From Roseivirga sp. (GTDB lineage Bacteria > Bacteroidota > Bacteroidia > Cytophagales > Cyclobacteriaceae), in NCBI GenBank assembly GCA_029262895.1, contig JAJCYM010000045.1:62001-126000 (forward strand): DNA of 64,000 nt. Reading direction: 5' to 3'. The translations under genes were made by a program, and so were the position numbers. The notes under the pieces are model-generated. The model ran no database searches. It saw only the letters and a list, made by a program, of their open reading frames with translations, and was not told the DNA's origin. The stretch's first letter is position 1. Each line of letters opens with the position of its first letter. Below, in pieces: positions 1-64,000 of the stretch.

Positions 1-828
1 ATTATTCAAATCCACCTGTGCTTCAATATCGTCTTTATGTCCATAAGTAAAAGCCTTGGATTCTGTTTGATTTGAAAAAGGATAAAAATATTTAACGTTT
101 TGAAACGGATCAGTTGAAAGCCCTAACATTTCAGAATAGACCATCTTTTGAGACTCTTTCAATTTCTCATTTGGTTCATCAATGGCTAGGAGATCTCGGC
201 CTTTGACATTGAAAATGACAAAGGCCACAGAATCCTCATTTGTTACTTCCTGAGAAATAAACTGATCCTGTATAGCCTTCATTAAAAACATCGTATAAGA
301 TGTCTTGGCTGCCAAACCCGAAATACCAGATATATTCAAATGAGCACCTTCTGGACCAATCAAAAATTTTGAATTGAAATGAACGGGTATAGACACTTGG
401 TCTTCGTTTCGATACATTTCCAGATAGCCGCATGGCAACGGATTTTCAATTTTGGATAATCCTAGAGCCTCGAGAATCTCTCCTTCATCCGCAAGACTCA
501 CTTTACGCCCATCTAAAACTGGAGTGTAAACACTCTCACTGTTTCCAACGACTTTTGCCTTAACATAATTCATGCCTATGCGATGCATATTTGGCTGATT
601 ATTTACATCCCCAAAATCACTTGAAATAAAATTACTCAGGTAACTTGAGGAATCTGTTATGTGAGAAATCTCTTCAATTACACCAAAGGTTTTAGAGCCT
701 TGGACGTGTTCAACCTTCACCACATCAAATGGACTTAAAACTCTCTCCTTATCAGTCCAAAAGAAAAACTCATCAATTGTGGTTGGTGCCTTTTCAGTGG
801 CTGCTACTTTTCCGATTACTTTTGTCAT
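1..828 (-). CDS. HerA-like DUF87 ATPase, C-terminus outside window
   Basis: The reading frame begins at the ATG complementary to 826-828 and runs open off the left edge, so about 276 residues are visible. An N-terminal beta-rich segment of about 150 residues precedes a P-loop region. The P-loop at residues 168-176 reads GISGLAAKT, an atypical Walker A with Ala where Gly is usual, a form I associate with HerA/DUF87 ATPases. Two codons downstream of the NurA-like gene separate the pair by only 3 nt, so they are almost certainly co-transcribed. HerA hexamers pump DNA for the NurA nuclease in archaeal end resection, and bacterial HerA-NurA-type pairs occur in antiviral loci. Function here is inferred from the fold and pairing; Walker B and the arginine finger lie outside the window. 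Confidence 0.75.
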   Translation of the reverse strand, partial: MTKVIGKVAATEKAPTTIDEFFFWTDKERVLSPFDVVKVEHVQGSKTFGVIEEISHITDSSSYLSNFISSDFGDVNNQPNMHRIGMNYVKAKVVGNSESVYTPVLDGRKVSLADEGEILEALGLSKIENPLPCGYLEMYRNEDQVSIPVHFNSKFLIGPEGAHLNISGISGLAAKTSYTMFLMKAIQDQFISQEVTNEDSVAFVIFNVKGRDLLAIDEPNEKLKESQKMVYSEMLGLSTDPFQNVKYFYPFSNQTESKAFTYGHKDDIEAQVDLNN

Positions 829-831
829 ATA

Positions 832-1992
832 TTAAAAGAGATTGATAAAATGAATGTCACTTAAATACTGGCTCTTAATGTAATTTTCAGTGAGGAAAAT
901 TGGGTATAAATGCTTTGCCCAACGCTGATCCTTTCCATAACTCACAGGATTTCTTTCATTTATAATGTTAGCACTTATCAGATCAATTTCGTCACTATCT
1001 AGTCCTTCTTCCTCTTGCTGATCCCACACCAGAATTTTTTCAATTTTCAACACTCCATCAAAAGGGCTAATGGTGTGCTTTTTCTGTCTTATTCTGAGGT
1101 ACCAGACAGCAAACTTTACATCAGGTATTCTCTCAGTTGTATACATAAAGGCCGGAGTCCTATGAAAAGGCTCTAAATCGGCAATGACTCTTGAGATATC
1201 TGGTAAATCATGTGAAAGAGCTTCTGGATTAAATGCCTTCGACAAACCAATCACATGATCATAATTTGATTTTATTGAAGACAATTCTTTAGAATCTCCA
1301 CTTCTCATGTATTCGAGTGAACCATCCTTAATTAGAAAAGCGTTTTGATTTAACTTTTTCTCCTTAACCAAGGAGAGAACGACTCGCTGCTCTAAAGCGA
1401 CCATTTCATCCTGAATTTTAGCTATTCCCTTGTCTTCATACTTTTCGTTTCCCTTTATAGGAGCATCATCATATGGAAGAATTTTTGTGAATTGTATATT
1501 TTGTCTTTGAAGAATTTCTTGAGTGTTAACTTTTTGAATCAGATTGGTAAAGAACAATTCTTGATTGCCAATTGAAGCCTCTGAATTCGCCCGTTCGGGA
1601 ACCGCAATGACTAGTGGCATTTGAATTTTTTCAGATTTGAAACTTCTTCTATTCTCTCGAAAGCAAACTGCAACTCCAATTTGTCCAGCTATAATAGGAT
1701 AGAGTCTCTTTCCATAGGCAATGTCGTCAACCCTATATGTTCGTCTTGAACCATCCAAAAAATACTTAAATAGAGGCTCATCGGACAGGCTTACTTTCTT
1801 TGCAAGTTCCCAAATTGACTTTGTTGTTTTAAGACTTTTGTCAGTCTCGCCCTTACGTTTTATTCTGAGGTGTTTTTTATCATCGTACTCAATCCTAGGG
1901 ATTTCCACCGACTCAAAACAGTATTTGTGCGATTTGTAATTCTTACCATCGGTTTCATTCGCAATGAAATCCAAGATTCCTCTCATACTCAT
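832..1992 (-). CDS. NurA-domain nuclease paired with HerA
   Basis: A 386-residue protein. The open frame extends to a TTG at 2004, but that codon sits inside the -7 promoter element, so the ATG at 1992 is preferred. Two Asp-Gly-Ser motifs are visible, near residue 80 (LDGSRR) and residue 223 (KDGSL); NurA nucleases use conserved aspartates in such motifs to bind Mn2+. NurA is an RNase H-fold nuclease that acts with HerA at double-strand ends. The downstream gene is the HerA-like ATPase, 3 nt away, which supports the assignment. It is larger than many archaeal NurA proteins. The pair may be a defence module or a repair/processing function of the mobile element; the sequence does not decide between these. 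Confidence 0.72.
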   Translation of the reverse strand: MSMRGILDFIANETDGKNYKSHKYCFESVEIPRIEYDDKKHLRIKRKGETDKSLKTTKSIWELAKKVSLSDEPLFKYFLDGSRRTYRVDDIAYGKRLYPIIAGQIGVAVCFRENRRSFKSEKIQMPLVIAVPERANSEASIGNQELFFTNLIQKVNTQEILQRQNIQFTKILPYDDAPIKGNEKYEDKGIAKIQDEMVALEQRVVLSLVKEKKLNQNAFLIKDGSLEYMRSGDSKELSSIKSNYDHVIGLSKAFNPEALSHDLPDISRVIADLEPFHRTPAFMYTTERIPDVKFAVWYLRIRQKKHTISPFDGVLKIEKILVWDQQEEEGLDSDEIDLISANIINERNPVSYGKDQRWAKHLYPIFLTENYIKSQYLSDIHFINLF

Positions 1993-2001
1993 AAAAAAGA
2001 A

Positions 2002-2009
2002 CAAAAATA
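2002..2009 (-). promoter_or_regulatory. Bacteroidota-type -7 element for nurA-herA
   Basis: The minus strand reads TATTTTTG here, matching TAnnTTTG. It overlaps the upstream TTG of the NurA frame and sits 10 nt before the ATG at 1992, implying a very short leader and supporting the ATG as start. Confidence 0.45.
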
Positions 2010-2274
2010 AAAGTCGAGACCCTTACGAAGTTGACTTTCGAATAAAAAGTTAAACTTTATCTATAAGGGAATATATAATAATTAATCTAGACTTGACACG
2101 TGGTTGATCGGCAAATGTGTCTAGTTTATTATGTTTGGTCGAATAGTTATGTGGTTTATTGGAGAATCTAAATGCCCGACATAGTTTGAAAACTAGATCC
2201 CGGTTAATATCAATTGAATATTGGAGATTCAAGAATAAGATGGACACTGGCCAACAGCGAGTATGCGTTTCCCC

Positions 2275-2535
2275 CGAGGACAAGAGTGTCCTCGTAAGAC
2301 AAACGCCTCGTTCAAGGAAGTGTCCTTGAAAATCCTCTGAAGATTATTGAAAAGATTGTCCTAGTAGGACACGGTAATTTGAACACTTTTTGAGGTGCAA
2401 AAAGATGTCCTGAGTTGGCTTGATGCCATTTTTGCATTTCTCCTGCAAGAATGGAAATGAAAGGGAAAGGAAACCCGCGTGAAAAACATTTTACTTGTAA
2501 GTTTTACCAGAATTGATTTGCAGATGATCTGCAAA
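2275..2535. repeat. cluster of short perfect palindromes
   Basis: The 671-nt space between nurA (leftward) and the ATPase gene (rightward) holds no convincing gene but contains four compact inverted repeats. 2275-2294 has 8-bp arms CGAGGACA/TGTCCTCG and a 4-nt loop. 2311-2330 has 8-bp arms TTCAAGGA/TCCTTGAA and a 4-nt loop. 2357-2371 has 7-bp arms TGTCCTA/TAGGACA around one base. 2517-2535 has 9-bp arms TTTGCAGAT/ATCTGCAAA around one base. The first three share GTCCT, which recurs at 2406. Such clusters are seen at operators, plasmid origins and transfer origins; which applies is not shown. Confidence 0.6.
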
Positions 2536-2663
2536 AAAATCGCAAATTTTTCACCGAACTAACCATCTTTCCTACAGAAGCCCTAAGCGAAGATTAAGAA
2601 GTCAATTTTGGCGAGATATTTTCTGAGTAGGTTCAGGAACCTCTTCAAACTTAACCTCTCTAA

Positions 2664-4067
2664 ATGCGACTTCCCAAAGACCCTAAAGTTTACTACAACA
2701 ACAAACTCTACTTCCAAAATTTCCGCTGGTTCCGGAATCGGTTTTTGCAGCGAGTTTTCTTTCTACGAGAATTCCGAAAAGCCATCCCCTTACAAAAACG
2801 AGTCCTCCACATGGCTATCGCTGGTGGTACTGGTTCGGGCAAAAGCGAACTCATGAAGCTCTTTATCAAATCCGATATGGAAAGCGGTATGGGAGCTTTG
2901 GTCATAGACCCTCATTCGGACTTGGTATCGGCTTGTAATCAATTAAGAATTAAGCGTAAAGGTAAGGAAGTCATCTTACTCTCAAATCGCTATGGCAAGC
3001 AAGGGTGGCACTTTCAATACAACGTTTTTGAAATTCAAAGAACCTTCAAGATAGACTTTGAAAAAGAAGTGTACATCGGTCAACGATGCCAACAACTCGT
3101 TGAGGCTTTTGCAACTATCCTATCTGTAGATTTTACGGTCAATATGCGATTGTTGATTTATAACGTCCTGATGGTCATGCATTGGAATGAAGGGATGCAG
3201 CTTCGTGACTTCCTGAATTGTATGCGTCCAGAAACGAGTGAGCCTTATTTGAAATTGGTAGCCAATGTACCAGATCGAAATGTTCGATTGTTTTTTGCAC
3301 ATGATTTCCACAAACCAGATTTCAAACGGACAAAACTGGCTGTTCTAAATCGGTTTTCGAGTGCTTTGGGAAATGTGGGTCTTCGTACCATTCTGGACTG
3401 TCAAAAGTCTACCTTTCAGTTGAATAAACTTCTGTATTCTGGGGCAATTATTCTGGTTGATACGCACGGCCTCGGTTCTGTCGGTTCATCTATCCTGGGC
3501 AGTTTCTTGGTGGCGGAAGTATTTAGTTATGCCCTGTCTCGTGGGAATATCCCCACTCAGTTTCGCAAACCCATATTTTTGTATTTGGACGAGTGTCAAC
3601 GGTTTATGAATACGCACGTTGTCAATGCCTTACAGCAAGCACGAAAATTTGGACTGCATTTGTGTCTCGCCTTTCAAGACAGCGGTCAATTCCCAAATAC
3701 TTCTTTTGGAGAAGCATTGCTGTCTAATACCGGGGTCAAAATCTGTGGATCAGCGAGCTACAAAGATTTGAACTTGTTTTGCAAGGAACTGCCTCGCACA
3801 AAAATAGATGAAATTCCATCTTTATCGCAAGGCCGATTCTTAGTCAAAATTTCCGACTACGCACCTACTATTCTGACGGCTCATAGCTTTCTAGTCGATC
3901 GCAGGGGACGAAGTTATCTGAGCAAAAAGCAATATCGCGTTCGAGTTCGAAATCAATTGAGTCACTATTACCGACTTTTACCTCATAAACCTAAGCAGGG
4001 CAAAACGGTCGGAGATTCAAAAAAATCTGCGAAAAAAGTAAATCTTCATATCGCCCATGTCTTATGA
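2664..4067 (+). CDS. VirD4/HerA-type DNA-transfer ATPase
   Basis: A 467-residue P-loop ATPase. Walker A is GGTGSGKS near residue 54 and Walker B is FLYLDECQRF near residue 310, followed by a glutamine-rich sensor region. This layout matches ATPases of the type IV coupling protein/HerA-FtsK superfamily annotated as DNA-binding conjugation proteins. No N-terminal membrane segment is visible, so it may be a soluble coupling or DNA-pumping ATPase. The next gene overlaps it by 4 nt (ATGA), indicating translational coupling with the replication-relaxation-like protein. A second, membrane-anchored coupling protein lies at 22881-24500, so this one probably serves a different step. Substrate and partners are inferred. 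Confidence 0.75.
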   Translation: MRLPKDPKVYYNNKLYFQNFRWFRNRFLQRVFFLREFRKAIPLQKRVLHMAIAGGTGSGKSELMKLFIKSDMESGMGALVIDPHSDLVSACNQLRIKRKGKEVILLSNRYGKQGWHFQYNVFEIQRTFKIDFEKEVYIGQRCQQLVEAFATILSVDFTVNMRLLIYNVLMVMHWNEGMQLRDFLNCMRPETSEPYLKLVANVPDRNVRLFFAHDFHKPDFKRTKLAVLNRFSSALGNVGLRTILDCQKSTFQLNKLLYSGAIILVDTHGLGSVGSSILGSFLVAEVFSYALSRGNIPTQFRKPIFLYLDECQRFMNTHVVNALQQARKFGLHLCLAFQDSGQFPNTSFGEALLSNTGVKICGSASYKDLNLFCKELPRTKIDEIPSLSQGRFLVKISDYAPTILTAHSFLVDRRGRSYLSKKQYRVRVRNQLSHYYRLLPHKPKQGKTVGDSKKSAKKVNLHIAHVL

Positions 4068-4927
4068 TTTGTACGACCAAACAGATCGAAGTTCTCAATT
4101 GGCTCAATCGCTACAAGTATTTATGTGTGTCTCAATTCCATGAAAATCTCTTCTGTGGTACGACTAGGCGAAATGCTGAAATTGCCTTACAGAAACTTGC
4201 TCAAAAAGGACTCATTAAACGGCTCCGATTGCCTCGTTATGGAGAAGATAACTTTGGTATGATCTGCCATTTGACTCAGAAAGGATTGAGCTATCTGGAG
4301 TCTGAAAATCTGACACAGCAATCGAATAAAAATCAGCCGATAAAAAGACCAATTCGTTCTGCGAACCACTATCGACATCGAAAGAAATTAGTTGATTTTT
4401 TGATCCGACTAGATTTATCAATCGCACTGATTCCAAACCTGAAACTTAAATGTCTGCTTACTGAATTTAGAGTTAGAGAAAGCGGCAAAGAAAGAATGAT
4501 AGAAACAACGCTTCAGAACGAACAGAGCCGAATTGTTCCTGATGCCATTTTCGTCATTCAAAACAAACAAAGCTTCAAGGAAGTGACCTTTTGTGTGGAG
4601 ATTGATACCACTACCGAGATTATTGGAGGAGACAAGGAATTAATTCCAGTTGATTCCATACTGGCCAAATTTCAGACCTACGAACAGTTCCTGGTGTCAG
4701 GCCATTGGCGAACTGAGGTAAAGACAACCGCTACGGCTTTCCAAGTATTGTTTGTGACGGAGAACCATCAGCATTTACGAACTGTCTTTGAACGCATGGC
4801 AGGTACGCTCGAGCACCCTCAATTCTTTCTAGGGAGTACGCATGACGCTTTGGTAGCAAAAAACATTCTGACCTGCCCCTGTTGGCTCAAAATCCGCGAA
4901 GGAAAGCCCCAATCGCTCCTAACCTGA
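4064..4927 (+). CDS. replication-relaxation family-like winged-helix protein
   Basis: A 287-residue protein starting at an ATG that overlaps the ATPase stop codon. The first 80 residues form a winged-helix region (TTKQIEVLNWLNRYKYL, then a recognition-helix segment with ALQKLAQKGLIKR), as in replication-relaxation proteins of plasmids and conjugative elements. The central part (residues 170-200) has DAIFVIQN and FCVEIDTTTE, which resembles a PD-(D/E)XK-like core with D...E-x-D; that is suggestive only. Its link to the ATPase argues for a role in DNA processing during transfer or replication of the element. Family assignment is from pattern recognition, not a search. Confidence 0.6.
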   Translation: MICTTKQIEVLNWLNRYKYLCVSQFHENLFCGTTRRNAEIALQKLAQKGLIKRLRLPRYGEDNFGMICHLTQKGLSYLESENLTQQSNKNQPIKRPIRSANHYRHRKKLVDFLIRLDLSIALIPNLKLKCLLTEFRVRESGKERMIETTLQNEQSRIVPDAIFVIQNKQSFKEVTFCVEIDTTTEIIGGDKELIPVDSILAKFQTYEQFLVSGHWRTEVKTTATAFQVLFVTENHQHLRTVFERMAGTLEHPQFFLGSTHDALVAKNILTCPCWLKIREGKPQSLLT

Positions 4928-5120
4928 TAGGAGAAAAAATGCGCTAATTTTCCTTTCTGAGAGTTGCGTTGAGAGGTATTTCATAAATGGGTTTGGAAAT
5001 ACACTTTCAAGCTATCCTTCGGCCTCTTAATAGGCAAGGATTTGCTTCTTCGAATTCCTCCTTGCTTTTCTTCGTCTGTCAGGATTTTGGGCTTGGTGTA
5101 TTTACTAACCCCATTTTATC

Positions 5121-5696
5121 ATGAATACATCTCTGTCCAGTTCCAACTCCTTCATTACAGAAGACATCTGCATCAAGGATTTTGATTTCCAAGCTATAGA
5201 CCGTTATGAGCTGACTTCGAGTCTCAATTCAGGCGAATTGCAAGCTCAGGACTATAGAGATTTTTCAGGCCCTCAAGAGTTCTCCGAATGGGCCGAATCC
5301 AACTTAAGTGAAGAAGAATTGTATGAAACGCCAATGATGAATTCGGTGTACTGTTATCCTTCTTTCGTCACCTTTCATGAATCAGACCGCTACAAAGTTG
5401 CCCCGTCAACAACTCTTTTCTTCGACCGAGACTTGGACTCATGGGCTGTTGGTATGACCGGTGGCGGCATGGACTTGACTCCGCATTTACTCGAAACATT
5501 TATTGCTCTGGGTTCTGGTATCCCGACCAATATTGCAGCGGCCGCTACAGCCAAATATCCAGCCTACATTGAACCAGAAAAACACCGGATGAATTGTGAA
5601 ATGCTCGCGAATGCTTTTGAACGGAAATCAATTCAATTCATAAATAAAGCGAAAGAGTTAAGCCATCAAAGCAATGTTACTCACCTCTGTCTCTGA
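5121..5696 (+). CDS. hypothetical element-associated protein
   Basis: A 191-residue acidic protein beginning with a Ser/Thr-rich segment. No catalytic motif was recognised. A notable stretch near residues 113-120 is MTGGGMDLTP, followed by a helix with GIPTNIAAAATAKY. It lies 193 nt downstream of the replication-relaxation-like gene on the same strand; that gap holds nothing I can identify. Codon use resembles the neighbouring element genes. It is likely a real gene because the frame is long and uninterrupted, but no function can be given. Confidence 0.6.
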   Translation: MNTSLSSSNSFITEDICIKDFDFQAIDRYELTSSLNSGELQAQDYRDFSGPQEFSEWAESNLSEEELYETPMMNSVYCYPSFVTFHESDRYKVAPSTTLFFDRDLDSWAVGMTGGGMDLTPHLLETFIALGSGIPTNIAAAATAKYPAYIEPEKHRMNCEMLANAFERKSIQFINKAKELSHQSNVTHLCL

Positions 5697-5748
5697 AGGA
5701 GTGATTTGACTTGCAGACATAATTGAGAGTTCTGCAATTGTGCTATGG

Positions 5749-6018
5749 CTATATTCCTTTCGTGGCAACAAGAGTAGTTCCCATCCCTTTACAATTTGAA
5801 CAAGCCATCTCGACTATGACTTCGCCCGTCCCTGAGCAGTAATAACACTTTGTTGTTCCCAACAGTACGTTTTCATCATCACTTAGAGGGGAATTAATGA
5901 AAGTTTCATGTTGGTCTCTAAAACTTCGCTTGTGAATGGTGTCTTGCGGTTTACTCCTTCTAAACGAAAAACTTCGTTTGGCCAGTTGACTTAGTAAGTT
6001 ACAAGTAACAGTTACTTC
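5749..6018 (-). pseudogene. frame with DnaJ-type CxxCxGxG zinc motifs, no good start
   Basis: The minus strand is open for 90 codons, ending at a TAG at 5749-5751. Its C-terminal half contains CYYCSGTGEV and CSNCKGMG, a pair of Cys-x-x-Cys-x-Gly motifs like half of a DnaJ zinc finger. No ATG or GTG precedes the motifs in frame; a TTG at 5862 would give a 38-residue protein. A related ending (CGYCRGNG and CPYCRGTG) occurs in the gene at 22153-22869. It may be a remnant of such a gene or a short zinc-ribbon protein with an unusual start. It accounts for most of the 339-nt gap between neighbouring genes. Confidence 0.4.
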
Positions 6019-6035
6019 TTAACTCTCAATACTTC

Positions 6036-6245
6036 ATGGGTAAGCTTCCGTATACCAAAGAGCATCTAGAGCGTATTGTTTTGACCCAACTAGAGAACCT
6101 TGACGTTATGCATGACTATATGATTATCATTAAGAAACAGACCGAGTTGGTGGAACGGATGAATAAGAAGTTGGAAGCTGAATTATCGGAGGTAAAAGAG
6201 AAGGTTATTTACGCAACCAGCAGAACAAGAAAAAGGAAAGTTTGA
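6036..6245 (+). CDS. small coiled-coil hypothetical protein
   Basis: A 69-residue, highly charged protein. Residues 25-60 have heptad-like spacing (ELVERMNKKLEAELSEVKEK), predicting a coiled coil, and the C-terminus is basic (RTRKRKV). No known family was recognised. It sits just before the tRNA-Asn remnant and recombinase module. Confidence 0.5.
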   Translation: MGKLPYTKEHLERIVLTQLENLDVMHDYMIIIKKQTELVERMNKKLEAELSEVKEKVIYATSRTRKRKV

Positions 6246-6367
6246 CCTCAAAAATATCTTCCTTACAATGAGCCTGACGGTCTTGGCTGATTCAATTCAA
6301 GAAGAAGTCAAAACTGTCGTAAATCCAATTACAATGCGACTTTAGAGAGCTACCCATCAGGATTGTC

Positions 6368-6415
6368 TGGCTGTTAACCAATTGGCCGTCGGTTCGAACC
6401 CGACCTCCGGAGCCA
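6368..6415 (+). other. tRNA-Asn 3' half, candidate att core
   Basis: The 48 nt read as the 3' part of a tRNA-Asn: anticodon loop CTGTTAA (6371-6377, anticodon GTT) with three intact stem pairs, a variable loop, a perfect 5-bp T stem (6388-6392 with 6400-6404) around TTCGAAC, the acceptor strand CTCCGGA (6405-6411), discriminator G and an encoded CCA (6413-6415). The 5' half is absent: bases upstream of 6368 do not pair. Many tyrosine-recombinase elements integrate at tRNA 3' halves and carry this fragment as attP or leave it as an att boundary. The first recombinase gene starts 91 nt downstream. Confidence 0.75.
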
Positions 6416-6505
6416 AACCCTTTCATAGGGCACATTTAGAACCGTATTGTACAAAGGATTTACTCACCAATGACCTCTTGGTCACTACCAGTAACCCTTT
6501 GACAA

Positions 6506-7477
6506 ATGCATCTCGTATCACTTCATGAACGTTTCTGTCAGTACAAATCAGTCAATGAATGCCTGTCTCCTCGGACGATAAAATGGCATCAAAATCTTTT
6601 CCGATCCTTTATTCAGTTTACCCCAATCGAGACCATTGAAGAGTTATCTAGACATGTGGTTGAAGACTGGATATTTTGGGGACATTCTGAACGGAATTGG
6701 TCTCCAAAAACTATTCGAGGTTCCTTGATGGCTTTGAGCGTCTTTTTTAATTGGTGTGTCAAAGAGGAAATTATTGATTACAACCCTGTCAAAGACATTC
6801 GTAAACCTCGTTTGCCGCACAAAATCCCGAAACACTTGAGTTTAGAACAGGTCGAGCACTTGTTGTTTTGTGCCAACCGTTTTCCCTATGTCTATGAATA
6901 TGAACGAAATCGTGCTATTGCGATTCTCACAATGTTCATTTATTCAGGCCTACGCTACAAAGAGCTCATCAATTTGAAGCTTACCGATATTGATTTTACA
7001 CAAATGTGTATTCGAGTGTATGACGGAAAAGGCGGAAAAGATAGAGTCATTCCAATTTCACCTCACCTAGAGAATTATTTAAGACCTTACTTGCAAGAGC
7101 GAGAATACCTGAATCCGTATAGTCCCTATTTCTTTGTATCGAAAACATTGACTGGAAAAATGAGTGACAATGTTATCAAACGCCTTTTTGCAAAACTGAA
7201 ACAAAAGTCAAAACTCCATTTTACTGCCCATGCTCTGAGGCATACCTTTGCTACGCTGATGCTCGAAGGGAACACGGATATTTATACGCTGAGCGAATTG
7301 ATGGGACATAGCTCCATTGTCACCACTCAGATTTACCTCCATGCTACGGTCAATCACAAACGAGCCGAGATAGTCAAACACCCCTTAAAACATATCAATC
7401 TTTCCAAAAGCACTCGAAAGACTCTCAGTCGCCACCGAGAGGTAAATTTCAGTGGTCGCTACCGAAGAGTGGCCTAA
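6506..7477 (+). CDS. tyrosine recombinase/integrase
   Basis: A 323-residue tyrosine recombinase. Residues 1-100 form a SAM-like core-binding domain; the catalytic domain shows the Arg in SGLRYKEL (about 151), the beta-hairpin Lys in GKGGKDR, the HxxR box HALRH (about 247), the second His in LMGHSS and the Tyr nucleophile in TTQIYLH (about 280). All expected catalytic residues are visible. Its last 93 nt overlap tail-to-tail with the second recombinase on the opposite strand. Placement next to a tRNA-Asn fragment suggests it uses that as attachment site. The C-terminal tail past residue 300 is basic and is the part coded in the overlap. Confidence 0.9.
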   Translation: MHLVSLHERFCQYKSVNECLSPRTIKWHQNLFRSFIQFTPIETIEELSRHVVEDWIFWGHSERNWSPKTIRGSLMALSVFFNWCVKEEIIDYNPVKDIRKPRLPHKIPKHLSLEQVEHLLFCANRFPYVYEYERNRAIAILTMFIYSGLRYKELINLKLTDIDFTQMCIRVYDGKGGKDRVIPISPHLENYLRPYLQEREYLNPYSPYFFVSKTLTGKMSDNVIKRLFAKLKQKSKLHFTAHALRHTFATLMLEGNTDIYTLSELMGHSSIVTTQIYLHATVNHKRAEIVKHPLKHINLSKSTRKTLSRHREVNFSGRYRRVA

Positions 7478-8272
7478 CATCTCTTTGATAAGATAGAGAT
7501 TCAGGCCTTTTTCGGTGCATTCCTTGGCAAAGGTATGACGGAGTTGATGAGGTGTAACCTTAAATCCAGATGCGTTTGAGAGTTTTTTAAAAATCGCATA
7601 CATATTCTTTTGAGTGAGTCGCTTTTCTGTACGAACGCTGGTAAAGAAGAACTGTGAAGGTGGCAGAGATTCATTTCGTTTCCGACAGTATGCCTTGAGC
7701 ACTGGAATGAGTTTAGGGTGAAGTGATATAATGCGGTCACGTTTACCCTTGCCATTTTCGACAAAAATCAGATTGGTTTCGAAATTCATCTGATCTGTTT
7801 TGAGATTTAAAAGTTCGTTGAGACGTAATCCTGTAAACAAGAAAGTGTAAATGATAGCTACATTCCGAGAGGCCTCCAATCGAAACCTCCACGGATAGCA
7901 ATGAACATGAGAAAGGAGGGTTTCGGTTTGAGGACGTGACAAGCACCTCGGTAATCGAGCCGGAAGCTTGGGACGGTCAATCTTGTCAACTGGGTTCTTT
8001 TTGAGGTATTCCTTTCTAACTGCAAAATTGAAGAAGGTCTTGAGATGCTGCCGATGATTCCGAAACGATTTAGCACCCCATAAACGATCCTCATTCATCT
8101 GATGAAGAAAGGAGGCAATCACTTCTGTCGTGTAGTAGGAAAGGTGCTTTGAATCTGCATGGGTATCAAGTAACCGAAGGCTGGCCAAGACAGCTTTGAT
8201 GTACTTCGGGTCAAGGTTTTTTTCAAAAAGCAAATAACGTTGAAAGCCAGGAATCAAATCCTGAATAAGCAT
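7385..8272 (-). CDS. second tyrosine recombinase, convergent with the first
   Basis: A 295-residue recombinase from the ATG at 8272; an in-frame GTG at 8338 would add 22 residues. The catalytic set is complete: Arg in TGLRLNEL, Lys in GKGKRDR, HxxR as HQLRH, His in MLGHSS and Tyr in TTEIYLS. The N-terminal half is a SAM-like domain. It resembles the neighbouring recombinase in architecture but differs clearly in sequence, so this is not a recent duplication. The 3' ends of the two genes overlap by 93 nt on opposite strands, an arrangement that would let each mRNA be antisense to the other. Confidence 0.88.
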   Translation of the reverse strand: MLIQDLIPGFQRYLLFEKNLDPKYIKAVLASLRLLDTHADSKHLSYYTTEVIASFLHQMNEDRLWGAKSFRNHRQHLKTFFNFAVRKEYLKKNPVDKIDRPKLPARLPRCLSRPQTETLLSHVHCYPWRFRLEASRNVAIIYTFLFTGLRLNELLNLKTDQMNFETNLIFVENGKGKRDRIISLHPKLIPVLKAYCRKRNESLPPSQFFFTSVRTEKRLTQKNMYAIFKKLSNASGFKVTPHQLRHTFAKECTEKGLNLYLIKEMLGHSSVATTEIYLSVATESLSSAFGKIDMF

Positions 8273-8457
8273 GCGGTAATGGGTTATGAGAACCCCCTCT
8301 ACCACTTTGCGCAGTCCCAACAGAAATCGTGAATTCACATAGTTTTAATCTTGCAGAACATCCATTCGTTTCATCCGAGTTTCTATCTGTTGTGAAGATT
8401 AAATTTGGGAGGAACGTTGGCAGTTTTATTTCGCTAGTGCTTGAGAAGCAGTTTTTG

Positions 8458-8486
8458 CCCGATCCCTTCTGGGGTCGGGTTTTTTA
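8458..8486 (+). terminator. rho-independent terminator
   Basis: A 9-bp stem (8458-8466 with 8471-8479, one wobble) with loop TTCT is followed by a run of six T. It reads on the plus strand, upstream of the small gene at 8508, so it would end an unidentified plus-strand transcript from 8340-8457. Confidence 0.65.
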
Positions 8487-8507
8487 TACTTCTTAATCTC
8501 TTTACAA

Positions 8508-8717
8508 ATGGAATTGCAAAACATCGTTATCGTGAGACGTCCACTGGTTTCCAGAACGAAACACTTTCACCTTGGTGTGGATGCCCGGATCAATATTAAG
8601 ACCTGCAATAACCCTCCGCTGGTCGCATTCTTGCGTGAAGAATACCTCCATAATTCTGATGTACTGGTTGGCGATATCCGAAGCCTGTTGGCTTGGGAAT
8701 CTCCCTATGGCGCTTAA
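8508..8717 (+). CDS. small hypothetical protein upstream of Dam
   Basis: A 69-residue frame between the terminator and the Dam gene, ending 57 nt before dam starts. No domain was recognised; the sequence is not low-complexity and has a plausible protein composition. An overlapping frame at 8572-8841 runs into dam and is judged a shadow. Co-transcription with dam is likely from spacing. Confidence 0.45.
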   Translation: MELQNIVIVRRPLVSRTKHFHLGVDARINIKTCNNPPLVAFLREEYLHNSDVLVGDIRSLLAWESPYGA

Positions 8718-8774
8718 GCCTAAGAGTCTCTTTCGCAGGGTTCTCCCTACTTATTTCTTCATCCTTTTTTTAAA

Positions 8775-9563
8775 ATGCTCAAAACTCCTATCTCTTACTA
8801 CGGTGGCAAAATCAGTATGCTCCCCCATATTCTTCCTCTGATCCCCTCACACAAAATTTATACAGAAGCCTTCTTCGGTGGTGGTGCGGTATTCTTTGCG
8901 AAAGACCCGGTTCGGTCTGAAATCATTAATGACACCAATCTGATGGTGGCAAACTTTTATGAGGTGGTTCAAACGAACTTTCAGGAGCTGAAAGAAAAAA
9001 TTGAGGGAACACTCTATTCGAGGGCCGCTTATTCGGTTGCGCATGTGATTTACCGGATGCCGCACTTATTTTCAAAAATAGAGCGTGCTTGGGCTTTCTA
9101 TGTAACCACCAATATGGGTTTTAGTGGAAGGGTTGGGAGCTGGGCGTATGACAAATATGGCGGTCATGTGAAATCCTTCCAGAATAAAAAACTTCGTTTC
9201 GATGAAAGTCTTGCCCAGCGATTATCGTTGGTTCAGGTCGAAAATAATGATGCTTGCAAAGTGATTGAGAGCCGTGATGCGCTAGATGCTTTTCATTATA
9301 TAGATCCGCCTTATATTGACGCTAACCAAGGGCATTATGGCGGTTATGCTGAGGTTGATTTTCAACGGCTGCTCAATACATTAGGTCAGGTCAAAGGCAA
9401 ATTTTTACTAAGTACTTATCATTCGGAAATCCTCTCCAAATACACCGAGCAAAACAGTTGGAATACCAAGGAAATCAAGAAGCCAATTACGGCTTCAAAT
9501 GTGAAGGATGGAAAAGCCCGCAGGAAGAAAGTGGAGGTATTGACGGCCAATTATTTGATCTAG
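8775..9563 (+). CDS. D12-class DNA adenine N6-methyltransferase
   Basis: A 262-residue Dam-like enzyme. Motif I for SAM binding is FFGGGAVFF near residues 33-41, motif X is YYGGK near residues 8-12, and the catalytic motif IV is IDPPY near residue 177. These define the D12/Dam class, which methylates adenine N6, often in GATC. No restriction endonuclease gene is adjacent, so it looks like an orphan methylase; mobile elements use these to protect DNA or to time replication. Target site is not determinable here. The next gene downstream is on the opposite strand. Confidence 0.9.
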   Translation: MLKTPISYYGGKISMLPHILPLIPSHKIYTEAFFGGGAVFFAKDPVRSEIINDTNLMVANFYEVVQTNFQELKEKIEGTLYSRAAYSVAHVIYRMPHLFSKIERAWAFYVTTNMGFSGRVGSWAYDKYGGHVKSFQNKKLRFDESLAQRLSLVQVENNDACKVIESRDALDAFHYIDPPYIDANQGHYGGYAEVDFQRLLNTLGQVKGKFLLSTYHSEILSKYTEQNSWNTKEIKKPITASNVKDGKARRKKVEVLTANYLI

Positions 9564-9600
9564 GCAATTGTAAAACTCAAAAATGCTCAAAATTTTAGGC

Positions 9601-9816
9601 TTACTCTTTCGGGTTTCGCTTGTGCTTCATTTTGTCCTGCCTGCTTTCTTCAAACAAATCAAGGTCTTCTTTAAGAAAAATTCTTCCTGCGGATGTAAGC
9701 TTGCAAGGAATACGCTTTTTTTTGACTAAAAAATCAAGTCGCTTCCTGGAAAAGCCCAGATGCTCACAAGCATCTCCAATAGCCATGAGGTTTAGGTCTT
9801 CAATCATTTGACTCAT
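9601..9816 (-). CDS. excisionase-like helix-turn-helix protein
   Basis: A 71-residue protein with a MerR/Xis-type HTH: GDACEHLGFSRKRLDFLVKK (residues 14-33), then a wing with AGRIFLKEDLDLF. Short proteins of this layout commonly serve as excisionases or regulators beside tyrosine recombinases. Two recombinase genes lie about 1.3 kb to the left, which supports, but does not prove, a role in directing excision. The C-terminus is basic. Confidence 0.6.
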   Translation of the reverse strand: MSQMIEDLNLMAIGDACEHLGFSRKRLDFLVKKKRIPCKLTSAGRIFLKEDLDLFEESRQDKMKHKRNPKE

Positions 9817-9878
9817 CGTATTGGAAATTAATTTGCCAAACAGTCCCCAAAAGAGTACTGTCGAATGGCTTGAAAAAG

Positions 9879-10133
9879 ATGAAAAGTAACCTTCAGTTGA
9901 ACCAGAGGAAACCCAAAATCAGTAAAGCCGACTTGCAAATTGCCATAAATGCTTTGTGTACTGCTGATAGTGTCTTTCACTTGAAAACATTAACGAAGGA
10001 TCAGAAAACCATTAAAGAATTGATTCAAAATGTTTGGCTTGCTCTTGAAGCAGAGAAGAAAAACAAGAAATCGTCAGTCTTCCTCAACAAATTCAAAATC
10101 ACTACTTTTATATCCGAGTCAGAAGTAAAGTAA
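9879..10133 (+). CDS. hypothetical small basic protein
   Basis: An 84-residue protein from the ATG at 9879; a TTG at 9870 could add three residues. It is lysine-rich with a predicted helical pair (residues 14-60). No family was recognised. It is divergent from the excisionase-like gene with a 62-nt gap between them that probably holds both promoters. Confidence 0.5.
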   Translation: MKSNLQLNQRKPKISKADLQIAINALCTADSVFHLKTLTKDQKTIKELIQNVWLALEAEKKNKKSSVFLNKFKITTFISESEVK

Positions 10134-10172
10134 GGCTCTAAAATATTGAAATAGTAGCGAGAGCTTTATTGT

Positions 10173-10279
10173 CGACACGAAATCGCCAAAATTTACGAAC
10201 GACCATGATAAAGTAGGCTGCTCACGTTATGGCGTGGGTCGTACCTGTTTGGTTTGGGCGTTTGGCGATGCCTGTGTCG
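10173..10279. repeat. 107-nt imperfect inverted repeat
   Basis: Three blocks are complementary in nested order: CGACAC (10173-10178) with GTGTCG (10274-10279); ATCGCCAAA (10182-10190) with TTTGGCGAT (10261-10269); ACGACC (10199-10204) with GGTCGT (10237-10242). A further copy of the CACAAAAATCGCCAAA-type block occurs at 10339-10354, ending in the A of the start codon of the next gene. The structure could fold as a long bulged hairpin. It resembles recombination sites with bulged palindromes (attC-like) or a structured leader; neither is proven. Confidence 0.55.
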
Positions 10280-10353
10280 TAATGGGGCGGTTCACGCTTC
10301 TTTGTTTAAATCCGCTGAATCTACGAACCAATCAGTGACACAAAAATCGCCAA

Positions 10354-10710
10354 ATGAAAAAGTTAATTATCCTTTTAGCCTTTGTGCTAATTACTCCCGT
10401 TTTACATTCGCAAACCAAACAAAAAACTGACACCCTCAAGATGGTGTCCTGGTTAAAGTTTGACCGAGATTCGGTAAAAGTGTTTTACGGTTTATCTCCA
10501 ACACGAATCATTACAATGCCTATTGATGAGATAAAAGAGTTCGTCCAAAACAGAAAAATTACAACATCCGAATTCTTCACAGCCCTGTTGAAGGCCAGAA
10601 ATTACTTAAAGGAAGAAAAGATTAAGAGAGACAGTATAGAGCTTATTCAAATCTATGATAGAATTGAGCGGAAACTTGGTATCAAGAAAGCAAATGGAAA
10701 CAATCCGTAA
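10354..10710 (+). CDS. small secreted hypothetical protein
   Basis: A 118-residue protein with a clear signal peptide: MKKLIILLAFVLITPVLHSQ, with likely cleavage after residue 19. The mature part is about 99 residues, charged and mostly helical, with no recognised domain. Its start codon directly follows the third copy of the ATCGCCAAA motif. It overlaps the next gene by 17 nt, suggesting co-transcription. Confidence 0.65.
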   Translation: MKKLIILLAFVLITPVLHSQTKQKTDTLKMVSWLKFDRDSVKVFYGLSPTRIITMPIDEIKEFVQNRKITTSEFFTALLKARNYLKEEKIKRDSIELIQIYDRIERKLGIKKANGNNP

Positions 10711-12154
10711 TTCGGAAACAAAACAAAGCTCTACGAGACAAGGAGACCGTATTAAACAGAACTTCGCCAAGTCTAAAGACAAGGTCAGGCAAATAAAGTC
10801 TACAGAGGAAGAGTCAGCCCTAACGAATTTTCTGAGTGAATATGAAATTTCTGACTCTCAGGAAACAAGGATCTTTTTGAAAGAACTCTTGAATAGGCGA
10901 AGAATGCTTGAGAGCAATTTTTCTTTGCAGGATTTTACGTCATCAGAAATCAAAGAGCTAAAAATCGATAGCCTGAACTCTGAGAAACAGCAAATCATAA
11001 GTAAGGAAACTAGCAATGCAAAGTCGGCTGAGAGCCTAGTCGACCAATACAAAGCCGAAGGGCTAAACAACTATCAAGCTCTGCAAAAGCTCCTAGTCGC
11101 TCACGAGAGTGGAGAGGTGAAATTATTAGCGAAAAAATATACCAATTTTAAGCGTTTCTTCTCCTTTCTTACCCAAGAACAATTCGGAGCCAATGATACT
11201 AAGAGAATTATTGAGGCCATCAATCAGCCAGGAATCGACCTCACCAGACCTGAGGCCTTTGAAACTATTCTTTTCTCTATTTATGAAGATGATCAGATCA
11301 GTCGTCAGACCAAGGAAAAATTTCGTGTAAAGTTCAAACTCTTTCCAATTGACACCGGAGATGATCTCAGGGAAAATCTGAAAATCAAAAGAACTCAGGT
11401 GAAGGTTTTAGAGCGTCAACGGGTGGCCGTATCAGAAGTACTGAGTTCATTGAATGAAGATGTCAAAGACTTGGATGAGGAACTCACAACTTTAAAGAAT
11501 ACTATTCTGATAGAACAAAACTCTGACAAAAGACTCCAACTGGAAAAGCAGTATGATGCTTTGGAAGAGCGATTGGAAAAGTTGAGGTTGGAGAAAGAGC
11601 AACAAGAACAACTGGCTCATGAATTACAACAACAAAACATCACTTCAACGGTATTCGTACGTGGAGCCAGCGCGGATTTGCGAGAGGGCGAAATTTTGGT
11701 CACTATTCCGGATTCCAAAACAAAAATCTCCGTAGCAAGTCACATGAGTTCTCAAGCCATCTCAAAAGCGGTCAATTCGTATTTAGTATATGAGAACCTC
11801 AGAAGGTATGGTTTAGAGTCATTCTTCTTTTATCCTTCTGATTTTGAAAGTGGTCGATTTCCTGATCCACAAACTATTGACGACAACGACTTGTTTCTCT
11901 TCCGATTTGGTTTTGCGAGTGACAAGCTCATTCTCCGTTCCAGCGATCTTAAAGATTTGCATCAATTATTAAGCCTACTAATGCGTCCTGAAAGCTATAA
12001 AGTCAATTTGACCACGAAGGAGAATGCTACAGCTCGATTACAAGAACTTGGATTGTTAGAACAAAAGGAACTCAATTCTGAACTGCTGATTTCGGAATTA
12101 TTGGGAATTCAACAATTCGGAGAATTCAATGAAAAAAATTCGCGAATTTTTTAA
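10694..12154 (+). CDS. coiled-coil hypothetical protein
   Basis: A 486-residue protein taken from METIRNSE at 10694; an upstream alternative at 10655 would overlap the secreted gene more. Residues 230-325 form a long charged coiled coil (LEKQYDALEERLEKLRLEKE). The C-terminal third is globular, with aromatic-rich stretches (FFFYPSDFE, FLFRFGFA). No catalytic signature was recognised. It may be a structural or DNA-associated factor of the element; function unknown. Confidence 0.65.
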   Translation: METIRNSETKQSSTRQGDRIKQNFAKSKDKVRQIKSTEEESALTNFLSEYEISDSQETRIFLKELLNRRRMLESNFSLQDFTSSEIKELKIDSLNSEKQQIISKETSNAKSAESLVDQYKAEGLNNYQALQKLLVAHESGEVKLLAKKYTNFKRFFSFLTQEQFGANDTKRIIEAINQPGIDLTRPEAFETILFSIYEDDQISRQTKEKFRVKFKLFPIDTGDDLRENLKIKRTQVKVLERQRVAVSEVLSSLNEDVKDLDEELTTLKNTILIEQNSDKRLQLEKQYDALEERLEKLRLEKEQQEQLAHELQQQNITSTVFVRGASADLREGEILVTIPDSKTKISVASHMSSQAISKAVNSYLVYENLRRYGLESFFFYPSDFESGRFPDPQTIDDNDLFLFRFGFASDKLILRSSDLKDLHQLLSLLMRPESYKVNLTTKENATARLQELGLLEQKELNSELLISELLGIQQFGEFNEKNSRIF

Positions 12155-12182
12155 CTAATCCTCAAAATACTATCTTGAGTGT

Positions 12183-12314
12183 GTGAGAAGATATTTGAAC
12201 GATTTCCTGGGAATGATTTTTGGCGAGAAGGAATATTCGACCAAAGAGTTATTCTTCGGTTACTGGGCATTATTTTTCATTCTGATTATGCTGTCCTTAG
12301 CGTCTATAGGGTAA
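12183..12314 (+). CDS. candidate single-pass membrane microprotein
   Basis: A 43-codon frame from a GTG at 12183 (or an ATG at 12213 in the same frame) to the TAA at 12312. The C-terminal 22 residues are strongly hydrophobic (LFFGYWALFFILIML), consistent with one membrane helix. It lies 28 nt after the coiled-coil gene. It is too short for a confident call. Confidence 0.35.
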   Translation: MRRYLNDFLGMIFGEKEYSTKELFFGYWALFFILIMLSLASIG

Positions 12315-12513
12315 TCAATCGAAACCCATACTCCTCTTCAAAATCGTTGGCATTTATCAAACCATAGAACGGTGATAAACCACCCTGCAAGGTATAAATG
12401 CAAACCCCTCCACTAAATACTCCTGTGCCCTCACATTTCAATCCCTCAACATCCACACGTCCGACACGAGATTGAAAGACTTCCTTATTTCTAATTTTGA
12501 CCTGTATGCCCAT
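12304..12513 (-). CDS. small hypothetical protein
   Basis: A 69-residue protein from the ATG at 12513. It is rich in Gly and beta-prone residues (GVFSGGVCIYTLQGG). No family was recognised. It is convergent with the microprotein frame, overlapping its end by 11 nt. Confidence 0.4.
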   Translation of the reverse strand: MGIQVKIRNKEVFQSRVGRVDVEGLKCEGTGVFSGGVCIYTLQGGLSPFYGLINANDFEEEYGFRLITL

Positions 12514-12659
12514 CAATACATAGTATTTTCATAAAAGCACTTAAGATGTAATATCCAAAATTCATTGATAGATACTAAATAAAAGTTAAATTATGAAAAT
12601 CTGACTCCTGCGAAGTATGATAAGGTGAGGTCGCTGTTTTATGAATTAATTTAGCAAAG

Positions 12660-14345
12660 ATGAAGATTAGGAAAATCAACATTTCAAATTTCCGTGGTAT
12701 TCAAAGTTTAGAATGGATTGTACCCGATACTAATATAATATGCCTAATTGGCAAAGGAGATACTACCAAATCAACCGTTCTTGATGCCATAAGATACGCC
12801 TTGTTCCCGGCCTGGAATCCATCATTCAATGAGCTTGATTTCTTTCAGGCAGATACGGACAAGCATATTGAAATAACGCTGACGGTCACTGGTTTGCTTG
12901 AGAGCTTTAAAAATGAATTCAAATACGGCTTACATTTAAGGGGATGGTGTACAAAAGAGGAAAAGGTGGTAGATGAACCAGGAGAGAGGCTTGAAGAAGC
13001 CTTAACTGTCAGATTGAGAATAGATCAGAATCTCGAACCTTCTTGGTCAGTGATCTGCGACCGCCTAGATGACATTCCATTTAAATTCACAGACAGAATT
13101 AAAGCACATGCCACCTATATCGGGGCATATACCGATAATCATTTAGCTTGGGGAAAAGACTCTGCTCTCAGTCGGATAACAGAGAAAGACAATATCTCTG
13201 AATTATTATCGGGAGTGGCTAAGTCTGCCAAAGATGCGCTAGACGGAAAACGGGAAAAACTTGCCAATTTTGATGAAGCTGCTAAGTCTGTTCAAAAAAT
13301 TGCCAAGGATTTTGGGGTTCCTGTATCTGATGGATATAAAGCACATCTTGACACTGGAAAAGTGAATATTCATGCCGGTGGTCTTTCTTTGCACGATGAA
13401 CAAATCCCGTTGAGGCGTTTAGGTCTTGGATCAAAACGTATGCTCATATTGGGTATTCAGCAGCAGGGACTCAAAGAACCCCATATAACTCTCATAGATG
13501 AAATAGAAATTGGACTCGAACCTCATCGACTTGCCAGATTGCTAAAAAAACTGTCAGAAGATCAGAATGGTCAATATTTCCTCACTACTCACTCTCCTGT
13601 AGTTCTGAGAGAATTAACCACAGAACAATTATCAACGGTCAAATCAAAGGATGGTAAAACTGAAATTACTTGGACGGCCATTCCGGCCATCAGAGATATT
13701 ATTCAGGGAAAGATCAGATCAGGGGCTGAAGCATTTCTAGCAAAGAAAATCATAGTTTGTGAAGGCCCCACGGAAGTTGGAATATGTAAGGGGCTTAATG
13801 ACTATTGGATTCATCTAGGTGATGACCCTTTTTCCTTTCACGGTGTTTCAACATTCAATGCAGGTGGTGGTGGACAAATACGGGCTACCGGTGAAGCTCT
13901 TTTGAATTTGGGATATGAAGTTTTTGTTGTTGGCGATTCCGATTCGGACGAAAACTTCTCAGAAGATGATGCATTGGAATTGCGTAAACAAGGTGCCACG
14001 GTGATCAGGTGGCCTGAGCAAGCTTCGATGGAAGAATTTTTCTTTGACCACCTTCCATGGTCGTCTGTACTTAAAAGCATAGAATTGGCTATGGAAATAC
14101 ATGGAAATGACAGTGTCATTCAACAAGTTCAGAGCAGGTATCCAAAATTGTCAGTCAATCCACCCGACTGGACTGACTCCTCCGAGTTAAGAACGGCCAT
14201 AGGAAAGTCTGCAACCAAGAAAGGATGGTTTAAAAGACAGGACTGGTCAAGACGTTGGGCTCACAAGGCTGACGAATCCTTGAATGACCCAGTGAACCAA
14301 ATAGGACAATATGTTGAGATGCTAAAAACCTGGACATATGGCTGA
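12660..14345 (+). CDS. gajA: GajA-like OLD-family ATPase/TOPRIM nuclease (Gabija)
   Basis: A 561-residue OLD-type protein. The ABC-like ATPase half has P-loop GKGDTTKST (residues 31-39), Walker B region HITLIDEIEIGLEP (about 275-288) and an H-loop LTTHSP (about 307-312). The TOPRIM nuclease half has VCEGPTEVG (Glu near residue 366) and VVGDSDSDEN (about 420-429), the metal-binding acid clusters. In Gabija, GajA is a nucleotide-gated DNA endonuclease that assembles with the helicase GajB against phage. The helicase-like gene follows with an 8-nt overlap, as in class 2 OLD loci. The P-loop departs from the usual GxxGxGK form (TTK), so ATP handling may differ. Length fits known GajA proteins. 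Confidence 0.85.
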   Translation: MKIRKINISNFRGIQSLEWIVPDTNIICLIGKGDTTKSTVLDAIRYALFPAWNPSFNELDFFQADTDKHIEITLTVTGLLESFKNEFKYGLHLRGWCTKEEKVVDEPGERLEEALTVRLRIDQNLEPSWSVICDRLDDIPFKFTDRIKAHATYIGAYTDNHLAWGKDSALSRITEKDNISELLSGVAKSAKDALDGKREKLANFDEAAKSVQKIAKDFGVPVSDGYKAHLDTGKVNIHAGGLSLHDEQIPLRRLGLGSKRMLILGIQQQGLKEPHITLIDEIEIGLEPHRLARLLKKLSEDQNGQYFLTTHSPVVLRELTTEQLSTVKSKDGKTEITWTAIPAIRDIIQGKIRSGAEAFLAKKIIVCEGPTEVGICKGLNDYWIHLGDDPFSFHGVSTFNAGGGGQIRATGEALLNLGYEVFVVGDSDSDENFSEDDALELRKQGATVIRWPEQASMEEFFFDHLPWSSVLKSIELAMEIHGNDSVIQQVQSRYPKLSVNPPDWTDSSELRTAIGKSATKKGWFKRQDWSRRWAHKADESLNDPVNQIGQYVEMLKTWTYG

Positions 14346-15783
14346 ACTTCCAGAGATACTGGCTAACCATTCTGGTATAGGTTACGTGATTGCTCCGGCA
14401 GGATTTGGCAAGACCCACCTTATAGCTGAATCAATCAAACACACGCGGAAAAGACAACTCATTTTGACCCACACTCATGCTGGTGTAGATAGTTTGAAAA
14501 AGAAGTTGCAAAAACTCAATATCCCTGTTGGCAATTATAAAGTAGATACCATTGCCAGTTTCGCTCTCCGATATTGTCTCGCCTACCCGAAAACAGCCAT
14601 TTGGACTGTTGAATTGCCAACCCGTGAACAATGGCAGCAACTCTACCCAGCTTGCGGAGCCTTATTGACTAATGAATTCATAAAAGAAATCCTTAAAACT
14701 TCGTATGGAGGAATTTATGTGGATGAATATCAGGACTGCACTGTCGAACAACACGAGATGCTTTTGATTCTTGGTAAGATAATGTCAGTTCGGGTATTAG
14801 GAGACCCACTTCAGGCGATCTTTGATAATATTGGAGGACAAAAATCTGTGAACTGGGACAAACAAATCATGCCTCATTTCGAGAAACTCGGAGAGCTTCA
14901 AACGCCACATCGGTGGATCAATTCAGGAAACCCCGAGTTAGGGGACTGGATAGCGCGGGTCAGGGCTCAAACTCTAAACGGAGAAAGCATTGATTTAACT
15001 GACAAAAGGCCTTCCTCAGTCAAGGTTAAGATTGCGGAGAGCGATGACGATTTAAGAAATAAACAATTCTCAACCTGTAGATGGTATTCTCTTCCAAGCG
15101 GAGAAAAAGTAATGGCCATTCACAAAGGGGATCAGGAATACAAAGCTAAATGTCACAAACTGGCCAAACAGACTGGCGGTTTTTTTTCTTCAATAGAGGA
15201 AGTTGAAGCCCATAGATTGTTCAAATTCATAGACGATTATGAGTCTCAGTATGGAGTGAAGGATAAACTCCTTGAGATCATCAAATTCCTTAAAGACAAG
15301 TGCTTCTCTGGTATAAACCTAGCTCTGGCCGCAGGAATTAAAAGAGGAGAAAAGGTCAATGTTACCGCAAAAACAAAGAACCCAAGTTTGGTCCTGTCCG
15401 CGAACAATTTCTTGAGTGAACCTACACCAAAAAAATTCATGGATTTTTTGAAATCTGTGAAAGATACTGACGGTGTTGTTCTTCATGCAAGAGATCTATA
15501 CAACCGACTTATGAATGTTCTTAAGGACAATATGGCCAATCCAAATTTAAATCTTGAAGAGGCCGCCAATGAATATCAAAGGAGATTCCGACATATAGGT
15601 CGCCCCTTGGCATATCCAAAGCTCATCGGCACTACTCTCCTCGTAAAGGGACAAGAATATGATCATGCTATTATCCTGGATGCTACCTCTCTGAATAAGA
15701 AAGATTTTTATGTGGCATTAACCAGAGGGAGCAAATCTATAACTATCATCACAAAGAGCGCAATATTGAATCCAGCAGATTGA
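14338..15783 (+). CDS. gajB: GajB-like UvrD/Rep-type helicase (Gabija)
   Basis: A 481-residue superfamily 1 helicase. Motif I is APAGFGKT (residues 19-26), motif II is VDEYQD (about 128-133), a GDPLQAIF motif III region follows (about 155-162), and the end carries motif VI-like YVALTRGS. Compared with full UvrD it is short, with reduced 1B/2B insertions, as expected of GajB. GajB is thought to sense or unwind DNA and activate the GajA nuclease. The 8-nt overlap with gajA and common strand show an operon. Confidence 0.82.
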   Translation: MAELPEILANHSGIGYVIAPAGFGKTHLIAESIKHTRKRQLILTHTHAGVDSLKKKLQKLNIPVGNYKVDTIASFALRYCLAYPKTAIWTVELPTREQWQQLYPACGALLTNEFIKEILKTSYGGIYVDEYQDCTVEQHEMLLILGKIMSVRVLGDPLQAIFDNIGGQKSVNWDKQIMPHFEKLGELQTPHRWINSGNPELGDWIARVRAQTLNGESIDLTDKRPSSVKVKIAESDDDLRNKQFSTCRWYSLPSGEKVMAIHKGDQEYKAKCHKLAKQTGGFFSSIEEVEAHRLFKFIDDYESQYGVKDKLLEIIKFLKDKCFSGINLALAAGIKRGEKVNVTAKTKNPSLVLSANNFLSEPTPKKFMDFLKSVKDTDGVVLHARDLYNRLMNVLKDNMANPNLNLEEAANEYQRRFRHIGRPLAYPKLIGTTLLVKGQEYDHAIILDATSLNKKDFYVALTRGSKSITIITKSAILNPAD

Positions 15784-15813
15784 GAAACCTTAACTAAGAA
15801 CTTAAAAGATAGT

Positions 15814-16848
15814 ATGCCCCAAGAGCTGACAGAATTCCAGAAAGAGCAGATAGCCCGAATGAAAGATCAGGAAGAGAAAGAAATGGCTGAGAACGCTGAA
15901 TTAATCCAGAATTTCAAATTGAAATGCACTCAGCTTGGTATAAATTCTGAGAAAATCAAGTTTGATTACCGGATGAAAACCGGCATCGTGGCGGTATATC
16001 CAAATTTACTATCCTATCTAAACCCAGAACTAGAAAAAGATAAGGATGGACTCGTCTCATTGTCCGATTTGACCAAATACTATGATAGACAATTCATGAG
16101 TCACGGGTATTTCCATGATGCTGACTACGCAGTCATGGCATCCCACTTCTTTAGAAGGGGAATGTACAAAGGGAATGGGTATGCCCCGCGACTCATAGAA
16201 TACATCGGAGCTATTGAGGACAAAAATCTCGTGCCCGCTATCAAAATAGAGTTCAATGAGGTTCGTATAGATCAGTCTGGCACGTTCATAGAATTGGACA
16301 CGTGGTATGGCGCAACTTTTGATAGAAATGTAGAAGACATCAAGGATGGCAATGTAAAACTTGTTCCTCCTCCTTGCTTAGATCAAACAGACCTCAAGCT
16401 CTTTTTTAACAATACGATTGCCTTAAATATAGAATGGCGGTTGAAAACTGAAGATAACAAAACTTTCAAGAATTTTCAGGCAGAAGAATTTAAAACTGAA
16501 GACACTCTGATCGAATATAATGATAACATCTATCATCCTACTCACTACTTGCATTCAGAATATAATTTAAAAGACCGTTGTTTTCGACATTTGGATGGTG
16601 CCGTTCACTTCTACTCAACCGAAGACTATCAACAGGTGAGATACTCAGATTTCAAATACAACGACAAGAATAACAAACAGGTAAAAGGGGCTTCTCTGAA
16701 ATTATTCAGGATCGATGGCGCTTTATCTATTGACAGTTGGATGGAATATGTCAGCCAGTTTTTAACCGGTAATCCGCTGGTGTTTGAATATTTTGAAGGG
16801 AAGCTGCCCGATAGAATCCAAAATTTGGCAAACCTGAAAAGTCAGTAG
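15814..16848 (+). CDS. unknown protein, third gene of the Gabija operon
   Basis: A 344-residue protein starting 30 nt after gajB on the same strand, so probably in the same transcript. It has a charged N-terminal helix (residues 1-35) and a mixed alpha/beta body with many aromatic and acidic residues; segments FDYRMKTGIVAVYPN and SHGYFHDADYAVMASHFF stand out. No known domain was recognised. Canonical Gabija has two genes, so this may be an accessory factor, an unrelated passenger, or part of a variant system. Confidence 0.65.
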   Translation: MPQELTEFQKEQIARMKDQEEKEMAENAELIQNFKLKCTQLGINSEKIKFDYRMKTGIVAVYPNLLSYLNPELEKDKDGLVSLSDLTKYYDRQFMSHGYFHDADYAVMASHFFRRGMYKGNGYAPRLIEYIGAIEDKNLVPAIKIEFNEVRIDQSGTFIELDTWYGATFDRNVEDIKDGNVKLVPPPCLDQTDLKLFFNNTIALNIEWRLKTEDNKTFKNFQAEEFKTEDTLIEYNDNIYHPTHYLHSEYNLKDRCFRHLDGAVHFYSTEDYQQVRYSDFKYNDKNNKQVKGASLKLFRIDGALSIDSWMEYVSQFLTGNPLVFEYFEGKLPDRIQNLANLKSQ

Positions 16849-17173
16849 ATGTGAATGGAGATCTACTCGGCATCTTAGGGCGTTCGTTGGCAAGACGGAC
16901 TTGATAAGCAGAGATTTGTATTAATGATTTTAGAAGCACTTGACAAAGCCAAATAGGGTCATAAGACGGAAGATCAGAAATTCGATGACAATTCTATTTA
17001 TCACAATTTATGTGCGTGTTTGTTTGAAGAAAATTGAAATATTTCCTTGATACTTACCAAGTAAAAACCAAATAAGTCAAAATGATTTACCTATGACACC
17101 CTTATCTTTACTCAAAGAAAGTGAATAAGCCATTTAACGGAGAGTAAATAGTTCAAGATGCAAGAAACTAATG
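16849..17173. other. gap without recognised gene
   Basis: About 325 AT-rich bases separate the Gabija operon from the next set. No frame, RNA or strong repeat was seen on either strand; a promoter lies at its right end. Confidence 0.5.
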
Positions 17174-17181
17174 TAATTTTG
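17174..17181 (+). promoter_or_regulatory. -7 element for the three-gene set
   Basis: TAATTTTG matches TAnnTTTG and lies 23 nt before the ATG at 17205. No clear TTG -33 element was seen at the usual distance. Confidence 0.35.
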
Positions 17182-17204
17182 GATAGGATTACGCTTACAA
17201 ACAG

Positions 17205-18461
17205 ATGGAAGAAAGAACTAAAGGTGCATGGATTATTCACCACACCAAAAAAATTCAGGAAGTAACCAGAGCCTCAGATTTTGAAGATGTAGAGCTGGCC
17301 GGGAAATGTGGACAACTTCTATCAAGCCTCGCAGCATCCAATGAAGAGAGTATTTTGGATAAGAAGAAAGTTGCTGCCATAGCTAAGGCATCAAACATTA
17401 AAAAGGTCGAACTTAATGCTATTGTCGACACCCTAAAGGATGCCCAACTGATAGATACTTCCAAAGGTGGCAACATAAACGTACTCGGAATTACAACCTC
17501 TAATGTATTGACCCATACGGCCAAAATATTCGAAGATTCGACTGACGATTCATTCCAAAAGGCTTCATTGGAACTGACTAATTATAGTTCGGATCAACCA
17601 ATTCAAAACGATTTACTTGAAGAATACATTTCGGATAGTTATAAACTAGACAAAAAGACCAACGCTTCTTTGTTCAAGCAAGCAGAGGAAATTGGTCTAA
17701 TAGACTACGAAGAAGTTGATTCAGAAAAAATCTACTTTAATGGCAATCTTTTCAAGAGAGATTCCATAGAAAAAACGGCAAAGGTATTGACCTCTTTGAG
17801 TTCGGAAGACTCCAGAAAAGTACAGGAACTAGACATTACCCTAACGCGTGAGGGTTGCATTACACAAGAAACCGCAATCGCACTGTTAGGTTCTAAACTC
17901 TTACTAAAGCTCCAAGCTATTGGAATGTATGACTTTAATGAGGTCTCAAACGAGGCGCACGCTAAAGTGTTTTTAACAAAACCTTCATCATTTTCAAAAT
18001 TCGGAAACCCATTTGAAGAGGATGCTCTAGACATGGCAAAAGCCTTCATTGCTTCGCTTATGTATGGAATGAAAATTAGCAATAACAGCAGAGGCAGAAT
18101 TCAGGGTTATGATATGCTCCGCAATACCCTACGAAAGCTGCTAAGAGGTGAGAGAGTTGGGCCCTGTACGGCCATAGGTCAGGACTATTATGTTTTGGAG
18201 CTGAACAGGGTAGTTAAGTTAGAGCATAGTGACTATAGTCGCTATTATATGAGATTGTTGAAATACGATATCGGGCAATTAGCTTTAGATGTTTTGGAAA
18301 CCGGTGATTTAGCAGAGAGGTCAACCTTGGACACCAATGTGTCAAGTTCAAGTGTTTCCCACTTTACTGGCCCTGAAAAAAATAGAACGAAAGTGAGAAT
18401 GAAGAAAGATACTTCAGCAAATTTAAACGTCAGTGAACTATTAAGAACCGTACGAACATAA
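17205..18461 (+). CDS. unknown protein with repeated winged-helix-like units
   Basis: A 418-residue protein, probably first in an operon. Two consecutive segments look like winged-helix domains: residues 50-105 (KKVAAIAKASNIKKVELNAI, then TLKDAQLID) and 140-190 (ASLFKQAEEIGLIDYEEV). The region 280-365 is distinct (MLRNTLRKLLRGERVG, then AIGQDYYVLELN). The C-terminus is Ser-rich and basic. It shares its stop with the start of the next gene (TAATG), so translation is coupled to the likely nuclease. A DNA or partner-sensing role is an inference from architecture; no family name was recognised. Confidence 0.65.
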   Translation: MEERTKGAWIIHHTKKIQEVTRASDFEDVELAGKCGQLLSSLAASNEESILDKKKVAAIAKASNIKKVELNAIVDTLKDAQLIDTSKGGNINVLGITTSNVLTHTAKIFEDSTDDSFQKASLELTNYSSDQPIQNDLLEEYISDSYKLDKKTNASLFKQAEEIGLIDYEEVDSEKIYFNGNLFKRDSIEKTAKVLTSLSSEDSRKVQELDITLTREGCITQETAIALLGSKLLLKLQAIGMYDFNEVSNEAHAKVFLTKPSSFSKFGNPFEEDALDMAKAFIASLMYGMKISNNSRGRIQGYDMLRNTLRKLLRGERVGPCTAIGQDYYVLELNRVVKLEHSDYSRYYMRLLKYDIGQLALDVLETGDLAERSTLDTNVSSSSVSHFTGPEKNRTKVRMKKDTSANLNVSELLRTVRT

Positions 18462-19471
18462 TGGAAAAACAAATAGACTTGTTCAAAGGAGAAGCAATGG
18501 AGGAAAAGCTTCGTTCATATTTTCTCAATAGCGGCTATTATGTAGCAAGAGGAGTTAAATATAAGTTTCAGGACAATGAAATCACAGATGTGGACTTATA
18601 CCTCTATGGACGTGTATCCAGTCTGTCGAGGGAACGGATTAATGTCGATATTAAAAACAAAAAATCTCCCAAGGCATTCGAGCGGATTTTGTGGGCAAAA
18701 GGTCTACAAGAGGTCTTGAAATTCGATAAATGCGTGGTGGCTACCAGTGAAAGAAAAGAAGTGATCAGACACTACGGATTAGCGCATAACACAATTATTT
18801 TAGATGGCAATTTTCTTCGGAAACTTCCTGATGTGAGTGAAGAGCGAATAACAGAAGAAAGCCTGCTAATTGATCTCGGCCAAATCAAGAGTTATAAGGA
18901 ATACAAAAATAAGTCATGGGCTATTATTCATGAAACTTCCAAATCTCGTGTTCTGAATGAACTTGATTTTAGTGGATTTAACTCCAGTTCTCTGACCTTA
19001 AGGTATTTCATCAAAAAGTGCTTTGACAAACAGAAGAAGGTCTTGTCCATGCGCATGACTTACCTTCACCTTTCTTATTGTCTGCTGATTCTGGATTTTA
19101 TATTAAAAGATGTAGCATTTAACGAACCAGATTTGAGAAGAGAGACCCTGAGTGATGGTTTTAAATATGGTAATCTGGGTATTGATGGGATCAATCGAAC
19201 CATTGAGATGGCTGTCCAAATTGCCCAGTCCAAAACTACCTTTCAGGAAATCAAAAAATCTCTTGAAACCACTGAAACGGATATCCTGTCTGAATACTTT
19301 TCCAAAATTGAAGTTTCAAAAAAAATGTTCAAATGGGCAGTATTCTTTGAAGCATTGGCATTCCAGAAAAATCTATTAAATCCAGTAGATTTAGACCCCG
19401 ACCTGAAGAGTGCTTTGGCAGTAATGCTTGATTACTCAGGAGTAAAAAGAAAGGATTTCTTCGCTTTATAA
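18461..19471 (+). CDS. putative PD-(D/E)XK-type nuclease
   Basis: A 336-residue protein. Residues 11-90 fit a restriction-endonuclease fold: an early Glu in a helix (GEAMEEKLRSYF), then ITDVDLYLYG with Asp43/Asp45, a strand NVDIKNKK giving an Asp63-x-Lys65 signature, and a helix with AFERILWAKGLQE. The usual Glu-x-Lys is replaced by Asp-x-Lys. The strand CVVATSER after it fits the core. The remaining 230 residues are helical and of unknown role. It is translationally coupled to the winged-helix gene before it. A DNA-cleaving role in defence is plausible but unproven. Confidence 0.6.
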   Translation: MEKQIDLFKGEAMEEKLRSYFLNSGYYVARGVKYKFQDNEITDVDLYLYGRVSSLSRERINVDIKNKKSPKAFERILWAKGLQEVLKFDKCVVATSERKEVIRHYGLAHNTIILDGNFLRKLPDVSEERITEESLLIDLGQIKSYKEYKNKSWAIIHETSKSRVLNELDFSGFNSSSLTLRYFIKKCFDKQKKVLSMRMTYLHLSYCLLILDFILKDVAFNEPDLRRETLSDGFKYGNLGIDGINRTIEMAVQIAQSKTTFQEIKKSLETTETDILSEYFSKIEVSKKMFKWAVFFEALAFQKNLLNPVDLDPDLKSALAVMLDYSGVKRKDFFAL

Positions 19472-19514
19472 AATTTGTTGCCACCAACACACACATCGTC
19501 CTTAAAATATTGGA

Positions 19515-20198
19515 ATGAGCGTACAAGAAGACCAAGAAAACCGTATCAAATACCTTCAGTTGATTTATGAAACGGCTAAAGAGGCTCATTCTGTGTCACC
19601 GGGTAGCATCACATTTGGTTTGTCCAAATATGGTAAGCTGCGAAACGGTAAAGTGGAGATGGATGAACAAGAATCAGGTGGTTATGTTTTAGGAGAACAA
19701 TTAGGATTGAGTAAACAGCAGATAGATGCCATCGTCAAGCACAGTATTGATCGAGATTATCTGAGTTCGAGTTTAGGAATGCGCACTTTTCGCCTTACCT
19801 CAGATGGCATTGACTACATCGAAGAATTGGAGGAAGACAGCAGCTTTGATTTTTCACCCAATATCATTCAGGTTGGTGATGTAACTGGAAACCTCCAAAT
19901 CCAGCAAGCTTCTGACCACTCCAAGCAAGAGCAACAAACCCATATTAATGAGACACAATTCAAGGAATTATTGGAACTAATCAAGCTCGATCTGATGAGT
20001 GATCAAATTTCACAAGATGACCGGGAAGATGTACTTGATGAATTGACCTATGCGGAAAAACAGTTTTCGAAGGGAAGAGATATCAACACTCCACTAAAAA
20101 ATATCGGAAGCGCAATTAAGAGCATTGGTAAAGGTGTATTTACCAACTTGATTGCTTCTCCAATATTTGAACTGATCAAGCCATTAATGGGACTGTGA
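19515..20198 (+). CDS. unknown winged-helix protein with amphipathic C-terminus
   Basis: A 227-residue protein, 43 nt after the putative nuclease. Residues 8-105 look like a winged helix (GLSKQQIDAIVKHSIDRDYL, then MRTFRLTSDGIDYIEEL). A linker with IIQVGDVTGNLQIQQ follows, then an acidic helix and a C-terminal Gly/Ile-rich segment (IGSAIKSIGKGVFTNLIAS) that could insert in or bind membrane. This end could be an effector, but that is inference. It probably belongs with the two preceding genes. Confidence 0.55.
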   Translation: MSVQEDQENRIKYLQLIYETAKEAHSVSPGSITFGLSKYGKLRNGKVEMDEQESGGYVLGEQLGLSKQQIDAIVKHSIDRDYLSSSLGMRTFRLTSDGIDYIEELEEDSSFDFSPNIIQVGDVTGNLQIQQASDHSKQEQQTHINETQFKELLELIKLDLMSDQISQDDREDVLDELTYAEKQFSKGRDINTPLKNIGSAIKSIGKGVFTNLIASPIFELIKPLMGL

Positions 20199-20255
20199 AG
20201 ACAACTGGGATCCATTTATATCATCTGATATCTAACAGTTTAGCTGAAGGAGACT

Positions 20256-21917
20256 ATGGCCTTTGAGCGAAGTATAAAAGTAGCTTTTGACAAGATTTCA
20301 GGTGAAATCCTTCAGGCCGATGAAGTCTTTGACGGAGCCAAAAATGCTTTTGCAACAAGAAAGCAGTTTCACAAAGATGAGGTAGAACTCTATTGTTGCG
20401 AGTGTGAACAAAAACTTAATGTATCGGGGAGTAAATATGACCGACTTCATTTTAAACATGGACAAAACTCCGAACCCTGTCTACTGAAAGACAACAAGCT
20501 ATCCCCTGAAGAAACGAAGCAATTAACCAGAATTTACCAATCCAAGGAAAGTGTTAGACACAAGCAACTAAAGAATGAGATCGGCCAAAAGCTCTCTCAA
20601 ATTGAAGGCGTACAATCCATTCAGATAGATGACAAGTTCATCATTGATGGGAAGGAAAGGAGAAAGCCTGATGTCTACTGCCAATACTTTGATAAAAAGT
20701 TGGTCTTTGAAATACAGCTTTCCGATCTTTCTCTCAGATATATCATCAATAGACACGATTTCTATAAACGCAATAAAATGTATCTCATTTGGGTACTCGA
20801 CAATTTCGATCCCAGAGGGCAGAGTCAGACAGAGCGTGATATAAAATACCTGACCGAACATCAGAATTTCTTTAGACTCGATGAAAAAACGGAAGAGTTT
20901 AAGCTGATATGTACCTATAAATATCCATTCCTAACGGATGAGAATAGGTTACTGTCCAAATGGCTAGAGAAATCCATTCGTTTAAATCAGGTCAAGTTTT
21001 CATCCAGTTTGTTTCAAATATTCTATTTCAATTACGGGCAGGGTTTAAAGCTTAGGGAGAGAGAGCAGGAAAAGAGGGAACGGGAACAAGAGGAAGCAGA
21101 AAGGCGACAGAGGGAAATTGAAAGAAGAGAAAGAGCAGAACAAAAAGTCAATTGGGTTTTAGATCAACTCCGAGAACGGTGGATAAAACAATCTGTGAAC
21201 TTTGACCACATTCAGGAGGAATTACGGGGGATGAGCAGTTATCAAATATCAGTTCTGAAAGACTCTCCTGCATTTAAACCCAAAAATGGTCAACCAAGAA
21301 TTCACCATTGGTTTTCTAATGCCCAACGAGATCATTTTCAGTTTCTGGGATTTATGTTGGAGTGCCAATATCTGAACTTTGATGTAAACGAACTTTCCAA
21401 AACCAACACGAGTCTTTTAAGTACTCTCTTTGACAACGAATCTGTGAAATACAAAATGTGGTTGACTCGGAAGATTCTAAAGAGAGGGTATGTTTTCAAA
21501 AAGGAGGATGAAGCTCTCATCACCCAGCTTAATTATGACAACAAAACTTTCCGGTACACGCTGATTCTGTGCTATTCAGCGAATCAACTAAGTAATAAAT
21601 CACTCGTAGAAAAGCTATTTGAACATGGAACTCTTGTATGCATTATCGAAAGCGCTCGTAGAAAGAAGATCGTGGGGTTCAAATGGAAGCCAGACCAATG
21701 GATAGCTTTTGCGAATAACGCTATTCACGCTTATAAGGAATATTGGGATTACATTGAAATTGCTTTTCGGCATTTTGGGATATGGGATTTGCTCATATCA
21801 CTAGATAAGAAAGGCAGTTTCCGCAAAAAGCTAGATCAGTATTACAGCACTCTACCAAAGCAAAACTTTGACTGTGATAGGCTTTTTAGAGAGCTTTATC
21901 CAGAGTTGGAGTATTGA
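20256..21917 (+). CDS. CoiA/DUF6035-like protein with nuclease-type motif
   Basis: A 553-residue protein. The N-terminus has a probable zinc site, CCECEQKL (about 48-55) with HFKHGQ and a later Cys (about 68-78), as in CoiA-type competence proteins. It is followed by RRKPDVYCQYFDKKLVFEIQLS (split as KPDVYCQYF and KKLVFEIQLS), giving a PD...ExQ signature of CoiA-like nucleases at residues 135-157. Residues 270-300 are a charged helix with REREQEKREREQ. The C-terminal half has no recognised domain. Similar proteins in Bacteroidota are labelled DUF6035. It ends the defence island just before a recombinase remnant. Confidence 0.6.
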   Translation: MAFERSIKVAFDKISGEILQADEVFDGAKNAFATRKQFHKDEVELYCCECEQKLNVSGSKYDRLHFKHGQNSEPCLLKDNKLSPEETKQLTRIYQSKESVRHKQLKNEIGQKLSQIEGVQSIQIDDKFIIDGKERRKPDVYCQYFDKKLVFEIQLSDLSLRYIINRHDFYKRNKMYLIWVLDNFDPRGQSQTERDIKYLTEHQNFFRLDEKTEEFKLICTYKYPFLTDENRLLSKWLEKSIRLNQVKFSSSLFQIFYFNYGQGLKLREREQEKREREQEEAERRQREIERRERAEQKVNWVLDQLRERWIKQSVNFDHIQEELRGMSSYQISVLKDSPAFKPKNGQPRIHHWFSNAQRDHFQFLGFMLECQYLNFDVNELSKTNTSLLSTLFDNESVKYKMWLTRKILKRGYVFKKEDEALITQLNYDNKTFRYTLILCYSANQLSNKSLVEKLFEHGTLVCIIESARRKKIVGFKWKPDQWIAFANNAIHAYKEYWDYIEIAFRHFGIWDLLISLDKKGSFRKKLDQYYSTLPKQNFDCDRLFRELYPELEY

Positions 21918-21935
21918 AATTTTGCAATGAACAAA

Positions 21936-22095
21936 TCATCCCATGATCAACTTGTCATACTCGTCCATCACGGAATTATCAAAAGAGCTTAGATAAACCT
22001 GAGTAACGGCTTTTATGCCCAAGGCTTTCCTGAATTACAGCACTTGGAACACCTTTTCTTTTTCCCATAGAGGCATAGGTATACCATTGGAAATA
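21936..22095 (-). pseudogene. decayed C-terminus of a tyrosine recombinase
   Basis: Two minus-strand frames separated by a single frameshift give the typical end of a Bacteroidota integrase: QWYTYASMGKRKGVP and AVIQESLGHK, then after the shift AVTQVYLSSFDNSVM and a stop at 21936. LGHK is the second catalytic His region and QVYL the Tyr nucleophile region; the HxxR box has decayed to QWYTY. A stop codon lies just upstream. This explains most of the 235-nt gap after the CoiA-like gene and marks an old insertion boundary. Confidence 0.65.
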
Positions 22096-22152
22096 CTACC
22101 CACTTGTTATTTTATCTGAATGATTCCCATTTCAATAAGGAGCAACGAAACT

Positions 22153-22869
22153 CTAAGCTGGTTCAACCCCTCCAATTCCCGTACCCCGACAATAAGGACA
22201 AGGTCGAAACAAGAGTTTATTTTCATCTAAATCAATTTCGAATTCAGCCTCCTCAAATTTCTCTAGGACACTATAAGTCTTTGAAAGAATCCTCTTGGGG
22301 GTGAAAAACATGGTCAAGAGTCTCAGGAAAATCAACCAAGAGAAAAGGAAATTAATTTGGCCATTCCCTCGACAATATCCACACGCTAGAATTACCAACA
22401 ACTTTTCTTTCTCGAACATTTTGATCGCCTGTCTGAAAAGTTTTTTCCGGTAAAGCATATGCTCAAGAACCAGCATTCTTCTTTTGCGTTGCCTTGATTT
22501 GTGCCATTTTTCCTTTATAGTCAGGGTGAATTGCCAGCTCGTTTTGAGGGTTGTCTTTAACAGAAAATAGCTGAGTGCGAACGCCCCTGAAACCACCACT
22601 GAGCAAATCTTTAGACTTCCTGTAATTACTGAAGTGGCAATGCTTTCAAGAGTATATTCCGTGTCCAGTGAGTGATTTTGATTTATCTGAGAGGACTTCG
22701 TGATATCTTGTCGATATTCAAATGATTCCCGTTGATAGGAATAGTCCGACTCAAAAGACAAGTCATGAGAATCCAAACTCGTATCAAATGTTGGACTATC
22801 ATTTACTGAGGTTTCAGAATTGAAATCAGGAATTGAATGATCTGATATTGTTGTTCTCTCTAACTCCAT
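22153..22869 (-). CDS. membrane protein with CxxCxGxG zinc motifs
   Basis: A 238-residue protein. The first 75 residues are Ser/Asp/Glu-rich and probably disordered. A hydrophobic segment near residues 83-105 (VITGSLKICSVVVSGAFALS) and another near 178-190 (NFLFSWLIFLRLLTMFF) suggest two membrane helices. Two Cys-x-x-Cys-x-Gly motifs, CGYCRGNG (about 164) and CPYCRGTG (about 227), resemble halves of a DnaJ zinc finger. It is the last gene of a minus-strand operon, 11 nt after the coupling protein. A related motif pair lies at 5749-5880. Confidence 0.6.
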   Translation of the reverse strand: MELERTTISDHSIPDFNSETSVNDSPTFDTSLDSHDLSFESDYSYQRESFEYRQDITKSSQINQNHSLDTEYTLESIATSVITGSLKICSVVVSGAFALSYFLLKTTLKTSWQFTLTIKEKWHKSRQRKRRMLVLEHMLYRKKLFRQAIKMFEKEKLLVILACGYCRGNGQINFLFSWLIFLRLLTMFFTPKRILSKTYSVLEKFEEAEFEIDLDENKLLFRPCPYCRGTGIGGVEPA

Positions 22870-22880
22870 TTGTTTGTGAT

Positions 22881-24500
22881 TTAATTGTCTGTCTGGTCGA
22901 AATATTCAACCTCCTGCCTTTGTAAAGGTACATTTAAAAGTTGCATGGGTATTCTAGATCGTTTCAAGAGCGTGTGATCTTTATAAAAAGGCTTAGGTTT
23001 GAATTTCATAGCCTTTGTTCCGGCTTTTAGAAAAATCGCATAAGGGTAACTGCGAATTTCTGGAACAGATAGCACGCTGCGGATTTCCTCGTGACGATCT
23101 CCTTTAAAATCTCTATATACCTGACGCATCCGACCAAGTACTCTTTCCAAATAGTTAAGGGTTTCAGGATCTTCTTGCCCCGGTAAAAATAGTCGTCCAT
23201 TGGTACAGCCGTTGATAATAGCGTGAGCAATGTCTTTGCCATGTACACTGATGAGAGCCGTCATTGATTGGGAATAGAGACAGTGCCCAAAGTTCTTCTT
23301 GCGGTTCTGGGACAGCGTTTCCAAAATATTATTCATTTTTCCCAAAGAAGGCAGTTCATCGAGATGTATCGCTACCATTGGAGCGGATTCATGCCCCGAA
23401 TTCATTAAGAAATCCCATAGGTTCAGAAAGAACAGGTTCAAGAAAGGGCTGTAATACTTCACCTCTGACTCAGGGCAAGTAATGTAAATAATGAGCTTTT
23501 GGTTTGGGTCTCTGAGGTCTTCAAAGCCGATGGTATCTTCAGAACAAAGGAGCGCAATTTCAGGGTCTGAAAATACTTCCAACGAAGCCTTTATAGTCGA
23601 GATGATTGAGGGAAGAGTTTTCTCGTTGGATACTGCACTCATGTATTCGTCATAAATAGTCTCATCAGCTGTTTCTAACAGTGTGGCTGGATGTTTCCCT
23701 CTTGCGATTTGATTGATGATCTTGAGAACATTTGGAATGTTGTGAAAACGGCTTTCGGTTTGCTGGCAAACCAAAGCAATCACACAGCCGAGCATCATCT
23801 GGGCTGACATCTGCCAGAAGGGATCATCCTTGCCCTCGCCCATAGAAGAACGAATCAATTGATTGGCAATCTTCTTGGCTTTTGCATAACTGGTCTTTAC
23901 ATCCTTGAGAGGATTCGTTCTCCAAGACAAGTTTTTATCTTTGAAATTCAGTTCACGAACCCAGTAGTTTCTGCTTTGTAGATACCCAATGGTTTTTTCT
24001 TTAACGCTCCCAGTGTTAATGACCACCATGCTATTATCAGAAGTTATAATCGATGGAATGAGCACATTTACTCCTTTTCCTGAGCCAGTAGCTCCCTGAA
24101 TCCAGAGGTTCCTAAGAGAATCCGTTTCTGTCAATTTATAACGGCTATCTAAATTGAATCCCTTGTTTCTCTTGCTGAACATCATGCCCATTTCCCAGAA
24201 ATTCAGGAAGGGATTACTGTAAAAACGATCCCTGTTTCTTCCACCGCTGACAAGGCGGACTAAGAAACGCATCGGTTCAAGCACGAGCCATTGAAATAGA
24301 AAACTGATGATTTTTATGAATGCTTCTACAATCAGCTTAATAAAGGAACCAACACCTTTAGCCAGACGAACATTAATACCCAATCCTCCGAGGATTTTTT
24401 CTAACACTAAGCTCACCAACCAAAAGGCGAACAGCCATATCGATACCGTTAAAACTAACGCAACCAAAACACACCTCCCCAGAATAAGATAAGTACGCAT
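22881..24500 (-). CDS. TraG/VirD4-type type IV coupling protein
   Basis: A 539-residue protein with an N-terminal membrane region (residues 5-35 and 50-75), then a RecA-like ATPase: Walker A IQGATGSGKG (about 133-142) and Walker B MVAIHLDELPSLG (about 340-352), followed by the SQSMTAL sensor-like segment. These are the hallmarks of T4CPs, which recruit relaxosomes or protein substrates to a type IV secretion channel at the inner membrane. Its start overlaps the previous small membrane gene by 46 nt. No relaxase or VirB gene is seen in the window, so its channel must be elsewhere or supplied in trans. Confidence 0.85.
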   Translation of the reverse strand: MRTYLILGRCVLVALVLTVSIWLFAFWLVSLVLEKILGGLGINVRLAKGVGSFIKLIVEAFIKIISFLFQWLVLEPMRFLVRLVSGGRNRDRFYSNPFLNFWEMGMMFSKRNKGFNLDSRYKLTETDSLRNLWIQGATGSGKGVNVLIPSIITSDNSMVVINTGSVKEKTIGYLQSRNYWVRELNFKDKNLSWRTNPLKDVKTSYAKAKKIANQLIRSSMGEGKDDPFWQMSAQMMLGCVIALVCQQTESRFHNIPNVLKIINQIARGKHPATLLETADETIYDEYMSAVSNEKTLPSIISTIKASLEVFSDPEIALLCSEDTIGFEDLRDPNQKLIIYITCPESEVKYYSPFLNLFFLNLWDFLMNSGHESAPMVAIHLDELPSLGKMNNILETLSQNRKKNFGHCLYSQSMTALISVHGKDIAHAIINGCTNGRLFLPGQEDPETLNYLERVLGRMRQVYRDFKGDRHEEIRSVLSVPEIRSYPYAIFLKAGTKAMKFKPKPFYKDHTLLKRSRIPMQLLNVPLQRQEVEYFDQTDN

Positions 24501-24748
24501 TGCAGGTGATCAGCTTCATTGGAATCACGTTCAATCAATCCTAACAAAAAAGTAAAGATTCGTATGAGCCAGCGGAGGACAGCTCGGACAATCTCAATTT
24601 CCGAATCAATCAGGGGCTTGGTTAAGGTCACCGTTGTTCGTGTTCTGGGTAAGTCCATACCAAGAAACCCGAAAAGTTTGACGAAGATGGAGCCAACCAG
24701 ATACAACGCTACTGGCAGGAAAAGAATAAGGAAAATAATGACAATCAT
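24455..24748 (-). CDS. small membrane protein in the transfer operon
   Basis: The open frame starts at a GTG at 24892, but that part overlaps the ThiF gene; the ATG at 24748 gives a 97-residue protein starting MIVIIFLILFLPVALYLVGS, which looks more natural and lies 4 nt after the ThiF stop. A first membrane helix spans residues 1-22, a second hydrophobic segment residues 48-63, and the C-terminus is also hydrophobic. No family was recognised. Position between ThiF and the coupling protein suggests a membrane adaptor. Confidence 0.55.
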   Translation of the reverse strand: MIVIIFLILFLPVALYLVGSIFVKLFGFLGMDLPRTRTTVTLTKPLIDSEIEIVRAVLRWLIRIFTFLLGLIERDSNEADHLQCVLILFWGGVFWLR

Positions 24749-24752
24749 AAGT

Positions 24753-25661
24753 TCAGGTCTTTTGATTTTTGAAAATTTTCCGCGGATTTTTTTCAGTCTC
24801 GATCTTGGCGCACACCGGACATTTCTCGTACATGGGTGTCTCGTGTATTGCCGTTCTACGCCAGAGTGTCTGGAAGGGCATTGATGACCCACTTTCTAAG
24901 TGTCCAAAGTTACGTTCAAACAAAGAATCTTTGTGACTGGAATATGCCGGATGGAGTTTGGTTTGAAGGAGATTGTATTCATACCAATCACTACCGAGCC
25001 AGTTACTAAATTCATACCCTTTACTATTATTATGGAGCAAAGCTATCACGAGCATCACCACAACGCCATCTCCAATCATAGCGTGCGCACTGGTGTTCCC
25101 ATCACTCGGTACTTGGATTTCGTCTTTGGCTGCCTCTTGGGTTTTCAGTCTGGATTGTACGGCACAGCAATAACAACTCGTTTGCCCAGGGATATAAAAC
25201 ACGACCTCAAAAGCGCGTGATTTTTCATAATACCCCGACCAAACCCCCGGCACTTCCCATCGTTGACATTGTTCTGCTCCAAAAATTTGTGCTTTAAAAG
25301 AGTCGGTCATATTTAATATAACAGAAGCGTTGCTATATATTTTGAGCTGTTCCTGTTTGCTCAATACATCGGTCATCTTGGGAATGCCGTGATACTTGAT
25401 ATTGGGATTGATTCTACGCAGATTCTCACCGAGAGCATCGACTTTCTTCATGCCGACTTGGTCATGATAATAATGTTGCCTCACTCTGTTTTCTTCTCCT
25501 ACAGTATCATTATCAATAACCCATATTTCACCCACTCCAAAGCGGGCTAATGCTTCACAAGCTGCTGCCGATGTGCCAGCTCCATTTACCACGATCCGAG
25601 TATTTTTGATAATCTCATGATCTACTGAAATCTTAATCCTTTTGGTATCTAGTCCATTCAT
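24753..25661 (-). CDS. ThiF/E1-like adenylyltransferase
   Basis: The start is set at 25661 (MNGLDTK) because its ATG overlaps the previous stop by 4 nt; 302 residues. The Rossmann nucleotide site is VVNGAGTSAAACEALARFG (split at residues 24-42), followed by acidic WVIDNDTV (47-54), the Arg-containing ENRVRQ (57-62) and GMKKVDAL (70-77), all typical of E1/ThiF/MoeB enzymes that adenylate the C-terminus of ubiquitin-like proteins. Cysteines CYCC (163-166) and CPVC (281-284) likely bind zinc, as in MoeB/ThiF. The gene lies between a JAB-like gene and the transfer ATPase. No ubiquitin-like substrate was found nearby. Confidence 0.8.
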   Translation of the reverse strand: MNGLDTKRIKISVDHEIIKNTRIVVNGAGTSAAACEALARFGVGEIWVIDNDTVGEENRVRQHYYHDQVGMKKVDALGENLRRINPNIKYHGIPKMTDVLSKQEQLKIYSNASVILNMTDSFKAQIFGAEQCQRWEVPGVWSGYYEKSRAFEVVFYIPGQTSCYCCAVQSRLKTQEAAKDEIQVPSDGNTSAHAMIGDGVVVMLVIALLHNNSKGYEFSNWLGSDWYEYNLLQTKLHPAYSSHKDSLFERNFGHLESGSSMPFQTLWRRTAIHETPMYEKCPVCAKIETEKNPRKIFKNQKT

Positions 25662-26371
25662 GGAAGTAAGGTTTCGGTGAGACGAACAATTATGGAAGGG
25701 GTGATACTGATGGCAATCCATCCAGCGAGTATCAATAACAATGTGGCCAAAAGGTTGAATGAAGAATGGCAGAATAAAGTAGTGTACCGAATCATTTTCT
25801 TAAATCGGTCTTTAGTTTTGACCGGAACTACAGTAGGTACGGTCGATGTCGGAGTGTCCTCTTTTGAAACTTTCATGAGTTGTTTTTTTTGACGTTTGTA
25901 GGCTGATTCTGAGATCACCAAAAGCTCTGCCTCGGTTACTTTTCCGGTTGAGCGATGATAGATATAAGGGAAAACCTTAAAACCTCCATCGGGCGTTGTA
26001 AAGAGGATTGGTGTGATAAGTGTTTCCAAGTTGAGTGCTTCACTCATTTTAGCGAAGTAATCGAGGTCAGGTTGTGAAGGTCTTTTTAGACCTGGTTGAC
26101 TATGTTCAATGCCGATAACTCTAAGTTTATAGTCTTGCCACATCTTTTTGATGGCAGGGTTAAGATAGGTGGTGTTTAGGGTGGTCGTGCTTCGAGTGTT
26201 TTCGCTGTGGGCATCGAAGATGATTTTTTGCACCACATTGTCAGTGGGATCACCCACCAAAACAGCCAAGGATTCCGCTGGTCTTGATCCAATGGTATCT
26301 GCTGATTTATCATAGGCTGACTGTATATAAGTCACCAAAGGGATTAATTTTTCAGTGTTAGAAACTTCCAT
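25658..26371 (-). CDS. JAB/JAMM-like protein with altered metal motif and TM tail
   Basis: A 237-residue protein. Residues 30-130 fit a JAB/MPN domain: a Glu in PAESLAVLVG (Glu33), and HSQPGLKRPSQPD (residues 90-102). JAMM peptidases have His-x-His-Pro then Ser and Asp; here the second His is Gln92, while His90, Ser99 and Asp102 are kept. This should weaken zinc binding, so it may be an inactive or specialised deubiquitinase-like protein. A basic linker leads to a C-terminal membrane helix (about 208-225). It overlaps the ThiF gene by 4 nt, indicating coupled expression. Confidence 0.65.
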   Translation of the reverse strand: MEVSNTEKLIPLVTYIQSAYDKSADTIGSRPAESLAVLVGDPTDNVVQKIIFDAHSENTRSTTTLNTTYLNPAIKKMWQDYKLRVIGIEHSQPGLKRPSQPDLDYFAKMSEALNLETLITPILFTTPDGGFKVFPYIYHRSTGKVTEAELLVISESAYKRQKKQLMKVSKEDTPTSTVPTVVPVKTKDRFKKMIRYTTLFCHSSFNLLATLLLILAGWIAISITPSIIVRLTETLLP

Positions 26372-26383
26372 GGCTGTACATTT

Positions 26384-27061
26384 TTAATTGGTTGAAAATG
26401 TATAATCGAACGTCTCTTTAAACGACTTTTTAAATTTCGCTAGAAAGGATTTTGGAGAGTATTTTCTCTTGGCTTGAGCGTCCAAAGTTTCTCCGGTTTC
26501 AATATATAATTGGGTACCCTCAGCCCAAGCAACACTCAAAGCTTGAGCATCGGATAACTTTCTCATCGGGACGTGCTTTTTTACGCATATACGCCTACGT
26601 CTATCAGAAGAAGGTTCTATATGAACAATTACAGCCCGAGTGCTTCGGCTACCATAAGAAGGTGTATCGAGTATGATCACTTCAAACTTATTCAAGCTGG
26701 GATTCCATAGGTATTCAAAATGGTAGATCCCATTCCCGTTGGTAGTCCGATAGTCAAAAGATTTGTATGAAGGACTGGTGCCATTGGCACCAGTCTCTAC
26801 ACACAAAGTTCCCTCAGGTAATTCCATTTCCTCAATCGCAACCTGACCCGGTGGGGTTGGTCGATTTGTTGGGATAGATTCTCGTCCACAAAGTGTACCT
26901 GGAGGAAGTTCAACATTTTCCACCGCTACCGCTCTAGACGGTTTCGGAGAATCAGAAGGAAGTGGATCACCATGACCGAATAAAGTTCCATTCGGGATGG
27001 CTAAATAAGCAGAATCGGCTTCATTGAGCGCGTATTCAATCATTTTGTTTGATTTAAACAT
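26384..27061 (-). CDS. putative E2-like conjugating protein with N-terminal repeats
   Basis: A 225-residue protein, 12 nt before the JAB-like gene. Residues 20-90 carry three copies of a Leu/Ile-Pro-x-Gly-Thr-Leu motif (IPNGTLFG, LPPGTLCG, LPEGTLCV). Residues 105-190 look E2-like: strands YHFEYLWNP, FEVIILD and RAVIVHI, then SSDRRRRICV with Cys159, and a helix ALSVAWAEGTQLYI. The order strand-strand-strand-Cys-helix matches the ubiquitin-conjugating fold, with Cys159 as candidate active site. Prokaryotic operons combining E1, E2 and JAB parts are known; membership here is inference from order and motifs. Confidence 0.5.
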   Translation of the reverse strand: MFKSNKMIEYALNEADSAYLAIPNGTLFGHGDPLPSDSPKPSRAVAVENVELPPGTLCGRESIPTNRPTPPGQVAIEEMELPEGTLCVETGANGTSPSYKSFDYRTTNGNGIYHFEYLWNPSLNKFEVIILDTPSYGSRSTRAVIVHIEPSSDRRRRICVKKHVPMRKLSDAQALSVAWAEGTQLYIETGETLDAQAKRKYSPKSFLAKFKKSFKETFDYTFSTN

Positions 27062-27214
27062 GACTGTTTTATTTAAGTGTGAAAAAAATTAAGCGTAATG
27101 CGTAAAGCACGTATTCACAGGGATTGAACCCTGACCGAGAACAGTTAATAATATCGTTTCATAGAGATCGTTCTAGTACCTTTTTCAAGACTCTTTTTTA
27201 CCATTCAATTAGGT
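27062..27214. other. short gap with a T-arm-like hairpin
   Basis: On the minus strand, CAGGG-TTCAATC-CCTGT (27119-27135) forms a 5-bp stem and 7-nt loop just like a tRNA T arm. No acceptor or anticodon arm could be fitted around it. It may be a tRNA scrap or chance. Confidence 0.3.
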
Positions 27215-27412
27215 TTATCGAGAAGCACGGTTGCGTTTTTGGTTCCTAATTACATATCGGTCAAGTCTGTCCTCTAAAATCAGTTTATGTTCAGAGGAAA
27301 GCTCTGTTAATTCAGCTTCCCGAGAGGTGTTCAAAATTTTTGACGGTTTCTCCTGAGGAGGCTGCGAAGTCAATTTTGAAGCTTCTGAAATATTTGGTTG
27401 TTCTAGTTCCAT
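27215..27412 (-). CDS. small hypothetical protein
   Basis: A 65-residue charged protein with a disordered N-terminus and a basic end (VIRNQKRNRASR). No family recognised. It lies 24 nt after the preceding gene, in the same operon. It does not end in Gly-Gly and shows no ubiquitin-like pattern. Confidence 0.45.
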   Translation of the reverse strand: MELEQPNISEASKLTSQPPQEKPSKILNTSREAELTELSSEHKLILEDRLDRYVIRNQKRNRASR

Positions 27413-27436
27413 ATCGGTGATCTATTTTGCGTTTAA

Positions 27437-27838
27437 TTACCGTCCAGATTGAGGTTGTTCTGGTAGGTCTTTGGATTGCTCCGCAGGCGAATTTTTGTCT
27501 AGTTTTTTTAGTTCTTCCGTTCTCTGAGGTTCGCCTTTCTCTGCAACAGCTTTTGCACGAGCAGTTTTCTTGAGTTCCTTGGCTGAAGCTTCCAACTCTT
27601 TCGCTTTGAGTCTTTCTTTGACTTTCTCAATTTCACTTTTCGTAGCAGCTGTTACATAAGCTTCCAGATTTTCTATAGAGGCAATGCCTCGCTTCATGAC
27701 ACTCTTATATATTGAGTAAGATATTTGACGTCCTAAACCCGGCTTTAGAACCAGAGGCAAATCCGCTTTGGCTATTAACTGTTCCGGTCGATTGTTGATG
27801 ATATTGATTTGTTCTTTGCTTGGTGTTCCTGATTTCAT
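27437..27838 (-). CDS. hypothetical protein with charged C-terminal helix
   Basis: A 133-residue protein, the first gene of the minus-strand transfer operon. Residues 1-55 look globular; residues 60-110 are a Lys/Glu/Ala-rich helix (KERLKAKELEASAKELKK), and the tail is Pro/Gln/Ser-rich. No family was recognised. Upstream, 27839-28090 holds no gene I can see. Confidence 0.5.
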   Translation of the reverse strand: MKSGTPSKEQINIINNRPEQLIAKADLPLVLKPGLGRQISYSIYKSVMKRGIASIENLEAYVTAATKSEIEKVKERLKAKELEASAKELKKTARAKAVAEKGEPQRTEELKKLDKNSPAEQSKDLPEQPQSGR

Positions 27839-28090
27839 ATCTCTTTCCTTTTTGTAAAACTTAAATGAGAGAGGGGGAATCCCTCGTTTTCACAACATAG
27901 ATGGCGAAAACAAATGGACGATTAAATCCAGTTCTGAGTGTTCAGGAATCCAGATCTGGAGAGATGAGAATTCCAGAAAAATTGGAAGATTTTTGAAATA
28001 CCAGACTATAAAAAAAAGTTAATAAGAAAGAATAGAGAACGTTTTTGAGAATGTAGAAAATGGAAACAAGAATTTTCCAGAATAAAGTAT

Positions 28091-28112
28091 TTTCGATTTT
28101 TCGGAATCGAAA
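28091..28112 (-). terminator. hairpin directly after a stop codon
   Basis: 8-bp arms TTTCGATT/AATCGAAA around a 6-nt loop abut the stop of the gene at 28113, followed on the minus strand by an AT-rich run. It probably acts as a terminator. Confidence 0.45.
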
Positions 28113-28607
28113 TCAAACAAAATACCCACGGGGAAGCTCTTCTACTTCACCTAGTATTTCTTGGCTGAATTTTTGAGCCGCATCAGTGCTTGGTAGAAAA
28201 CGAATCAAAGGGCGTCCATAGTCATAAGTCTCAGCGGATAGAGTTCCCCCTTCATCCCGATCAAGCTCTTCTCGATAGGCTATATTGATTTGAAACCTCA
28301 CATGAAAAAATTGATTCATTTCGTTCTTAAAAAACTGATTTTCACCCATTACGCGATCAAAGTCTTCGTGCAGTTGAATCACGACCTCTGCAATATCTTC
28401 AACTTCAATTAGGTTGTCCTCCAAAGCCTGTGAAACCGATTTATGAAACTTCGGAAAGTTACCGACCACAGCCCATATTTTCTCACTGAATTTACAACCC
28501 ACAAGATCGAACTTACCAACAATCTCTGGGAGTTGTCTCCACTTTCCATGCAAGTCGCTGCCTTTTTCATAATCGGACTTCATTTTGTACTTTACCTGCT
28601 TAATCAT
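28113..28607 (-). CDS. hypothetical protein
   Basis: A 164-residue protein from the ATG at 28607; the frame extends 10 codons to 28637 but that would overlap the start of the divergent gene. Predicted mostly helical with a conserved-looking end GRPLIRFLPS. No family was recognised. Its start is only 10 bp from that of the divergent plus-strand gene, so the two probably share regulation. Confidence 0.5.
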   Translation of the reverse strand: MIKQVKYKMKSDYEKGSDLHGKWRQLPEIVGKFDLVGCKFSEKIWAVVGNFPKFHKSVSQALEDNLIEVEDIAEVVIQLHEDFDRVMGENQFFKNEMNQFFHVRFQINIAYREELDRDEGGTLSAETYDYGRPLIRFLPSTDAAQKFSQEILGEVEELPRGYFV

Positions 28608-28617
28608 TTGTCCGAGA

Positions 28618-30291
28618 ATGTCAAGCCTTAAATTCAATAAGCAAGATTTTATTATAGATAAAGTAAATCTAGTCCTTCAGGACTGCGACCTTGGTGAAAC
28701 TGGATTTGGGTTGGATGCCATCCGATTTATTTGGTTTACTGTACTCAAAGGTTTGAAAGCTGAATCAAAAGAGGAACAAGAAAAGTTCTTTCAATGGAGA
28801 AGAACTAATACCGAAGTCAAAAAGAAATGGATCGATGATTTGGAGAAATGGAATGAGGCAGTTAGTGAGCGGACATACTTACTCAAGAGCGATTTTTTAG
28901 CTCTTGATGCTGATGATAAAAAACAGCTTCAAGATGACGGTTCTTTGATTCTATCTAGATCTACAATAACTGAAAGGGCCAATTTGAGTGGTGGCATTAA
29001 CTCTCAAGTAGGTCTTGAATCTTTAGGTGTGCAAACTTGGACTCCTAAACCTCCAAACTTTATCCCTCTGGCATATTTCCTAATGCTTAGAACGGAGATT
29101 CGTGATTTCTACGACAAATGGGAGGCTTGGCATCAAGTATTAAAGAGAGAGGAAGCAAAGTCTAAAGAAGAGAGTAAAATGGTTTTCAATGCAACCTCAG
29201 AACCAAGAGTTAAAAAAGGCGACAATTCGATAAGACGACAAGAGTTTTTAAGCAAGTACTACGGCTATTATAACCTGATTTTTAAAGAACAAAAGTACCC
29301 TGATACCGATCATTATGATTTTGGAATAAGCAACTTGATAATAGATGATTCAGGGTTTATTTTAATCTATCGTCTTCTTGGCGATTACGGGGAAATTAGG
29401 AGTTCGTCTCTGGAGCTAATTTCACCGGAAATCGGGGACTCTTATGTTCTTCAGGAAATAGATCGAGAATGGGGCTTTGTTATGAGCTTTGCTAAAACAA
29501 AAAACACTCCACAGGAATTCTATTTTCCATACTTGGGTATTCACGAAAATATTAGCATTCCATATTCTGGAATGGTATGGGCACAAAGAATAAAGTCTGC
29601 TGAAGACTTCGTAATGCCTAAGAGAAACGTCAACATTCTCTTTCATCTTTATGAGCTCAGAACAAATGCAAACCCTCTAAGGATAGCTGAGGATTTTGCA
29701 AATGCTAAAAAAAACAAAAATCAACTTCCTCTGTATGATGACTACTTCGAACAAAGTGCGGAAATTGGTTCAAACAAATGTCATCAGTTTAGAGAAATTA
29801 TGATGAAAACACTGGCTCTTGGGAATAACTTCATTTCTAAAGAAGAATTAGAAAAAAAGAATGTCAAGGATTCTAAAGAATTAGATGACGGCAATTATGA
29901 ATTCATGGTAAAAACTGTCGAGACAAGTCATAAACGGTTTATTGTTTATGGGGAATACGAAACCGCCAATATAGAGCCCGACAAGAGAGTCCCTATTTTT
30001 TCATTCATTTCAGAACCCTTTTCTTTGAATTACTTTAGGTCACTAAAACCTTTACACAAGATAGCTAGGGGGTTGTCGGACCACGGCGGTGCATTCCAAA
30101 GAGTCAACGTACTTATTCGTACACACAATTTTGGTATTAACTCAAAGGGCTTGTACACATTTGAGTGGGGAATCCTCACATTGACTACCGAAGTTAACCT
30201 AAGTGGTGTAAAGTTTCACCTCAAGTCTCAGGGAGAAAGGTTTAGATTTGATGGGGTTCCTTGTGAACTTAATGAACTTAAGCTTCCGTAA
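28618..30291 (+). CDS. large unknown protein, divergent from small partner
   Basis: A 557-residue protein from the ATG at 28618 (a longer start at 28585 would overlap the divergent gene). No domain was recognised. Visible features are a charged helical part (residues 30-75, KEEQEKFFQWRRTNTEVKKK), a mixed middle, and a C-terminal beta-rich part (IFSFISEPFSLNY, VNVLIRTHNFG). It looks AT-richer in codon use than the chromosomal genes. It is convergent with the XRE regulator (14-bp gap). A cargo or defence role is possible but unsupported. Confidence 0.6.
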   Translation: MSSLKFNKQDFIIDKVNLVLQDCDLGETGFGLDAIRFIWFTVLKGLKAESKEEQEKFFQWRRTNTEVKKKWIDDLEKWNEAVSERTYLLKSDFLALDADDKKQLQDDGSLILSRSTITERANLSGGINSQVGLESLGVQTWTPKPPNFIPLAYFLMLRTEIRDFYDKWEAWHQVLKREEAKSKEESKMVFNATSEPRVKKGDNSIRRQEFLSKYYGYYNLIFKEQKYPDTDHYDFGISNLIIDDSGFILIYRLLGDYGEIRSSSLELISPEIGDSYVLQEIDREWGFVMSFAKTKNTPQEFYFPYLGIHENISIPYSGMVWAQRIKSAEDFVMPKRNVNILFHLYELRTNANPLRIAEDFANAKKNKNQLPLYDDYFEQSAEIGSNKCHQFREIMMKTLALGNNFISKEELEKKNVKDSKELDDGNYEFMVKTVETSHKRFIVYGEYETANIEPDKRVPIFSFISEPFSLNYFRSLKPLHKIARGLSDHGGAFQRVNVLIRTHNFGINSKGLYTFEWGILTLTTEVNLSGVKFHLKSQGERFRFDGVPCELNELKLP

Positions 30292-30305
30292 ATCACGTCA
30301 GATAG

Positions 30306-30719
30306 TCACCTATATCTCTTCATCCTATCTAGGCCGGAAACTCCTCGTCTAGACAACTGATCAAGTTCTTCACTTCTTGTCCTGTCCTTGTCGATCGATA
30401 ACAAGGCCATATCAATTACACGCTCGATTGCTTGTCTTTCTTCCAAAGGAAGGTCTTCTATGCAAGCTAGTTTTTCCAAAAGAAGTAGTTGTCTCGGATC
30501 ATTAGGAACGAGTAACTGACGAGTCGGTACATCAAGGGCGTTGGAGATAGTGGAAATAGTATCTAGCTGTAAACTCTGATTACCACTTTCGATTTTGGAA
30601 ATATGACTCTGTTTTATACGGCATAGCTCACTTAACTGCTCTTGTGTAAGCCCTCTGTCTTTGCGAATCGCTTTTATATTGCCTGCAATCGTCTCTAAAA
30701 GCTGTTTATGATCGTTCAC
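30306..30719 (-). CDS. XRE-family transcriptional regulator
   Basis: A 137-residue protein from a GTG at 30719. Residues 10-65 are a Cro/CI-type HTH (GLTQEQLSELCRIKQSHISKI). The C-terminal part is helical and charged. The -7 element for this gene (TATCTTTG on the minus strand, 30725-30732) is only 5 nt upstream of the start, so the mRNA is probably leaderless. A near-perfect 30-bp palindrome lies in the divergent promoter region and is the likely operator. It probably controls itself and the rightward genes that lead to the serine recombinase. Confidence 0.75.
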   Translation of the reverse strand: MNDHKQLLETIAGNIKAIRKDRGLTQEQLSELCRIKQSHISKIESGNQSLQLDTISTISNALDVPTRQLLVPNDPRQLLLLEKLACIEDLPLEERQAIERVIDMALLSIDKDRTRSEELDQLSRRGVSGLDRMKRYR

Positions 30720-30770
30720 TGAGTCAAAGATAATAATTTCATAAATCTTTCCTTATGATTGTTGTTAATT

Positions 30771-30800
30771 TATTCATTTAAATATATATTTGAATGAATA
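30771..30800. promoter_or_regulatory. 30-bp palindromic operator over a -7 element
   Basis: The 15-bp arms are complementary except for one mismatched pair (T/G). The palindrome covers TATATTTG (30785-30792), a -7 element for the rightward gene, so a bound repressor would block it. The first ATG at 30794 lies inside it, which favours the ATG at 30812 as true start. Confidence 0.55.
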
Positions 30801-30811
30801 TTTCAATCAGC

Positions 30812-31072
30812 ATGTCGAATCAAGCCCTTCATAGCGCAGTTCTGAATAAAGTAGAAAACCTGCTCTCAGGACTTCCTTTTCAGGAGATTCGCATACGCCC
30901 ATTAAAGAAGAAGTCTTTTTTAATAGAAGTGTTGGTACAAAAGAATATTACCTCGCAGATGCCCTTGTCTCAAATCTTACAACAAAATGGTTTTGAGGAT
31001 TTAAGAATAGTGACTGAGAAAGGACAAGTTGTTTATGCAGCACTGCTAAAGAAATATCGAATCGCACTGTAA
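30812..31072 (+). CDS. small hypothetical protein
   Basis: An 86-residue protein from the ATG at 30812, chosen because the upstream ATG at 30794 lies at the probable transcription start. Alpha/beta pattern (EIRIRPLKKKSFLIEVLVQ). No family was recognised. It leads a small operon with the next gene and the recombinase, under the XRE operator. Confidence 0.55.
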   Translation: MSNQALHSAVLNKVENLLSGLPFQEIRIRPLKKKSFLIEVLVQKNITSQMPLSQILQQNGFEDLRIVTEKGQVVYAALLKKYRIAL

Positions 31073-31136
31073 AAAACAGGCGTGTTTTTAAACCAGTTCT
31101 TTGACCTGTCCGGAAAAGAGCAACACATTATTAAAC

Positions 31137-31283
31137 ATGCTTTCATTAAGACAATGCGAACGAATTTTGAATCGCAATAACAAAGAATACAGCCAAGACG
31201 AAGTGCAAAAAATCAGCGATTTTTTACATGACATGGCTGAAATCAATATCGAGATTATTAATGAAAACCAATTTGATCAGTGA
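31137..31283 (+). CDS. small hypothetical protein coupled to recombinase
   Basis: A 48-residue protein from the ATG at 31137, with an upstream TTG at 31101 in frame. It is helical and acidic (EVQKISDFLHDMAEI). Its TGA overlaps the recombinase GTG start (GTGA), so translation of the two is coupled. It could be a recombination directionality factor or regulator; no evidence beyond position. Confidence 0.5.
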   Translation: MLSLRQCERILNRNNKEYSQDEVQKISDFLHDMAEINIEIINENQFDQ

Positions 31284-32842
31284 GAACCGCCATCCTATAT
31301 ACAAGAGTAAGTACCGATGAACAGGCCGATAGAGGTTATAGCCTCTTAGACCAAAAAGACCGTTTAGAGAAATATTGTGAACTGAAAGGCATTGAAGTGC
31401 TTGTTCATTTTACAGATGACTATTCGGCAAAGAACTTTAATCGACCTGGCTTTGTGGATTTATTGCAATACATGAAGGCCAATAAAAAGCATATTGATGG
31501 CCTGCTCTTTGTGAACTGGTCACGCTTTAGCAGGAATACAAATGACTCTTATGCCATGATTGATAAACTCAATCGGGTAGGCATTGTTCCCCAAGCGATT
31601 GACCAGCCTTTGGATATGGAGGTTCCTGAGAATAAGCTTATGCTGGCTTTCTATTTGGCTTCGCCAGAAGTCGATAATCACAGACGATCACTCAATGTCA
31701 TTAAAGGTATGAGGCGTGCCCAAAAAATGGGTAGGTATCTGGGTATTGCTCCATTTGGTTATCATAATAGGAAAGATGAGAAGGAAAGACCGATTCTGGT
31801 GCCCGATGAAAACGCAGCATTATTGGTTCAGAAAGTTTTTGCAGAAGTGGCTAAAGGCATTGGAACCCGTGAGTCCATTCGTGAAAAGTATTTCTATAAG
31901 GGATTGGTGCTTCAGAAGTCTCAGTTCTATCGAATGCTTCACAATCCGGTTTACATTGGCAAGGTGATCGTGAAAGCCTATAAGGATGAATCAGAAGAGT
32001 GGGCAGAAGGAATTCATACTCCAATTCTGAATGAGAGTCTGTTTTGGAAGGTGCAGGAACTAATCAAAGGAATTCAACAGACCAATAATCGCCCGAAGGT
32101 CAATAAGCTCCGTGATGCTTTACCTCTTCGTGGATTTTTGATCTGTCCTAAATGCGGAAGACATCTAACAGGGAGTAGTAGCAAGGGTAATGGCGGTAGG
32201 TATACTTATTACCATTGCCAGAAGAAACTGGGGTGCTCAGAGAGACAAAAGGCAGAGCAGGTGAACGAAGCGTTTCAGGATGTATTAAACGAATTGTGTA
32301 TCAAGCCTGAGGTTAAGGAATTATATAATCTCGTTCTAAAAGACTCACTCTCTGAATCACGTAAGTCCGGTAAAAAGAAAGCCAAAGAGCTTCAACAGAA
32401 AATAGACAAGTTAAGCGGTCGGTTGGAACGTCTTCAAGATATGCTCGCTGATGGTGAGATAGATTCAGGTGAATTCAACCTAATCAAAAGTCGCTATCAA
32501 AAAGAGTTGTTGAAAATGAAGGCTGAAAAACGGGAAATGCTTGGAGTGGATAGTTCCTTTGAAAAAGAGCTTGATTTTGGATTGAATTTACTTGAAAGCT
32601 TACCTGATTTGTATGAAACAGCCAATACTGAGAACAAACAAAAGATTGTTGGTTCGATATTCAAAGGAACTTTTATTTATGAAAATGAAGCATATCGAAC
32701 CATTGAATTAAACGAGGTTGTAAAACTTATCTCCTTGAAAACAAATGGGTTAGAAATACGAAAACCGGAACTTCAAGGCACACTGCTTGAAGATTCCGGT
32801 TTGGTAGTCCGTAGGGGAATCGAACCCCTGTTACCAGGATGA
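31280..32842 (+). CDS. large serine recombinase
   Basis: A 520-residue protein with GTG start. Resolvase domain residues 1-150: YTRVSTDEQ with the Ser nucleophile (Ser11), then NWSRFSRN with its Arg. A recombinase domain follows (about 160-260), a zinc ribbon CPKCGRH...YYHCQKKLGC (about 292-320), and a coiled coil (about 355-430), the layout of integrases such as those of phages and mobilisable transposons. The final 14 codons lie inside tRNA-Glu on the opposite strand, showing the integrated end of the element. Serine integrases usually use non-tRNA sites, so this position is notable. It probably mediated insertion of the outer element. Confidence 0.9.
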   Translation: MRTAILYTRVSTDEQADRGYSLLDQKDRLEKYCELKGIEVLVHFTDDYSAKNFNRPGFVDLLQYMKANKKHIDGLLFVNWSRFSRNTNDSYAMIDKLNRVGIVPQAIDQPLDMEVPENKLMLAFYLASPEVDNHRRSLNVIKGMRRAQKMGRYLGIAPFGYHNRKDEKERPILVPDENAALLVQKVFAEVAKGIGTRESIREKYFYKGLVLQKSQFYRMLHNPVYIGKVIVKAYKDESEEWAEGIHTPILNESLFWKVQELIKGIQQTNNRPKVNKLRDALPLRGFLICPKCGRHLTGSSSKGNGGRYTYYHCQKKLGCSERQKAEQVNEAFQDVLNELCIKPEVKELYNLVLKDSLSESRKSGKKKAKELQQKIDKLSGRLERLQDMLADGEIDSGEFNLIKSRYQKELLKMKAEKREMLGVDSSFEKELDFGLNLLESLPDLYETANTENKQKIVGSIFKGTFIYENEAYRTIELNEVVKLISLKTNGLEIRKPELQGTLLEDSGLVVRRGIEPLLPG

Positions 32843-32876
32843 AAACCTGGCGTCCTAACCCCTAGACGAACGGACC
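32802..32876 (-). tRNA. tRNA-Glu (TTC)
   Basis: A complete 75-nt cloverleaf including encoded CCA (complement of 32802-32804). Acceptor GGTCCGT pairs with ACGGACT with one G-T pair; anticodon loop TTTTCAT gives anticodon TTC; the T loop is TTCGATT. The last 41 nt of the serine recombinase gene overlap its 3' part antisense. It is last in a leftward tRNA operon with tRNA-Ser. Confidence 0.95.
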
Positions 32877-32888
32877 AACATATAAATG

Positions 32889-32973
32889 CAGAGGAGGAGG
32901 GATTCGAACCCCCGGTACCTCGCGGTACAACAGTTTTCAAGACTGCCGCATTCGACCACTCTGCCACTCCTCT
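32889..32973 (-). tRNA. tRNA-Ser (TGA)
   Basis: An 85-nt class II tRNA with a long variable arm (TACCGCGAGGTA hairpin). Acceptor AGAGGAG pairs fully with CTCCTCT; the discriminator is G; CCA is not encoded. Anticodon stem-loop CAGTCTTGAAAACTG gives anticodon TGA. It lies 12 nt from tRNA-Glu and 2 nt from the GIY-YIG stop codon. Confidence 0.93.
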
Positions 32974-32975
32974 GT

Positions 32976-33218
32976 TTAAATAATTTCTTTTTCCTTCAAG
33001 AATCGATATCCTTCGATTGACTTGAAAAATAGTTCTCTTCTAAAAGCTTCTGACTTAGTTTCATATTCTTCAAAATATAAAACCATCCAAGGTCTTTTGC
33101 TTTTAGTAGATCTCACTTTTCCTTGATTATGAGCCCTCAATCTCTTATTGAGATCTTTGGTATGATCATAATAGTGAGTTTGGTCTACTTCAGTTTTTAA
33201 AATATAGGTAAAGAACAT
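32976..33218 (-). CDS. GIY-YIG domain protein between tRNA-Ser copies
   Basis: An 80-residue single-domain protein of the small GIY-YIG (UPF0213-like) type. The first motif is FTYIL, then [16 protein letters not shown] where YYxGHT/YVGxT is usual, so the Gly of the second motif is Asp; RLRAHN carries the conserved Arg, and a Glu lies in [10 protein letters not shown]. Such proteins can be nucleases of mobile introns or cassettes. Its gene sits exactly between a truncated and an intact tRNA-Ser in the same operon, and is read from the tRNA promoter. This suggests a cassette that inserted into tRNA-Ser and rebuilt it. Confidence 0.8.
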
Positions 33219-33265
33219 ATTTCCTTACTTTTTGAACCCCCGGTACCTTGAGGTACAACAGTTTT

Positions 33266-33287
33266 TCCCGAAGGGATCCCTTTGGGG
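33266..33287 (-). repeat. 22-nt double-hairpin element, copy 1
   Basis: Lies in the anticodon loop of the tRNA-Ser remnant. Read on the minus strand it folds as two adjacent mini-hairpins: CCC-AAA-GGG, then TCCC-TTC-GGGA. It matches copy 2 at 19 of 22 positions. Confidence 0.8.
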
Positions 33288-33302
33288 CAAGACTGCCGCA
33301 TT

Positions 33303-33324
33303 TCCCGCAGGGATCACTTTGTGG
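33303..33324 (-). repeat. 22-nt double-hairpin element, copy 2
   Basis: Lies in the D loop of the tRNA-Ser remnant. On the minus strand it folds as CAC-AAA-GTG, then TCCC-TGC-GGGA. Two of the three differences from copy 1 fall opposite each other in the first stem and keep it paired; the third is in a loop. Confidence 0.8.
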
Positions 33325-33355
33325 CGACCACTCTGCCACTCCTCTGTGTGTGATC

Positions 33356-33367
33356 TCCCGTTTGGGA
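33356..33367 (-). repeat. single mini-hairpin at the tRNA operon start
   Basis: TCCC-GTTT-GGGA forms a 4-bp stem like one half of the double-hairpin elements. It lies between the -7 element and the tRNA-Ser remnant. Confidence 0.5.
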
Positions 33368-33370
33368 CTG

Positions 33371-33399
33371 CAAAGATAGCTGTAATTTCTTTTTAGCAA
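33371..33399 (-). promoter_or_regulatory. canonical promoter of the tRNA operon
   Basis: On the minus strand, TTG (33397-33399) and TATCTTTG (33371-33378) are 18 nt apart, matching the Bacteroidota consensus. It drives the tRNA-Ser remnant, GIY-YIG gene, tRNA-Ser and tRNA-Glu leftward. Confidence 0.75.
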
Positions 33400-33415
33400 A
33401 AACTGTGTTCTAAAA

Positions 33416-34363
33416 TTATTGAATAACTTCCTTGCGCATGTCTGTTTTGACTTTATCAATGGCTGCATTCATTTCAAAACCAACCAAGAGAATCAGGGAC
33501 AAAAGAAAGAGCCAGACCATCAAAACCAGCAATGCCCCAATGGAACCGTAAAGGGTGTTATAGGTGCCAAAGTTGTTCACATAATAGAAAAGGCCGAAAG
33601 ACGCCAGGATACAGGTAAGGGCTGAGAATACTGATCCAATGCTAAAAAAATGCCAGCGCTTATGTACAGCTGGGGCAAAATAGTAAATAAAAGAAATGGC
33701 GATTTGGAAGATGGCAAACATCACCACAAAGCGCAGAATGAAAACCAGATCAATAGAAATTTTATCCGCAACCATGGATCTGATTTCCGAATCGTTTAAA
33801 AATTGCTGACCTACCACAAGCAAGGCTACTGCGGCAATAACAGAAAGAGCAAGAATGAAAATGAGGCCGGCAGCGATAAATCTCATTTTTAGAATGCCCC
33901 GTGTCTCCTTGGTTTTGTAACAGGCATTAAAAGCACTCATCAGGCTATTCATGCCATTGGTAGAGAGAAACAAGGCCAGAATGAAACCGAAAGACAGTAG
34001 GCCCCCTCTCTTTATAGCAATAATGTCATGAATGGTGGAATCAGCCGCGGCATACAAATCCTTAGGTAAAATGTCTTCCAGAAAGCCAATGATGACTTCG
34101 GTTGTTACATCTGGAAAGAAGTTCTGGATAAAGGGTACCAGGGTGAATAAAAATATAATGGCCGGAAATATCGCCATCGTGAAACTGAAGGCGACCCCGT
34201 TGGCCTTACTCAATAATTTGTCGCTGGACATTTTCTCTAGGAAAATGACGATCGCATCATATAGTCCGACTTGAGCTTTGCCCAGCTTAATACGCTGAAG
34301 GAAGGCGACAAACCTTATATAAGTTTTGTTTTGAATTACCCCGTTAATCAGCTTTTCCTTCAT
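33416..34363 (-). CDS. YihY/BrkB family inner-membrane protein
   Basis: A 315-residue integral membrane protein with about six hydrophobic helices. Family-typical sections are ANGVAFSFTMAIFPAIIFLF (residues 54-73), the GLLSFGFILALFLSTNG region, and the end GALLVLMVWLFLLSLILLVG. YihY/BrkB proteins are widespread and of uncertain role; they were once misassigned as RNase BN. It shares a 20-nt overlap with the thioesterase gene upstream, so they are co-transcribed with mltG. Confidence 0.85.
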   Translation of the reverse strand: MKEKLINGVIQNKTYIRFVAFLQRIKLGKAQVGLYDAIVIFLEKMSSDKLLSKANGVAFSFTMAIFPAIIFLFTLVPFIQNFFPDVTTEVIIGFLEDILPKDLYAAADSTIHDIIAIKRGGLLSFGFILALFLSTNGMNSLMSAFNACYKTKETRGILKMRFIAAGLIFILALSVIAAVALLVVGQQFLNDSEIRSMVADKISIDLVFILRFVVMFAIFQIAISFIYYFAPAVHKRWHFFSIGSVFSALTCILASFGLFYYVNNFGTYNTLYGSIGALLVLMVWLFLLSLILLVGFEMNAAIDKVKTDMRKEVIQ

Positions 34364-34766
34364 TAAAATAAGGTTTCAGGATAGTCAAAAGATGTTTCGG
34401 AGGGCGGCAAGGTCTTCGTGTTGAAGCATCTAGAAAAGCCAACATGGTCTCTCCTTCATGAATCATATCGCCTGACTCATTTATGAACTCATAATTGAAT
34501 GTGGTTTTTACCCCTGGCAATTTTTTTATGATCACCCTAACTGTTAACAGTTCATCGTACGAGGCCGGTTGAATAAACTTGGAGTGATTTTCCAGCACCG
34601 GCATAATAATGCCTTCTTCTTCTAATTCTTTATACCTGAACCCTGCGGCTCTGAGTGCTTCTACTCTGGCCACTTCATAATAAGTCGAATAGTTGCCATA
34701 GTAAACCATCCCCATTTGATCTGTTTCAGCATAGCGAACCCGAATCTGGACCTCAGCGCTAAACAT
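34344..34766 (-). CDS. hotdog-fold acyl-CoA thioesterase (YbgC/FadM type)
   Basis: A 140-residue single hotdog domain. The catalytic region is RYAETDQMGMVYYGNYSTYYE, visible as YAETDQMG (Asp near residue 16) and YYGNY, followed by the long helix RVEALRAAG. YbgC-type enzymes hydrolyse acyl-CoA or acyl-ACP and are linked to membrane lipid metabolism. It lies directly before the MltG stop/start junction (stop of mltG at 34767) and overlaps yihY, so it is the middle gene of an operon. Confidence 0.88.
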   Translation of the reverse strand: MFSAEVQIRVRYAETDQMGMVYYGNYSTYYEVARVEALRAAGFRYKELEEEGIIMPVLENHSKFIQPASYDELLTVRVIIKKLPGVKTTFNYEFINESGDMIHEGETMLAFLDASTRRPCRPPKHLLTILKPYFNEGKAD

Positions 34767-35801
34767 CTATCTGAAGATTCTTCTTTGATTCATGGCACGT
34801 TGAAAAAGCTTGGCATTTCTGTCGTGTTCTGCATAAGTTATTGCAAAACGATGGTAGCCTGAGAAGTCTTCCTTAGCACACATATATATATAGTTATGGA
34901 CCTCATGATTCAATACTGCCTCTAAGGAGGCCAGGGTAGGTAAATTGATCGGGCCTGGCGGCAGCCCTTTGTTCAGATAAGTGTTGTAAGGGCTTTCTAC
35001 TTTTTTATGTTCGTTCAAAACACGCTGTATGCTAAAATCCCCGACAGCGTACACCAGAGTGGGATCAGCCTGCAATGCGATATTTCTCTTTAGACGATTG
35101 AGATATAAGCCTGCAATTATAGGCCCCTCTTCTTTCTTTATACTTTCCGCCTGGACGATGGAGGCAAGCACAGATACTTCTGTGGGTGTCAGGTTAATGG
35201 CTTCGGCCTTGGCCTTTCTGTCAGCATTCCAGAAGCTGTTGTATTGATCATACATTTTCTGAAATAATTCTTCTGCCGTAATGGTCCAGTATACCTCATA
35301 GGTATTTGGAATAAATATGGAAAGCGCATTTTCGGAGTTCAGTCCGTATTTGGCCAGAAAATCATCATCATTAAGCAACGACTCGAAATCGTTAGTATTT
35401 ACACCGGTGTTGGCAGTGATTTTTTCCACCAGTTCGTTTTTGAGACGGACGTTGTTAAAGGTGATCCTTACAGGAGCCTGGGCACCTGCCCTCAGCATTC
35501 TGACGGCTTCAAGGTTGGTCATTCCCGGTTGTAGCTCATAAAGCCCTGGTTTAACCAATTTTTGGTAACCCAATACTTTTGAAACGAAACTGAAAGAAAT
35601 TACCTCTTGAATGATGTCATCATCATAGAGCATATTTCGAACGTCATCAAAAGTGTCATCATGATCGATGATAATGGCGGAAGCTTGTTTTTCCACCAAA
35701 ATATTTTCGCCATAAAAGACCTGATAAAAATAAAATGAGAAGGAGGTGAGAAGAATTGAAGACACCACCAACGTAATTGCAAAAATCTTTCTTTTCTTCA
35801 T
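34767..35801 (-). CDS. mltG: endolytic transglycosylase MltG
   Basis: A 344-residue protein with an N-terminal membrane anchor (residues 7-29), a LysM-like part with GLYELQPGMTN, and the YceG/MltG catalytic domain. The catalytic Glu lies in ASIVQAESIK (about residue 217); LYLNRL, LQADPTLVYA and SPYNTY...GLPPGPI are family signatures. MltG cuts nascent peptidoglycan in the periplasm to end glycan strands. The start is supported by a -7 element 8 nt upstream. It heads the operon with the thioesterase and YihY. Confidence 0.93.
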   Translation of the reverse strand: MKKRKIFAITLVVSSILLTSFSFYFYQVFYGENILVEKQASAIIIDHDDTFDDVRNMLYDDDIIQEVISFSFVSKVLGYQKLVKPGLYELQPGMTNLEAVRMLRAGAQAPVRITFNNVRLKNELVEKITANTGVNTNDFESLLNDDDFLAKYGLNSENALSIFIPNTYEVYWTITAEELFQKMYDQYNSFWNADRKAKAEAINLTPTEVSVLASIVQAESIKKEEGPIIAGLYLNRLKRNIALQADPTLVYAVGDFSIQRVLNEHKKVESPYNTYLNKGLPPGPINLPTLASLEAVLNHEVHNYIYMCAKEDFSGYHRFAITYAEHDRNAKLFQRAMNQRRIFR

Positions 35802-35808
35802 ACAGGCG

Positions 35809-35816
35809 CAAAAATA
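35809..35816 (-). promoter_or_regulatory. -7 element for mltG
   Basis: TATTTTTG on the minus strand, 7 nt before the mltG start codon, so the leader is short or absent. Confidence 0.45.
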
Positions 35817-35855
35817 AGCAATTTGTTCTAACTTCGATTCCTTAGTTAAGTGTTC

Positions 35856-36479
35856 ATGTCTGCTAAATTCATCAAATTATATGCTGATAATCCTGAGCAA
35901 AAGAAACTCGAGATTATTGTTGATACCTTGAAAAGTGGCGGAGTTATTATCTATCCGACTGATACTGTTTATGGAATTGGGTGTGATTTTTCCAATGCCA
36001 AGGCTGTTCAGCGCATCTGCCAATTGAAAAATGTAAAACCGGATAAACTATCTTTTATCTGCTACGACTTAAGTGAAATATCCGCTTATGTCAAGAACTT
36101 GAGTACTCCTGCCTTCAAAATTATGAAGAAGGCACTGCCCGGCCCGTTTACTTTTCTTCTGGCTTCCAGCAGCAATGTGCCGAAAGTATTGAATGCCAAG
36201 AAGAAGACTGTGGGCATTAGAATTCCGGATAACAACATACCACGAGAGCTGGTGAAACAATTGGGCAATCCAATCATTACCGGATCCATCCACGATGAAG
36301 ATGAAATTGTTGAATACTCCACTGATCCCGAATTGATCTATGAGAAATATGAAAATCAGGTAGATATTGTCATTGATGGTGGTTATGGTGGTAACGTGGC
36401 GTCCACGGTGGTAGACTGCACGAATGACGACTTTCAAGTGGTAAGACAAGGCCTTGGAGATCTAAGCCAGTTTATTTGA
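35856..36479 (+). CDS. L-threonylcarbamoyladenylate synthase-type protein (TsaC/Sua5/YrdC)
   Basis: A 207-residue YrdC-domain protein from the ATG at 35856 (a GTG two codons upstream is less likely). Motifs are [17 protein letters not shown] (residues 28-44), KPDKLSF, the PGPFTFLL strand and GIRIPDN. TsaC makes threonylcarbamoyl-AMP from Thr, bicarbonate and ATP for t6A37 in tRNAs. The sequence DKLSF replaces the KxRP-type substrate motif of many TsaC proteins and fits the YciO/Sua5-like subgroup, so it might be the YciO paralogue. It overlaps the WbqC gene. Confidence 0.82.
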
Positions 36480-37108
36480 TGAATGCCATATTAATAGACT
36501 TGCAATACCTGCCACCAGTGGCCTATTTCTCGGCTATTCTTGCAGCCGATAAGGTGATTATTGAATCCCATGAGCACTTTGTTAAACAAACCTATCGCAA
36601 TCGCTGCAAGATTTTAACATCAACCAAAGTACTCGCGCTACCCGTACCGGTTCATCATCAGGGAAAGAAAATCCCGATTCAGGAGTTGAAAATCGATTAT
36701 ATTCAGAAGTGGCAAAATAACCATTGGCGATCTATAGAAGCTGCTTATCGTAATAGTCCTTTTTTCGACTATTATTCAGACTCCTTGAAGGATATCATTT
36801 ATAGCAATACCCAAAATTTGTTCGAATTGAATAATCAGTTGCTGACATTATGTCTTAAATATTTACAGATTGACACGCCAATTGAATATTCTGAGAAGTA
36901 CCATATTGAACCCGAATCAGGCATTACCGACCTCAGGTCTGTTATTCATCCAAAAAAATCGACTTTGGACATTCAATGGTTTGACGCCAGACCATATCAT
37001 CAGATATTTGGCAAAGACTTTGCAACAAACCTGTCCATCATAGATCTTTTGTTTTGTGAGGGCCCAAGGGCATTAGAGGTATTGACAAGTTCAATTGTCA
37101 CTTCATAG
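36479..37108 (+). CDS. WbqC family protein
   Basis: A 209-residue protein from the ATG at 36479, overlapping the previous stop by 1 nt (TGATG). It shows the WbqC-family start LIDLQYLPPVAYFSAIL, the central NRCKILTSTKVLALPVPV strand region, and a W-rich segment QNNHWRSIEAAYRNSPFFDYY (seen in two parts). WbqC-like proteins occur in polysaccharide clusters and in Bacteroidota beside YrdC genes; their reaction is unclear. Confidence 0.85.
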   Translation: MNAILIDLQYLPPVAYFSAILAADKVIIESHEHFVKQTYRNRCKILTSTKVLALPVPVHHQGKKIPIQELKIDYIQKWQNNHWRSIEAAYRNSPFFDYYSDSLKDIIYSNTQNLFELNNQLLTLCLKYLQIDTPIEYSEKYHIEPESGITDLRSVIHPKKSTLDIQWFDARPYHQIFGKDFATNLSIIDLLFCEGPRALEVLTSSIVTS

Positions 37109-37225
37109 AACTATTAGGTTTTGTAGAACTAATACGTTTTTGATTTCGTTTTCCCATAGATCATTAAAATTTAGTACATTGATCACAGGGTTCGAAACCA
37201 AGTAAAAACCATTCTAAAGGACTAA

Positions 37226-39799
37226 ATGGAAGCAAAATTTTCAAATAGAGTAAAAGAAGTAATCTCTCTAAGCAGAGAGGAAGCCCTACGTTTAGGCCAT
37301 GATTACATAGGTACTGAGCATCTTTTACTTGGTATGATAAGAGAAGGTGAGGGAGTTGCAGTAAGCATTTTGAAAAAACTGGGTACTTCTTTGGAAGAGT
37401 TGAGAGAGGCCGTGGAAAGGGCGACCAAAGGAACAGCCAATCACAATGTGAAAAATCTGGCCAATATTCCTCTGACAAGACAATCTGAAAAAGTATTGAA
37501 GATTACTTATTTAGAGGCAAAGATTTTCAAGAGTCAGCTCATAGGAACAGAACATTTACTACTGTCCATCCTTAGGGATGAGGACAATATAGCCACACAA
37601 ATTTTGGAGAAATTCGATGTTAACTACGAAGTAGTCAAAGAGATGTTGGAATATCAAACTGACAATCCAATTGCCTCATCAGACACTGATGATGGTGATG
37701 ATGAAGAATCTTCAAAGATGTTTGGAGGAGGAAGTAGCGGTGGAGGTTCAGGTGATAAACCGAGTGGTAAAGGCTCAGAGAAATCCAGGACACCGGTGCT
37801 GGATAACTTCGGTAGAGATTTAACCAAGTATGCTGAGGATGGTAAGCTTGACCCAATTGTTGGACGTGACAAGGAGATAGAAAGAGTAGCCCAAATTCTG
37901 AGTAGAAGAAAGAAAAACAATCCAATTCTTATAGGAGAGCCCGGTGTTGGTAAAAGTGCAATTGCTGAAGGCTTGGCCTTGAGGATAATTCAAAAGAAAG
38001 TATCACGTGTGCTCTTTGGTAAAAGAGTGGTTACGCTGGATCTGGCTTCGCTTGTAGCTGGCACCAAATACCGTGGCCAGTTTGAAGAGCGCATGAAAGC
38101 GGTAATGAATGAACTGGAGAAATCTCCGGAAGTAATATTATTCATTGACGAATTACACACCATTGTAGGAGCTGGCGGAGCATCGGGGTCGTTAGACGCT
38201 TCTAATATGTTCAAACCTGCACTAGCCAGGGGAGAAATCCAATGTATTGGGGCAACCACATTGGATGAATACCGGCAGTATATTGAGAAAGATGGTGCTT
38301 TAGCCAGAAGGTTCCAGCAGGTTATGGTTGATCCGACAACCCCTGAGGAAACCATTCAGATATTGGAGAATATTAAAGAGAAATATGAGGAGCATCATCA
38401 TGTGAACTATACCACCGAGGCACTGGCCAATTGCGTGACATTGTCTGACCGGTATATTTCAGATAGGTTTTTGCCAGACAAGGCAATAGACGTGATGGAT
38501 GAAGCAGGTGCAAGGGTGCACATCAATAACATTCATGTTCCTGACGATATCGTGAAGTTGGAAGAGTCCATAGAGGATGTGAAGAAGGAGAAGAATCGTG
38601 TGGTGAAAAGCCAAAAATATGAAGAGGCAGCCCAGCTACGTGATAAAGAGAAAAAACTGATTGATCAACTTGATAGGGCTAAGGCCAAGTGGGAAGACGA
38701 AAGCAAGGCCCAACGATTTACGGTTGATGAAGAGAGCGTAGCGGAAGTAATCGCTATGATGACGGGAATACCTACCAAAAGGGTTGCTCAAAAAGAGCAG
38801 CACAAATTGGTTGGAATGGGCACAGATTTGAAGGGCAGGGTTATTGGCCAGGATGAAGCCATTGATAAACTCACCAAGGCGATTCAACGGACTCGTGTAG
38901 GATTGAAAGATCCGAGCAAGCCGATTGGAACATTTGTATTCCTCGGACCAACTGGTGTTGGTAAGACAGAATTGGCAAAAGTACTTTCGTCCTACCTATT
39001 CGATAAAGATGATTCACTGGTCAGAATTGACATGAGTGAATACATGGAGAAGTTTTCAGTTTCGCGACTGGTAGGAGCACCTCCGGGATATGTAGGTTAT
39101 GAAGAAGGTGGGCAGCTTACTGAAAAGGTGAGAAGGAAGCCATATTCTGTAGTACTTCTGGACGAGATTGAAAAAGCTCACCCTGATGTCTTTAACATAT
39201 TACTGCAAGTACTTGACGATGGTATTTTGACTGACGGCCTTGGAAGAAGGGTTGACTTTAGAAATACCATTGTGATCATGACCTCTAATATTGGGGTTCG
39301 TGACCTGAAAGACTTTGGATCAGGTATTGGTTTTAGCTCACAGTCCAAAAAAGAGGATGAAGAGGCCATTATGAGAGACACTATTCAGAAAGCACTGAAA
39401 AAGACTTTTAGTCCTGAATTCCTGAACAGGTTGGATGATGTGATCATCTTTAACTCTCTAAAAAGAGAAGACATCCATAAGATCATCGATATTTCACTTG
39501 GCAAATTGTTGTTGAGAATTGAGGCCATGGGTTATAAGGTGAAGTTGACTGAAAAGGCCAAGGATTTCTTGGCGGAGAAGGGCTATGACCCACAGTATGG
39601 TGCAAGACCTTTGAATCGAGCCATTCAAAAATACCTGGAAGACCAGGTGGCAGAAGAGATTCTGAAAGGAGATATCAAGGAAGGAGATACCCTAATGGCT
39701 GATCATGATGGCTCGGCAGAAGAACTGACCATTAAGATTCGAAAGAAAAGAGTGAAGAAACCCAAAGAGCCTAAAGAACAGGAAGGTTCTGAAGAATAG
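37226..39799 (+). CDS. clpC: ATP-dependent Clp protease ATP-binding subunit ClpC
   Basis: An 857-residue Hsp100 protein. Residues 3-140 hold two Clp N repeats. Residues about 165-190 are a Gly/Ser/Lys linker that is longer than in many ClpC proteins. AAA module 1 has Walker A GEPGVGKS (about 237); the middle domain has a UVR motif (YEEAAQLRDKEKKL); AAA module 2 has Walker A GPTGVGKT (about 574) and DEIEKAHPDVF. ClpC unfolds substrates for ClpP. The C-terminal tail is Lys/Glu-rich. A strong terminator follows 5 nt after the stop codon. Confidence 0.97.
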   Translation: MEAKFSNRVKEVISLSREEALRLGHDYIGTEHLLLGMIREGEGVAVSILKKLGTSLEELREAVERATKGTANHNVKNLANIPLTRQSEKVLKITYLEAKIFKSQLIGTEHLLLSILRDEDNIATQILEKFDVNYEVVKEMLEYQTDNPIASSDTDDGDDEESSKMFGGGSSGGGSGDKPSGKGSEKSRTPVLDNFGRDLTKYAEDGKLDPIVGRDKEIERVAQILSRRKKNNPILIGEPGVGKSAIAEGLALRIIQKKVSRVLFGKRVVTLDLASLVAGTKYRGQFEERMKAVMNELEKSPEVILFIDELHTIVGAGGASGSLDASNMFKPALARGEIQCIGATTLDEYRQYIEKDGALARRFQQVMVDPTTPEETIQILENIKEKYEEHHHVNYTTEALANCVTLSDRYISDRFLPDKAIDVMDEAGARVHINNIHVPDDIVKLEESIEDVKKEKNRVVKSQKYEEAAQLRDKEKKLIDQLDRAKAKWEDESKAQRFTVDEESVAEVIAMMTGIPTKRVAQKEQHKLVGMGTDLKGRVIGQDEAIDKLTKAIQRTRVGLKDPSKPIGTFVFLGPTGVGKTELAKVLSSYLFDKDDSLVRIDMSEYMEKFSVSRLVGAPPGYVGYEEGGQLTEKVRRKPYSVVLLDEIEKAHPDVFNILLQVLDDGILTDGLGRRVDFRNTIVIMTSNIGVRDLKDFGSGIGFSSQSKKEDEEAIMRDTIQKALKKTFSPEFLNRLDDVIIFNSLKREDIHKIIDISLGKLLLRIEAMGYKVKLTEKAKDFLAEKGYDPQYGARPLNRAIQKYLEDQVAEEILKGDIKEGDTLMADHDGSAEELTIKIRKKRVKKPKEPKEQEGSEE

Positions 39800-39804
39800 A
39801 TAAA

Positions 39805-39836
39805 AACCTCCGTCTGAAAAGATGGAGGTTTTTTGT
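39805..39836 (+). terminator. clpC terminator
   Basis: An 11-bp stem (39805-39815 with 39820-39830, one wobble pair) with a GAAA tetraloop is followed by a T-run. An almost identical hairpin recurs at 40072 within the tandem duplication. Confidence 0.9.
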
Positions 39837-40354
39837 TGTATGACCGGTCAGACCGCTCTTTCGAAAAGCAGATAGCGGTCAGACCGATTCTTTCTCCGCA
39901 AACTTTTTTTGCTGAGGCACGAAGCATCTCTTGCTCAACCCGACAAATGCGCCCGAAATCCCAAATACCAAGCACTTAACATCAAAAAATAAAATTCCAA
40001 GCACCAAATTCCAAAGCCTGGAACTAAGAAGAGATTCTTCGTGCCTCAGAATGAAAAAAAGGCTTGTGCATACCTCCGTCTGAAAAGATGGAGGTTTTTT
40101 GTTGTATGACCGGTCAGACCGCTCTTTCGAAGTGCAGATAGCGGTCAGACCGATCCTTTCTTCGCAAACTTTTTTTGCTGAGGCACGAAGCGTCTTTTTT
40201 CAATCCGATGAATGCGCCCGAAATCCCAAATACCAAGCACTTAACATCAAAAAATAAAATTCCAAGCACGAAATTCCAAAGCTCTAAATCTGAAATTTTG
40301 AATCTATTCTAATCAGAAAGAGATTCTTCGTACCTCAGAATGAAAAAAAGACTT
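39806..40354. repeat. tandem duplication of a 266-bp unit
   Basis: Copy 1 starts at 39806 and copy 2 at 40072; they match closely through the terminator, two CGGTCAGACCG palindromes, the AATGCGCCCGAAATCCC block and the ending ATTCTTCGTGCCTCAG. Copy 2 is a little longer near 40285-40315. Each copy carries an inverted repeat; in copy 1, 39912-39931 and 40030-40049 match at 19 of 20. No gene was seen. Confidence 0.85.
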
Positions 40355-40424
40355 GGTCACCAATCATCTCTAAACCTCCTCAATAAACACTGACCCTAAA
40401 GTTCAGCGTATGGTGGGTGGGGAT

Positions 40425-40544
40425 CCAACATCAGCGTGACCGTCAGCCAAAACAGCTGGTAAAAGGAGCACAAGCTCACCTGATGGTTTTGATGTTGGTG
40501 TCTTTTCTTTTGTTACTTTTCTTTGGTCATACAAAGAAAAGTAA
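40425..40544. repeat. double inverted-repeat intergenic element
   Basis: Arms CCAACATCA (40425-40433) and TGATGTTGG (40490-40498) enclose 56 nt. A second pair, TTACTTTTCTTT (40513-40524) and AAAGAAAAGTAA (40533-40544), forms a 12-bp stem with 8-nt loop. Similar hairpins are, from memory, recurrent in Bacteroidota intergenic DNA. Confidence 0.6.
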
Positions 40545-40681
40545 AGAGTTCTGTTGTGTGGGCAAAGTATAGATAGTTTCCTGGGGGTCTTCTGTATAAA
40601 TCTATTTCAAGATTCTGCGTGCCTAAGAATGGAAAAAAGGCTTGTGCAGAGACCTTGCGCTGCAAATAATCTTTTGCCGCT

Positions 40682-41827
40682 TTAATAATTCAACTCCTTA
40701 ATGATACCCCAAAACATCTTGACCCCAGTCTCAATTAACTCATCAGGAAAATCATAATCGGGATTATGTAAGGCTGGTTGTTCCAACCCAGACCCCAAAC
40801 CAAACATGGCTCCCTTGGATTGTTGAAGAAAGAGTCCGAAGTCCTCAGACCATCGATTGGGTTTAGGAAGTGAAATGGCTATGAGCCCAGATTCGATAGC
40901 TGCTTTTTCGATGAGATCAACTTGAGCATCGTGATTAATAGTAGCATCAAATGCCTCATGTCCTGAGATTTCCACTTTGAGATTGGATGCAGCCTTAGTC
41001 ACATTATGCTCGATTAATTTTACCAACCGCCTTAAATCCTGATCCGAATAAGCCCTTATGGTCAGGTATATTTCGGCATTGGCTGGGCTAATGCCAAAGG
41101 TCTTTTCACCAATTTGAGTATGGGTGAGGGTGACCAGAACAAAGTCGCTGAATTCTGTTGAATGATTTTGAGGGATGTCTATCAGTTTGGGTATTAGCTT
41201 TGCAACGGCCAGTGCTGGTGAAACACCATTTTCAGGTTCACTGGCGTGTGCTGTGATGCCTGACAATTTGATTTTTAAACCTTTGGAAGCAGCGCAAAAA
41301 GTGCCTTTTTTTAAAAGGACATGGTGCAAAGGATATCCTGGTAGATTGTGGAGGGCAAAAATATGGTCCGGTTGAATATCTTTGAATCTGGGATCGTCCA
41401 AAACCCAGCGTGCGCCCTGGCCCGTTTCTTCAGCCGGCTGAAATAGTAAGATCACTCTGCCGCTCTGCGAAGGATTTTCATGCAGTAGCCGAGCTAGTCC
41501 ACAAACAATTGCCATGTGGCCATCATGTCCGCATTTGTGTGAAACACCAGGTGTCGAAGATTTGTAATGGAGATCGGAGTTTGCCTCGACAATGGGCAGG
41601 GCATCCAGTTCACATCTGATCATTGTTGTCTCGCCAGGGGAGTACCCTGCGAACACGGCAGCGACTCCATTCTTGCCTAAGCTCTCCAATAGCAAATCAG
41701 GATTATGGCGCTTTAAGTAATCAGCAATAAAAGCTGCCGTATCTTCTTCTTTTCCTGAAAGCTCAGGCTGTTGATGCAAGCGATGCCTTAGTTCGATTAA
41801 TTCTACCAAATGAGCCCTGTCAAGCAT
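40682..41827 (-). CDS. M20 family amidohydrolase
   Basis: A 381-residue protein starting MLDRAHLVELIELRHRLHQ at 41827; the frame upstream to 41902 crosses a terminator and is unlikely to be coding. M20D motifs: RHRLHQQPELSGKE near the N-terminus, RCELDALP, HKCGHDGHMA (metal ligands about residues 95-104), and PAEETGQGA (catalytic Glu-Glu). These are N-acyl-amino acid or aminoacylase-type hydrolases with a di-metal centre. The dimerisation domain spans about 180-290. Substrate is not determinable. Confidence 0.9.
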   Translation of the reverse strand: MLDRAHLVELIELRHRLHQQPELSGKEEDTAAFIADYLKRHNPDLLLESLGKNGVAAVFAGYSPGETTMIRCELDALPIVEANSDLHYKSSTPGVSHKCGHDGHMAIVCGLARLLHENPSQSGRVILLFQPAEETGQGARWVLDDPRFKDIQPDHIFALHNLPGYPLHHVLLKKGTFCAASKGLKIKLSGITAHASEPENGVSPALAVAKLIPKLIDIPQNHSTEFSDFVLVTLTHTQIGEKTFGISPANAEIYLTIRAYSDQDLRRLVKLIEHNVTKAASNLKVEISGHEAFDATINHDAQVDLIEKAAIESGLIAISLPKPNRWSEDFGLFLQQSKGAMFGLGSGLEQPALHNPDYDFPDELIETGVKMFWGIIKELNY

Positions 41828-41864
41828 ATGCCAATATAAAAAGGCTGGTTTACAATTAGATAAA

Positions 41865-41895
41865 AATAAAAAGGGAAGTCCCGTTTGGACCTCCC
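41865..41895 (-). terminator. terminator of the cytochrome c peroxidase gene
   Basis: On the minus strand a 9-bp stem (41887-41895 with 41873-41881, one G-T pair) is followed by TTTTTATTTTTA. It lies 29 nt after the peroxidase stop codon. Confidence 0.75.
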
Positions 41896-41923
41896 TCTTC
41901 AACCAAATAGTGTATGAAACTAT

Positions 41924-43093
41924 CTATTCTTGATCGTTAAATGGGTCTGAGAATTTTGGGTCACTGATAAAAGAAGTATCAGTGAAGGTGTTCATGAAAG
42001 CCACCAGCGCATCAATTTCATTTTGATTCAGATTCAATCTGCGAACCTGATCACCTTGGACTCTCAAGCGGTTATCCAGATTTGGGCTGTCCTGAATTCC
42101 GTTGTTGTAAAACTCAACCACTTCCCTTAATGTTCCGAACCTGCCATCGTGCATAAAAGGTCCAGTCAGGGCGATGTTTCTTAAGGAGGGCACCTTGAAT
42201 TCTCCGTTATCCTGATTTCTACCAGTTACACCACCAACTCCTAAATCGGTTAAAATGCCATCTAGTCCATTATTTCTAGCCTGATCTCCGGAAAAGGTAG
42301 CTGTTTCGTGGCAGTTGGAGCATTGGGTTCTACCACTGAAAAATAGCTGCTTACCCATGTTTTCCACCTGATTGAAGTTGTCGAAAGGCCTTCTTGGATC
42401 TCCGCCAGAAGCTGTTAAACCTGCATCAAATCGAGATTCAAATGAGACCATTGACCTCACAAATTGAGCAAGAGCTCTTGATATACGATCAGATGTCACT
42501 TCGGCTGTTCCAAAGGCATCTGTAAAAAGACCTTCGTAATAATCCTGCCCTTGAAGTTTGGTTACCAGTTCGTCCAGGGTCATACCCATTTCCACGGGAT
42601 CTTGAATAGGCATTAACACCTGCTCTTCCAACGAACTCGCACGTTCATCCCAGAAGAATCTGCCATTGTCATAGTACCGGGCATTTGATAGCCCCATAGA
42701 GTTTCTTCCTGTACGTCCGCCTTCAAATCCTTCACTCAATCGCTCTGGATCAGAAAATCCATTACCCTGAATATGGCAGGATGCACATGACTTGGTGTTA
42801 TTGGCCGAAACGTTTTTGTCGTAGAACAATACCCTTCCTAAGGTTGCTCCGGCATCCGTCACCTGGTTGTCGGCAGGGGTATTATCAATCTGCGCTACAT
42901 CACCATTTCTAAAGTGATTAGGCAAATCCGGGCTGGAGTAGTTATAGTATGCAGTAGGTAGATTTAGCACACCGGAATTGTCACCACTCACGATATCATC
43001 CAACTCTTCAACAGGGTCATCCGAATCTGATCCTTGGGAACATCCGAATGCTATCAATCCCATCAATCCAATTAAAAAAATAGACTTTTTCAT
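41924..43093 (-). CDS. di-haem cytochrome c peroxidase-like lipoprotein
   Basis: A 389-residue protein with a lipoprotein signal (LMGLIAFGCSQ, Cys18). Two c-type haem sites are visible: CASCH (about residue 98) and CSNCH (about 256). The sections SDPERLSEG, GRTGRNSMGLSNARYYD, FMHDGRFGTLREVVEFYNNG are typical of the MauG/CCP family that reduces peroxide in the periplasm. It is single and followed by a terminator. An acidic spacer follows the lipid anchor. Confidence 0.92.
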   Translation of the reverse strand: MKKSIFLIGLMGLIAFGCSQGSDSDDPVEELDDIVSGDNSGVLNLPTAYYNYSSPDLPNHFRNGDVAQIDNTPADNQVTDAGATLGRVLFYDKNVSANNTKSCASCHIQGNGFSDPERLSEGFEGGRTGRNSMGLSNARYYDNGRFFWDERASSLEEQVLMPIQDPVEMGMTLDELVTKLQGQDYYEGLFTDAFGTAEVTSDRISRALAQFVRSMVSFESRFDAGLTASGGDPRRPFDNFNQVENMGKQLFFSGRTQCSNCHETATFSGDQARNNGLDGILTDLGVGGVTGRNQDNGEFKVPSLRNIALTGPFMHDGRFGTLREVVEFYNNGIQDSPNLDNRLRVQGDQVRRLNLNQNEIDALVAFMNTFTDTSFISDPKFSDPFNDQE

Positions 43094-43153
43094 TTCGTTT
43101 GTTTAGTAGTTTGCTGGTTAAGCAATGCTGTAATTTTCAGGTAGAGGTTTGTA

Positions 43154-43696
43154 CTATTGTCCATCGCGTGGTGGAGGGCGATCCCCTGGTCGTCCCGGGC
43201 CTCTTCTGCCGTTAGGACCTCCTGGTGGCGGGCCACCTTGAATACCATCTCCTCTTTTAAGTACATCTAAAATTATTTTATCAAATTTCCTCTTTTGCTC
43301 TTCGTTCAAAACTTTCCTCATTTTTGAGAAATGATCAAACGTTTCTAATTCCAGGGCTTCCTGGAGTTCTCCTATCTGCCCGGCCGATGCTGCTGCCTCT
43401 TCTCTGGCACCTTCTTTCTGCCAAAGTGTGTGCAGCTTGCTTCTTTCATCATGAGACTTGTTCCGAATTTGCCTGGTGTTTTGGAAATGCTCCTCCCTCA
43501 GAATTTGAATCTTTTGAACTTGCTCGTCCGTCAAATTCAGCTCCTTTTCTAATAAATCGCGGCCTGGTGCTGGCCCTCCCTTGCGAGGTCCTTTGCCATT
43601 TTTACCTAACCATAGTAGGGTTAAGGTGGCTGTATTTAGTAGAATCAGGGCTAGCACAACCCATCCCATCAATTTGTTCTTTCTTAGGTAGTCCAT
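43154..43696 (-). CDS. Spy/CpxP-like periplasmic protein with TM anchor
   Basis: A 180-residue protein with an N-terminal membrane helix (residues 11-31) and a helical domain containing LNLTDEQVQKIQILREEHF (split by the LTxxQ motif) and LNEEQKRKF, the second LTxxQ-like motif. The C-terminus is Gly/Pro/Arg-rich and likely disordered. Such proteins act as heavy-metal or envelope-stress sensors or chaperones. It lies 2 nt after the small membrane gene and belongs with the ECF sigma operon. Confidence 0.8.
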   Translation of the reverse strand: MDYLRKNKLMGWVVLALILLNTATLTLLWLGKNGKGPRKGGPAPGRDLLEKELNLTDEQVQKIQILREEHFQNTRQIRNKSHDERSKLHTLWQKEGAREEAAASAGQIGELQEALELETFDHFSKMRKVLNEEQKRKFDKIILDVLKRGDGIQGGPPPGGPNGRRGPGRPGDRPPPRDGQ

Positions 43697-43698
43697 GA

Positions 43699-44037
43699 TT
43701 AATAGTTGTTTAGATATTCGTAATCATCACTTCCTGAGAAATATTCCTGTGCCAATGATTCAATCTGATCTTCTCTGCTCGTAGATGCCACGTCTGTATC
43801 TTGAGTGAGAGTAAAAAATGTGAACACATTAAACACTGCGAACAATGCCAATAAGGCTACGTTTAACCTTAGGTTGCTTATGAAAGCAAAGCGTGGGTTC
43901 GGGGCTTGCAACAGCTCTCTTTCCATCCTCGCTTCCAGTCTACGATAGAAAAACGGCTTGGCCTCTGCTTTACCCAACCCCCCCAGACTATTTAATGTCT
44001 CGGCAATTTTATTTTCTATTTTTTCTTCCTGTTTCAT
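43699..44037 (-). CDS. small single-pass membrane protein, likely anti-sigma
   Basis: A 112-residue protein from the ATG at 44037. A cytoplasmic N-terminal part (residues 1-60) is followed by one membrane helix (about 62-84, VALLALFAVFNVFTFF) and a short acidic periplasmic tail. Its position directly after the ECF sigma factor gene and its topology match anti-sigma factors, although no zinc motif (HxxxCxxC) is present. The assignment is contextual. Confidence 0.65.
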   Translation of the reverse strand: MKQEEKIENKIAETLNSLGGLGKAEAKPFFYRRLEARMERELLQAPNPRFAFISNLRLNVALLALFAVFNVFTFFTLTQDTDVASTSREDQIESLAQEYFSGSDDYEYLNNY

Positions 44038-44079
44038 ATGTCTTAGAGCTTTAGATGTCAAGCGTTTACAAAACTTGTG

Positions 44080-44661
44080 CTATTGCTTAAAATTTTTTTC
44101 ATAATAATTCCTCAAACTCTTTTGGAGGTTTTTTTTGGCCCTGAACATCAGTGATTCGACCGATGCAATACTGGTATTCAGTACATCTGCAATTTCCTGA
44201 TAGGGCAGACCTTCTACTTTGTGCAGCGTAAAAGCTGCTTTTTGACTTTCAGGCAATTCATTCATTGCTGTGAAAAGCGTTTTGGCATGTTCCTTATTTT
44301 CCAGAATTACTCCCGGATGTTCAAAACTTGCATGCTTAGTGTTTTCATAATCCTGGTCTCCCCCCGATAGAGAAGACAAAAAGGCGAAACGTTTTTTACG
44401 CTTCTGTTTACGAATAAGCTCCAGAGATTTGGTGGTGGCAATGCGGTAAATCCAAGTAGATAGTTTAGCATCCCCTCTAAAAGAACTCACGGATTTGTAG
44501 ATTTCTATAAAAACGTCTTGTGCAGTTTCTTCAGCGTCTTCTTCGTTCTGAAGAAAGCCGAGACAAGTATTATAAACCTTATGCTGATAAGTGTCAACCA
44601 ACTGACGGAAGGCTGATTCAGAGCCCTTTTGAAGAGACGATATGAGATCGCTGTCGCTCAA
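44080..44661 (-). CDS. ECF-type RNA polymerase sigma factor
   Basis: A 193-residue sigma-70 family protein. Region 2 spans residues about 15-90 (AEETAQDVFIEIYKSVSSF, SWIYRIATTKSLELIRK) and region 4 about 125-180 (PYQEIADVLNTSIASVESLMFRAKKNL). It begins with a TTG at 44661; no in-frame ATG precedes the conserved part. The following genes encode a likely anti-sigma protein and a Spy-like protein, so it probably governs an envelope-stress response. A second Spy-like gene lies upstream. Confidence 0.9.
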   Translation of the reverse strand: MSDSDLISSLQKGSESAFRQLVDTYQHKVYNTCLGFLQNEEDAEETAQDVFIEIYKSVSSFRGDAKLSTWIYRIATTKSLELIRKQKRKKRFAFLSSLSGGDQDYENTKHASFEHPGVILENKEHAKTLFTAMNELPESQKAAFTLHKVEGLPYQEIADVLNTSIASVESLMFRAKKNLQKSLRNYYEKNFKQ

Positions 44662-44921
44662 AACTGTAGTTTCATTTTTTTGGTTGTAGCAAAATGTGGA
44701 CAGCCTTTGCTTTTAGGTTCTGTATCACGTTATAAAAACGCGGAGCTTCAATTTTACCCAACCTGTCTGTTGCTATCTTTTTTAGTTGAGTTATTGAGTC
44801 GGTGAAAGGGAAGCTTAACCGGGTTTAATAAAATGGTCAATCCTTGGTGAGAATTACTTTTGCCTATTAGGCTATGGAGTCTGCAGAGTAACTTCGACTA
44901 CCAGCAGAATTGAAAAGGGTT

Positions 44922-44951
44922 ATGCGTAACCTCAATATTGAGGTTACGCAT
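44922..44951. repeat. perfect 30-bp palindrome
   Basis: 15-bp arms meet without a spacer (arm ATGCGTAACCTCAAT). It lies 36 nt downstream of the Spy-like gene stop, so it could terminate that transcript, although the following T-run is weak. The rest of 44662-44987 holds no gene that I can see. Confidence 0.75.
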
Positions 44952-44987
44952 CGGGTATTCATAAATATAAAACTCGATCTTGAATCT

Positions 44988-45494
44988 TTATCTTCCTCTG
45001 CCTTGCTGAGGCCCCTTTCCCTTTGGTCCTTGTCCAGGCCCTTTGCCAGCATGGTTATTGAAAAACACAAGTTGCTCTTCAGTCAGTATTTGCTTGATTT
45101 CCTGTCCTGTGGCCACTTTGAGCTTCATCAGTTCAGTTTTAATGGCACCTACCTCTTCGATCACTTTGTTTACTGCATTTGCATTATAATCTTCAGATGT
45201 AGTCAAGGTTCTAAGTCTTGCCTCCTTTTCTCCAACCTGGTTTTTCAAGGGTAGTGCTGCCTTCTCAGACTTAAGGCGAATAGCCTTCATTTGTTCTTTC
45301 TGCTCTTCCGTGAGCCCCGGAATCCTTGGTCCTTTTTGACCTTGCTCCCCTTGCGAACCTCTTTGATGCATTTCTGCCTTTCCTTCCTGTCCTTTTGGTG
45401 GGCCATCAGGCCGTTGTGCATTCAATGCTGAACCGCCTACAATCATAAACATCATTATGATAAAACTGATAAACTTGATTTTTTGAACTTTCAT
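44988..45494 (-). CDS. Spy/CpxP-like secreted protein
   Basis: A 168-residue protein with a signal peptide (about residues 1-26, ending ALNAQ), a Gly/Gln-rich spacer, and a helical region with LTEEQKEQMKAIRLKSEKA and ILTEEQLVFFNNH, both LTxxQ-type motifs. The C-terminus is Gly/Pro/Lys-rich. Related to the Spy-like gene at 43154 in layout but soluble. It is probably under the same stress circuit. Confidence 0.8.
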   Translation of the reverse strand: MKVQKIKFISFIIMMFMIVGGSALNAQRPDGPPKGQEGKAEMHQRGSQGEQGQKGPRIPGLTEEQKEQMKAIRLKSEKAALPLKNQVGEKEARLRTLTTSEDYNANAVNKVIEEVGAIKTELMKLKVATGQEIKQILTEEQLVFFNNHAGKGPGQGPKGKGPQQGRGR

Positions 45495-45687
45495 AACATA
45501 TAATTTTTTGTTTTCGAATCTGTTTGAGGGTTTAGATGCGAGGTGCTCGCGAAAACTTGCGGAGGGAATTGTTAAAAGCTGTTAAAAGGAGTTCTGGTCC
45601 TTTTAAGTGGGTTGTATTTTTCGATAGGCCAACCAATATCATTATTACTGGAGAGGATTGAGTCTAGAATTGCCTGCCCTTATAAAC

Positions 45688-45792
45688 TGTCATTGCGAGG
45701 CACGAAATCCGTCCGTTCAAGACCTAGGCTGCCCAGAACAGACAGATTGCCACATCACCTTCCGCTATGCTACAGGTTCTTCGCAATGACAG
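45688..45792. repeat. 105-bp REP-like inverted repeat element
   Basis: Perfect 12-bp terminal arms, CTGTCATTGCGA at 45688-45699 and TCGCAATGACAG at 45781-45792, flank an internal sequence with GAGGCACGAA. The core GAGGCACGAA also occurs in the duplication at 39.9-40.2 kb. The remainder of 45495-45920 holds no recognised gene. Confidence 0.75.
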
Positions 45793-45920
45793 GTACAATT
45801 TGGCCGTCATTTGCCGCCCTCGTTTGTATGCTCACAAACGAACTGAGGTAGTTTTATAAACTCTCTATTTCAAAGAAGGATGTTTGTGAAGACACAAACA
45901 TTGGCCCAATATACCCTGAA

Positions 45921-46787
45921 CTACTGATTATTGATCTTGTCGTTTTCACCCCATCGTGGAGCAATGGATACCGCGTTTACCTTGACATCAAAGCCCTCTC
46001 GCTCTATGATATCGGTATACTGAGGCCAGTTGGCAGGTGGTTCCATGGTCTGTCCGGGCTTCAGCACCTTGAGTTCAGCATATTTAGCCTTGATCTCTCC
46101 CCAAGTAGTTTGAGACCAGCTTTCTTCAGAATAAACAGTGAGTGGTGTTTCCAATAGGGGCCCGGAAACAGCTTTGCCCACAAGGGGCCACCAGGTACTT
46201 TCCGTTTCGCGATCCCAGAATACAAAACCGTCCATGCCATCCCATACTTCCGGATCGAAGTAGGTATAGCCACTCAGGGCGAAGGTGAACTCTCTGCCAT
46301 CAATCACTCTGTGATAAATGGCACCGAGGTCTGCCAGGATGCAATAGGCTGCCATCACTGGCTTACCATCAACTATATCATTGACCACTTCATGCTTTGT
46401 AAGTAGGTCTATTCCATAGGCACGTACATCGTCATTTATTCTAAGCAGTAGAAAACGAGCGGAGTCAGGATAGATTTCATCGGCCTCCTGAGCACTGATA
46501 AATTCCGGCTCGATAAGCGCCATAAACCCTTCACGGCCTATGCCATAGTGATATTGCTCATCTTTGAGCGTGGTATTGGTAATGTCAAAATGAGAAGTAG
46601 AATCTTTACCTCCGTAGAGATACTTGCGTCCGTCTTTTTCGAAGAATTTCCCATTTTTATAGGCCAGGGGCCTGTTGTTTTGAGCAAGTACTTCTCCCGT
46701 ATTATCAGCAAGATTTTTTTCTTCCTTAGCACTATTGCAAGCAAATAGGAAAGAAGAAAAAAGCAGTATCACAATGGTATTTCTCAT
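45921..46787 (-). CDS. DUF3179 lipoprotein
   Basis: A 288-residue protein with a lipoprotein signal (LLFSSFLFACNS, Cys17). The DUF3179 features are ARAYGIDLLTKHEVVNDIVDGKPVMAAYCIL (seen as YGIDLLTKHEVVND and GKPVMAAYCILA), FALSGYTYFD and ESTWWPLVGKAVSGPL. The Cys in AAYCILA is at the position usually occupied by Cys in the family. Function of DUF3179 is unknown; extracytoplasmic location is inferred from the signal. Confidence 0.88.
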   Translation of the reverse strand: MRNTIVILLFSSFLFACNSAKEEKNLADNTGEVLAQNNRPLAYKNGKFFEKDGRKYLYGGKDSTSHFDITNTTLKDEQYHYGIGREGFMALIEPEFISAQEADEIYPDSARFLLLRINDDVRAYGIDLLTKHEVVNDIVDGKPVMAAYCILADLGAIYHRVIDGREFTFALSGYTYFDPEVWDGMDGFVFWDRETESTWWPLVGKAVSGPLLETPLTVYSEESWSQTTWGEIKAKYAELKVLKPGQTMEPPANWPQYTDIIEREGFDVKVNAVSIAPRWGENDKINNQ

Positions 46788-46913
46788 GTCTTTGAAATTT
46801 GTGTGGGTCTAATATCCGAAATTACAAATATTTGGAAGGTCGTGTGAAAGTTATATGAGGTGAGAATTTATTGGATAAGCTGAGAATGTTAAGTTTGAAA
46901 TAAAATAAGAAAT

Positions 46914-47471
46914 ATGTCTGCCACTGCTTCCAATATGATCCCTTTGGGTACGAAAGCACCTGATTTCAAACTTCTGGACACTATCTCTGGTGAGTACAGG
47001 TCACTTTTAGATTTAAGATCTGAAACCGCTACGGTCATTATGTTTATCTGTAATCACTGCCCCTTTGTCAAGCATGTAGATCAGGGAATAGTGGCTTTGG
47101 CCAAGGAATACCAGGGAAAAGGAGTGGCATTTATTGCGATTAGCTCTAACGATGTGGACAACTATCCGCAGGACGCGCCTCATTTAATGACGGTTGAGGC
47201 TGAAAAGGTGGGTTACACTTTTCCTTACCTCTATGATGAAACCCAGGAAGTGGCTAAGGCCTATGAGGCTGCGTGCACCCCTGATTTTTACGTTTTTGAT
47301 AAAGATCTGGCTTGCGTTTATCGCGGACAACTGGATGATTCCAGACCTGGAAATGGCAAGCCAGGTTCGGGTAAGGACCTTAGAAATGCACTGGATGAAG
47401 TACTGGAAGGTAAAACGATAAGCGCTCCACAAATTCCGAGTATTGGTTGTAATATTAAGTGGAAGCTTTAA
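46914..47471 (+). CDS. thioredoxin-like redoxin (AhpC/TSA type)
   Basis: A 185-residue redoxin. MIPLGTKAPDFKL begins the fold, MFICNHCPFVKH carries a CxxC site (Cys-Asn-His-Cys, about residues 45-48), and CTPDFYVFDKDL holds the cis-Pro. No signal peptide, so it is cytoplasmic. It is a peroxiredoxin-like thioredoxin-family protein of the type with a C-terminal IGCNIKW motif. Its 3' end overlaps the convergent ABC gene by 17 nt. Confidence 0.9.
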   Translation: MSATASNMIPLGTKAPDFKLLDTISGEYRSLLDLRSETATVIMFICNHCPFVKHVDQGIVALAKEYQGKGVAFIAISSNDVDNYPQDAPHLMTVEAEKVGYTFPYLYDETQEVAKAYEAACTPDFYVFDKDLACVYRGQLDDSRPGNGKPGSGKDLRNALDEVLEGKTISAPQIPSIGCNIKWKL

Positions 47472-48138
47472 AACCAATTGAGGTAGATAGGTATTTGAGA
47501 TAGCCGTGCTGAACTAATTGTTGTTCATTGTTCTCTATTGATTTAAGTGTTCCCGCTTCCATAATCAAAACTCGATCAGCCAATTCTAGAATAGGTCCAT
47601 ATAGATGATCGCTGATGAGAATTCCTTTGTTACGGGATTCTTTGCGAATCAATTCGGTCATTATTTCAACATTTAATGGAGACAGACCAGTAAAGGGTTC
47701 ATCGAAGATTATGAATCTTGATTTAGAGTAGAGTAGTACCATCACTTCAAGCATTCTTCTCTGACCAATAGACAGGGAACGTACCCGCACGCTGTCATCA
47801 CTTTCGATGAGCTTTGAAATGTTGTCACGCTTATCGACACTGATATCAAAATGGAAAAGAACCTCATTGATTTTTGTGGAATCGAACAAAAACCCATTTT
47901 GAGGGAGTAACTGGAGTAGTTGGTTTGCGGAAGGTGTTTTGCTCCGACTCCCATCAATTCTTAAGTTAATATAATCCGGTTTTATCAGACCGAACATTGA
48001 CTTAAAGAGGGTAGACTTACCAGAGCCGTTTCTTCCCAAAACGCCTACAATTTCGTTTGTAGTTAAGGATAAATAGACGCCTGAAAGAATGGTCTTTTCA
48101 CCTACTGAATAATATGCGCTATCAACTTCTAACTTCAT
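47455..48138 (-). CDS. ABC transporter ATP-binding protein
   Basis: A 227-residue ABC ATPase from the ATG at 48138; the frame upstream overlaps the membrane gene. Walker A GRNGSGKST, signature LSIGQRR (in place of LSGGQ) and Walker B FIIFDEPF are visible. The preceding small membrane gene ends 8 nt upstream and is a likely partner. Substrate unknown. Confidence 0.88.
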   Translation of the reverse strand: MKLEVDSAYYSVGEKTILSGVYLSLTTNEIVGVLGRNGSGKSTLFKSMFGLIKPDYINLRIDGSRSKTPSANQLLQLLPQNGFLFDSTKINEVLFHFDISVDKRDNISKLIESDDSVRVRSLSIGQRRMLEVMVLLYSKSRFIIFDEPFTGLSPLNVEIMTELIRKESRNKGILISDHLYGPILELADRVLIMEAGTLKSIENNEQQLVQHGYLKYLSTSIGFKAST

Positions 48139-48146
48139 TGTTTTTG

Positions 48147-48443
48147 TTAACTGGTCAAAACCAATAAAATCAGCATTAGTGCTAAATCTAAAAACCAAGC
48201 CATGGCAAACAAGCTTAGTTTTCTTAGACCCAGGTTCATAAAAAATGCGAGACGATGAGATTCAACTTTGTCGAAATAGAGATAGATTAAAAGGTATTGG
48301 AGCAGCTTTAAAAAGGTCAAAACTCCTATATACTCTTTGGGCATAAAAAACAGATTGAGGTATATGGTGACCAGGTGAAACCCCAGAAATACCCCTGAAG
48401 CCTGTTTGTAAAAAAGTAATATGATTCTGGGGTAAGATTTCAA
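48147..48443 (-). CDS. small membrane protein beside the ABC ATPase
   Basis: A 98-residue protein with three hydrophobic segments (about 20-35, 40-56, 75-96). No family was recognised. The short gap to the ATPase gene suggests a two-gene unit; it is small for a permease, so it may be an accessory part. Confidence 0.6.
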   Translation of the reverse strand: MKSYPRIILLFYKQASGVFLGFHLVTIYLNLFFMPKEYIGVLTFLKLLQYLLIYLYFDKVESHRLAFFMNLGLRKLSLFAMAWFLDLALMLILLVLTS

Positions 48444-48566
48444 ACTTAGGATGTTGCACTTGGTGGACTCAATAATTAAGCCATATATTGATTCAGTCCT
48501 GAGCGGCTTTAAAAGGGAAACCCTAAAAAGTCATTAGACTCACCAACTACCAATTCCCGTTCCCGA

Positions 48567-49538
48567 TCACTTTTTATTCGCAATCGCTTTAATAATCACA
48601 CCAGAGTGTACACGGGTATTTTCTATAAACAGCGTACTCGTTTGCAAGCCAGCAGTAATTACGCCAGCGACATAGACATTGGGCAAGGGGGTCTCAAATG
48701 TCTCTTGATTATGAATTGGTGTTTTGAATTCGTTGTCAGCAATAGGTAGACCCAACGATTCAAAGAAGCTGTAATTGGGCTTGTAGCCAGTCATAGCTAA
48801 TACAAAGTCATTTTCAAGGGTCAACTCACCATCGGGGGTTTCTAGGACTACCTCACATTCTCTAATCTCCTTCACGGTAGTATCGAAGTAAGCATCAATA
48901 TCTCCAGCTTTGATCCTATTTTCTATGTTGGGTTTGATCCAGTATTTCACTTTCGGATAAATTTCCGATTCCCGGATGGCCATGGTTACTTTAGCACCCT
49001 TGTAGTAAGTTTCTAAGGCCACATCACAAGCCGAGTTTGCAGCACCGATAACCATTAGGTTTTGATTTACATAAGGGTGGGGCTCGTCATAAAAATGTTT
49101 GACTTTTGGCAACTCTTCTCCGGGGATATTGAGCAGGCGGGGAGTATCATAAAAACCGGTGGCGACTATTACTGAATCAGCCGTGAATTGTCCTTTGGTA
49201 GTATCAATTTGATACACTCCATCTTTGCCTGGCTTCATTCCCACTACCTGAGTGTACAATTGGATGTTTAAGTCCCAACTATCGAGTACCCTCCTAAAGT
49301 ATTCCAATGCTTCTCTTCGGGTAGGTTTGTCGCTATGTGCGATAAACGGAACTCCTCCGATCTCAAGGAGATTGGAAGTTGAAAAGAAGGTCATGTTGGT
49401 AGGGAAATTGTAAAGTGAATTTACCAAAACTCCTTTCTCAAGAATAATGTATTTAAGACCCGCCTTTTTGGCTTCAATGGCACAGTTAAGGCCAATCGGT
49501 CCACCGCCAATAATTACTAAATCATAGTGATTTTGCAT
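48567..49538 (-). CDS. ypdA: YpdA-type putative bacillithiol disulfide reductase
   Basis: A 323-residue flavoprotein. FAD site DLVIIGGGPIGLNCAIEA (residues 6-23), NAD(P)H site MVIGAANSACDVALE (about 165-179), and the FATGFYDTPRLLNIPGE-type section fit YpdA/Bdr. It lacks the CxxC of thioredoxin reductases, as expected of YpdA. It is proposed to reduce oxidised bacillithiol in organisms that make this thiol, which includes many Bacteroidota. It is transcribed singly. Confidence 0.88.
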   Translation of the reverse strand: MQNHYDLVIIGGGPIGLNCAIEAKKAGLKYIILEKGVLVNSLYNFPTNMTFFSTSNLLEIGGVPFIAHSDKPTRREALEYFRRVLDSWDLNIQLYTQVVGMKPGKDGVYQIDTTKGQFTADSVIVATGFYDTPRLLNIPGEELPKVKHFYDEPHPYVNQNLMVIGAANSACDVALETYYKGAKVTMAIRESEIYPKVKYWIKPNIENRIKAGDIDAYFDTTVKEIRECEVVLETPDGELTLENDFVLAMTGYKPNYSFFESLGLPIADNEFKTPIHNQETFETPLPNVYVAGVITAGLQTSTLFIENTRVHSGVIIKAIANKK

Positions 49539-49615
49539 TCAGAATAAACTCGTGCGAGCATTAGAAAGTTCAACCGAAATTATTCAAAAAATAAAATTCG
49601 ATAATCAATTGCGGG

Positions 49616-50197
49616 TCAATCTAGTGCAGACAGAGCAACTTCCACAATTTGGTCCAGCTCATTTTCAGAAATATCTCCTTTGCTAATAACCCTAAGGCCA
49701 CTGACTGTGCTGAAAATGAATTGAGCCAGGGTTTGACTTGAGTGTTTGCTGGCAATTTCACCAGCCTCCTGGCCTTCTTTAATAATCTCGGCCAGCACTG
49801 CTTCAATTTTTTTACGATGTTGTGTGACCAGTGAGTTAACTGACTCGTCACAGTTGGCCAATTCGGAGGTTGAATTGACTATAAAGCAACCTCTTCGATC
49901 TATATCATCGATGGCTTCATTGATCGTATAATGAAGAAACTGCCGAATGATTTGAAGTGCTGACTTATCTGACCTGATTTCATTTAAAAGCCAGGAAGAA
50001 GCATGCTTGCGATAACGTTCCACAGACTTGAGATAGAGATTATGCTTATCTCCCCAGGTATCATAAAGGCTTGCTCTATTAATACCCAGTCCATCTACTA
50101 AGTCCTGAATGGAAGTGGCATTGTATCCTTTGGCCCAGAAAATATCCAGTGCCTTATCCAATACCTCGATTTCGTCAAAATTCTTCTTCCTGGCCAT
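49616..50197 (-). CDS. TetR/AcrR family regulator
   Basis: A 193-residue protein with an N-terminal HTH (residues 8-52: ALDIFWAKGYNATSIQDLVD, then GINRASLYDTWGDKHNLY) and a C-terminal ligand domain of the kind in TetR_C_16-type proteins (IVNSTSELANCD). It lies next to an SDR gene whose upstream region has two copies of an operator-like motif, so it probably represses that gene. The ligand is unknown. Confidence 0.9.
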   Translation of the reverse strand: MARKKNFDEIEVLDKALDIFWAKGYNATSIQDLVDGLGINRASLYDTWGDKHNLYLKSVERYRKHASSWLLNEIRSDKSALQIIRQFLHYTINEAIDDIDRRGCFIVNSTSELANCDESVNSLVTQHRKKIEAVLAEIIKEGQEAGEIASKHSSQTLAQFIFSTVSGLRVISKGDISENELDQIVEVALSALD

Positions 50198-50308
50198 AAT
50201 CGGATTTTTATTTCCGAGCTACTTCCTTTTCAGGAAGCTTACTCAGATTTTGTCGATAATCTCCTATTCAGGTGATTAAAGGTAACCGATCGTTCTAGTA
50301 TTATCAAA

Positions 50309-51061
50309 TTAGATGTTGGCAACACCCCCATCAACAAGAAGTTCTTCTCCCAGAACATAGGAAGAATCATCCGAAGCAAGGAATAAAATGGCCTTGGCGA
50401 TTTCTTCTCCCGTCCCAAACCTCTTCATCGGAACCATTTGTGAGAAGCCTTCAGCCATGCCAGCCATTTCTTGTTCTGTCAATCCCATTTTATTGAATAG
50501 AGGAGTTTCTATTGGACCAGGGCTAACTACGTTTACACGGATACCTTTAGGGGCAAGTTCAGCAGACAAAGTCCTGGCGAAATTTCTAACTGCTCCCTTG
50601 GTTGCAGAGTACACCGACATGTTCTCAAAACCCTTGTGTACCACTGCAGATGCCGTAAGTACTATTGACCCACCTCCGGTCATTAGTGGCTCAAGCTTCT
50701 GAATTGTAAAGAAGAGCCCTTTTACGTTGGTGTTGAAATGGGCGTCAAAGAAAGCCTCATCTGATTGGGCAAGAGGAGCCAGCCATGCAATGCCTGCATT
50801 GGCGATAAGAATGTCAATTTTTCCAAAATCCTTTTTTAATGTTTCAGCCAAAGCGCTGATTTCACTGAGTTTTGATGAATCAGACTGGATTGCGGTCAAT
50901 CGGTCATTGTTGATCTCCGCTGCTGCGGCATCCAACGTTTCCTTAGTTCTTCCTGTGATAATTACTCTTGCTCCTTCTTCAATAAATGTTTTTGCTGTAG
51001 CCAAACCTATACCAGTACTTCCACCGGTAATCACAGCTACTTTTTCTGTAAGTTTTGTCAT
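50309..51061 (-). CDS. SDR family oxidoreductase
   Basis: A 250-residue short-chain dehydrogenase. Cofactor motif TGGSTGIG (residues 12-19), structural NAGIAWL (about 88-94), and the catalytic Tyr-x-x-x-Lys in YSATKGA (about 150-156), with the Ser in LTASAV. TGRT after beta-2 favours NADP(H). Substrate unknown. It is transcribed upstream of the TetR gene and probably regulated by it. Confidence 0.92.
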   Translation of the reverse strand: MTKLTEKVAVITGGSTGIGLATAKTFIEEGARVIITGRTKETLDAAAAEINNDRLTAIQSDSSKLSEISALAETLKKDFGKIDILIANAGIAWLAPLAQSDEAFFDAHFNTNVKGLFFTIQKLEPLMTGGGSIVLTASAVVHKGFENMSVYSATKGAVRNFARTLSAELAPKGIRVNVVSPGPIETPLFNKMGLTEQEMAGMAEGFSQMVPMKRFGTGEEIAKAILFLASDDSSYVLGEELLVDGGVANI

Positions 51062-51072
51062 TGTTGTTTTAT

Positions 51073-51122
51073 TAGAATGATTGTTCCAAAATTATGTATA
51101 AAATAATAGAACGTTCATTCTA
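51073..51122. promoter_or_regulatory. paired TetR-type operator candidates
   Basis: A 16-bp motif occurs twice in opposite orientation: TAGAATGATTGTTCCA at 51073-51088, and, on the minus strand of 51107-51122, TAGAATGAACGTTCTA. The second is nearly palindromic. Both precede the SDR start at 51061. Confidence 0.55.
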
Positions 51123-51172
51123 AAATAAAGTTCATCCAAATGAAAATAATTTAAAAAGCGGATTGAGAGCGT

Positions 51173-51493
51173 CTAAAGGACTTTTTGATCGTTATCCTTG
51201 CCCAATTGATTAAAGTGACTATAGATGGTATTAATAAAAGCCAGGATAAGCCCTACTCCAATAATGATGTAAACAATGGTAAATGCTTTGCCCAAATCAG
51301 TTTGAGGAGCAAAATCTCCATAACCAATGGTAGTCAGGGTGATGGTGGAGAAATAAAGAGAGTCCAGCCAGGTCCAGCCTTCTATATAATGATAACCCGC
51401 AGTGCCAATCACCAAAATTGTACCAGAGGCCAATAGCAGACTGCGGTACTGTCTGTCACGCAAAAAACTGAATATGGTCCGTAGGAAAATCAT
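51173..51493 (-). CDS. two-TM potassium-type ion channel
   Basis: A 106-residue protein with two membrane helices (about 18-36 and 68-92) flanking a pore loop with TIGYGD (residues 55-60), the K+ selectivity filter. Layout fits a minimal KcsA-like or Ion_trans_2 subunit, working as a tetramer in the inner membrane. No regulatory domain is present. It lies 6 nt after the M28 peptidase stop, so it may be co-transcribed. Confidence 0.9.
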   Translation of the reverse strand: MIFLRTIFSFLRDRQYRSLLLASGTILVIGTAGYHYIEGWTWLDSLYFSTITLTTIGYGDFAPQTDLGKAFTIVYIIIGVGLILAFINTIYSHFNQLGKDNDQKVL

Positions 51494-51499
51494 CCGGGT

Positions 51500-52738
51500 C
51501 TAGAATATTATTTCTGAGGCCCTAAGGTCAGTACCACGCTTATATTCAACTATGGTTCTATCCCCAGGCTTAAAGGCACCGAGAGCACGCATATAGCTCA
51601 TCATATCTACGATGGTTGAGTCACCAAGTTTTATCACGATATCGCCTTTCTCCATGCCGACCGCCTGTGCTGGCTTGCCTTCACTTACCCCGTCAATGCG
51701 CATGCCTTTTCCATCATATAGATAATCAGGCACTACACCGAGAGAAACGGAGAATCTAGGATTATCACCAGAGCTGTCTTGTGTCTTTGTAAACGCCAAC
51801 TTCTCTTCTACATCCAATTCTCCCGTGAGGCGCTCGATGAAATGTACTATTTTCAAAATGCCTTCGTAGTTGATTTTGTCAGCATCATCACTTGGCTTGT
51901 GATAATCTTCATGTTGACCGGTAAAGAAATGTAATACCGGCAAATCCTGCAGGTAGAAAGAGGTATGATCGGAAGGCCCAACTCCGGATTCGGAAGTGAC
52001 TAACTTTAGACTATCAGTATTTATCAAATCAAGCTTTTCATTCCAAAGCGGGCTGGTGCCTACTCCATTGATAGCCAATGTTTGTTCTTCTTTCATTCGC
52101 CCTACCATATCCAGATTGATCATGTAATTCACAGTTGCAAGATCAACGGTAGAATTCTTGGAGAAATAGTTTGAGCCCCAAAGCCCATTTTCTTCTCCCG
52201 AAAAGGCCAGGAAGAGATAATTGTAATTACTCTTTTTGCCTTTCAACAATCTGGCAATCTGAATTATTGCTGCTGTACCGCTGGCGTTGTCGTCAGCCCC
52301 GTTATGGATGGCGCGATCTCCCCTATGTAATGAGCCTTCTTCACCATAGCCCAAGTGATCGAAGTGTGCACCTATCACTACCGTATTGGCCGATTTGTTG
52401 TCAATAAATCCTGCAACATTTCTTCCGGTTACCCCTTCACCATCTGTGCCAATTACAGCTTCTTCATGAGTACTAGTGGGCTTTTTTACATTAAAAGGCT
52501 GCAGGTATCCGTCTGTGCCTTTGGGTTCAAGCCCAATCTTTTCAAAGGCTGCTGCAATATATTCTGCCGCTTTGACCTCACCTGGGGTGCCAATGGCCCT
52601 GCCTTCAAGTTCATCACTAGCCAAATACGAGATATCTTCCTCAAGTGAGGCAAGAATTTCTCTGTCTGTTGTAAAGTCAGTGCAAGCCGATAGGGTCGCA
52701 AGAAATACTATGGTGAGGTAAAAACTGATTTTTCTCAT
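51500..52738 (-). CDS. M28 family metallopeptidase with C-terminal PDZ
   Basis: A 412-residue lipoprotein from the ATG at 52738 (signal TIVFLATLSACT, Cys19). The M28 domain has the zinc ligands in GAHFDHLG, NGADDNASG, FSGEENGLWG, NLDMVGR and the His of HEDYHKPSDD. A PDZ domain occupies about residues 310-412 (GVSEGKPAQAVGMEKGDIV). It is an extracytoplasmic aminopeptidase or carboxypeptidase. A -7 element lies 17 nt upstream. Confidence 0.93.
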   Translation of the reverse strand: MRKISFYLTIVFLATLSACTDFTTDREILASLEEDISYLASDELEGRAIGTPGEVKAAEYIAAAFEKIGLEPKGTDGYLQPFNVKKPTSTHEEAVIGTDGEGVTGRNVAGFIDNKSANTVVIGAHFDHLGYGEEGSLHRGDRAIHNGADDNASGTAAIIQIARLLKGKKSNYNYLFLAFSGEENGLWGSNYFSKNSTVDLATVNYMINLDMVGRMKEEQTLAINGVGTSPLWNEKLDLINTDSLKLVTSESGVGPSDHTSFYLQDLPVLHFFTGQHEDYHKPSDDADKINYEGILKIVHFIERLTGELDVEEKLAFTKTQDSSGDNPRFSVSLGVVPDYLYDGKGMRIDGVSEGKPAQAVGMEKGDIVIKLGDSTIVDMMSYMRALGAFKPGDRTIVEYKRGTDLRASEIIF

Positions 52739-52754
52739 ACTTCGAATTTTAGTC

Positions 52755-52762
52755 CAAAGATA
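52755..52762 (-). promoter_or_regulatory. -7 element for the M28 peptidase gene
   Basis: TATCTTTG on the minus strand, 16 nt before the start; a TTG-type -33 element lies about 23 nt further upstream in the space shared with the divergent TolB-like gene. Confidence 0.5.
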
Positions 52763-52804
52763 ATTAATACTTATCTTCGCGCCACCAATAAAATACACAG
52801 GTCA

Positions 52805-53908
52805 ATGCGTTATTTAATACTCTTTTTAGCATTCTTCATTTTTGCCTGCTCTAGTAGCACCAAGGACAAAGCACAGGTTGAGGTTAGATCAGCTCAGGAT
52901 TCATTGCTTTTGCAGCCTGAGGAAATGAAGTATTTTAAAAATATCAAACAGCTAACCTTTGGGGGGAACAATGCTGAAGCCTATTGGAGCTTTGACGACA
53001 AACACATTGTTTTTCAATCTGATTATGCTGAATGGGGTGTGAGCTGCGATCAAATGTTTGTAACCGATTGGAGAAATGACGACCTGAAGAATAGTATTCC
53101 TCAATTAGTTAGCACAGGAAAGGGTAGGACTACCTGCTCTTACTTTTTACCTGGTAATCAAACCATTGTTTATGGGTCTACTCACCTGGGTGACGAAAAT
53201 TGTCCTCCAGTTCCTGAGCGTAGAGAAGATGGTAAATATGTTTGGCCTATTTATCCAAGCTTCGATATTTTCACTGCGGATATGGATGGAAACATCTTAA
53301 ATCAACTCACGAGCGAAGAGGGCTATGATGCTGAAGCCACAGTTTCTCCAAAAGGAGATAGGATTGTTTTCACTTCTATGAGAACTGGTGATTTGGAATT
53401 ATTCACTATGAATATTGATGGCTCGGATGTGAAGCAGATCACAAATGAGTTAGGCTATGATGGTGGTGCTTTCTTTTCGCCTGATGGGACAAAACTAATT
53501 TTCAGATCGTCAAGACCAAAGACTCCAGAGGATATAAAAATTTATCAAGACTTGCTCAAAGAAGGTCTTGTGATGCCGACTGATATGGAATTGTATATCT
53601 GCAATGCCGATGGCTCTGACCTCAGAAAATTGACCGATTTGGGGCAGGCCAACTGGGCACCGTTTTTCCACCCCTCTGGGGAGAAGATCATATTTGCCTC
53701 AAATCACACGGCAACCCGTGGTTTTCCTTTCAACCTATATATGATCAATATAGATGGCACCGGGTTAACCAGAATTACGCATGATGAAACCTTCGATGCC
53801 TTTCCGGTCTTCTCTAATGATGGTAAACACCTTATTTTCTCATCAAATAGAAACAACGGAGGCACAAGGGACACTAACCTCTTTGTAGCTGAGTGGATAG
53901 GGGGATAG
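52805..53908 (+). CDS. TolB-like PD40 repeat lipoprotein
   Basis: A 367-residue protein with a lipoprotein signal (LFLAFFIFACSS, Cys15). It is a beta-propeller of PD40/WD40-like repeats: YWSFDDKHIVFQSD, TVSPKGDRIVFTSMR, FFSPDGTKLIFRSSR, FHPSGEKIIFASNH, VFSNDGKHLIFSSNR. Such proteins resemble the periplasmic TolB propeller, usually binding protein or peptide partners. It is divergent from the M28 peptidase gene, and a C-terminal remnant of a near relative lies at 54601-54675. Confidence 0.9.
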   Translation: MRYLILFLAFFIFACSSSTKDKAQVEVRSAQDSLLLQPEEMKYFKNIKQLTFGGNNAEAYWSFDDKHIVFQSDYAEWGVSCDQMFVTDWRNDDLKNSIPQLVSTGKGRTTCSYFLPGNQTIVYGSTHLGDENCPPVPERREDGKYVWPIYPSFDIFTADMDGNILNQLTSEEGYDAEATVSPKGDRIVFTSMRTGDLELFTMNIDGSDVKQITNELGYDGGAFFSPDGTKLIFRSSRPKTPEDIKIYQDLLKEGLVMPTDMELYICNADGSDLRKLTDLGQANWAPFFHPSGEKIIFASNHTATRGFPFNLYMINIDGTGLTRITHDETFDAFPVFSNDGKHLIFSSNRNNGGTRDTNLFVAEWIGG

Positions 53909-53951
53909 GTATTAGTTATCGGTCATTGGGGAATAGGTAATCAGGACCGAT

Positions 53952-54419
53952 TCATTTCTTATCCAGGATTTCTTTAATGTTTTCTATATACCACTCTGTT
54001 GGATTAGGCCTTACAGACAACTGTCCCATAACCTCTCCTTTGGTGGTTAAAATGAATGCCGCTGGAAATTGTTTGGCAGGGTTAAATTTTTCTTGCAATT
54101 TCTGATTCTCTGCGGCTTGAGCTTGCGGAAGTTTGTTTTCTTCTTTTGCGGGAAAGTCAAGGGCTAAAAGCACAAACTTGTCTTTGGCAAATTCTTCAAA
54201 AACCGGTTTTTCAAATAGGGCAGTGTCCATCCTCCAGCAGTTGGTGCACCAATCCGATCCTTGAAATCTCATGAAAATCAGCTTGTCTTCTTTTTGAGCG
54301 ATCTCCTTTACTTCTTCAAAATCGGAATACCACTTGACAGGATGTTCTTGACTAAACCCGGATGTGATCAGAAGAGCAATTATCAAGATCGGCCCGAATA
54401 CAGTTAGTTTGGTTTTCAT
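53952..54419 (-). CDS. secreted thioredoxin-family protein
   Basis: A 155-residue protein with a signal peptide (residues 1-23, ending TSGFSQ). FQGSDWCTNCWRMD carries a CxxC site with a Trp before it, as in DsbD-gamma/thioredoxin_7-type domains. Ends with GQLSVRPNPTEWY. It likely works in periplasmic thiol exchange. Confidence 0.88.
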   Translation of the reverse strand: MKTKLTVFGPILIIALLITSGFSQEHPVKWYSDFEEVKEIAQKEDKLIFMRFQGSDWCTNCWRMDTALFEKPVFEEFAKDKFVLLALDFPAKEENKLPQAQAAENQKLQEKFNPAKQFPAAFILTTKGEVMGQLSVRPNPTEWYIENIKEILDKK

Positions 54420-54600
54420 AAGGGCCTAATACGAACCTTATTACTAAGTGTTTCCCTCTTAACTAAAAATGATGCGAACCGCAATGAGCTAACTCGGGTT
54501 TTGACCTTTTGGATTTCGATAATACTGGCTAAGATATGATCTTCTTATTCTCCCAAGCCAGGATTAACTACTCAATGCCTTCCTTAATGATTGCAAACAC

Positions 54601-54675
54601 GTTTTCTCATCAAATAGAAACTTCGGAGGTACACCTGACACCAACCTCTTTGTAATTGAGTGGATTGAGGGCTAG
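54601..54675 (+). pseudogene. 3' remnant of a TolB-like gene
   Basis: The translated end FSSNRNFGGTPDTNLFVIEW, with a stop at 54673, matches FSSNRNNGGTRDTNLFVAEW at the end of the gene at 52805. Upstream homology cannot be followed beyond 54600, so this is the tail of a lost duplicate. Confidence 0.8.
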
Positions 54676-54676
54676 G

Positions 54677-55798
54677 CTACTTCTTAGTGAGCACTAGTTT
54701 TTGCAATGTAATCTTTTGACTGCTTAAGGTTAGTCCATATTTCGATTGTAAGATTCCGCTGAATTTGGTCATTTCCGTTAGGTCAATGTCGAAATTATAT
54801 CTCTGATCATCGCTAGAATCAAATTGCACAAACTGACCATGTCTCTTCTCAATTTCTCTGGCCAGCCGTTGAATCGTGATGGCGCCCTTGATGGAGTTGT
54901 CGTTGATCATCAAGCGCTGTTTTGAAGTCTTATGCCTTCGCAGTTTTGCTGCATCGGCTACCTCAATTGCCAGGCCTTCAGTACTGGAATCCTCTGTTTT
55001 AGACGATATATCTAAGGCCTCCAGAACTCGGGTGAGAAGATTTTCATAATAAGAAGTCAAATCTGAGTCATAGTCAAAATCCTCATGTGTAATGTCATAT
55101 CTCAACGTACTTATTTCTTCATTGACCACAATCCTTGACTCCTCAAAGGGACTCACTGCAGAGATAAATTGAGAAATCGTATTACCTAGAAATACACTCC
55201 TTCGTTGTTTTTCCGAGGGGCCATCTAGTTTATTGCCACCGGATTGTCTGGTTGTTTTTCGAATTATTAAATGTTCTTTTTCAGAACTATATTCTGCCAC
55301 CTTACTGGTAAGTGAGCTTTTGGTGGTGCCCAGAAACTTGTCAAGTAGAGCAGTTGATAGAAGGAGAGGGCTTCCGGACCAAAGTAATGTACCATTTGCA
55401 GCAATGATATATGATTGTGGGAAGGCTTCAACCCCAAATTTTCTCTCCAGTTTACCATTTGGGTCAAGACCGATAAAGCTCTCCATTTTGATTTTTCTCT
55501 TTCTCTGAAAGTCTTCTACCTTCTTTTGAGAGTCGTCTGTTACTGCCAGAAAAGCCACCTTTTCATTTTTATATTGCGCTACTAAATCGTTCAAATGTGG
55601 TATAGAAGCCACGCAGGGTGCGCAATTAATGAACCAGAAATCTATTACAACAAGTTTACCATTTAAGGATGGTTCGTTACCCAGCCACTTGCTGATTTTA
55701 ATCTGTGGTGTCTTTCCACCAACTTCCAGATTTTGTTTGCCCTGACAAGAAGTGCAAAGAATAGATAGTGCGAGAAGTACGAGGAGCTTTTTCGTCAT
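54677..55798 (-). CDS. TlpA-like thioredoxin protein with C-terminal extension
   Basis: A 373-residue protein with a lipoprotein-like signal (ALSILCTSCQG, Cys18). The thioredoxin-like part (residues 25-160) holds FWFINCAPCVASIPHL with CxxC (Cys-Ala-Pro-Cys) and AFPQSYII with cis-Pro. The C-terminal 200 residues resemble the TIGR03435/DUF3738 type region that follows TlpA domains in some Bacteroidota and Acidobacteriota proteins; that match is by memory. Confidence 0.82.
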   Translation of the reverse strand: MTKKLLVLLALSILCTSCQGKQNLEVGGKTPQIKISKWLGNEPSLNGKLVVIDFWFINCAPCVASIPHLNDLVAQYKNEKVAFLAVTDDSQKKVEDFQRKRKIKMESFIGLDPNGKLERKFGVEAFPQSYIIAANGTLLWSGSPLLLSTALLDKFLGTTKSSLTSKVAEYSSEKEHLIIRKTTRQSGGNKLDGPSEKQRRSVFLGNTISQFISAVSPFEESRIVVNEEISTLRYDITHEDFDYDSDLTSYYENLLTRVLEALDISSKTEDSSTEGLAIEVADAAKLRRHKTSKQRLMINDNSIKGAITIQRLAREIEKRHGQFVQFDSSDDQRYNFDIDLTEMTKFSGILQSKYGLTLSSQKITLQKLVLTKK

Positions 55799-55956
55799 AG
55801 CAAATTGTTATTCCATTCCCATGTTCATAGTTGAACGATTCTTCTTAGACCAATTTGGCGATGAAAAGGTTACAGTGGTGATATAGTCAATCGCTCACTC
55901 TTTTGTCCAATTTGGCCGCTGCCTTGAGTTCTGATTACCTCAGTACATCTTGCAAC

Positions 55957-56103
55957 ATCTACCCCCTAATCCTCGCCAGCGGGGGACAGTTGCGAAGTGC
56001 AAATAACTTCATTTGATTTAGCCGAGCATTGCCATTTCAACAATTGCCAATGTCATACCTCTGTAGTTATGTCCTCCCCTTGGGGAGGTGCAGGAGGGGG
56101 ATA
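55957..56103. repeat. REP-like element with GC-rich hairpins
   Basis: A strong hairpin CCTCCCC-TT-GGGGAGG sits at 56073-56088. The flanks ATCTACCCCCT (left) and AGGAGGGGGATAT (right) are roughly complementary, enclosing about 145 nt. The type is, from memory, common between Bacteroidota genes. The rest of 55799-56196 holds no gene that I can see. Confidence 0.6.
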
Positions 56104-56196
56104 TGTCGAAATTTATATCCTATCGAACGGATTTATAAATTTCTATATAGGAGGAGAATGGCTCCGTGCTCTCTTATTAAATGGGTTGTTATTGGG

Positions 56197-56607
56197 TTAT
56201 CGGTCCTTCACCCGATACATAAACTTCAACCCAGACCAGGTCTCATCAACTGCCGCTACTTTGATGTCTACCAGGCCAATGCCCAAGAGGTAGGTGCGTA
56301 TCACATCTCGATTAATATCCGTTTTGATGCCTGAACTTTGTTTTGGCCAGGACATCCAAAGTATACCTGTCTTCTTAAGGTAGTTCTTCACCTTTGGACC
56401 AATCTCTTTCAGTTCTTGATCAGAGAGCACAAAGGCATGAATAAAGTCAAGAGATTCCTTTTCAGGAGTTTCTACTAACTCAATGTCGGGCAAATCTTCA
56501 AATAGATCAAAATAATGCGCTGGGCTTTTATGGAAGTAGCAATGATAGCCTTCTTTAATACCTAGCTTACGAGCTAATGGGGTGCCTGAATAACCTGAAG
56601 TTGTCAT
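56197..56607 (-). CDS. DUF3052 family protein
   Basis: A 136-residue protein. GYSGTPLARKLGIKEGYHC and the section WPKQSSGIKTDINRDVIR are recognisable as DUF3052. Function unknown. It is a single gene with an adjacent 131-nt gap on its 5' side without features. Confidence 0.8.
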   Translation of the reverse strand: MTTSGYSGTPLARKLGIKEGYHCYFHKSPAHYFDLFEDLPDIELVETPEKESLDFIHAFVLSDQELKEIGPKVKNYLKKTGILWMSWPKQSSGIKTDINRDVIRTYLLGIGLVDIKVAAVDETWSGLKFMYRVKDR

Positions 56608-56738
56608 GTTTTAAGCGTTTAAATGAGTTTCCATATGGCCGATATACTTTTTCATGGTGCCGTCATATCCGAAAATGAACCGCGCAAAAACTTCAGGATC
56701 ATGTTAAATATCTCACCATTTTCAATGACGGTCAATTC

Positions 56739-56999
56739 TTAAATAATAAATGCATAAGTACCCAGAAGACCGGCTAAAATCAAAATAATTTTGCTCTGAT
56801 TTCTGAGTTTTTGAGGCATGCTGATGGCCCCGGCAATTTTGGCAGAAATGCCAAGGGATACGAGGATCAAAATGAGTTGTAAACCCCAAAGAATATTGTG
56901 GAATTGGTCACTGATCGAAAGAAGCAATTTAACTCCTTCAAAAACAGCCGCTATCACGAGGGAACTGGCTGCTATCCTAACTCTCTTAGTTTCTGTCAT
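56739..56999 (-). CDS. small membrane protein
   Basis: An 86-residue protein from the ATG at 56999, overlapping the glycosyltransferase stop by 4 nt (ATGA); an upstream TTG is less likely. Three hydrophobic segments are visible (residues 10-28, 35-55, 65-83). No family was recognised. Operon position suggests linkage to envelope glycan work. Confidence 0.6.
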   Translation of the reverse strand: MTETKRVRIAASSLVIAAVFEGVKLLLSISDQFHNILWGLQLILILVSLGISAKIAGAISMPQKLRNQSKIILILAGLLGTYAFII

Positions 57000-58009
57000 G
57001 GCAGCCAAAAGTCAAAAATGATTTCATTCATGCATTTGAAGTGACCCTTGGGGCATTTGTCATAACCAATCTTTGAACATGGCCTGCAATTGAGCCCCTT
57101 CTTTTCGAGTATGGTGAACTTGGTTTCGTAGGGGTACATACCAAATTCAGGGATGGTGTTACCCCAAATGGAGAAGACATTCTTTTTCAGGGCTGCTGCG
57201 ATATGCATTAAACCCGTGTCATGTGAAAACACGTAAGAAGCTCTTCTAATAATTGATGCGGATTGGTTGAGATTGTATTTGCCACAGGCATTATAAATCA
57301 CCGCCTTCTTACCCAGATTGTCCAGGGACTCTGTCATGTCTGAAGACTCTGCTTCACGACTGAAAAACTGCTCAACCTTCTCTGCCTGTTCGATGTCCTC
57401 TTTGCCACCCAAAAGCACAATCGGTTTGTTGATTTTATCGCAAAGTTCGATCATACGCTCCAATGGCAACTTCTTGGTGCCATGTTGACCACCTATGGCA
57501 AATGCTACAAAATCTCTTTTAAAGCCCTCAGGTAACCAGTCATCTTCTATCTCATCTTTCTCAGGGATAAAATAGTCCAAGCCTAGTGCGTCTTTTTTGA
57601 TGTCTAGAGGCGCAACTGTTTCCATATATCTGTCTACAATATGGACATTGGGCATCTTGTTGATTTTGAAATTGACAATTAGCCATTTTTCCCAATTCAA
57701 CTTTGGAAACGCCTTTGAAGGTTTTTTAAGCTTGGATTTAATAAGTCGGGTGCGCAAGTTGTTGTGTAGGTCAACTACAAAATCAAATTGTTCAGCTTTC
57801 AATTGGTTAACCAAAACATCCAGCTTGTCTTCCAGAAAGTGGATTTTGTCGATGTAAGGATTAGCTTCCAGAATACCACCATATTGCCTCTTGGTGCAAT
57901 AATGAATTTCTGCATCGTCCAATTGCGCTTTGAGCACACGAACTACCGGTGTTGTCAAGACAATATCCCCGATTGAAGAAAATCGGATGACCAAAATCTT
58001 CTTAGGCAT
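56996..58009 (-). CDS. glycosyltransferase family 9 (heptosyltransferase-like)
   Basis: A 337-residue GT9 protein from MPKKILVIRFSSIGDIVLTTP at 58009 (seen in two parts), overlapping the PolX stop by 8 nt. The N-terminal RFSSIGDI motif, the C-terminal FSHDTGLMHIAAAL and GLNCRPCSKIGYDKCPKGHFKC (Cys-rich end) fit LPS heptosyltransferases WaaC/WaaF/WaaQ. It would add a sugar from a nucleotide donor to LPS core or a related glycan. Confidence 0.88.
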   Translation of the reverse strand: MPKKILVIRFSSIGDIVLTTPVVRVLKAQLDDAEIHYCTKRQYGGILEANPYIDKIHFLEDKLDVLVNQLKAEQFDFVVDLHNNLRTRLIKSKLKKPSKAFPKLNWEKWLIVNFKINKMPNVHIVDRYMETVAPLDIKKDALGLDYFIPEKDEIEDDWLPEGFKRDFVAFAIGGQHGTKKLPLERMIELCDKINKPIVLLGGKEDIEQAEKVEQFFSREAESSDMTESLDNLGKKAVIYNACGKYNLNQSASIIRRASYVFSHDTGLMHIAAALKKNVFSIWGNTIPEFGMYPYETKFTILEKKGLNCRPCSKIGYDKCPKGHFKCMNEIIFDFWLP

Positions 58010-59714
58010 GCGAGACGATTTTCCCTTTGCGCTCTTGAAAGAAATTGCCGATTTCTTCAGCACTTAGTGCATTGAAGGTCATATCCGCTGTGAGCCCTCC
58101 TTTTCGTCCAGCCAAAAGCCCATAATACATATGGTCGTAGCCTTTCATCTCATGCGCATCCGGATTGATAGAAAGCTTGACGCCCTGTTCTATGGCATAA
58201 TGCACCCAACGCCAGTCCAGGTCGAGTCTCCAGGGGTTGGCATTAATTTCAATCACCACACCATGTTTGGCACAATGGTCAATAACAGCTTTATGGTCTA
58301 TGGGGTACCCCTCTCTCCTAAGCAAAAGGCGTCCTGTTGGGTGCCCTAATATGGTAGTATAAGGGTTTTCAATAGCCGTCAAAAGCCTAGAAGTGGCTTT
58401 GTCCTTCTTCATATTCAGAATGGAGTGCACGGAAGAAACGATAAAATCAAAACTCGAAAGCACTTCATCGTCATAGTCCAATTTGCCGTCATAAAGAATA
58501 TCACTTTCTATTCCTTTAAAAATTTTGAAAGGAGCCATATCGGCATTCAGCTTGTCAATTTCATTGTGCTGAATCGTGACCCTGTCTTCATCAAGCCCAT
58601 TGGCATAAAAGGCTGATTTGCTATGATCACAAATACCAAGATATTCATAACCAAGGTCTTTGCAATGCTGTGCCATTTGTTCCAGGCTGTGCTTACCATC
58701 ACTATAAGTGGAGTGGTTGTGCAGAACGCCTTTTAAATCCGACATTTCCACCAACTTGGGCAAAGTGCCATTTTTGGCAGCCTCAAATTCAAAGGTGCCC
58801 TCCCGCAATTCTGGCTCTATAAAATCCATGCCAGCTGCTAAATAAATGTCCTTTTCGTCAGTGAAAGTACCGGACATGGCGATGTTGCGGAAGCTGTCTC
58901 GTTCTTTAACCGGCTTATCGATATGAGCAGGGCTTCCACTGTGCAAAAAGAGACTTGACACAAAATCTGCCTTGGCGCAGAAAGTCAACGCTATTGGTAT
59001 TCTTGTTTCTTTATAATTTCCACGCCAGATTACAGGTCCTGAAGCCCCAAGGTCCTGAATAAAATGCTCACTGGCATTGATACTATCTTCTGTAGCATCA
59101 TAGTCATCAGTACCAACGAGGATCTCGATCTTTTCAATCACCTCCATTTTCCTTCTTAAAGCACCAATCTCGTGGATCGGGTAATTCGGCAAGACCTTAT
59201 TTAACTCCGCAATAATTTCCTTTGAGAGGCCTTCAGCTTCGGCATAATGCAACTTATTAGCGTTGGCCTCCTTAAACTCAAGTGCTTTGATGATGGTCTC
59301 CTGAGTTTTGTCTCCAAAACCTTTGAGTTGTGCCACTTTGCCCGTGTTGGCGGCTTCCTTTAGCTCATGGCCACTTTCAATGCCCAATTCTTTCCACAGT
59401 ACCTTGATTTTTTTTGGGCCAATCCCTTTGATATCAAGTAGCTCCACGATGCCCTCAGGTGTTTCCTCCAGATACTGACTCAGCTGGGCAGAAATGCCAG
59501 TTTGAATAATCTCACTTAATGTGCCGGCAATTCCTTTTCCTACTCCATCAAGCTGTTGTAATTCATCAATTGTGAGGCTTGCCAGCTCAACATCAGATTT
59601 ATCCAGATTATAAATGGCGCTATTGTAGCCGCGAATTTTAAATGTGTTTTCATCATGCAGCTCCATGAGTGCTGCGGTCAATTTGAGTTGCTTGAGTATT
59701 GATTTATTATCCAA
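58002..59714 (-). CDS. polX: PolX-type DNA polymerase/3'-5' exonuclease
   Basis: A 570-residue protein. Helix-hairpin-helix repeats lie in residues 50-150 (LQQLDGVGKGIAGTL, LLDIKGIGPKKIKVLWKEL). The polymerase palm should lie about 160-310, but the usual GSxR and DxD catalytic residues are weak: GALRRKMEVIEKIEILVGTDD has no clear DxD. The C-terminal PHP domain has HNHSTYSDG, CDHS and GHPTGR, the metal ligands. Thus PHP activity is likely, polymerase activity less so. It begins an operon with the GT9 gene. Confidence 0.88.
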   Translation of the reverse strand: MDNKSILKQLKLTAALMELHDENTFKIRGYNSAIYNLDKSDVELASLTIDELQQLDGVGKGIAGTLSEIIQTGISAQLSQYLEETPEGIVELLDIKGIGPKKIKVLWKELGIESGHELKEAANTGKVAQLKGFGDKTQETIIKALEFKEANANKLHYAEAEGLSKEIIAELNKVLPNYPIHEIGALRRKMEVIEKIEILVGTDDYDATEDSINASEHFIQDLGASGPVIWRGNYKETRIPIALTFCAKADFVSSLFLHSGSPAHIDKPVKERDSFRNIAMSGTFTDEKDIYLAAGMDFIEPELREGTFEFEAAKNGTLPKLVEMSDLKGVLHNHSTYSDGKHSLEQMAQHCKDLGYEYLGICDHSKSAFYANGLDEDRVTIQHNEIDKLNADMAPFKIFKGIESDILYDGKLDYDDEVLSSFDFIVSSVHSILNMKKDKATSRLLTAIENPYTTILGHPTGRLLLRREGYPIDHKAVIDHCAKHGVVIEINANPWRLDLDWRWVHYAIEQGVKLSINPDAHEMKGYDHMYYGLLAGRKGGLTADMTFNALSAEEIGNFFQERKGKIVSHA

Positions 59715-59814
59715 GGGTAGATATTTAGCTGTTTCTTTTGAAAGAATGCACGTTCTTTTTTAATGCGTGGAACATTTCCTAAATTCCCAAAAGGTACACC
59801 AAATATAACTGTTT

Positions 59815-60222
59815 ATGAATTATTGGCTGATCAAATCAGAGCCGAATGAGTATTCATGGGATGACCTTGTAAAGCTCGGCAGGGACCATTGGGATGGCGT
59901 TAGAAATTATGCAGCAAGAATGCATATGAAGAATATGAAAGTAGGGGATTTGGCGTTCTTTTATCATAGTGTGAATGAAAGAGATATAGTAGGAATTGCC
60001 GAAATCGTAAAAGAACACTATCCTGATCCAACAACTGATGATGACCGTTGGGTGGTAGTGGATGTAGTGCCAAAGGAAAAGTTGAAGAGGCCTGTGAATT
60101 TAGATCAAGTAAAGGCAGATCCGCGGTTGAGCAACATGGCATTAGTTCGTATCGGAAGGCTCTCAGTCCAGCCGGTAGAAAAAGAGGAATTTGATATAAT
60201 TATGGCAATGGCAAATGAATAA
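59815..60222 (+). CDS. EVE domain protein
   Basis: A 135-residue protein. MNYWLIKSEPNEYSWDDL and WDGVRNYAARMHMKNMK are typical of the EVE domain, a PUA-related fold that binds modified bases in DNA or RNA. It overlaps the next gene by 8 nt. Confidence 0.93.
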   Translation: MNYWLIKSEPNEYSWDDLVKLGRDHWDGVRNYAARMHMKNMKVGDLAFFYHSVNERDIVGIAEIVKEHYPDPTTDDDRWVVVDVVPKEKLKRPVNLDQVKADPRLSNMALVRIGRLSVQPVEKEEFDIIMAMANE

Positions 60223-61795
60223 TACGCTTAGGGCTTATATAGTAGTTTTCCTGTTTCTGTTTGTGGCGCAAATTTCGATGGAGGCCCAAATTGAACAGCC
60301 ATTTAGGTACGAGATCAAGTATGAGTGGCAGTACGAGAATCATCTCGTGATTTCCAACGAGGAGAGAGGGTTGACACTGGTCAGAACCGATAGGGATAAT
60401 ACGGGAAGAGATTATCCCGTGAAGTTCACGCATCTTAACAACAAACTTGAAGAGGTTTGGAAGGATTCGATTGAAGTTGAAGGTCGTATGTTCTTAAGAG
60501 GCTACCACCATCAGAAGGATAAGCTGTTTGTAATGTTTCAGGATTATCCTGTCCGCAAGCGCATCAATGTACTCAGTCTGGACTACAACACACAAAAAGT
60601 CACTTCGCATGAAACAAGTCAAATTGCTGAATTGGACTTGCAGGAATTTGAGGTTATACAAAATACGGCCATTCTAGGAGGTTATTTTGAGCAACGCCCA
60701 GTGGTTTTTGCCTACGATCTTGAAAAAAACACGGTCAAGGCAGTTCAAGGCGTCTACAAGAACGATTCCAGATTGCTTGAAGTGAGGATCAATAAGGACA
60801 GCGTGACTTTTAATGTACTTGTGGCCGAAATGAATGAGGAAAGGGATCAAACAATTATCGTAAGTACCTATGATTATGAAGGCAATCCGGTGCGTGGGTA
60901 TGAATTGGAAACTAAAAAGGACTACTCCTTAATTGACGGGGTCTCGTCTTCCATCAACGAGGTGAGCCAGGTTATAGTGGGGAACTACGGCTACAAATCA
61001 AATACTTTGCCCAGTGGTATTTACATTAACTATATCAACCGCCAGGGTGAGCAAACCATGAATTATTTGAACTATGCCGACCTCGATAGGTTTTTGGATT
61101 ATCAGGGTAAAAACCGAGCCGAAAAAGCGAAGGTCAAAGCGACAGAGATCAAAGAAAAGGGTAGAGAGCAACGCTATAAACTGCAGGCCTTGGCCAGAGA
61201 GCTCGTTGAAATCGATGACAAGTTGATTTTACAGGCGGAATATTTCAGGCCTGGTAGTTCCAGGAACCCAACCAGCCGAAACTTCAGTGATTTTAATAGG
61301 AGAAACGATGGCGGGAGAGACTTTGCTGACATGGTAAGAGATATCAACTCAACACCAATAGGTAGCTATGATTTCACCCATGCTTATGCGCTTGTCATGG
61401 ATTTGAAAGGGAAGGTCTTATGGGATGATAGTTTCAGAATGAACTATACTTTACAAGGGCCGCTTGATCAGCATGGACGTTTTCAATGGGAAAAGGAGAA
61501 ACAGCACCTTGTATACTCACACTATGACGGGTTGGAAGAAACAGTTTTCGCCAAGGTATTGGATGGTACAGGAGAAAATGTAATTTCAACCGCCACACTT
61601 GAGGTTGGTTCAGAGTTCGAAAAGAGGGAAGAGGTACGGGCTTCGGTTTTGATGCAACGCTGGTATGGTGAGTATTTTGTGGCCTATGGCATTCAGGCAG
61701 TAAGGCCAAAAGATAAGTCCGGAGGCGCGGAGCGGGTTTACTTTATTAATGCGATCAAGCTGAATCCAAAGTCGCCCAACTCAAAATTGGATTAA
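60215..61795 (+). CDS. secreted hypothetical protein
   Basis: A 526-residue protein with a signal peptide (YIVVFLFLFVAQISMEAQ, residues 8-25). The body is beta-rich with many charged residues, with a Lys/Glu helix near 300-330 (NRAEKAKVKATEIKEKGREQ). No recognised domain. Proteins of this type occur in Bacteroidota without known function. It follows the EVE gene by overlap. Confidence 0.7.
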   Translation: MNNTLRAYIVVFLFLFVAQISMEAQIEQPFRYEIKYEWQYENHLVISNEERGLTLVRTDRDNTGRDYPVKFTHLNNKLEEVWKDSIEVEGRMFLRGYHHQKDKLFVMFQDYPVRKRINVLSLDYNTQKVTSHETSQIAELDLQEFEVIQNTAILGGYFEQRPVVFAYDLEKNTVKAVQGVYKNDSRLLEVRINKDSVTFNVLVAEMNEERDQTIIVSTYDYEGNPVRGYELETKKDYSLIDGVSSSINEVSQVIVGNYGYKSNTLPSGIYINYINRQGEQTMNYLNYADLDRFLDYQGKNRAEKAKVKATEIKEKGREQRYKLQALARELVEIDDKLILQAEYFRPGSSRNPTSRNFSDFNRRNDGGRDFADMVRDINSTPIGSYDFTHAYALVMDLKGKVLWDDSFRMNYTLQGPLDQHGRFQWEKEKQHLVYSHYDGLEETVFAKVLDGTGENVISTATLEVGSEFEKREEVRASVLMQRWYGEYFVAYGIQAVRPKDKSGGAERVYFINAIKLNPKSPNSKLD

Positions 61796-61831
61796 AAATC
61801 ACCCAGTTTTAAGAACTGCAAATCCTTTTAC

Positions 61832-61839
61832 TATATTTG
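61832..61839 (+). promoter_or_regulatory. -7 element for pyrR-pyrB
   Basis: TATATTTG lies 9 nt before the pyrR start at 61849, so the leader is about 5 nt or none. No PyrR-type attenuator is seen in the short gap to the preceding gene. Confidence 0.55.
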
Positions 61840-61848
61840 TAACCTAGA

Positions 61849-62394
61849 ATGCAGCGCAGACTTCTTCTAGGTCAACCCCAACTAGCCATCACCATTGGCA
61901 GACTCTGTCAGGAACTGATAGAAAACCACGATAATTTTGAAAATTCAGTGATTCTTGGTCTACAGCCAAGAGGAATATTCTTTGCTGAAAGGATAGAGGC
62001 TAGATTACGGGAATTCATCGGTAAGGAGATCCAAATTGGGCATTTGGATGCTACTTTTCACCGGGATGACTTTAGAAGAAGGGAACTTCCAAAACGAGCC
62101 AACGAAACAAAAATTGATTTTCTGATCGAAGACAAAAGAGTCATTCTTATTGATGATGTCTTCTATACAGGGCGATCGGTTCGGGCAGCTTTGGATGCCA
62201 TGACCACATTTGGTCGACCTGAGAAGGTTGAGCTGTTGGTGTTGGTGGAGCGCAAATATTCTCGCCATGTTCCCATTAAACCAGATTATGTAGGGCATCA
62301 CGTCAATACGATTGATACACAAAAGGTATTGGTGGAATGGGAAGAACAAGGCTTGGATGATGACAATATTTGGCTAATAAATAAAGAGGATTAA
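61849..62394 (+). CDS. pyrR: bifunctional PyrR: regulator/uracil phosphoribosyltransferase
   Basis: A 181-residue phosphoribosyltransferase. PRPP motif [19 protein letters not shown] (split at residues 101-119) and QPRGIFFA (about 38-45), ending with [15 protein letters not shown] typical of PyrR. It regulates pyrimidine genes by RNA binding in many bacteria, and can salvage uracil. Here its leader is too short to hold an attenuator, so it may act on others. It overlaps pyrB by 1 nt. Confidence 0.92.
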
Positions 62395-63323
62395 TGCAAA
62401 GGCAACTGAGCGTCAAACATCTCCTGGGGATTAAAAATCTTACAGCTGAAGATATTGAACTCATTTTTGAAACAGCTGAAGAATTTAAAGATGTCATCAA
62501 TCGACCGATTAAAAAGGTGCCATCCCTGAGAGACATTACTATTGCCAATGTCTTTTTTGAAAACTCTACCCGCACCAAACTGTCTTTCGAGCTTGCGGAA
62601 AAAAGACTCTCTGCCGATGTAATCAACTTTTCATCCAGTGGCAGCTCCGTGAAAAAAGGGGAAACCCTCCTGGATACAGTTAACAACATCCTCGCCATGA
62701 AAGTGGATATGGTTGTGATGAGACACTCAAGTCCCGGAGCACCTCATTTTCTCTCAAGGCATATTGAAGCCAACATTGTCAATGCAGGTGACGGCACACA
62801 TGAACACCCCACGCAGGCTTTGCTTGATACCTTTTCGATTAGAGAAAAATTAGGTGATATAGCAGGCAAAAAAGTGGTGATTGTCGGAGACATCTTACAC
62901 TCAAGAGTAGCCCTATCAAATATTTTTGCCCTTCAAAAAATGGGAGCGGAAGTAATGGTTTGTGGGCCAATTACATTGCTTCCTAAATACATCAGTTCCC
63001 TTGGTGTGAAAGTAGAGTTGGACGTACGAAAAGCGCTGGCCTGGTGCGATGTCGCCAATGTGCTCAGAATCCAGCTGGAAAGGCAGCAGATAAAGTATTT
63101 CCCTTCCCTCCGCGAATACTCACTTTATTATGGCATCAATAAAAAGATGTTGGACGGCCTGGATAAGGAAATCACCGTACTCCATCCTGGCCCTATCAAT
63201 CGAGGCGTAGAATTGAGCAGTGATGTTGCTGATTCGGATCAGGCAATAATCCTGGACCAGGTGGAAAATGGTGTTGCAATCCGCATGGCAGTTTTATACC
63301 TTTTAGCCTCAGTATCCTCTTAA
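62394..63323 (+). CDS. pyrB: aspartate carbamoyltransferase catalytic chain
   Basis: A 309-residue ATCase chain. Carbamoyl-phosphate binding motif [12 protein letters not shown] (residues 54-65), [17 protein letters not shown] (about 138-145) and the PGPINRGVE segment are all typical. It makes carbamoyl aspartate in de novo pyrimidine synthesis. No pyrI is adjacent. The ATG overlaps the pyrR stop by 1 nt. Confidence 0.96.
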
Positions 63324-63330
63324 TTAACAC

Positions 63331-64000
63331 ATGAAGAAAGTCCTTATAAGAACACTGGTAGTGATTCTAATAGTTGTCGCTGCATTTTATCTGTTTGTGG
63401 TACCGAAAACGGTTTCCATGGTTACGGATTACCCGCGCTATACTTTCGAAGATGTCACAGAAAACCCTGAACTACTTGAGGGCTTTTATATTGGAGATGC
63501 GCGTGATCCTGAAGCCTATGGTTTTCCGAATTTTGAAGAAATCACTTACAAAACCCTATTCGATGATCTCAATTTAAGCGGTTGGTATATACCAGCTTCC
63601 GATACTGTTGCACAAACGTTGGTGATCAGTCACGGAAGAACTTCTAATCGACTAAAGGCCATGAAGTACCTTCAAATCATCAAGGACTATGGCTTGGATA
63701 GTCTTTATAACGTCTTTATTCCGGATCTCAGGAACTCAGGTCGGTCAGAAGAAGCCAAGACAGGAATGGGCTATGAGTTTGCTGAGGACATTGTGGGCAC
63801 CATGACCATGCTTCAGACCAGATTCAATCAGGATGAATTTGTGTTGTGGGGTTTTTCTATGGGAGCGATGGCCAGTGCCACAGCGATGCATCGCCCGGAT
63901 TTGGTTGAAGTTTTGGAGGAGAACAACATCCAGGTGAAGAAGTTAATTCTTGCTTCACCACTCAGCAATGTTGAGAAAACGCTTCGGGCGGCCAGTCAGG
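63331..64000 (+). CDS. alpha/beta hydrolase, 3' end outside window
   Basis: About 223 residues are visible from the ATG at 63331. An N-terminal membrane helix (VLIRTLVVILIVVAAFYLFV) anchors it. The oxyanion region LVISHGRTSNR and the nucleophile elbow GFSMGA (about residues 170-175) mark an alpha/beta hydrolase. The acid and His lie past the edge. It follows pyrB by 7 nt. Confidence 0.85.
   Translation, partial: MKKVLIRTLVVILIVVAAFYLFVVPKTVSMVTDYPRYTFEDVTENPELLEGFYIGDARDPEAYGFPNFEEITYKTLFDDLNLSGWYIPASDTVAQTLVISHGRTSNRLKAMKYLQIIKDYGLDSLYNVFIPDLRNSGRSEEAKTGMGYEFAEDIVGTMTMLQTRFNQDEFVLWGFSMGAMASATAMHRPDLVEVLEENNIQVKKLILASPLSNVEKTLRAASQ

Follow-up and report, generated by a model that had tools for sequence, protein, structure and literature searches.

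A hairpin-tagged tRNA copy beside a GIY-YIG gene

In the 64,000-nt stretch of Roseivirga sp. DNA analyzed here (the window), a small GIY-YIG nuclease gene stands between two copies of a tRNA-Ser(TGA) gene, and the displaced one of these copies is interrupted by two 22-nt double hairpins. The same combination, a displaced tRNA (once tmRNA) copy with at least one hairpin, usually a double hairpin, was found at all 32 of the nuclease loci that we were able to judge. The reading we favor, which we would place a little short of even, is that the arrangement is a tRNA-targeting GIY-YIG cassette, composed of the nuclease and a duplicated tRNA-Ser, whose displaced target copy is disarmed by the hairpins.

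All features of the locus lie on the minus strand, where the order from 5' to 3' is the displaced tRNA-Ser copy (33231..33345), directly followed by the 80-aa GIY-YIG gene (32976..33218; PF01541, E 6e-14), then the intact tRNA-Ser(TGA) (32888..32973) and tRNA-Glu (32802-32876). The nuclease gene between the two copies was absent from the preliminary description of this DNA, which had reported two 22-nt insertions in a tRNA-Ser remnant. Alignment to the intact tRNA-Ser gives the same two insertions at the same places. One, TCCCGAAGGGATCCCTTTGGGG at 33266-33287, lies in the anticodon loop after tRNA nt 36 and splits the anticodon (nt 35-37) as TG^A; the other, TCCCGCAGGGATCACTTTGTGG at 33303-33324, lies in the D loop after nt 21 (GGTCG^AATG). 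The displaced copy otherwise has 3 mismatches to the intact gene and stops in the T loop, so that it is 3'-truncated and covers nt 1-71 of 86. We considered a tRNA intron and set it aside, as one insert (after nt 36) falls within the anticodon, nothing of the copy is left beyond nt 71 and an intact copy is present.

In sibling species the same flanks enclose a single uninterrupted tRNA-Ser, followed by tRNA-Glu, and thus the element-free site is found in close relatives. In one such sibling (L051), a single continuous stretch matches both window 33325-33400 and window 32804-32975. Because the sibling flank is continuous with a single tRNA-Ser, the native 5' flank can be assigned to the displaced copy and the native 3' side, where tRNA-Glu is the adjoining neighbor, to the intact copy. 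A single mini-hairpin at 33356-33367 had been noted as a third hairpin, but as the same sibling shares it while having no second tRNA-Ser copy, we assign this hairpin to the native 5' flank and do not count it.

At the position of the YYG that the remaining rows of our nuclease alignment (A4) share, the window nuclease reads YYD, and it may therefore be inactive. A large open reading frame on the plus strand (31280-32842), serine-recombinase-like to judge from its start, runs with its last codons into the tRNA-Glu gene, which suggests that a second, separate integrative element may be present at the neighboring tRNA.

The inserts are kept as two hairpins

The two inserts agree at 19 of 22 positions, and each consists of two 4-bp triloop hairpins. 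One difference (position 6) falls in a loop, while the other two (positions 14 and 20) face each other in the second stem, as C-G in one copy and A-T in the other, just as the preliminary description had it. Its suggestion of a constraint on folding gains support from 25 tRNA-located inserts, in which 93.0% of the cells assigned to pairs by the two-hairpin model are paired and five of the eight pairs have changed on both sides. The covariation score of this model is 0.290, against 0.120 for shuffles, with none of 500 shuffles scoring as high and versions slid along the alignment reaching at most 0.122. The 22-nt alignments (A1-A3) were partly gathered by similarity to the window sequence, with the strand picked for each row, and are thus biased toward the window, a bias that the loci found by way of the nuclease do not share; the larger set of 200 occurrences discussed below, in which sites had to score as paired, was left out of the covariation.

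A single long palindrome is not supported by covariation as the conserved structure, since it is equaled by 178 of 500 shuffles on percentage paired and by 344 of 500 on score (22 of 500 on pair types). On RNA energies alone, the palindrome is the more stable fold for many copies, and thus it is comparison rather than energy that backs the two hairpins. Removal of the inserts can restore a recognizable gene: when the three inserts of the displaced copy in one genome (G092, locus L155) are excised, ARAGORN accepts the remainder as a tRNA-Ser.

Hairpins at every judged nuclease locus

The nuclease alignment was scanned against 196 genomes of the family, 395 of the phylum and 321 of the order, which are overlapping samples, and scoring extended to 14 first-look candidates per genome in the phylum scan and to 17 in the order scan. 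The model consists of nine rows, all from loci reached via the hairpins or the window region, and mostly of genes beside hairpins. At a cut-off of E<=1e-28, with tandem genes counted once, there are 33 distinct loci, 10 in the family, 21 more in the phylum and 2 more in the order, eight of them being rows of the model itself. One (G087) lies at a contig end where it cannot be judged. The remaining 32, all with hairpins in the displaced copy, comprise 13 that earlier searches had already reached and 19 new ones; L280, L339, L351 and L359/L360 were judged by eye, and in L280 and L339, where the stretch holds no intact tRNA, the displaced copy is called from tRNA-Ser-like sequence.

The hairpins lie at recurrent sites, which for the most part are TTC^GAA (T loop), TG^A or CG^A (anticodon) and nt 20-22 of the D loop. 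For tRNA-Ser copies, a script found the D loop occupied in 13 of 26, the anticodon loop in 19 of 26 and the T loop in 22 of 27, after removal of twelve locus ids that repeat the same places. In each of these classes two rows (L353) represent two different intact tRNA-Ser genes aligned together, two L359 rows are not counted as inserts since their hairpins replace stem strands, and L065 is scored as an anticodon-loop match despite a 22-nt insert that does not form hairpins. The real misses are the anticodon loops of L283, L344 and L362 and the T loop of L362, a copy with a D-loop insert alone, 2 mismatches in its whole length and about 55 nt uninterrupted. At the other extreme, some displaced copies hold up to three hairpins. 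Two loci depart from the usual form. In L351 the GIY-YIG gene lies directly behind a tmRNA gene (1124-1486 by ARAGORN, within a region spanning 1124-1810), and the T loop of a displaced tmRNA 3' end holds a double hairpin of 20 nt (1772-1791); in L359/L360 two single hairpins stand in place of the anticodon-stem and T-stem strands.

With hairpins at all judged loci and at recurrent loop sites, random decay is a poor explanation, and it is more probable that the hairpins serve some function or share a cause. Redundancy of the tRNA does not by itself attract them, as in one genome (G010) three intact tRNA-Ser genes follow one another in tandem, spaced by about 30 nt and with no gene between, and contain none. 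The displaced copies themselves stay close to their hosts. In all 13 distinct tRNA-Ser(TGA) rows the displaced copy differs less from its own intact tRNA than that intact tRNA differs from the median of other species, although in four rows, the window included, the intact tRNA of some other species is nearer still. The displaced copies therefore either derive from the host or are kept similar by conversion, whereas their hairpins vary both between and within loci.

Shape persists while sequence and length vary

Most double hairpins are 22 nt long, with others of 18 nt (G772, G453), 20 nt (G023, G802) and 27 nt (G854), one 44-nt insert that amounts to two times 22 (G617) and, outside the set of 33 loci, one of 30 nt (L178). 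Less regular inserts measure 35 nt (G580), 42 nt (G794) and 58-60 nt (G556). The two-hairpin shape persists across loci through this variation in sequence and length: of the 20 inserts at loci newly found in the phylum and the order, 13, including two near-identical copies in one genome (G798), give a double-hairpin parse that beats 99% of shuffles of their own letters. Among 73 distinct inserts of 15-64 nt, 26 fail the double-hairpin parse at the 5% level, and in a test that accepts one or two hairpins, 48 of 74 inserts of 12-100 nt beat 95% of shuffles. The D-loop inserts of three genomes (G000, G196 and G217) have a CAC/GTG stem in common, which hints at common descent; another (G028) has a different insert one base away.

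Thirty loci were returned by the nuclease scan of the family, and ARAGORN finds a tRNA in 27 of them, whether Ser, Arg, Leu, Ala, Asn, Asp or Gly. Where the nuclease belongs to another GIY-YIG subfamily, next to tRNA-Arg, Leu, Ala or Asp, the displaced copies have hairpins of other families. The hairpins beside these lower-scoring nucleases lie in D or T loops or at the borders of the copy, and include a 20-nt CCTG...CAGG form, a 27-28-nt form beginning CCCGCCCG..., in one to three tandem units, and a 16-nt form, TCCCGATGTATCGGGA. As several of the longer inserts do not beat shuffles on a simple stem score, we claim these less strongly. In five displaced tRNA-Arg(CCT) copies (L287, L290, L293, L294, L296) the D loop contains 27-28-nt hairpins of the form CCCGCCCGGNTGAC...GTCGGACGGG, again one to three in tandem.

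A proposed disarming of the displaced target

An intron or intein disrupts its own homing site, and we take this as the model for the cassette. In comparison with the siblings, the original 5' part of the tRNA gene stands displaced on the upstream side, with an intact tRNA downstream. The displaced copy keeps its native flank and target sequence, and the double hairpins in the D and anticodon loops would disrupt it, hiding it from the cassette's own nuclease so that the cassette could persist. The shape of the hairpins might be maintained by selection or by the way in which inserts form, with sequence free to change, and hairpins might enter by being copied from other hairpins, by being made at a break, or by both routes. 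While the anatomy of the locus, the element-free sibling site, the places of the inserts, the covariation, the rule at 32 of 32 loci in this sample and the target preference are observed, we infer the nuclease activity, the disarming, the selfish spread and the origin of the hairpins; what leads us to prefer disarming is that the displaced copies are host-derived or conversion-kept while their hairpins differ.

Several points count against it. The intact copy has the same tRNA sequence, and therefore any protection would have to come from the flanks or the context. A single hairpin ought to suffice for disarming, but as many as three occur, and some copies leave loops free. Hairpins at sites that are not tRNA-like, and T-loop remnants with no GIY-YIG match in the fetched stretch (both described below), also weigh against disarming, as do the YYD of the window nuclease, the 26 inserts that fail the double-hairpin parse and the make-up of the nuclease model. 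A mobile element and protection against recombination are serious rivals, and it may be that all three are partly true together.

We think it possible, though we hold the idea loosely, that these loci represent an unrecognized selfish class in bacteria, in which GIY-YIG cassettes capture tRNA and tmRNA genes, replace them with an intact gene and tag the loop tips of the displaced original with hairpin pairs defined by structure and free in sequence, so that the shape of the mark rather than its sequence would be inherited. In the open-access literature we found no description of a bacterial hairpin-tagged tRNA in combination with a GIY-YIG gene. The arrangement brings together three subjects that are usually treated separately, namely insertion into tRNA genes, GIY-YIG nucleases and tiny hairpin repeats. 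If the rule holds, it provides a natural series of inserts alike in shape rather than sequence, with which one could test in culturable bacteria how small hairpin elements originate and spread, and it offers a simple way of finding such cassettes, by a second, hairpin-tagged tRNA copy beside a GIY-YIG gene.

Double hairpins away from tRNA genes

The hairpins might alternatively be independent mobile mini-elements of about 22 nt, inserting at TTY|SAA and often into hairpin loops, with displaced tRNAs as mere unprotected landing pads; we regard this as rather unlikely, although much of what we found outside tRNA genes speaks for it. Exact 22-nt copies occur in 19 stretches of the genome collection, in genomes as far apart as Marivirga aurantiaca (8 stretches), contigs labeled Balneolaceae (3) and Desantisbacteria (2). 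A covariance model of the form finds matches in at least 66 of 395 phylum genomes, 60 of these outside the window's class, counts that are floors because 20 candidates were scored per genome and strict filters applied. The 200 occurrences in fetched loci reduce to 119 distinct flank sets, of which 96, from several genomes, are not tRNA-like. Over all 119 the target preference is TTY|SAA (T 58%, T 74%, C/T | C/G, A 66%), and the 96 are similar. Of these 96 non-tRNA-like sites, 24 lie in loops of existing hairpins, compared with 7.5% of positions 62-200 nt away (score 14). We saw no target duplication with the dispersed 22-nt form.

Copy number within single genomes is uneven. One genome (G148) does have many dispersed copies, with 27 pattern matches at 24 places. 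There the 22-nt double hairpin is part of a longer repeat (L078-L091, with sequences the same as those of the Marivirga aurantiaca loci), in which it lies between GAATTC and CATRTG, often shortly upstream of an ATG. Both contigs labeled Candidatus Desantisbacteria, far from the Bacteroidota, hold exact 22-nt double hairpins (L112 and L116), and that of L116 adjoins the loop of an existing hairpin.

The window genome has two copies rather than many. With up to 3 mismatches, the 22-nt pattern matches the window at the two inserts alone (0 matches in 100 shuffles) and the 5.79 Mb assembly at six more places, five of them in a different, longer repeat and one (L004) seemingly by chance. All four rows returned by the covariance model, with 150 of 1310 first-look candidates scored, are the two inserts on either strand. 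Dispersal of the hairpins within their own genome was thus rejected, as of nine matches to a 13-nt half pattern two are the inserts and five lie in the different repeat. That repeat, separate and of about 100 nt, has TCCCGTAGGGATCTTTTTCAGC or something near it as its core and no second hairpin; five copies were seen (L003, L005, L006, L007, L008, around 1501).

The model was also searched in 14 genomes, with 150 candidates scored in each and a cut-off of E<=0.05. In five (G017, G023, G066, G092, G217) there are matches outside the displaced copy as well as in it, as the mobile-element reading would have it. In six, however, all 10 places lie in the displaced tRNA-Ser copy (two each in G000, G028, G050 and G173, one each in G078 and G196), so no donor is seen in these genomes; weaker matches elsewhere occur in G050 (E 0.22) and G196 (E 0.08). 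The remaining three (G005, G008, G087) have no match at this cut-off. Moreover, sites of this kind are also filled by double hairpins of unrelated sequence, and the tandem intact tRNA-Ser copies of G010 were spared.

The preliminary description had proposed a mobile structured element, which would be refuted if the two copies in the window were the only ones in all related genomes. Further copies exist, and their stems covary; the exact copies and the dispersed ones with their target preference favor mobility in part. An element defined simply by its sequence does not fit, because six of the 14 genomes confine their matches at E<=0.05 to the displaced copy, unrelated double hairpins are found at the same kind of site, and the hairpins are tied to GIY-YIG genes.

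Allowing up to 3 mismatches, the pattern matches 113 of 196 family genomes, most probably by chance; in 20 hand-picked regions the hairpin lies in a tRNA copy in five (L153, L154, L155, L156, L162), and regions such as L151 and L152 resemble coding sequence. A pattern for anticodon-loop inserts matches 43 of 390 genomes, and of the 50 places among the matches listed, only three are in tRNA-Ser by their matched sequences, all exactly 22 nt long and hairpin-shaped. Remnants of tRNA 3' ends with double hairpins in the T loop were also seen beside intact tRNAs (L321 and L327, Glu; L323, Pro; L328, Ser; L308, Thr; L312, Gly); they are tandem in L323, L327 and L328, and none of the six fetched stretches has a GIY-YIG match.

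Carriage by viruses or plasmids was considered and rejected, as two exact patterns have no match in viral contigs. Among 72,556 plasmid records, 3 have a match to the window nuclease, as do 7 among 50,697 phage records, all of them distant (<60% identity).

Spacers, fused ends and RNA as possible alternatives

Direct repeats of a tRNA a few hundred bp apart would tend to delete the cassette between them, and one might suppose that the survivors are those whose homology has been chopped by inserts, the hairpins serving as anti-recombination spacers. Palindromic inserts escape mismatch repair in heteroduplex DNA, as work in yeast has it, and would last for this reason. Uninterrupted matches between copies are indeed often short, 11-34 nt in tRNA-Ser rows and up to 57 nt for tRNA-Arg, and the closeness of displaced copies to their own intact tRNA is what repeated conversion would cause. 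Point changes or plain insertions would be equally effective, however, with no need for a strict position or a paired-hairpin shape; a single insert would be enough, while two or three are present in several copies, and L362 retains its long uninterrupted stretch. We consider spacers improbable as the main explanation.

The double hairpin might instead be the fused terminal hairpins left by excision of a larger element that transposes as a single strand, or a pair of hairpins that became attached to either side of a break before the ends were joined. Such a process would leave similar hairpins in a back-to-back pair, inserted flush with no target duplication, and some longer inserts have partly inverted ends (96 nt in L285, 64 nt in L287). 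On the other side, no full-length parent was encountered among the loci examined, and viral contigs gave no match to the two exact patterns, so we think this origin quite improbable. Least probable of all, and very much so, is that the hairpin-bearing copy acts as an RNA, such as a leader that keeps tRNA processing enzymes off the nuclease transcript: the tRNA stems of displaced copies are largely preserved, a cloverleaf reading places the 22-nt inserts in loops or between stems and in one case (L281, after nt 76) at the T-stem foot, and the window copy is directly upstream of the nuclease gene, but a stable tRNA-like RNA is not supported for that copy, whose fold is no more stable than those of shuffles (z -0.89), and elsewhere the displaced part is downstream of the nuclease gene (e.g. 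L277, L278, L195).

Relation to known elements

Repetitive hairpin-forming elements are known from sponge mitochondria, in an account that also cites the double-hairpin elements of Allomyces (PMC2800124). Those elements, like the inserts described here, are small adjacent hairpins with conserved stems and variable loops, in both non-coding and RNA-coding stretches. They differ from ours, which are few in number, lie in a bacterial chromosome, are tied to a displaced tRNA beside a GIY-YIG gene, and have stems that change in a compensatory way and vary widely in length. By the general mark of a mitochondrial double hairpin, two adjacent hairpins kept by compensatory change, the 22-nt inserts qualify, but their setting is a prokaryote assembly rather than an organelle genome.

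Cyanobacterial small dispersed repeats, attributed to Elhai (2008), are reportedly tiny palindromic repeats with no genes of their own. REPINs, too, are very small palindromic repeats that spread without their own genes, according to a paper on REPINs and RAYTs (PMC3116915). Whereas they are present in high copy number with an associated Y1 tyrosine transposase, here there are two copies in the window genome, in tRNA loops, and the neighboring nuclease is GIY-YIG.

Free-standing GIY-YIG homing endonuclease genes share with our cassette a GIY-YIG gene, a sibling site free of the element, and a partly duplicated target with one intact copy. The insertion in atp6 of Allomyces is said to be a free-standing homing endonuclease gene of this kind that duplicates part of its target gene. 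The window protein has the GIY-YIG catalytic domain, with YYD for YYG, and relatives have the element-free site, as expected of such a gene. Unlike these genes, the present cassettes have a tRNA or tmRNA as target and a displaced copy that is hairpin-tagged at recurrent loop sites. The same domain is found in small GIY-YIG proteins such as Bacillus YazA, an annotated match; the matches in the plasmid collection have 39-40% identity over 84% of the window protein.
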